Positions 1 to 18,435 of a DNA stretch of 18,435 nt are shown here, piece after piece. Both the position numbers and the translations under genes were made by a program. Numbering within the stretch: the first letter of the stretch is position 1; each line of letters begins with the position of its first letter. The notes under the pieces were generated by a model. It was not told the origin of the DNA. It made no database searches and saw nothing but the letters and a program-made list of their open reading frames with translations. Source of the stretch: Clostridiales bacterium (lineage in GTDB: Bacteria > Bacillota > Clostridia > Oscillospirales > Oscillospiraceae). The stretch covers positions 1 to 18,435 of the forward strand of contig JAQXNP010000144.1 in the NCBI GenBank assembly GCA_029098065.1, in the 5' to 3' direction.

Positions 1-623
1 TTCTTGTGGAGGTGCTTGTGGCGGCCCAGAATCGGGGCGTGGTTGGCCACATCCAGAGGGGTGGTGGGTTGGTCGCTGATGTGGATCTTGGGCCGGCCGC
101 CCACGGCGATGGCAATGACGACCCGCTGGCGCATGCCGCCGGAGAATTCATGGGGATATTGCTTATAGCGGCGCTCAGGCTCGTCGATGCCAACCGCCGC
201 CAGAGCCTCCAGAGTAGCTTTTTTGGCCGCTTCCCCCCGGAGTCCCTGGTGAAGTATGACGGCTTCTTCGATTTGAGCGCCGATGGTTTTCAGCGGGTTG
301 AGGGAGGTCATGGGGTCCTGCATGACCATGGCGATCTCCTTGCCCCGGATTGTCAGCCACTCTTTCTCGGTGGTGAAGGTGGTAAGATCCTTGCCGTCAT
401 ACCAGATGTGGCCTCCCGCAATGGTTCCGTTGGCGTCCAGAAGGCCCATGGCGGACTTGGTGAACACACTTTTACCGGAGCCGGACTCACCTACGATGGC
501 CAGGGATTCGCCCCGGTACACGTCCAGGGAAATGCCCCGGATGGCCTTGAGGACCTGTCCCCGGAGCGTAAAACGGATATCCAGATCCTGAAAGGATAGA
601 ATGACAGGATTGTCTGTTGACAT
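1..623 (-). CDS. Oligopeptide/dipeptide ABC transporter ATP-binding protein (OppD/DppD-like), C-terminus cut by window edge
   Basis: This is the ATPase that powers peptide uptake through the adjacent permeases at the inner face of the membrane. I translated it from ATG at 621-623; a strong AAGGAGGT Shine-Dalgarno sits 8 nt upstream. The visible 207 residues contain Walker A (GESGSGKS, residues 45-52), a Q-loop (MQDP, Q102) and the ABC signature (FSGGMRQR, 160-167). OppD proteins are usually about 320-350 residues, so roughly 120-140 are missing. The last 30 or so residues are odd. Where the family has Walker B followed by a catalytic Glu (ADEPTTALD), this gene reads SDQPTTPLD (D184, Q185), and the sequence then becomes His-rich and loses similarity while staying in frame. 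Identity as a peptide-transporter ATPase is secure from the N-terminal two thirds and from context; function of the tail as read is doubtful. Confidence 0.9.
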   Translation of the reverse strand, partial: MSTDNPVILSFQDLDIRFTLRGQVLKAIRGISLDVYRGESLAIVGESGSGKSVFTKSAMGLLDANGTIAGGHIWYDGKDLTTFTTEKEWLTIRGKEIAMVMQDPMTSLNPLKTIGAQIEEAVILHQGLRGEAAKKATLEALAAVGIDEPERRYKQYPHEFSGGMRQRVVIAIAVGGRPKIHISDQPTTPLDVANHAPILGRHKHLHK

Positions 624-652
624 AAGAGGGACCTCCTTGACTGGGGTCTTAT

Positions 653-685
653 GTTCCGCCGAAGTCCATCGGACGCCGGCGGAAC
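653..685 (-). other. Intergenic hairpin between permease C and ATPase D genes
   Basis: GTTCCGCCG (653-661) and CGGCGGAAC (677-685) form a perfect 9-bp stem. An inner GTCC/GGAC stem (664-667 with 671-674) adds four more pairs. It lies just after the permease C stop and before the ATPase Shine-Dalgarno. No T-run follows on the minus strand, so it is more likely an mRNA-processing or stabilising element, or a partial attenuator, than a full terminator. Confidence 0.5.
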
Positions 686-692
686 GAAAAGG

Positions 693-1721
693 TCAGTTTA
701 CGTGGTTCTTGGGATCGGCGGCGTCGGCAAAGGCGTTTCCGATGATATAGAAGCACACCGTCACCACAGACAGAGCCACGCAGGGAATGACCAGCTGATA
801 CATCAGGGAAGAACTGGAGATCAGGGAGCGGCCCTTGATAATGAGGGTTCCCAGGGACGGCGTGTCCAGAGGAAGGCCCAGGCCGATATAGGTCAGGAAT
901 ACCTCATCGGTGATGGCGGTGGGAACGGCCAGGGCTACCTGGAGCATAATGACTGAGATGAGGTAGGGGAGCAGATTGCGGACCATGATCCGCCAGGTGC
1001 TGCTGCCCAGGCAGCGGGATGCCAGGTTATAATCCCGGTCCCGGATGATGATGATCTGGTTGCGGATCAGCCGGGCCATCGGCAGCCAGCCCACAATGCA
1101 CATGGAGATGATCATGGTGGACATGGAGGGGCGGAGGATATAGGAGATCAGAATCAGAATGATCGTCCGGGGCACATTGTCCACGATATTGTAGATCTCG
1201 GTGAAGATCCGGTCCAGCTTGCGGACATAGCCCCAGATGATCCCCATAGTGACGCCGATGACGCACTGGGAGAGGGCCACCACAAAGCCGATGAAAAGGC
1301 TGGTCCGGGTGCCGAACCAGATGCGGGACCACAAATCCTGTCCCAGATCATTGGTGCCGAAAAGGAAGCCCTGCTCGCCGGGTTTCAGATTTTTCAGAAG
1401 GTTGTCCGATTCATCATAAAGAATGGTGATGGGATCGTTCTGATTGGGGAGATAGGGCTGAATAAAGGTGAAAATCAGTATGGCCGCCAGGAAAATGATG
1501 AGGACCCGGGCCAGCTTGTTATTCCAGAAAACACGGAAAGTGGCCCGCCAGTAGGAATAGTTGGAGTAGGCCGTCCGCTCAGCCGCGGCGGCATCGTATT
1601 TTGCCGGAGTAAAGAGGTCGGGATCCAGAGCGTCGACTTCCTCCGGGGTGAGGTCTTTCCGGAGTTGGTCGGTGAGGGCGCCGCCCAGCTGCTCAACCTT
1701 GTGTTTTCCAAAGAGTCCCAT
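693..1721 (-). CDS. Peptide ABC transporter permease, OppC/DppC-like
   Basis: An integral membrane subunit (342 aa) that forms the peptide channel with the OppB-like partner. Features typical of OppC-type permeases are present: a cytoplasmic N-terminal extension, a first membrane segment (about 72-90), the FGTNDLGQDLWSR block (121-133), then further hydrophobic segments. An EAA-type loop follows (LASRCLG..., about 233-252, ending LLP), which docks onto the ATPase. The ATG at 1719-1721 starts 3 nt after the stop of the OppB gene, implying translational coupling. The N-terminal 60 residues are longer than in many OppC proteins and rich in charged and Ala residues. Specificity cannot be read from the permease; the epimerase at the head of the operon suggests short, possibly murein-derived, peptides. 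Confidence 0.93.
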   Translation of the reverse strand: MGLFGKHKVEQLGGALTDQLRKDLTPEEVDALDPDLFTPAKYDAAAAERTAYSNYSYWRATFRVFWNNKLARVLIIFLAAILIFTFIQPYLPNQNDPITILYDESDNLLKNLKPGEQGFLFGTNDLGQDLWSRIWFGTRTSLFIGFVVALSQCVIGVTMGIIWGYVRKLDRIFTEIYNIVDNVPRTIILILISYILRPSMSTMIISMCIVGWLPMARLIRNQIIIIRDRDYNLASRCLGSSTWRIMVRNLLPYLISVIMLQVALAVPTAITDEVFLTYIGLGLPLDTPSLGTLIIKGRSLISSSSLMYQLVIPCVALSVVTVCFYIIGNAFADAADPKNHVN

Positions 1722-1724
1722 AAC

Positions 1725-2675
1725 TCAACGCGCCCCCCCTTGTTTAGACAGTTTAATGCGGGGATCCACTACCGCCATCAGCAGGTCGCCCAGCAGGAGG
1801 CCGAGAATACCCATGCAGGCGTAGATCAGGACCAGTGCCTGCACCATAGTATTGTCCTGACGCTTGATGACATCAATGAGCAGACCGCCCATGCCGGGAA
1901 TCGAGAACAGGGACTCCACATAGATGGAACCCATAATGGTCAGCAGCAGGGAGGAGGGGAGCAGCTGGACCATGGGGACGAAGGCGTTGCGGAAAACATG
2001 CTTGTACATGATATCCCGCCTGGACACGCCCTTGGCCATAGCCAGTTTGACATAATCGGAGTTGAGCTGATCCACCATGTACCGGCGCATCCACATGGCG
2101 TAGTTGGCGATATTGCCCAAGGAGAGGCAGATGATGGGCAGAATCCAGGTGGATACATCGTTCTTGTTGAAGAGCATGGACACGCCCAGGGCCTTGGAGC
2201 CATAGATCTGGATAAAGAGATAAAAGACTACCACCGGCACGGCGTTGAGCAGGACGATGAAGCCGGTGCCCAGTTTATCCGGCCACTTTCCTTTGAACCG
2301 GCTCATGACCACGCCCAGGGGGATGCCGACCACCAGGGCCAGCAGCATGGCGAGGGCCCCCAGGGTCAGGGAGATGGGGATCTTGGGAGCCAGGATCTCG
2401 GTGATGGGAACTTTGGGGCGGTAGATCCAGGAGGTGCCCAGATCGCCGTGGAAGAGATTGACATAAAAATTCTTGAGCTGGACGTGAATGGGGTCCAGCA
2501 GGCCCAGATTGCGCAGAGAGTTTTCAATGGTCTCGGCGCTCATCTTCTCATAGCCGGCGCCCAGGTAGCCCTCTATGGGCATCATGCGCAGCAGCAGGAA
2601 GATGATGGTGGTGATGATGAAAAGAGAAAGAACAGCCATGGCCAGCCGTTTCAGGATATATTTTAATGTTTCCAT
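1725..2675 (-). CDS. Peptide ABC transporter permease, OppB/DppB-like
   Basis: First permease subunit of the transporter, 316 aa from the chosen start. I chose ATG at 2673-2675 (METLKYILKR) because AAAGGAG lies at the right distance upstream and OppB proteins normally begin this way. An in-frame extension to 2738 would start inside an intergenic hairpin and adds unrelated residues. The N-terminal membrane segment (about 10-30) is followed by the OppB landmark HGDLGTSW (76-83), several hydrophobic segments, an EAA-type loop (MAKGVSRRDIMYKHVFRN, about 213-230) and the conserved ESLFSIPGMGGL (254-265). It sits between the binding protein and the OppC gene, and the two permease genes are 3 nt apart. 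Assignment to the Opp/Dpp/Nik family is firm; the exact substrate is not. Confidence 0.94.
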   Translation of the reverse strand: METLKYILKRLAMAVLSLFIITTIIFLLLRMMPIEGYLGAGYEKMSAETIENSLRNLGLLDPIHVQLKNFYVNLFHGDLGTSWIYRPKVPITEILAPKIPISLTLGALAMLLALVVGIPLGVVMSRFKGKWPDKLGTGFIVLLNAVPVVVFYLFIQIYGSKALGVSMLFNKNDVSTWILPIICLSLGNIANYAMWMRRYMVDQLNSDYVKLAMAKGVSRRDIMYKHVFRNAFVPMVQLLPSSLLLTIMGSIYVESLFSIPGMGGLLIDVIKRQDNTMVQALVLIYACMGILGLLLGDLLMAVVDPRIKLSKQGGAR

Positions 2676-2702
2676 AGCGGACTCCTTTCGCGGGGTTTCA
2701 CA

Positions 2703-2739
2703 CTTGGAACAGGGCGCGGGAACCGTACCCTGTTCCAAG
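2703..2739 (-). other. Intergenic hairpin just upstream of permease B
   Basis: CTTGGAACAGGG (2703-2714) pairs perfectly with CCCTGTTCCAAG (2728-2739), a 12-bp stem with a 13-nt loop that can form a short inner CGG/CCG stem. It is the second of two hairpins in the 166-nt gap between the binding-protein gene and permease B, about 14 nt before the permease Shine-Dalgarno. There is no U-tract. Confidence 0.55.
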
Positions 2740-2770
2740 GGAGAAGCCCCCCAAATTCATGAAACGGGAA

Positions 2771-2805
2771 TGCTCTGGACCTGCCCGGCGGGCAGGTCCA
2801 GAGCA
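2771..2805 (-). other. Perfect 16-bp intergenic hairpin after the peptide-binding protein gene
   Basis: TGCTCTGGACCTGCCC (2771-2786) and its exact reverse complement (2790-2805) enclose a 3-nt loop. It begins about 36 nt beyond the stop of the binding-protein gene on the minus strand and is followed by ATTCCCGTTTC rather than a proper U-run. Such elements between a binding-protein gene and its permease genes commonly stabilise the upstream mRNA or partly end transcription, so that binding protein exceeds permease. That role is inferred here. Confidence 0.65.
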
Positions 2806-2841
2806 AATTCCGGGGCGGGATTTGCTTGTGCGGAGGGGAGA

Positions 2842-4770
2842 TCACTGGGCGGCTTTGGCCAGCGCCGCCTCACGCTCGGTCTCCCACTGCTCTTCCTGGG
2901 CGTAATACTCGTCCATGGAGATGGGGGTGTCCAGCAGATGGAGGCCCTCAAACTTCTCGGAGGAGACGCCGAAGGGGGCGTAGCTGCCGTCAAAGACGGA
3001 CAGCTTGGAGACTACATAGCCGTCCCCACTCTGGCGGTGGAAGGGAACCACAAAGGCGTGGTTGATCAGATAGGCCTCGGCGTCGGCAAAGGCGGTGTAG
3101 CGGGCGGTCATGTCCAGCTTTTCATCCTTGCCTTCCTGCACCATCTTGATATAGACGGTCTCGGGAGTGCCGATGAATTTCTCTTCATCAAAGACACCGG
3201 CCTTCATATCGTCGGCGGTATAGGTCCGTCCGGTCTGGTACTGAGGATCGGTGCACAGTTCGGGCCAGTTGTAGGTGTAGCCCAGGCTCCAGGGATCGGT
3301 GTAGGTCTCGGGATCGGCGTAGTCGGGGCCCCAGTTGCAGAGCATCAGGGCGTACTTGCCCGCCCGGCGGGTCTCGCTGAGGAAGTTGGTAGAGGGACCG
3401 GCCTCCACGATGATGTCAATGTAGTCCTTGCCCAGCAGGCCTTCCAGCTGCTGCTCCAGAATCTGGCAGCTCTCGCCCCAGTAGGGGGTGCTGGGGTTGT
3501 AGGTCATGAGGATCTTCACCGGGAAGGTGGCGCCCGCGGCGGTAAGCTCCTCCACGGCCTTCTCTTTGTAGGACAGAGCCTCGTCGGCGTTAAAGGGATC
3601 GGTATCGGAGATCACCTTCAGATCGCCCAGCTCAGTGTAATCAATGCCGTCCACGCTGACGAAGCCGGAGGGGGTGATGGTGCGCAGCAGGTTGGCCTCG
3701 GGATTGAAGGGCTCATAGGCGCTCTCGGCCTTGACCCGGTCAATGCCCCGGGCGATGGACAGACGGAAGTTCTCATTATTGACCGCGATCTTCCAGTTGT
3801 CGGGCTCGTAGGAGGCGTCAAACTGAGGATCAAAGTTGAAGAGCCACCAGTAGGTGTAGGAACTCAGCCGGGTGGGACGGACCAGATCCTTGGTGTCATC
3901 CTGAGTCATCCAGTCGTTGAGGAGCTCAGAGGTGATCTTGGCCTCGTCAATGGCGCCCTGGCGGTACATCTCGGGAGCCAGCTTGGTGGCCTCGGCGTTG
4001 TAGGTGCGCTCGATGCGGTCGATAGAGACGTTATCAGCGTTCCAGTAGTTGGGGTTCTTGACCCAGACCTGCTCCTCCTGGGGGCTGAAGGTCTCGCAGA
4101 TGTAGCCGCCGCAGTAGAGAATGGTGTCGGCGCTGGTGCCGAAGCGGTCGCCCACTTCCTCCAGGAACTGGCCGTTCACAGGCATAAAGCACACATAGCT
4201 GAGCATGGACAGGAAGTAGGGGCAGGGAGCTTCCAGCGTGTACTCCAGAGTCTTCTCATCCAGGGCCTTGACACCGATCTCGTTGGGATCGGAGATCTCG
4301 CCGGAATAGAAGCGCTGGGCGTTCTTGATGACGCTGGAGATGATGTCATAGGTCTTGGAATCGTGGGCAGGATCGCATACGTAGTGCATGGAGTCCACGA
4401 AGTCCTGGGCAGTGACGGGGGCGTACTCCTCTCCGGCGGAGGTGTACCAGTTGACACCGTCCCGGAGGGTGAAGGTCCAGGTCAGACCGTCCTCGCTGGT
4501 GGTCCAGTCAGTGGCCAGGGAGCCATAGGCCACGCCATACTCATCATAGGCGATCAGGGTGTCCACAAAGTTGGCCGCCGGACGGAATTCCACCTGGGTG
4601 GAGGTGTAGAGGTAGTTGAGGGTGGTGACCTCCACGTCGTAGAGCTCGCGGAAGACCACTTGGTCGCCTCCGGCGTTGCTGCCGGAGGGGGCCTTGTCTC
4701 CGCCGCAGGCAGCAAGGCTGAGCAGCATAGAGGAGGCGAGGCCGAATGCGGTGAGTTTACGCAGGTTCAT
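2842..4770 (-). CDS. Peptide-binding lipoprotein of an ABC transporter (OppA/DppA-like, SBP family 5)
   Basis: Extracellular solute-binding lipoprotein (642 aa from ATG at 4768-4770) that captures peptide and delivers it to the permeases. An AAGGAGA Shine-Dalgarno lies about 6 nt upstream; a 15-codon in-frame upstream extension is less plausible because the signal peptide starts at the chosen Met. The N-terminus is a textbook lipoprotein signal: MNLRKL, a hydrophobic stretch, then lipobox LAAC with Cys22, followed by a flexible GGDKAPSGSNAGG linker. The body has family-5 features such as FTLRDGVNWYTS, the V-T-A-Q-D-F motif, a KNPNYWNAD-type segment and a late aromatic, Asp-rich region near the C-terminus. 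At 642 aa it is longer than the usual 520-560 aa. No N-terminal pairing or catalytic domain is visible to explain the extra length. Confidence 0.93.
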   Translation of the reverse strand: MNLRKLTAFGLASSMLLSLAACGGDKAPSGSNAGGDQVVFRELYDVEVTTLNYLYTSTQVEFRPAANFVDTLIAYDEYGVAYGSLATDWTTSEDGLTWTFTLRDGVNWYTSAGEEYAPVTAQDFVDSMHYVCDPAHDSKTYDIISSVIKNAQRFYSGEISDPNEIGVKALDEKTLEYTLEAPCPYFLSMLSYVCFMPVNGQFLEEVGDRFGTSADTILYCGGYICETFSPQEEQVWVKNPNYWNADNVSIDRIERTYNAEATKLAPEMYRQGAIDEAKITSELLNDWMTQDDTKDLVRPTRLSSYTYWWLFNFDPQFDASYEPDNWKIAVNNENFRLSIARGIDRVKAESAYEPFNPEANLLRTITPSGFVSVDGIDYTELGDLKVISDTDPFNADEALSYKEKAVEELTAAGATFPVKILMTYNPSTPYWGESCQILEQQLEGLLGKDYIDIIVEAGPSTNFLSETRRAGKYALMLCNWGPDYADPETYTDPWSLGYTYNWPELCTDPQYQTGRTYTADDMKAGVFDEEKFIGTPETVYIKMVQEGKDEKLDMTARYTAFADAEAYLINHAFVVPFHRQSGDGYVVSKLSVFDGSYAPFGVSSEKFEGLHLLDTPISMDEYYAQEEQWETEREAALAKAAQ

Positions 4771-4917
4771 ACTTATGTCTCCTTCTTTCCTTTTGTTTTG
4801 CCAAGCGCACCCCATTGTGCGACAGAGCGTTTATCATCACCGCCGGGGCGGGAATGACTGCGCGGGGGCTCCACTCTCCGGAAGGAGCGGAAAAAGCAGG
4901 GGTCCGGTGATCCGGAG
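4771..4917 (-). other. 147-nt gap between epimerase and binding-protein genes with two small stems
   Basis: No gene seen. Immediately after the epimerase stop a 5-bp stem TCCGG/CCGGA (4903-4907 with 4912-4916) is followed on the minus strand by CCCCTGCTTTTTCC, which could act as a weak terminator or attenuator. GCTCC/GGAGC (4868-4872 with 4884-4888) is a second small stem. I saw no convincing sigma-A promoter for the binding protein here, so read-through from the epimerase promoter is my default. Confidence 0.35.
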
Positions 4918-6006
4918 TCATTGCCAGTCAGAACAGGGAATGCTGCCCACGCCGATACCGGGGTCATCGGTGAGGGTGATGGTGGGACCGTCAAAGACCG
5001 GCCCGCCGGTAAAGGGATCCTCAGCACACAGGGAGGGACCATCCAGATCCGCCCGGGTGATGACGCCCTTGGCCGCACACAGATGGGCGGCGGCGGAAAC
5101 GGCGATCTTGCTCTCCAGCATACAGCCGATCATACACTCCACTCCGAAGGTCTCGGCGATGGCGCACAGCCGGAGGGCGGGCCAGATGCCTCCCGCCTTC
5201 ATCAGTTTGATGTTGATGAGGTCGGCGGCCCGCTCCTGGATGACCCTGACCGCGTCCCGGGGGGAGAAAACCGACTCATCGGCCAGAATGGGCGTGTTCA
5301 CATGGGCGGTGACATATTTCATGCCTTCGAAATCCCAGGCGGGGACAGGCTGCTCCACCAGATCCGCGTCCAGACCCGCGTTCTCCAGCTCGGAGATGAT
5401 GCGTACGGCCTCCCGGGGCTGCCAGCCCTGGTTGGCGTCCACCCGGATGGCGACCTCAGGTCCCACCGCCCGGCGGATGGCCATCAGCCGTTCCACGTCC
5501 CGGCGGCCCTCTTTGCCCACTTTGATCTTCAGGGTGTGAAAGCCCCGCTCCACGGCCTCCAGGCTGTCCCGGACCATTTCGTCCACCGGGTTGACGGAGA
5601 TGGTCAGATCGGTCTCAAAGCTCCGCTTGGCGCCGCCCAGCAGCTGCCAGAGAGGGGCGTTCCGGCTCTTGCCCCACAGATCCAGAAGGGCCATGTCCAC
5701 CGCCGCCTTGGCGGTGGTGTTATGGACCATGGAATTCTGGAGTCTGGACATGACGGCGTCCAGGTCGTCCAGATCCATGCCGATGAGAGCCGGGGCAATG
5801 AATTCCTTCACGGCGCAGCGTACCGAGCCCTTGGTGTCACCGGTGATCACAGCGGTGGGGGGCGCTTCGCCGTAACCCACCTGACCGTCGCTGCCCACCG
5901 CCCGGACCACGATATCGTCCAGATGTTCTACCGTGCGCAGAGCGGTCTTGAACGGATGGGCCAGAGGCAGAGCAATCTGACCCACCTGAATATCACGAAT
6001 AACCAT
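4918..6006 (-). CDS. Enolase-superfamily dipeptide epimerase (L-Ala-D/L-Glu epimerase-like, YkfB/YcjG family)
   Basis: Predicted cytoplasmic Mg-dependent racemase/epimerase of 362 aa, the normal length for the muconate-lactonising subgroup. Catalytic elements are all present: the K-x-K pair (K160, K162), metal ligands D190 (RVDANQGW), E218 (EQP) and D243 (ADES), and the second general base K267 (NIKLMKAGG). The late motif ADLDGP supplies two aspartates (D320, D322) in the D-x-D arrangement that in known L-Ala-D/L-Glu epimerases binds the dipeptide amino group. That is the main reason for choosing dipeptide epimerase over o-succinylbenzoate synthase or muconate cycloisomerase. Start ATG at 6004-6006 has GGGAGGC upstream. 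It heads the peptide-transporter operon, which suggests imported dipeptides are its substrate, as in Bacillus ykf-type operons. Exact dipeptide specificity is open. Confidence 0.85.
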   Translation of the reverse strand: MVIRDIQVGQIALPLAHPFKTALRTVEHLDDIVVRAVGSDGQVGYGEAPPTAVITGDTKGSVRCAVKEFIAPALIGMDLDDLDAVMSRLQNSMVHNTTAKAAVDMALLDLWGKSRNAPLWQLLGGAKRSFETDLTISVNPVDEMVRDSLEAVERGFHTLKIKVGKEGRRDVERLMAIRRAVGPEVAIRVDANQGWQPREAVRIISELENAGLDADLVEQPVPAWDFEGMKYVTAHVNTPILADESVFSPRDAVRVIQERAADLINIKLMKAGGIWPALRLCAIAETFGVECMIGCMLESKIAVSAAAHLCAAKGVITRADLDGPSLCAEDPFTGGPVFDGPTITLTDDPGIGVGSIPCSDWQ

Positions 6007-6019
6007 GGGAAACGCCTCC

Positions 6020-6035
6020 CAAACAAAAGTGTTTG
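6020..6035. promoter_or_regulatory. Palindrome CAAACA-N4-TGTTTG in the epimerase 5' leader
   Basis: A perfect 6-bp inverted repeat with a 4-bp spacer, 14 bp upstream of the epimerase start and just outside its Shine-Dalgarno. It may be an operator half of the divergent control region or a small mRNA stem; the sequence alone does not decide. Confidence 0.35.
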
Positions 6036-6059
6036 TATAATTTTTGCATAATATAAAAA

Positions 6060-6076
6060 GTTAAAACAATTTTAAC
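6060..6076. promoter_or_regulatory. Palindrome GTTAAAA-CAA-TTTTAAC, candidate operator overlapping the epimerase -10
   Basis: Two perfect 7-bp arms with a 3-bp centre. It overlaps the predicted minus-strand -10 element (6069-6074), a position where a bound repressor would block the transporter operon. The divergent WYL regulator is the obvious candidate binder (inference). Confidence 0.5.
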
Positions 6077-6097
6077 ACGTTTTAAATCGTTTGTAAA
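6069..6097 (-). promoter_or_regulatory. Predicted sigma-A promoter of the epimerase/peptide transporter operon
   Basis: On the minus strand TTTACA (6092-6097) and TAAAAT (6069-6074) are separated by exactly 17 bp in an AT-rich block, upstream of the first gene of the operon. The predicted transcript would start near 6062, giving a leader of about 55 nt. Confidence 0.55.
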
Positions 6098-6182
6098 GAA
6101 AAATGCAAGTGGGAACGGGAAAAGTTGCAGAGATCTTTCATGGAGCTTGTCGGGGAGCCGGAGATGTGCTATGGTTAATAGA

Positions 6183-6215
6183 GTCCGTTTTATCGGACAT
6201 AAAATTTGATATACT
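6183..6215 (+). promoter_or_regulatory. Predicted promoter and dyad of the WYL regulator gene
   Basis: A good -10 (TATACT, 6210-6215) has a weak -35 (GTTTTA, 6187-6192) at 17 bp. The stem GTCCG/CGGAC (6183-6187 with 6194-6198) overlaps the -35, so it could be an autoregulatory site. Transcription would begin near 6222, only about 19 nt before the start codon, leaving just the Shine-Dalgarno. Confidence 0.45.
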
Positions 6216-6240
6216 CGGGCGAGAAAAGGAGGGAAGGCGC

Positions 6241-7224
6241 ATGTCCAAGAAAAGCAATCAGAAGGCAAAGCTGCTCATCCTGCGGGAAATGCTGCTGCGG
6301 CAGGGGGATGAAGAGCATCCCATCCCGACCCGGGAACTGCTGGAGGAGCTGGACCGGCATGGAATTCCCGCTGAGCGCAAAAGCATATACAGTGATATGG
6401 AGATCCTTCGGGAGACCGGGCTGGACGTGCAGTTCCGAAAGGGAAAGCCGGGGGGCTGGTTTGTGGGAGAGCGGGATTTCGAACTGCCTGAGCTCAAACT
6501 GCTGGTGGACGCGGTGCAGTCCTGCCGGTTCATCAGCCGGAGAAAAAGCCGGGCCCTGATCCGCAAGCTGGAGAGCCTTACCAGCGTAGGACAGGCCAGA
6601 CAGCTTCAGAGACAGGTCTATGTGGAGGACCGGGTGAAAACGGGAAACGAGGGGGTCTATTACGCCATCGACAAGCTCCACACTGCCATTGCCGGCGGCC
6701 GGGCGGTGACCTTCCAGTATTTTGACTACAACGTAAAAAAGGAAAAAGTCTTTCGCCGGGAGGGGAAACGGTATACCGTCTCCCCCTACGGGCTCATCTG
6801 GGGGGACGAGAATTTCTACTATCTGGTGGGATGGGATCACGCCCTGGGAGAGCTGCGCCACTACCGGGTGGACCGGATGGCCAGCCTGACGGTGACCGGC
6901 CTGCCCAGGCGGGGGGACGGGAGCTGTGAGAATTTCGACCTGGTCCAATACGGGCAGAAGCATTTTCACATGTTCTCCGGACGGGAGGCGAAGATACGCC
7001 TGCTGTGTGAAAACCGGTTTGTCAACGTGATGCTGGACCGGTTCGGGCAGGAGGTGATGCTTATCCCGGAGGGGGAGGACCGCTTCGCCCTGACAGTGGA
7101 CGCGGTGGTGTCCCCTCAGTTTTACGGCTGGCTGTTCGGCCTGGGGACAGGGGTGAAGCTGACCGATCCGGACTGGGCGGCGGCGGAATACCGGGCCATG
7201 CTGGCTGAGGCGATAGAGAGATAA
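6241..7224 (+). CDS. WYL-domain transcriptional regulator (YafY/DeoR-type HTH)
   Basis: Probable ligand-responsive DNA-binding regulator of 327 aa. I chose ATG at 6241 because AAAAGGAGGG lies about 7 nt upstream; an in-frame extension to 6103 would run through the predicted promoter. Residues about 10-75 form a winged helix-turn-helix of the WYL-family type, with AERKSIYSDMEIL as the recognition segment and GGWFVGERDF as the wing. Residues about 140-215 are the WYL domain, with VTFQYFDY, SPYGLIWGDENFYYLVGWD and LRHYRVDRM all recognisable. A C-terminal extension (about 245-327) matches the usual WCX region. It is divergent from the epimerase/transporter operon across a 234-bp AT-rich region with palindromes, so it probably controls that operon and perhaps itself. 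Its effector is unknown. Confidence 0.9.
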   Translation: MSKKSNQKAKLLILREMLLRQGDEEHPIPTRELLEELDRHGIPAERKSIYSDMEILRETGLDVQFRKGKPGGWFVGERDFELPELKLLVDAVQSCRFISRRKSRALIRKLESLTSVGQARQLQRQVYVEDRVKTGNEGVYYAIDKLHTAIAGGRAVTFQYFDYNVKKEKVFRREGKRYTVSPYGLIWGDENFYYLVGWDHALGELRHYRVDRMASLTVTGLPRRGDGSCENFDLVQYGQKHFHMFSGREAKIRLLCENRFVNVMLDRFGQEVMLIPEGEDRFALTVDAVVSPQFYGWLFGLGTGVKLTDPDWAAAEYRAMLAEAIER

Positions 7225-7228
7225 GAAT

Positions 7229-7561
7229 CTATTCCCAGTTCTGCCAGACCTCGGGCTGATAGCCCACGGTGGCCTGACGGCCGTTGCGGACCACCGGGGT
7301 TTTGATGAGTTTGGGGTTTTCCAGCAGCTTTTCCAGTTTGTCGGCGTCGTAGGCCAGATAATTCAGCAGGGCGGCATCGGGGTTTTTCTGGTCGATCAGA
7401 GCGTCCAGCCCCACGGCCCTGACCACGCTGGTCAGCTCTCCCCGGCTCATGCCGTAACGGAGAAGATCCACCGGCTGGAACTTGATCCGGCGTTCCTTGA
7501 ACCATCGTTCCGCCTTTTTGGTGTCGAAACATTTTGATTTTCCAAAAATTTGAATATTCAT
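7229..7561 (-). CDS. ArsC/Spx-fold thioredoxin-like protein (arsenate reductase family)
   Basis: Small cytosolic protein of 110 aa, near the usual length for ArsC-family proteins. Start ATG at 7559-7561 (MNIQIFGK) has GGGAGGT upstream; five extra in-frame residues are possible but lie inside that Shine-Dalgarno. The fold is indicated by the N-terminal strand IQIFGKSKC with one cysteine (C11, followed by FDT rather than a second Cys), a helix KKAERWFKER and the cis-proline segment TPVV (88-91). The C-terminal GYQPEVWQNW completes the pattern. Lacking a CXXC, it is neither a classical Spx switch nor a clear thioredoxin-type reductase, and arsenate reduction is not implied by the family name. 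It converges on the WYL gene with only 4 nt between stops and no visible terminator. Confidence 0.85.
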   Translation of the reverse strand: MNIQIFGKSKCFDTKKAERWFKERRIKFQPVDLLRYGMSRGELTSVVRAVGLDALIDQKNPDAALLNYLAYDADKLEKLLENPKLIKTPVVRNGRQATVGYQPEVWQNWE

Positions 7562-7585
7562 TGAAAGACCTCCCATGCTGTTTTA

Positions 7586-7626
7586 ACTTTACCCGACTTT
7601 ACCGGAAAAGTAAAGCCGGGTAAATT
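7586..7626. promoter_or_regulatory. Divergent regulatory region with four ACTTTACC-type boxes
   Basis: Two direct copies of ACTTTACC (7586-7593, 7596-7603) are followed by two inverted, imperfect copies (about 7609-7616, 7619-7626), each pair 10 bp apart. Together they form a 15-bp stem (7588-7602 with 7610-7624, one mismatch). On the minus strand the boxes also read as two overlapping promoters for the ArsC-like gene: TTTACT-17-TAAAGT and TTTACC-17-TAAAGT. A dimeric activator or repressor binding one helical turn apart, or a bidirectional hairpin, would both fit. Confidence 0.5.
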
Positions 7627-7675
7627 TGTTTTTCCCCGGTCATACTATAGGGACATCAAAAAAGGTGGTGTTCCC

Positions 7676-9973
7676 ATGAAAGCTGTTGTTCTGGCGGGGG
7701 GAGAGGGCAGCCGGCTCCGGCCTCTCACTCTGGGGCGGCCCAAGCCCATGACCCCTCTCTTCGGAAAGCCGGTGCTGGGGCATATCCTGGAGCTGCTGAA
7801 GAGGCACGGAATCACGGAGATCGCCGTCACCCTGCGGTATCTGCCCGCCGCTGTCACCGACTATTTCGGAGATGGGACGGAGTACGGGGTGCGGCTGACC
7901 TATTTTGTGGAGGAGACCCCCATGGGCACCGCAGGAGGGGTCAGGCGGTGCATGGACTTCCTGGGGGAAGAGGACTTTCTGGTGGTCAGCGGGGACGCGG
8001 TGTGCGATCTGGACCTGACCGAGCTCACCGCGCGGCATCAGAGCCGCCGGGCAGCGGTCTCCCTGGCCCTCTGCCGCCGGGAGGAGCCGCTGGAATATGG
8101 CCTGGTCCGCACTGCGGATGACGGACGGGTGCTGGGCTTTGTGGAGAAACCGGGCTGGAGCCAGGTGGACACGGAGATGGTGAATACCGGAATCTATGTT
8201 CTGTCCCGGAAGGCCATGGACGCGGTGCCGGAGGGGAGAGAGTACGACTTCGGCAAGGATCTGTTTCCCTCGCTGCTGGCCAGAGGGGAGCCCCTCTACG
8301 GCTGGGAGGTGCCGGGATACTGGCAGGACATGGGGGACTGCCGGGCCTATCTGGAGAGCGTGGAAGACGCGCTGAAGGGCCGGGTGAAGCTGTCGCCGGG
8401 GGAAAACCATCCCGCCCCGGCGGGGGTGGAGGTGAAGGATCCCTGCTGGATCGGGGCGCGGGTCTCCCTGGCCCCCGGCTGCCGGGTGGGGCCTTATGCC
8501 GCGCTGGGGGACGGCTCCACCGTGGAGACCGGGGCGGTGGTGGAGCGGTCGGTGCTGCTGGGTGCCTCCGTGGGGGAGGGGGCTGAAGTGACCGGGGCCA
8601 TCCTGTGCAGAGGCTCCGCCGTCCACCGGCGGGCCATGGTCTCGCCCGGCGCCGTGCTGGGAGAAGGGGCCGTTGTGGGCGCGGAGGCCATCGTGGCCCC
8701 CGGGGTGAAGCTGTGGCCGGGACAGCGGGTGGCCGAGGGGGCAAAGGCGACCGCCTCCCTGGTGTCCTCCGCCATGGGCGCGCCGCTGAAGTTTTCCGCC
8801 GGGGGTGCCATTTGGGGGACGGTGGGAGAAGAGCTCACCCCTGAAACGCTGATGGCGCTGGGCGCTTTGCTGGGCGAGGGGGGCCAGGTGGGCGTCGGCT
8901 GGGCCGGCGGGGCCGGGGCGGAGATGCTGGGCCGGGCCGCCGGCTGCGGCATCGCTTCTGCGGGAGGTTCCGCCCTGGTCAGCGATGCCCCGTGCCCCTC
9001 CGCCGGAGCCTGGCTGGGGCGGCACTACGCGTTGCCCTTCTCTCTTTTCATCCAACAGGATGGGGATCAGGCCGAGCTGCGGCTCAGCGGACCGGATGGC
9101 CTCCCCATTGGCAGAGACGTCCAGCGGAAGCTGGAGGGGGCTCTCCTTCGGGGGGAGGGTTCCCGGGTTCCGGCCGGCCGGGTGGGCTGCTTTGAGACGA
9201 TTACCGGGGTGCGGGCGGGCTACGCCGGGGAAGCCGCCCGGCTGGCCCGGCTTTCTCCCCTGCCCCTGCGCCCGGTGGAGGTCCTTGTCCCCCGGGGCGC
9301 CGGGGCCAATGATGTGCTGTCCGCCGCGCTCACCTCCCTGGGATGCCGGGTGGAGCGGGGAGAGGGCCGGGGCAGGCCCGCGTTCTCCGCTGACTGGGGC
9401 GGGTTCCGGCTCACCGCCTGGGACGAGGAGGGCCGGGCCATCTCGCCGGAGCGGCTGCTGGTGCTGCTGGCCCTCATTGAGTTCCAGAACGGATCAGGGA
9501 CCGCCGCCCTGCCTGCCTGGGCGCCGGTGGCCGCGGAGACGGTGGCCGGACATTTTGGCGCCAGGCTCCTCCGGCTGGGCCGGGACGGAGAGGAGGCCCG
9601 GCGGATCTGGCGGGAGCGGCCCTGGCTGTGGGACGGAATCTTTGCCGCCTGCCGGATCTGTGCCCGGATGGGGCTCACTGGGGAGTCCCTCCTGGCCCTG
9701 TCCCAATCCGCGCCCCGGTTCGCCACTGCCCGGGGAGAGGTGCCCCTCCGGTCGGGCCGCGGCCGGGTGATGGGCCGGGTTCTGAAATCCGATCCTGCCG
9801 CCCGGGCGCAGGGAGAGGGTGTCCGTACCCGGGCCGGAGCCGGGTGGGTCTATCTGGTGCCCCTCAGCGGAAGGCAGGCCCTCCGGGTGGTGGCGGAGGC
9901 CGCCAATCTGGAGACCGCCGAGGAGCTCTGCGCCCTTTTTGAGCGGCGGGTGCGGGCCCTGGATGAAAAATAA
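7676..9973 (+). CDS. Sugar-1-phosphate nucleotidylyltransferase fused to beta-helix and degenerate phosphohexomutase-like domain
   Basis: Predicted cytoplasmic NDP-sugar pyrophosphorylase of 765 aa. Residues 1-235 are a complete nucleotidyltransferase: LAGGEGSRLRPLT (6-18), RPKPM (21-25), GTAGGVR (84-90), the GD metal site (106-107), FVEKP (155-159) and a product-site NTGIYV. Residues about 255-355 are hexapeptide-like repeats of a left-handed beta helix. Residues about 370-765 align in layout with alpha-D-phosphohexomutases, as in known pyrophosphorylase/mutase fusions. However, the phosphoserine loop (expected near 455-462), the metal loop (about 571-578, reading SADWGGFR) and the terminal phosphate loop (about 730-737, reading LSGRQALR) lack the canonical residues. 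The domain is therefore probably regulatory or structural. The sugar and nucleotide (GDP-mannose or UDP/ADP-glucose) are unresolved. GC is visibly higher than in neighbours. AAAGGTGG precedes the ATG. Confidence 0.85.
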   Translation: MKAVVLAGGEGSRLRPLTLGRPKPMTPLFGKPVLGHILELLKRHGITEIAVTLRYLPAAVTDYFGDGTEYGVRLTYFVEETPMGTAGGVRRCMDFLGEEDFLVVSGDAVCDLDLTELTARHQSRRAAVSLALCRREEPLEYGLVRTADDGRVLGFVEKPGWSQVDTEMVNTGIYVLSRKAMDAVPEGREYDFGKDLFPSLLARGEPLYGWEVPGYWQDMGDCRAYLESVEDALKGRVKLSPGENHPAPAGVEVKDPCWIGARVSLAPGCRVGPYAALGDGSTVETGAVVERSVLLGASVGEGAEVTGAILCRGSAVHRRAMVSPGAVLGEGAVVGAEAIVAPGVKLWPGQRVAEGAKATASLVSSAMGAPLKFSAGGAIWGTVGEELTPETLMALGALLGEGGQVGVGWAGGAGAEMLGRAAGCGIASAGGSALVSDAPCPSAGAWLGRHYALPFSLFIQQDGDQAELRLSGPDGLPIGRDVQRKLEGALLRGEGSRVPAGRVGCFETITGVRAGYAGEAARLARLSPLPLRPVEVLVPRGAGANDVLSAALTSLGCRVERGEGRGRPAFSADWGGFRLTAWDEEGRAISPERLLVLLALIEFQNGSGTAALPAWAPVAAETVAGHFGARLLRLGRDGEEARRIWRERPWLWDGIFAACRICARMGLTGESLLALSQSAPRFATARGEVPLRSGRGRVMGRVLKSDPAARAQGEGVRTRAGAGWVYLVPLSGRQALRVVAEAANLETAEELCALFERRVRALDEK

Positions 9974-10005
9974 TGGTATACTTTTCCGGGAAACTGTGGT
10001 ATACT
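9974..10005 (+). promoter_or_regulatory. Tandem TGGTATACT elements, predicted promoter of RNase J leader
   Basis: TGGTATACT occurs at 9974-9982, directly after the upstream stop codon, and again at 9997-10005. Each is an extended -10 (TG-N-TATACT). The first falls exactly 17 bp upstream of the second, where a -35 would be. The downstream copy would start transcription near 10012. Confidence 0.55.
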
Positions 10006-10011
10006 ATCTAT

Positions 10012-10216
10012 GATTATACGTCGCGGCACAGGACTTGACTCAGCCGCGGGGAGTTTGATTGGCTTTCTGCGCCAAAAGGCGCTTTGAATCAGCAAAACAG
10101 GACAAGAAGAACAGACGTGCTCCCGCTGTCCGGCGATACAGGGCCGGACAGCGCAGGGGGGCTGGCTTTTGTACGGCTTTTTAGCCGGTTCTTGTCCTAC
10201 ATATCAATCAATATGT
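10012..10216 (+). ncRNA. Structured 5' leader RNA upstream of RNase J, family not recognised
   Basis: About 205 nt without a convincing gene but dense in secondary structure. Stem A is CGCGGC/GCCGCG (10022-10027 with 10043-10048). Stem B is GCGCC-AAAA-GGCGC (10069-10082) inside TGATT/AATCA (10056-10060 with 10087-10091). A perfect 10-bp stem AGGACAAGAA/TTCTTGTCCT (10099-10108 with 10189-10198) then closes a three-way junction. Its arms are an 11-bp perfect hairpin (10124-10134 with 10143-10153, extendable to 10119-10162) and CGGCT-TTTT-AGCCG (10174-10187). A dyad ACATAT-N6-ATATGT (10199-10216) abuts the junction before the Shine-Dalgarno. I do not recognise TPP, purine, SAM, GEMM, 6S or SRP hallmarks. 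It may be a cis-regulatory leader, possibly an autoregulatory RNase J target, or a separate small RNA. Confidence 0.55.
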
Positions 10217-10244
10217 CGAACAAAAAGGAGTGTCAGTTTCACAT

Positions 10245-11903
10245 ATGGCAGAAAAATTGAAAATTATCCCTCTGGGCGGGCTTAATGAGATCGGAAAGAA
10301 CATGACCGTCTATGAGTATGCCGGAGACATCATTGTGGTGGATTCCGGCATGGGTTTCCCCGATGACGACATGTACGGCATCGATGTTGTCATCCCCGAT
10401 TTCACTTACCTGATCAAGAACAAAAATCGGATCCGGGGGATTTTTATCACCCATGGGCATGAGGATCATATCGGCTCTCTGCCTTACCTGCTGCGGGAGA
10501 TCAATGTTCCGGTCTATGCCACCCGCATGTCCGCCGGGCTCATCAAGCTCAAACTGGAGGAGCACCATTTGCTGGGCAAGGCCAAGCTCATCACCTGTGA
10601 GCCGGGGGAGACTGTCCGGGCGGGGAAGTTTACGGTGGAGTTTATCCACGTGAACCACTCCATCGCCGACGCGGTGGCCTTTGCCATCAAATGCCCGGCA
10701 GGCACCTGCATTCATACCGGCGACTTCAAGATCGACCCCACCCCGGTGTCCGGGGGGATGATCGATCTGGCCCGGCTGGGGCAGCTGGGGAAGGAGGGCG
10801 TACTGGCTCTGCTGTGTGACTCCACCAATGTGGAACGGCCGGGCTCCACCAAGTCGGAGCGCAGCGTGGGCACCTCCTTCGACGCCCTCTTCCGGGGATG
10901 CGAGGAGCGCATCATCGTGGCTACCTTTGCCTCCAACGTGGATCGGATCCAGCAGATCATCACCGTGGCGGCCCGGTACGGGCGAAAGGTGGCCATCACC
11001 GGCCGGAGTATGGAGAACGCCATCAAGGTCTCCACGGAACTGGGCTATATGAGCATTCCCGACGGCACGCTGGTGGATATCAACCACATCAAAAGCCTGC
11101 CCAAGAACAAGGTGTGCATCGTTACCACCGGCAGTCAGGGAGAGACGATGTCGGCCATGACCCGGATGGCGTTCAACACCCACCGGCAGGTGGAGATCCA
11201 GGCGGGCGACCGGATCATCTTCTCCGCCTCGGCCATTCCCGGCAATGAGAACGCCATCGGCAACGTCATCAACGAGCTCTACCGCAAGGGGGCGGAGGTG
11301 GTCAACGAGCGGCAGGGTGAGCTCCATGTGTCGGGCCACGCCTGTCAGGAGGAACTGAAGATTATCCACGCGCTGACCCGGCCCAAATTTTTCATCCCCG
11401 TCCATGGCGAGCAGCGCCACCTGAAGGTCCATGCCAAGCTGGCCCGAGAGATGGGAATGGATCCCCGGAACATCGTCATCGCCGACATCGGCAAGGTCAT
11501 CGAGGTGTGCCCCGACTCGGTGCGGATCAACGGCACTGTGCCCGCCGGCCGCGTCTTTGTGGATGGCTACGGCGTGGGCGATGTGGGAGCGGTGGTGCTC
11601 CGGGACCGGAAGCATCTGGCTGAGGACGGCATGATCGTGGTGGTGTCCTCGGTATCCGCCGAGGACGGCGGCCTCCTGTCCGGGCCGGATATCATTACCC
11701 GGGGCTTTGTCTACGTCAAGGAGTCCGAGGGACTCATGGAGGAGCTCAAGGCGGTGGCTCTGGAGGCCATGGAGCGCAGCGTCCGCTCCAACGGCCGGGA
11801 CTGGGCGGCGGTGAAGGGAGATATGAAGAGCGATCTGTCCGGTTATCTCTTCAAAAAGACCAAGCGCAATCCCATGATCCTGCCGGTCATCATGGAAGTG
11901 TAA
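10245..11903 (+). CDS. rnj: Ribonuclease J (metallo-beta-lactamase/beta-CASP nuclease)
   Basis: RNA-processing and decay enzyme of 552 aa with 5'-3' exo- and endonuclease activity in the family. From ATG at 10245 (MAEKLKIIPLGGLNEIGKN) the metallo-beta-lactamase motif is THGHEDH (H70, H72, D74, H75), followed by VNHSIADAVA (H138 region), HTGDFKID (157-164) and the CDSTN block (191-195). The beta-CASP part shows TGSQGE and the PVHGEQRHL motif, and a C-terminal domain follows. An in-frame GTG at 10230 overlaps the AAAAAGGAG Shine-Dalgarno, so ATG is preferred, although its 14-nt spacing from GGAG is long. The gene follows a long structured leader and ends 7 nt before a strong terminator. Only one RNase J is present in the window, so J1 versus J2 is not assigned. 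Confidence 0.96.
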   Translation: MAEKLKIIPLGGLNEIGKNMTVYEYAGDIIVVDSGMGFPDDDMYGIDVVIPDFTYLIKNKNRIRGIFITHGHEDHIGSLPYLLREINVPVYATRMSAGLIKLKLEEHHLLGKAKLITCEPGETVRAGKFTVEFIHVNHSIADAVAFAIKCPAGTCIHTGDFKIDPTPVSGGMIDLARLGQLGKEGVLALLCDSTNVERPGSTKSERSVGTSFDALFRGCEERIIVATFASNVDRIQQIITVAARYGRKVAITGRSMENAIKVSTELGYMSIPDGTLVDINHIKSLPKNKVCIVTTGSQGETMSAMTRMAFNTHRQVEIQAGDRIIFSASAIPGNENAIGNVINELYRKGAEVVNERQGELHVSGHACQEELKIIHALTRPKFFIPVHGEQRHLKVHAKLAREMGMDPRNIVIADIGKVIEVCPDSVRINGTVPAGRVFVDGYGVGDVGAVVLRDRKHLAEDGMIVVVSSVSAEDGGLLSGPDIITRGFVYVKESEGLMEELKAVALEAMERSVRSNGRDWAAVKGDMKSDLSGYLFKKTKRNPMILPVIMEV

Positions 11904-11910
11904 TGGAATA

Positions 11911-11947
11911 AAAAAGAGCAGGGCCCCCAGGGGCCCTGCTCTTTTTT
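11911..11947. terminator. Bidirectional intrinsic terminator between RNase J and glgP
   Basis: GAGCAGGGCCCC (11916-11927) pairs with GGGGCCCTGCTC (11930-11941). The flanking A-run (11911-11915) and T-run (11942-11947) give a U-tract for both directions. It lies between convergent genes, 7 nt after the rnj stop and about 40 nt after glgP. Confidence 0.93.
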
Positions 11948-11985
11948 CGTCAATCAGCCCGCGCTGCCGCGGGGTGCCCGCCGTC

Positions 11986-14415
11986 TTATTTGTGGGGCAC
12001 GTGCCAGATATTGTCCGCATACTCCCGGATAGACCGGTCAGCGGCGAAGATGCCGGAGTGAGCGATGTTGATGAGGGCCATCCGATTCCACTTTTTGGGA
12101 TCCAGATAGGTCCGGCCAGCCGTCTGCTGGGCCAGACGGTAGCTCTCAAAGTCGGCCAGCAGGCAGTACTCGTCGGCGGGACAGCCGTTGCCGAAGAGGA
12201 GCCGCTTGGCCAGATCGCCGTAACTGACCCCATCGTCAAAGCCGGCGGACAGCTGATCGATGACCGCTTTCAGCGCGGGGTTCTGAAGATAGTATTCATA
12301 GGACTTGTAGCCCCGGCGGCGCAGTTCGGCCAGCTCCTCCGTGTGCAGGCCGAACAGGAAGAAGTTTTCATCCCCCACCTGTTCGTGGATCTCCACGTTG
12401 GCGCCGTCCAGAGTGCCGATGGTGAGGGCACCGTTCATCATGAACTTCATGTTGGAAGTGCCGCTGGCCTCCTTGCCGGCGGTGGAGATCTGCTCGGAGA
12501 GTTCACTGGCGGGGATGAGCATCTCGGCCAGAGAGACCCGGTAGTTCTCCAGGAAGACCACCTGAAGTTTGCCCTTGCAGACGGGATCATTGTTCACGGT
12601 ATCCGCCAGAGAATTGATGAGGTGAATGATCTCCTTGGCCACGGCGTAGCCGGGGGCGGCTTTGGCCCCGAAGAGGTAGACCCGGGGGGTCAGTTCAAAA
12701 TTGGGGTTGGCGTGGAGCTGCTGCCAGAGGTAGATGATGTGCATGGCGTTGAGCAGCTGGCGCTTGTACTCGTGGAGCCGCTTGACCTGCACGTCGAACA
12801 TGGCGTCGGTGTTGAGAATGATGCCGCTCTCCCGGCGGACCCAGGAGGCGAAGCGGAGCTTGTTCTCCCGTTTGATGGCGCCCAGACGGTCCAGCACGGC
12901 GGAATCATCGGCGAATTTCTCCAGCCCGATCAGAGATTCGGGCTTCAGCAGATATTGATCGGAGCCGCAGCAGTCCCGGATGAGTCCGTCCAGTTTGGGA
13001 TTGATCTCGGAGAGCCAGCGGCGGTGATCCACACCGTTGGTCACATTGAAAAATTTTTCGGGCTGACGGAGATAGGCATCCCGGAAGACGTCGTTCTTCA
13101 GAATGTTGGTGTGGAGGGCGGAAACACCGTTGACGGCGGAGCAGGCGCACACGCACAGGTTGGCCATGCGCACCTCTCCCCCCCAGACGATGGCCAGTTT
13201 TTCCACCTTGGACTGGTCTCCGTGGAAAAACTCGGTGAGCCGGGTCTGGTAGCGGTTGGAGATCTCCACAATGATCTGCCAGATCCGGGGCAGGAGTTCC
13301 TGGACCAGATCCTGGGGCCAGCGCTCCAGGGCCTCGGCCAGAATGGTATGGTTGGTATAGGCCACGCTGCGGCTGACGATGGCCCAGGCGTCATCCCAGC
13401 TGTATCCCTCCTGATCCAGAAGGATGCGCATGAGTTCGGGGATGACCAGGGTGGGGTGGGTGTCGTTGATCTGGATGATGTGCTTCTCGTGGAAATTCCG
13501 CAGGGTGCCGTACTCCGCCTTGTGCTTGTGGCAGATGGACTGCACGGTGGCGGAGACGAAGAAATACTGCTGCTTGAGCCGCAGGGACTTGCCCTCCCGG
13601 TGGTTGTCCTCGGGGTAGAGGATCTTGGAGATGACCTCGGCGTTGGCCTGCTGCTCCACCGCTTTCAGGTATTCCCCCCGGGAGTAGTAGGTCATATCCA
13701 CCGGATTGGGGCTCTTGGCGTCCCAGAGGCGGAGAAGATTGCCGTTTGTGGTCTTGTAACCGGCGATCTGCATGTCACGGGGCACGGCCAGGACAGTGGT
13801 GTAGCCGGTGTGCTCCACGCCGTGGGAGCCGTCGGGATACCACACATCCTTGACTGTGCCGCCGAAGTGGACCTCCTCGGTCTCATCCATCTTGGTGATG
13901 AGCCAGGCGGCGCCCCGGTCCAGCCAGTTGTCGGGCAGTTCTACCTGCTGTCCGTCCACGATTTTCTGCTTGAAAATACCCAGCTCATAACAGATGGTGT
14001 AGCCGGTGATGGGGATATCCAGGGTGGTGGCGGCATCCAGATAGCAGGCGGCCAGACGGCCCAGACCGCCGTTGCCCAGGCCGGCGTCCGGCTCCTCCTC
14101 AAAGAGGTCGGCGGCGGAGAAACCCAGGGCCTCCACCGCCTGAGTCAGAGGCTCAATAATGCCCAGGTTGTAGGCATTTTTCCGAAGGGAGCGGCCCATG
14201 AGGAACTCCATGGACAGGTAGTGGACCTGCCGGGCGTGGGTGTCCCGGACCTTGTCTGCGGACTTCAGCTCCCGCTCCGAGATGATATCCCGGATTACCA
14301 GGGCGCAGGCCTGGAACATCTGGAGGGAGGTGGCCTCATCCACATCCCGGCCAAAGTTCCGGCGAAGTTTGCCGATAATGAGCTCCATGAGCTCTTTTTT
14401 CGTATATTTCCGCAA
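11986..14415 (-). CDS. glgP: Glycogen/maltodextrin phosphorylase
   Basis: PLP-dependent phosphorylase (about 809 aa, typical length) that releases glucose-1-phosphate from alpha-1,4-glucan ends. Landmarks are YLSMEFLMGRSL, DAGLGNGGLGRLAACYLDA, the QINDTHPTL segment, KRLHEYKRQLLN and the PLP site EASGTSNMKFMMNG (K657 binds the cofactor). The start is uncertain. I favour TTG at 14413-14415 because GGAG sits 8 nt upstream. A GTG at 14422-14424 directly abuts GGA and has no usable Shine-Dalgarno, and the first ATG (14386-14388) would cut into the conserved N-terminus. It is transcribed separately from glgCDA, from a near-consensus promoter with a cre/LacI-like palindrome just inside the transcript. 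It ends at the terminator shared with RNase J. Confidence 0.96.
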   Translation of the reverse strand: MRKYTKKELMELIIGKLRRNFGRDVDEATSLQMFQACALVIRDIISERELKSADKVRDTHARQVHYLSMEFLMGRSLRKNAYNLGIIEPLTQAVEALGFSAADLFEEEPDAGLGNGGLGRLAACYLDAATTLDIPITGYTICYELGIFKQKIVDGQQVELPDNWLDRGAAWLITKMDETEEVHFGGTVKDVWYPDGSHGVEHTGYTTVLAVPRDMQIAGYKTTNGNLLRLWDAKSPNPVDMTYYSRGEYLKAVEQQANAEVISKILYPEDNHREGKSLRLKQQYFFVSATVQSICHKHKAEYGTLRNFHEKHIIQINDTHPTLVIPELMRILLDQEGYSWDDAWAIVSRSVAYTNHTILAEALERWPQDLVQELLPRIWQIIVEISNRYQTRLTEFFHGDQSKVEKLAIVWGGEVRMANLCVCACSAVNGVSALHTNILKNDVFRDAYLRQPEKFFNVTNGVDHRRWLSEINPKLDGLIRDCCGSDQYLLKPESLIGLEKFADDSAVLDRLGAIKRENKLRFASWVRRESGIILNTDAMFDVQVKRLHEYKRQLLNAMHIIYLWQQLHANPNFELTPRVYLFGAKAAPGYAVAKEIIHLINSLADTVNNDPVCKGKLQVVFLENYRVSLAEMLIPASELSEQISTAGKEASGTSNMKFMMNGALTIGTLDGANVEIHEQVGDENFFLFGLHTEELAELRRRGYKSYEYYLQNPALKAVIDQLSAGFDDGVSYGDLAKRLLFGNGCPADEYCLLADFESYRLAQQTAGRTYLDPKKWNRMALINIAHSGIFAADRSIREYADNIWHVPHK

Positions 14416-14447
14416 GAATTTCACTCCATTCTCAGGCAGTTAGATGA

Positions 14448-14461
14448 TGGAAACGTTTCCA
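14448..14461. promoter_or_regulatory. 14-bp palindrome TGGAAACGTTTCCA, cre/LacI-family-like operator of glgP
   Basis: Perfect palindrome with the central CG typical of LacI-family operators. Compared with the CcpA cre consensus TGWAANCGNTNWCA it differs only at the two symmetric W positions. It lies about 10-20 nt downstream of the predicted start of transcription of glgP, a roadblock position. Binding by CcpA or by a maltose-type LacI regulator is inferred. Confidence 0.7.
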
Positions 14462-14476
14462 AAAGAGTTCGGCGTC

Positions 14477-14505
14477 AATATATCATATTGTGGCCGGATT
14501 GTCAA
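14477..14505 (-). promoter_or_regulatory. Near-consensus sigma-A promoter of glgP
   Basis: On the minus strand TTGACA (14500-14505) and TATATT (14477-14482) are exactly 17 bp apart. The expected start of transcription is near 14470, giving a leader of about 55 nt that contains the palindrome and Shine-Dalgarno. Confidence 0.85.
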
Positions 14506-14698
14506 TGTTTCATAAGGCGGCGCCGCACAATTCGGCAAGAGGATCCGGTGGGAAATGTTGAGTTTGGGAAAAGACATTCTTTAGAGAAATATTTGGCATA
14601 TTTCGAAAAAATACCGCATTTCCGGCTCAAAAGATCCGTCAAAGACCGCAGACACAATTGTGCGGTGTTGCCGCAAGTTTGGGAGGAACATACGGGAA
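14506..14698. other. Non-coding gap upstream of glgP promoter
   Basis: Most of the 334-bp space between glgA and glgP. I see no convincing gene on either strand. The only structure noted is ACCGCA/TGCGGT (14645-14650 with 14661-14666) around the 10-bp palindrome CACAATTGTG (14653-14662). The section 14570-14625 is AT-rich and could hold upstream promoter elements. Confidence 0.4.
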
Positions 14699-14732
14699 CA
14701 GAAAACGGGGGCCGGCCTTTGGGCCGGCCCCC
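14699..14732 (-). terminator. Intrinsic terminator after glgA
   Basis: A perfect 11-bp stem GGGGGCCGGCC/GGCCGGCCCCC (14707-14717 with 14722-14732) has a 4-nt loop. On the minus strand it is followed by GTTTTCTGTT. It lies about 18 nt after the glgA stop and separates the glgCDA unit from glgP. Confidence 0.8.
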
Positions 14733-14749
14733 TGGGAGTGTATGTCCCT

Positions 14750-16186
14750 TTATTTCCCGGTAATCCAGCCGTATACCTCCTGGTAATCGCCGGCGGAGCG
14801 GCTCCAGGAGAAGTCGGAGGTCATGGCGTTCTTCTGGAGGCGCTTCCACGCTTTGGGATTGTCGTGGTACAGTTCCACCGCCTGGCGGAGCACCCACACC
14901 ATATCGCCCTTGTTGATGTTGGCAAAGGTGAAGCCGGTGCCCTCCCCGGTGAACTGGTTGTAGGGGATCACCGTGTCCTTCAGTCCGCCGGTCTCCCGTA
15001 CCAGGGGCAGAGTGCCGTAGCGCATGGCGATCATCTGGGAGAGGCCGCAGGGCTCGGCGATGGAGGGCATGAGGAACAGATCGGCGCCGCCGTAGATGGC
15101 GGTGGAGAAGGCGTCGGAATACATGATCTGGGCGGAGAACCGGCCGGGATACTGGGCGGCTGCCTGACGGAAGGCCTCCTCATACTTCCAGTCGCCGGTG
15201 CCGAGCACCACCATCTGCAGGTCCAGAGCCATGATGTCATGGATGGCGTCCACCACCAGATCAAAACCCTTGTGCTGCACCAGCCGGGAAACGCAGGCCA
15301 CCACCGGGATGTGGGGATCCTCCTTGAGTCCGGCCATTTTCTGGAGAGCGGCTTTATCGGCCTTCTTGCCCTGGGGCTGCTTGTCGTTGAAGAGTTTGGT
15401 GAGTCCCCGGTCATGCCAGGGGTCATAGCGGACGGTATCAATGCCGTTCAGGATGCCCCGGAGCTTGTGGGCATTGTCGGCGACAACCCCCTCCAGCCCA
15501 TGGGCGTAGAAGGGATAGCGCAGCTCCTCCGCATAAGAGGGGGAGACGGTGGTGACATAGTCGGAGGCGTAAATAGCGCCTTTCATCAGGTTCACGTCTC
15601 CGTAGTAGGCCAGCATATGCTCGTGGAAGTAACCCTCAGACAGGCCGAACAGATCCACAAGGAGCTCGTGGCCGTACCGGCCCTGGTATTCAATGTTGTG
15701 GATGGTGAACACGCTCTTGGTGTTGGACAGTTCGGGAACCCGGCTCCGCTCCTCCAGCAGGTAGATGGGGACCAGAGCGGTCTGCCAGTCATTGCAGTGG
15801 ATCACGTCAGGCCGGAAACCCAGGTGGCCGGGAGATTCGATGACGGCCCGGGAGAAAAAGGCAAAGCGTTCGGCGTCGTCGTAGTGGCCGTAAAGGCCCC
15901 GGCGTTTGAAGTAGTATTCGTTGTCTACAAAGTAGAAAGTGACCCCATCCCGCTTGAGCTCAAAGAGGCCGCAGTAGGGGGTGCGCCAGGCCAGGTGGAC
16001 ATGGAAGCACTGGAGATAGGTCATCTGGCTGCGCCAGTCTTCGCCAATGCCCTCATAGAGCGGAAGAATGACGCGGACGTCATGGCCCAGCTTGGCCAGG
16101 GCCTGAGGGAGAGAGCCGGACACATCGGCCAGTCCGCCGGTCTTGATGAAGGGGGCTGCCTCAGAGGTGGCAAAGAGGATGTTCAT
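14750..16186 (-). CDS. glgA: Glycogen synthase (ADP-glucose-dependent, GT5)
   Basis: Transfers glucose from ADP-glucose to the non-reducing end of alpha-1,4-glucan; 478 aa, standard bacterial length. Start ATG at 16184-16186 has AAAGGAG at good spacing. The GT5 signature KTGGLADV (15-22) gives the ADP-glucose-binding lysine K15. FYFVDNEYYF, HCNDWQTALVP (130-140), SRLVQHKGFD (300-309, with R301 and K306) and the E-x7-E-type motif IAEPCGLSQ (E378) mark both Rossmann domains. It is the third gene of the glgC-glgD-glgA unit, 90 nt after glgD with a GC-rich hairpin in the gap. It uses the product of the GlgC/GlgD pair. No branching enzyme is in the window, though glgB may be elsewhere. Confidence 0.97.
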   Translation of the reverse strand: MNILFATSEAAPFIKTGGLADVSGSLPQALAKLGHDVRVILPLYEGIGEDWRSQMTYLQCFHVHLAWRTPYCGLFELKRDGVTFYFVDNEYYFKRRGLYGHYDDAERFAFFSRAVIESPGHLGFRPDVIHCNDWQTALVPIYLLEERSRVPELSNTKSVFTIHNIEYQGRYGHELLVDLFGLSEGYFHEHMLAYYGDVNLMKGAIYASDYVTTVSPSYAEELRYPFYAHGLEGVVADNAHKLRGILNGIDTVRYDPWHDRGLTKLFNDKQPQGKKADKAALQKMAGLKEDPHIPVVACVSRLVQHKGFDLVVDAIHDIMALDLQMVVLGTGDWKYEEAFRQAAAQYPGRFSAQIMYSDAFSTAIYGGADLFLMPSIAEPCGLSQMIAMRYGTLPLVRETGGLKDTVIPYNQFTGEGTGFTFANINKGDMVWVLRQAVELYHDNPKAWKRLQKNAMTSDFSWSRSAGDYQEVYGWITGK

Positions 16187-16241
16187 ATGTGACTCCTTTC
16201 CGGATGGGGCGTTTCCGTTCGAGATAAATCAGTTTGCAGAA

Positions 16242-16270
16242 GGCCGCCGGAGGGTGAGCCTCCGGCGGCC
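16242..16270 (-). other. Perfect 12-bp intergenic hairpin between glgD and glgA
   Basis: GGCCGCCGGAGG (16242-16253) and CCTCCGGCGGCC (16259-16270) enclose loop GTGAG, starting 6 nt after the glgD stop. The sequence downstream on the minus strand is TTCTGCAAAC, not a U-tract. It may be a transcript-stabilising or processing element, or a leaky attenuator that lowers glgA relative to glgCD. Confidence 0.6.
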
Positions 16271-16276
16271 CGGGAG

Positions 16277-17392
16277 TTATACGATCTCGTTTTTGGCGAT
16301 GACCAGGGGATAGGTCTCATGGCCCATGAGCATCCGGCCCTGGCATACCCGGACGTTTTTGTCGGTGATGGTGTAGCGGAGAACGGCATCGGACTGGATG
16401 GAGGTGCGCTGCATCAGGATGCAGTTTTCCACCTTGGCCCCCTTTTCCACCCGGACTCCCCGGGAGAGGATGGAATTGATGACGGTCCCTTCGATGACGC
16501 AGCCGTCGGAGATGAGAGAATTCACCGAGCGGGCCTCCGGTCCGTAGTAGGTGGAGGGATTGGACTGGTCTTTGGTCTTGATGGGGCGGTCAGGGGTGTA
16601 GAGGGAGGCGCGCACCACGGGGTCCAGCAGTTCCATGCTCTGCTGGAAGTAGCCGGCCACCGACTGAACTTTGGCGGCGTAGCCGTCAAAGCGACAGGCC
16701 CGCAGCTTCAGCCGGCCCCGGTTGGCCAGGAGCACCCCATGGCTGAAGGAGGGAATATCATGGGCGGCGCACTGATCCACCAGGGAGAGGAGGAGGGACT
16801 TGGAGAGAATGTAGGTCTCCAGGGAGGCCTCTCCTTTGGGACCAGGGGGATTGAGGGACACATCGGTGACACTGCCGGTCTCATCCACGGTGAAGTAGTT
16901 GGTCATCCGGGGATCGACTTTGCTGTTGGAGGAGCAGACGGCGGTGATATCGGCGCCGCTTTCCACATGGCTGGCGAAGATGTCGGCGATGGGCAGGTTG
17001 GCGGCCAGATCGCCGCTGGTGAGGATAACGTAATCCTGCCGGATGTTCTGTAAGTAGGAGTATACGCCGGCCAGGGCGTCCATCCGGCCCCGGTAATGGC
17101 CGCTCTGGTATTTTCCCGAGAAGCTGAAGGGGGGCAGGATGCGCAGGCCGCCGTGCTTGCGGCTCAGGTCCCAGTCCTTGCCGGAGCCCACATGATCCAG
17201 CAGGGACTGATAGGAGGACTGGACGATGAGCCCGATATCACTCACCCCGGCGTTGACCAGGTTGGACAGGGCAAAATCCACCAGACGGTAGCGGCCGCCG
17301 TAAGGGATGGAACAGGTGTTGCGGTTCTGAGTGAGTTCCCGAAGACCGGTGTTCTCCCGGTAGGCAAAAATGATTCCATGAAGGTTATTCAT
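16277..17392 (-). CDS. glgD: Glucose-1-phosphate adenylyltransferase regulatory subunit GlgD
   Basis: Partner subunit of the ADP-glucose pyrophosphorylase, 371 aa. It has the nucleotidyltransferase-plus-beta-helix layout of GlgC, but the N-terminal GGxGxRL loop is replaced by [15 protein letters not shown] (10-24) and the FVEKP lysine motif by SLNPPGP. This is the known condition of Firmicute GlgD, which is little or not active alone and modulates GlgC. Retained features include [17 protein letters not shown] (28-44), a GTYYG-like [11 protein letters not shown] segment, and hexapeptide repeats in the C-terminal third ([16 protein letters not shown] onward). ATG at 17390-17392 overlaps the glgC stop by 4 bp (ATGA), which is strong evidence for coupling and a fixed subunit ratio. 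Confidence 0.95.
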
Positions 17393-18435
17393 GCCTTCAC
17401 CCCCTTGACATTCCGGGTGACCATGGCCTTGGCGGGGACGGTGGCCCGGTCGCCCACTTTCAGATCCTGGGCCACTACGGTGATGCCCCAGCCATCTTCC
17501 CCGGTGGGGGCGGTTCCAACGTGGGCTCCCGCGCCGATGGTGGCCCGCTCCGCCACAATGGAGTATTCCACCACGGCGCCCGCCTTTACTACGGTGCCCG
17601 GCATGAGAATGGAGTAGCGGACCACAGCCCCCTCTTCAATGGTCACCGAATGGAAGAGGACGGAGTTCTCCACGGTGCCGTAGACCTCGCTGCCGCTGGT
17701 GACGATGGAGTGGCTCACGGTCGCGTTGGCGCCGGTGAAGTGGGGCGGACGGGCGGCGGCCCGGGCATAGATGGGCCAGTCGGTGTCATAGAGGTCCATG
17801 CCGGAGTGGGGGGTCAGCATATCCATGTTGGCGTCCCACAGCGAGTCGATGGTGCCCACGTCTTTCCAGTAGCCGGAAAAACGGTAGGCGCTCATGATTT
17901 CCCCGGCGCCCAGCATGGCGGGAATGATGTTTTTGCCGAAATCGTTGGAGCTTTTCTCATTGGCCTCATCGGCAATGAGATATTCCCGGAGCTTGGACCA
18001 GGTGAAAATGTAGATACCCATGGAGGCCAGGTTGCTCTTGGGCTTTCTGGGCTTTTCCTCAAATTCATAGATCATGTCGTTTTCGTCCACGTTCATGATG
18101 CCGAACCGGGAGGCCTCTTCCATGGGAACTTCCATCACCGAGATGGTGCAGGCGGCATGGGTGGTTTTGTGATGGCGGAGCATCTTGGAGTAGTCCATCT
18201 TATAAATGTGATCGCCCGAGAGAATGAGTACATACTCGGGATCATACTGTTCGATAAAGCCGATGTTCTGATAGATGGCGTTGGCGGTGCCTTTATACCA
18301 GGTGCCCTTATCCCCCTCCTGGATGTAGGGAGGCAGGATGTGGACGCCGCCGTCAGACCGGTCCAGATCCCAGGGCTGGCCGTTTCCGATGTAGGCATTC
18401 AGTTCCAGAGGCTGATACTGGGTAAGTACGCCAAC
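17389..18435 (-). CDS. glgC: Glucose-1-phosphate adenylyltransferase catalytic subunit, N-terminus beyond window
   Basis: Makes ADP-glucose from ATP and glucose-1-phosphate, the committed step of bacterial glycogen synthesis. The frame is open from the right edge to the TGA at 17389-17391, giving 348 residues; about 50-60 N-terminal residues, including the GGxGxRL loop, are outside. Visible motifs in order are the GTANAI segment, [16 protein letters not shown] (catalytic Asp region), [19 protein letters not shown] (sugar-phosphate lysine), [19 protein letters not shown] and [20 protein letters not shown] left-handed beta helix follows at the C-terminus. An internal Met at 18198 could be mistaken for the start, but conservation clearly continues upstream. 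It overlaps glgD by 4 bp and is followed by glgA, a classic Firmicute arrangement. Confidence 0.96.

Follow-up and report, generated by a model that had tools for sequence, protein, structure and literature searches.

The gene for RNase J, rnj, is preceded in the DNA analysed here (a stretch of 18,435 nucleotides from a Clostridiales bacterium, hereafter the window) by a structured 5′ untranslated leader, which we show to be a conserved, covarying element of the Oscillospiraceae that is tied to rnj. RNase J is a main RNA-decay enzyme of many Gram-positive bacteria, and the leader is most likely a cis-regulatory element dedicated to its gene. The hallmark of the leader is an apical hairpin, P2, that carries an octaloop. 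It is not the three-way junction put forward in a preliminary description of this DNA: such a junction is indeed predicted in the window, but it varies between lineages, and the octaloop hairpin is the defining feature.

The rnj gene occupies positions 10245..11903 of the + strand. Its product scores 615 bits against TIGR00649 (cut-off 400) and 711, below the cut-off of 820, against the RnjA model NF047419; the start codon, ATG at 10245, is backed by homologues that align from residue 1. The 5′ neighbour (7676-9973) is sugar nucleotidyltransferase-like, under the curated cut-off of every model listed, and the distance from its end to the rnj ATG is 271 nt. A search with residues 1-250 of RNase J found 527 relatives; the best 80 of them (82-93% identity; Pseudoflavonifractor, Flavonifractor, Lawsonibacter, Intestinimonas, Flintibacter and unnamed Oscillospiraceae, by their titles) were taken, and together with the window they give the 81 close leaders compared below.

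The rnj leader is probably transcribed from its own promoter. Reading of the sequence places a likely one at 9976..10005 (+ strand), with a GTATAC -35-like element, an 18-nt spacer and an extended -10, TGGTATACT (9997-10005, including TATACT at 10000-10005); the position of this -10 suggests a transcription start near 10012. A comparable layout is seen in relatives, where a TGn -10 pattern matches 50 of the 81 leaders and GTATACTTT occurs in 46 of 81. This likely rnj promoter is not among the sites listed by a consensus promoter scan of the window. The sequence GGTATACTTTTCC (9975-9987), about 20 nt 5′ of the -10, is kept in the rnj leaders of many relatives; its conservation exceeds the needs of a -35 element, and it may be a regulator site or the form that the -35 takes in this group. 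The Shine-Dalgarno sequence AAGGAG (10225..10230, + strand) lies outside the predicted fold, from which we infer that the default state is probably "on"; AGGAG is present within the last 35 nt of all 81 leaders. Just past rnj, at 11909-11943, there is a strong terminator-like hairpin, AGAGCAGGGCCCC..GGGGCCCTGCTCT, followed by T. A scan of the window for tRNA and tmRNA genes gave none.

The 205-nt leader (10012-10216) has a minimum free energy of -89.4 kcal/mol, compared with -62.9 ± 4.2 for 200 dinucleotide shuffles (z -6.33), and none of the 200 shuffles folded as well; the same was true of the subregion 10056-10200 taken alone (z -5.98, 0/200). The density of pairing is therefore far beyond chance, as the preliminary description had supposed, and the fold is stable beyond what its composition accounts for, as expected of a structured cis-regulatory leader. 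In the predicted optimum, P0 stands outside and P1 encloses P2 and P3, all on the + strand. The helices that had been named from the letters are all there. P1 is a perfect 10-bp stem (5′ strand AGGACAAGAA at 10099..10108, 3′ strand at 10189..10198). Within it, P2 (10124..10153) forms 11 of 11 pairs between CGCTGTCCGGC at 10124-10134 and 10143-10153, closed by the octaloop GAUACAGG (GATACAGG in the window) at 10135..10142, and P3 (10174..10187) is a 5-bp hairpin, CGGCT/AGCCG, with a UUUU (TTTT) loop. The two further upstream stems are P0 (10062..10093), with the apical stem GCGCC/GGCGC at 10069-10073/10078-10082 and the conserved 5′ strand GGCUUU, and another that begins near 10021. The 3′ end of the fold (10199..10216) consists of a UACAU element, which begins in 10198, and the exit dyad P4 toward the Shine-Dalgarno sequence, ACATAT (10199-10204) with ATATGT (10211-10216); the 6-bp dyad is exact in its letters, weak, and no strong feature of relatives.

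Within the genus, the leader was found by a DNA search of 60 relatives. Sixteen leaders, drawn from 15 genomes of the genus, were compared side by side (L019, which is the same place as L011, was left out), and all 16 genus genomes examined have rnj. Among the 81 close leaders, the motif G(G/A)C-G[AGC]NNCAGG-G(C/T) occurs in all except L072, about 90-215 nt before the ATG. The 8-nt loop of these 80 leaders is GAGGCAGG in 57, GAUACAGG in 14 and one of six other sequences in 9; at least four pairs are contiguous with it in 72 leaders and fewer than four in the other 8. In 43 aligned sequences the loop letters G19 and C23 to G26 are invariant, and the letters of the outer P2 stem vary with pairing often kept. 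That the loop hardly changes while the letters of its stem do suggests that the loop is recognised.

P0 and P1 recur in relatives together with P2. P3 is more changeable: a hairpin at the position it has in the window is found in the window, L028, L029, L033 and L039, Lawsonibacter-type leaders have a hairpin of different sequence in its place, and minimum free energy folds of 33 leaders show none at that position in a number of them. TACAT is present in the last 120 nt of 55 of the 81 leaders. Two further ideas were rejected. The short DNA pattern GGCGRNNCAGGGCC is too loose to serve as a marker by itself, since the reversed control matches about equally often, and an upstream open reading frame inside P0 was dismissed on reading, without statistics, because its AUG and stop are not in frame across relatives. 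Leaders of the Lawsonibacter/Flintibacter type (L046, L060, L070, L075, L082 and others) carry extra 5′ elements that look alike, namely a long hairpin, UUUAAACGCC..GGCGUCUAAAUA, and AACCGUA(G)GACAGGCGGGGACGG or similar. In L085, a cobalamin riboswitch match (1965-2143, - strand; 90 bits, gathering score 31.5) lies upstream of the rnj leader on the opposite strand.

Covariation was assessed for P2, P0 and P1. For P2, 43 of 73 distinct hairpins were aligned without gaps, and the same 43 were used to build the covariance model described below. In this alignment 82.6% of the cells are paired, compared with 72.3 ± 1.1% when partners are shuffled (0/500), and with 33.7-54.7% when the strands are slid by 1-3 columns; 7 of the 10 pairs show changes on both sides. 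A second, tree-based test used a home-made null that is R-scape-like and not R-scape itself, in which per-column substitutions were replayed along a tree that FastTree built from the first 750 nt of rnj. Helix covariation of P2 reached 279 in the 80 leaders against 60 ± 20 in simulations, and 203 against 38 ± 18 in the 43 leaders that bear P0, with 0 of 400 simulations attaining the observed value in either set. The fraction of P2 paired was equalled in 5/400 simulations for all 80 leaders, in 0/400 for the 43 and in 0/400 for the other 37. Some results count against this reading of P2. When P2 was slid by one column, the corresponding numbers were 29/400, and 1/400 the opposite way, on the covariation measure and 34/400 and 44/400 on the pairing measure. 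None of the individual P2 base pairs attained E<0.5 against the tree-based null, where pairs outside the structure ranked as high.

P0 was tested in the 43 of 81 leaders with GGCTTT at least 40 nt before P2; the 38 excluded lacked such a GGCTTT or the P2 motif, or were L080. Its helix covariation was 134 against 16 ± 9, with 0/400 simulations on both measures, and 24/400 and 109/400 when the helix was slid. Two single P0 column pairs, 13-27 and 16-24, exceed all 60 nulls. P1 was tested in the 24 of these 43 leaders that have the TACAT landmark, the 19 without TACAT being dropped. Its strands pair with their own partners at -18.1 kcal/mol on average, compared with -14.4 when crossed between species (0/10,000 permutations), and the own partner is the best partner in 8 of the 24 leaders. 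Covariation is thus found at the level of the helix for P0, P1 and P2, and single pairs stand out in P0 only. The preliminary description had made conservation and covariation of the stems in related rnj leaders the touchstone of its reading, and P0, P1 and P2 are both conserved and covarying.

What follows P2 bears on how the leader could act. Protein-controlled transcription attenuators of Firmicutes consist of a hairpin and then a U-rich run, and many rnj leaders of relatives likewise have a U-rich run after the hairpin. The main rival to feedback by RNase J is attenuation, in which P2 (or P3) and the U-rich stretch would form a leaky intrinsic terminator, with P1 pairing or a factor bound to the octaloop deciding read-through. 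The run stands directly 3′ of P2 in many relatives, for example CCACCGC-UUUUCUUUUG, and at least 7 U in the 9 nt after P2 are found in 36/80 leaders, compared with 119/1600 shuffles. A scan also gave terminator-like hairpins at P3 in L033 and the window, and one in L056 that overlaps the 3′ foot of P2, not P2 itself. However, the stretch is weak in the window (10166..10173, + strand; just 5 U of 9), the U run is further downstream in Lawsonibacter-type leaders, and a terminator alone would have no need of a conserved loop, whereas the loop of the rnj leader is nearly invariant. Of the two, we regard attenuation as the less likely. The sole + strand terminator-like site between the fold and the ATG in the window is P3 with the weak tail GTTCTTGTCC, which makes the stable separate small RNA that had also been suggested for this region the less favoured reading.

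The 42-position covariance model of the P2 hairpin, R1, was used to ask where else the element occurs. Of 150 genomes of the family, 135 of which have rnj, 33 had matches to it at E up to 0.01, 39 in all. All 23 matches at E<1e-3 are just upstream of rnj and on its strand; among the 16 between 1e-3 and 1e-2, three are at rnj (G034, G153 and G164). In a sample of 295 genomes of the order, 12 had an R1 match at E up to 1e-3, all of them from the window's family, and the 4 matches that were new relative to the family sample are all upstream of rnj. In a sample of 291 genomes of the class, two had such a match, both again from the window's family, so that the order and class samples hold no R1 match at E<1e-3 outside it. 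Taken over these overlapping samples, 27 of 27 distinct matches at E<1e-3 lie just upstream of rnj, a fixed position before one gene as expected of a cis-regulatory leader. These counts measure specificity, not sensitivity: the stricter filters used on the large samples lose weak matches, and some of the searched genomes contributed sequences to R1, which makes its recall partly circular, although the locations of the matches are not. Open frames cover three matches at rnj leaders too, and therefore the open frames over five weak matches away from rnj are uninformative. A dispersed repeat, or a small RNA encoded elsewhere in the genome, is not favoured, since each matching genome has one match at E<1e-3, always at rnj.

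The preliminary description had named a riboswitch and an autoregulated RNase target among the possibilities. The confinement to rnj (27/27) is more easily reconciled with control specific to rnj, or autogenous, than with a metabolite riboswitch: strong matches at rnj alone favour control by the gene's own product or by a dedicated partner. A small-molecule riboswitch would account for a compact core, a conserved loop and a position in a 5′ leader. It is nevertheless very unlikely, because strong matches stand before one gene only, a non-metabolic one, the conserved letters are mainly in one hairpin loop, and the leader matches no known aptamer family in Rfam. Rfam 15 (4227 families), searched with the window at E up to 5 and with 12 relatives at E up to 1, has no match at the leader, which the preliminary description had likewise matched to no family, and the idea that it belongs to a known RNA family is rejected. 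A literature search, with most subscription papers outside its reach, returned no paper on an rnj leader RNA, and RNase J, rnj and ribonuclease are absent from the main text of noncoding RNA surveys of 26 and 50 genomes and of a paper on 104 motifs. We would class the rnj leader as a new RNA family within a general kind that is already known, the dedicated mRNA leader.

More distant leaders were taken from 100 of the 135 rnj-bearing family genomes, mostly ones without a strong R1 match, with 435-476 nt of upstream sequence each (104 nt in L312); L209 of this set is the same leader as L072. The loop GNNNC[AG]GG closed by at least 5 pairs is present in 36 of the 100, compared with an average of 0.8 in plain letter shuffles (at most 4 in any of 200 sets) and 0 on the antisense strand. 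With at least 4 pairs it is found in 48, compared with 2.05 in shuffles (at most 7) and 1 in antisense, and the other 52 have no such hairpin. In some of these misses the stretch enters coding sequence or rnj stands closely 3′ of another gene. The second letter of the distant octaloop, GNNNCRGG, is mostly A. Run with filters off on 40 distant leaders, R1 gave 25 matches at E up to 1, 21 of them in sense with rnj. A related P0, (G)CAUUAUGUAC-loop-GUAC or similar, is present in six. UUAUGU in the P0 5′ strand and (A/G)CAUAA before the Shine-Dalgarno sequence occur together in the distant leaders (11/22 versus 14/78, Fisher p 0.004); the possible long-range pairing of the two is a lead from a co-occurrence statistic that ignores relatedness.

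In L225, L313, L314, L315, L331, L332, L334 and others, rnj stands close behind another gene and has no long leader; the tail of the preceding gene in those genera is presumably that of RecR. A loose RecR-like tail motif is found in 24 of the 100 distant leaders, some of which still have the hairpin (for example, L207 and L287). The sequence before the aligned start in L246, L247, L250, L251, L253, L254, L266, L280, L281, L300 and L311 has the look of a coding stretch with many basic residues, so some RNase J proteins may carry a long extension at the N-terminus. At the level of order and class (54 loci), UACAUA near the Shine-Dalgarno sequence recurs. In three leaders from another family of the order (L231, L233 and L234), hairpins close AGUNGGG loops and UACAUA precedes the Shine-Dalgarno sequence; these three are possibly distant versions of the leader, a homology that is conjectured from their letters. 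Outside the order, L255, L259, L261, L264, L273, L275 and L277 have GUUCGG(A/U) or AACGGA soon after the -10. This motif is repeated in some class-level leaders and may be a different rnj leader element.

Control of an RNase gene through its own mRNA has precedents. PMC3997798 describes RNase E, PNPase and RNase III (rne, pnp, rnc) as controlling their own mRNAs, and a stem-loop in the 5′ leader of enterobacterial rne as the recognition site. Like the rne leader, for which feedback and binding are reported, the rnj leader is a structured leader in the own 5′ region of a major RNase gene. It has no homologous RNA in Rfam, and the two enzymes and their RNAs are unrelated. The pnp and rnc leaders of E. 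coli also belong to RNase genes that control the decay of their own mRNA (PMC3997798), although the enzymes differ from RNase J. There is a further difference in the RNA itself, as the rnj leader has its octaloop. We know of no conserved octaloop of this kind in the pnp or rnc leaders of E. coli.

The nearly invariant loop, the variable stem and the single target gene would also agree with binding of a protein or RNA other than RNase J that controls how rnj is translated or how stable its message is, and the octaloop might instead contact the linker before the Shine-Dalgarno sequence. For the latter, 16 leaders have a loop that ends in UACAGG, and 11 of them carry its complement, CCUGUA, within their last 70 nt; none of the 65 others does. 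However, the 11 are close relatives and may reflect one inherited event, and the loop complement is absent in the window, so that loop-linker pairing is a lead only. For another binder there is no candidate factor, and we consider this group of explanations unlikely. Finally, the strong fold near the expected 5′ end could be a general stabiliser that merely blocks 5′ exonucleases with no regulatory input. This would leave the conserved octaloop and the confinement to rnj unexplained, and it seems the least probable of all.

Autogenous feedback by RNase J on its own leader, the hypothesis of the preliminary description, is a plausible inference from the conserved element; by its conservation, the octaloop would be the site of contact. 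According to this proposal, the leader of the rnj mRNA would fold into P0 and then P1 around P2 (with P3 in this lineage), leaving the Shine-Dalgarno sequence free, and would tune RNase J synthesis to demand. RNase J itself, or a partner in RNA decay, would recognise the message by the conserved P2 octaloop. The firm 5′ stems would shield the message from 5′-3′ exonuclease attack up to the moment when the bound enzyme cuts a single-stranded part, for example the U-rich stretch or the UACAU linker. Such a cut in the leader could start the decay of RNase J's own message. We give this reading as a whole, that is, a cis-regulatory leader that tunes RNase J to demand through a recognised octaloop and rne-like self-decay, a probability of roughly 0.4.

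A conserved, rnj-specific RNA would offer a concrete way into the question of how the level of RNase J is set: the octaloop is the loop to alter, and the covariance model is a means to seek the leader elsewhere. Somewhat more tentatively, the octaloop hairpin GNNNCRGG may represent a new RNA family of the Oscillospiraceae, perhaps order-wide, through which RNase J senses its own level. If true, the RNase J family would have a feedback leader arrived at independently of that of RNase E.
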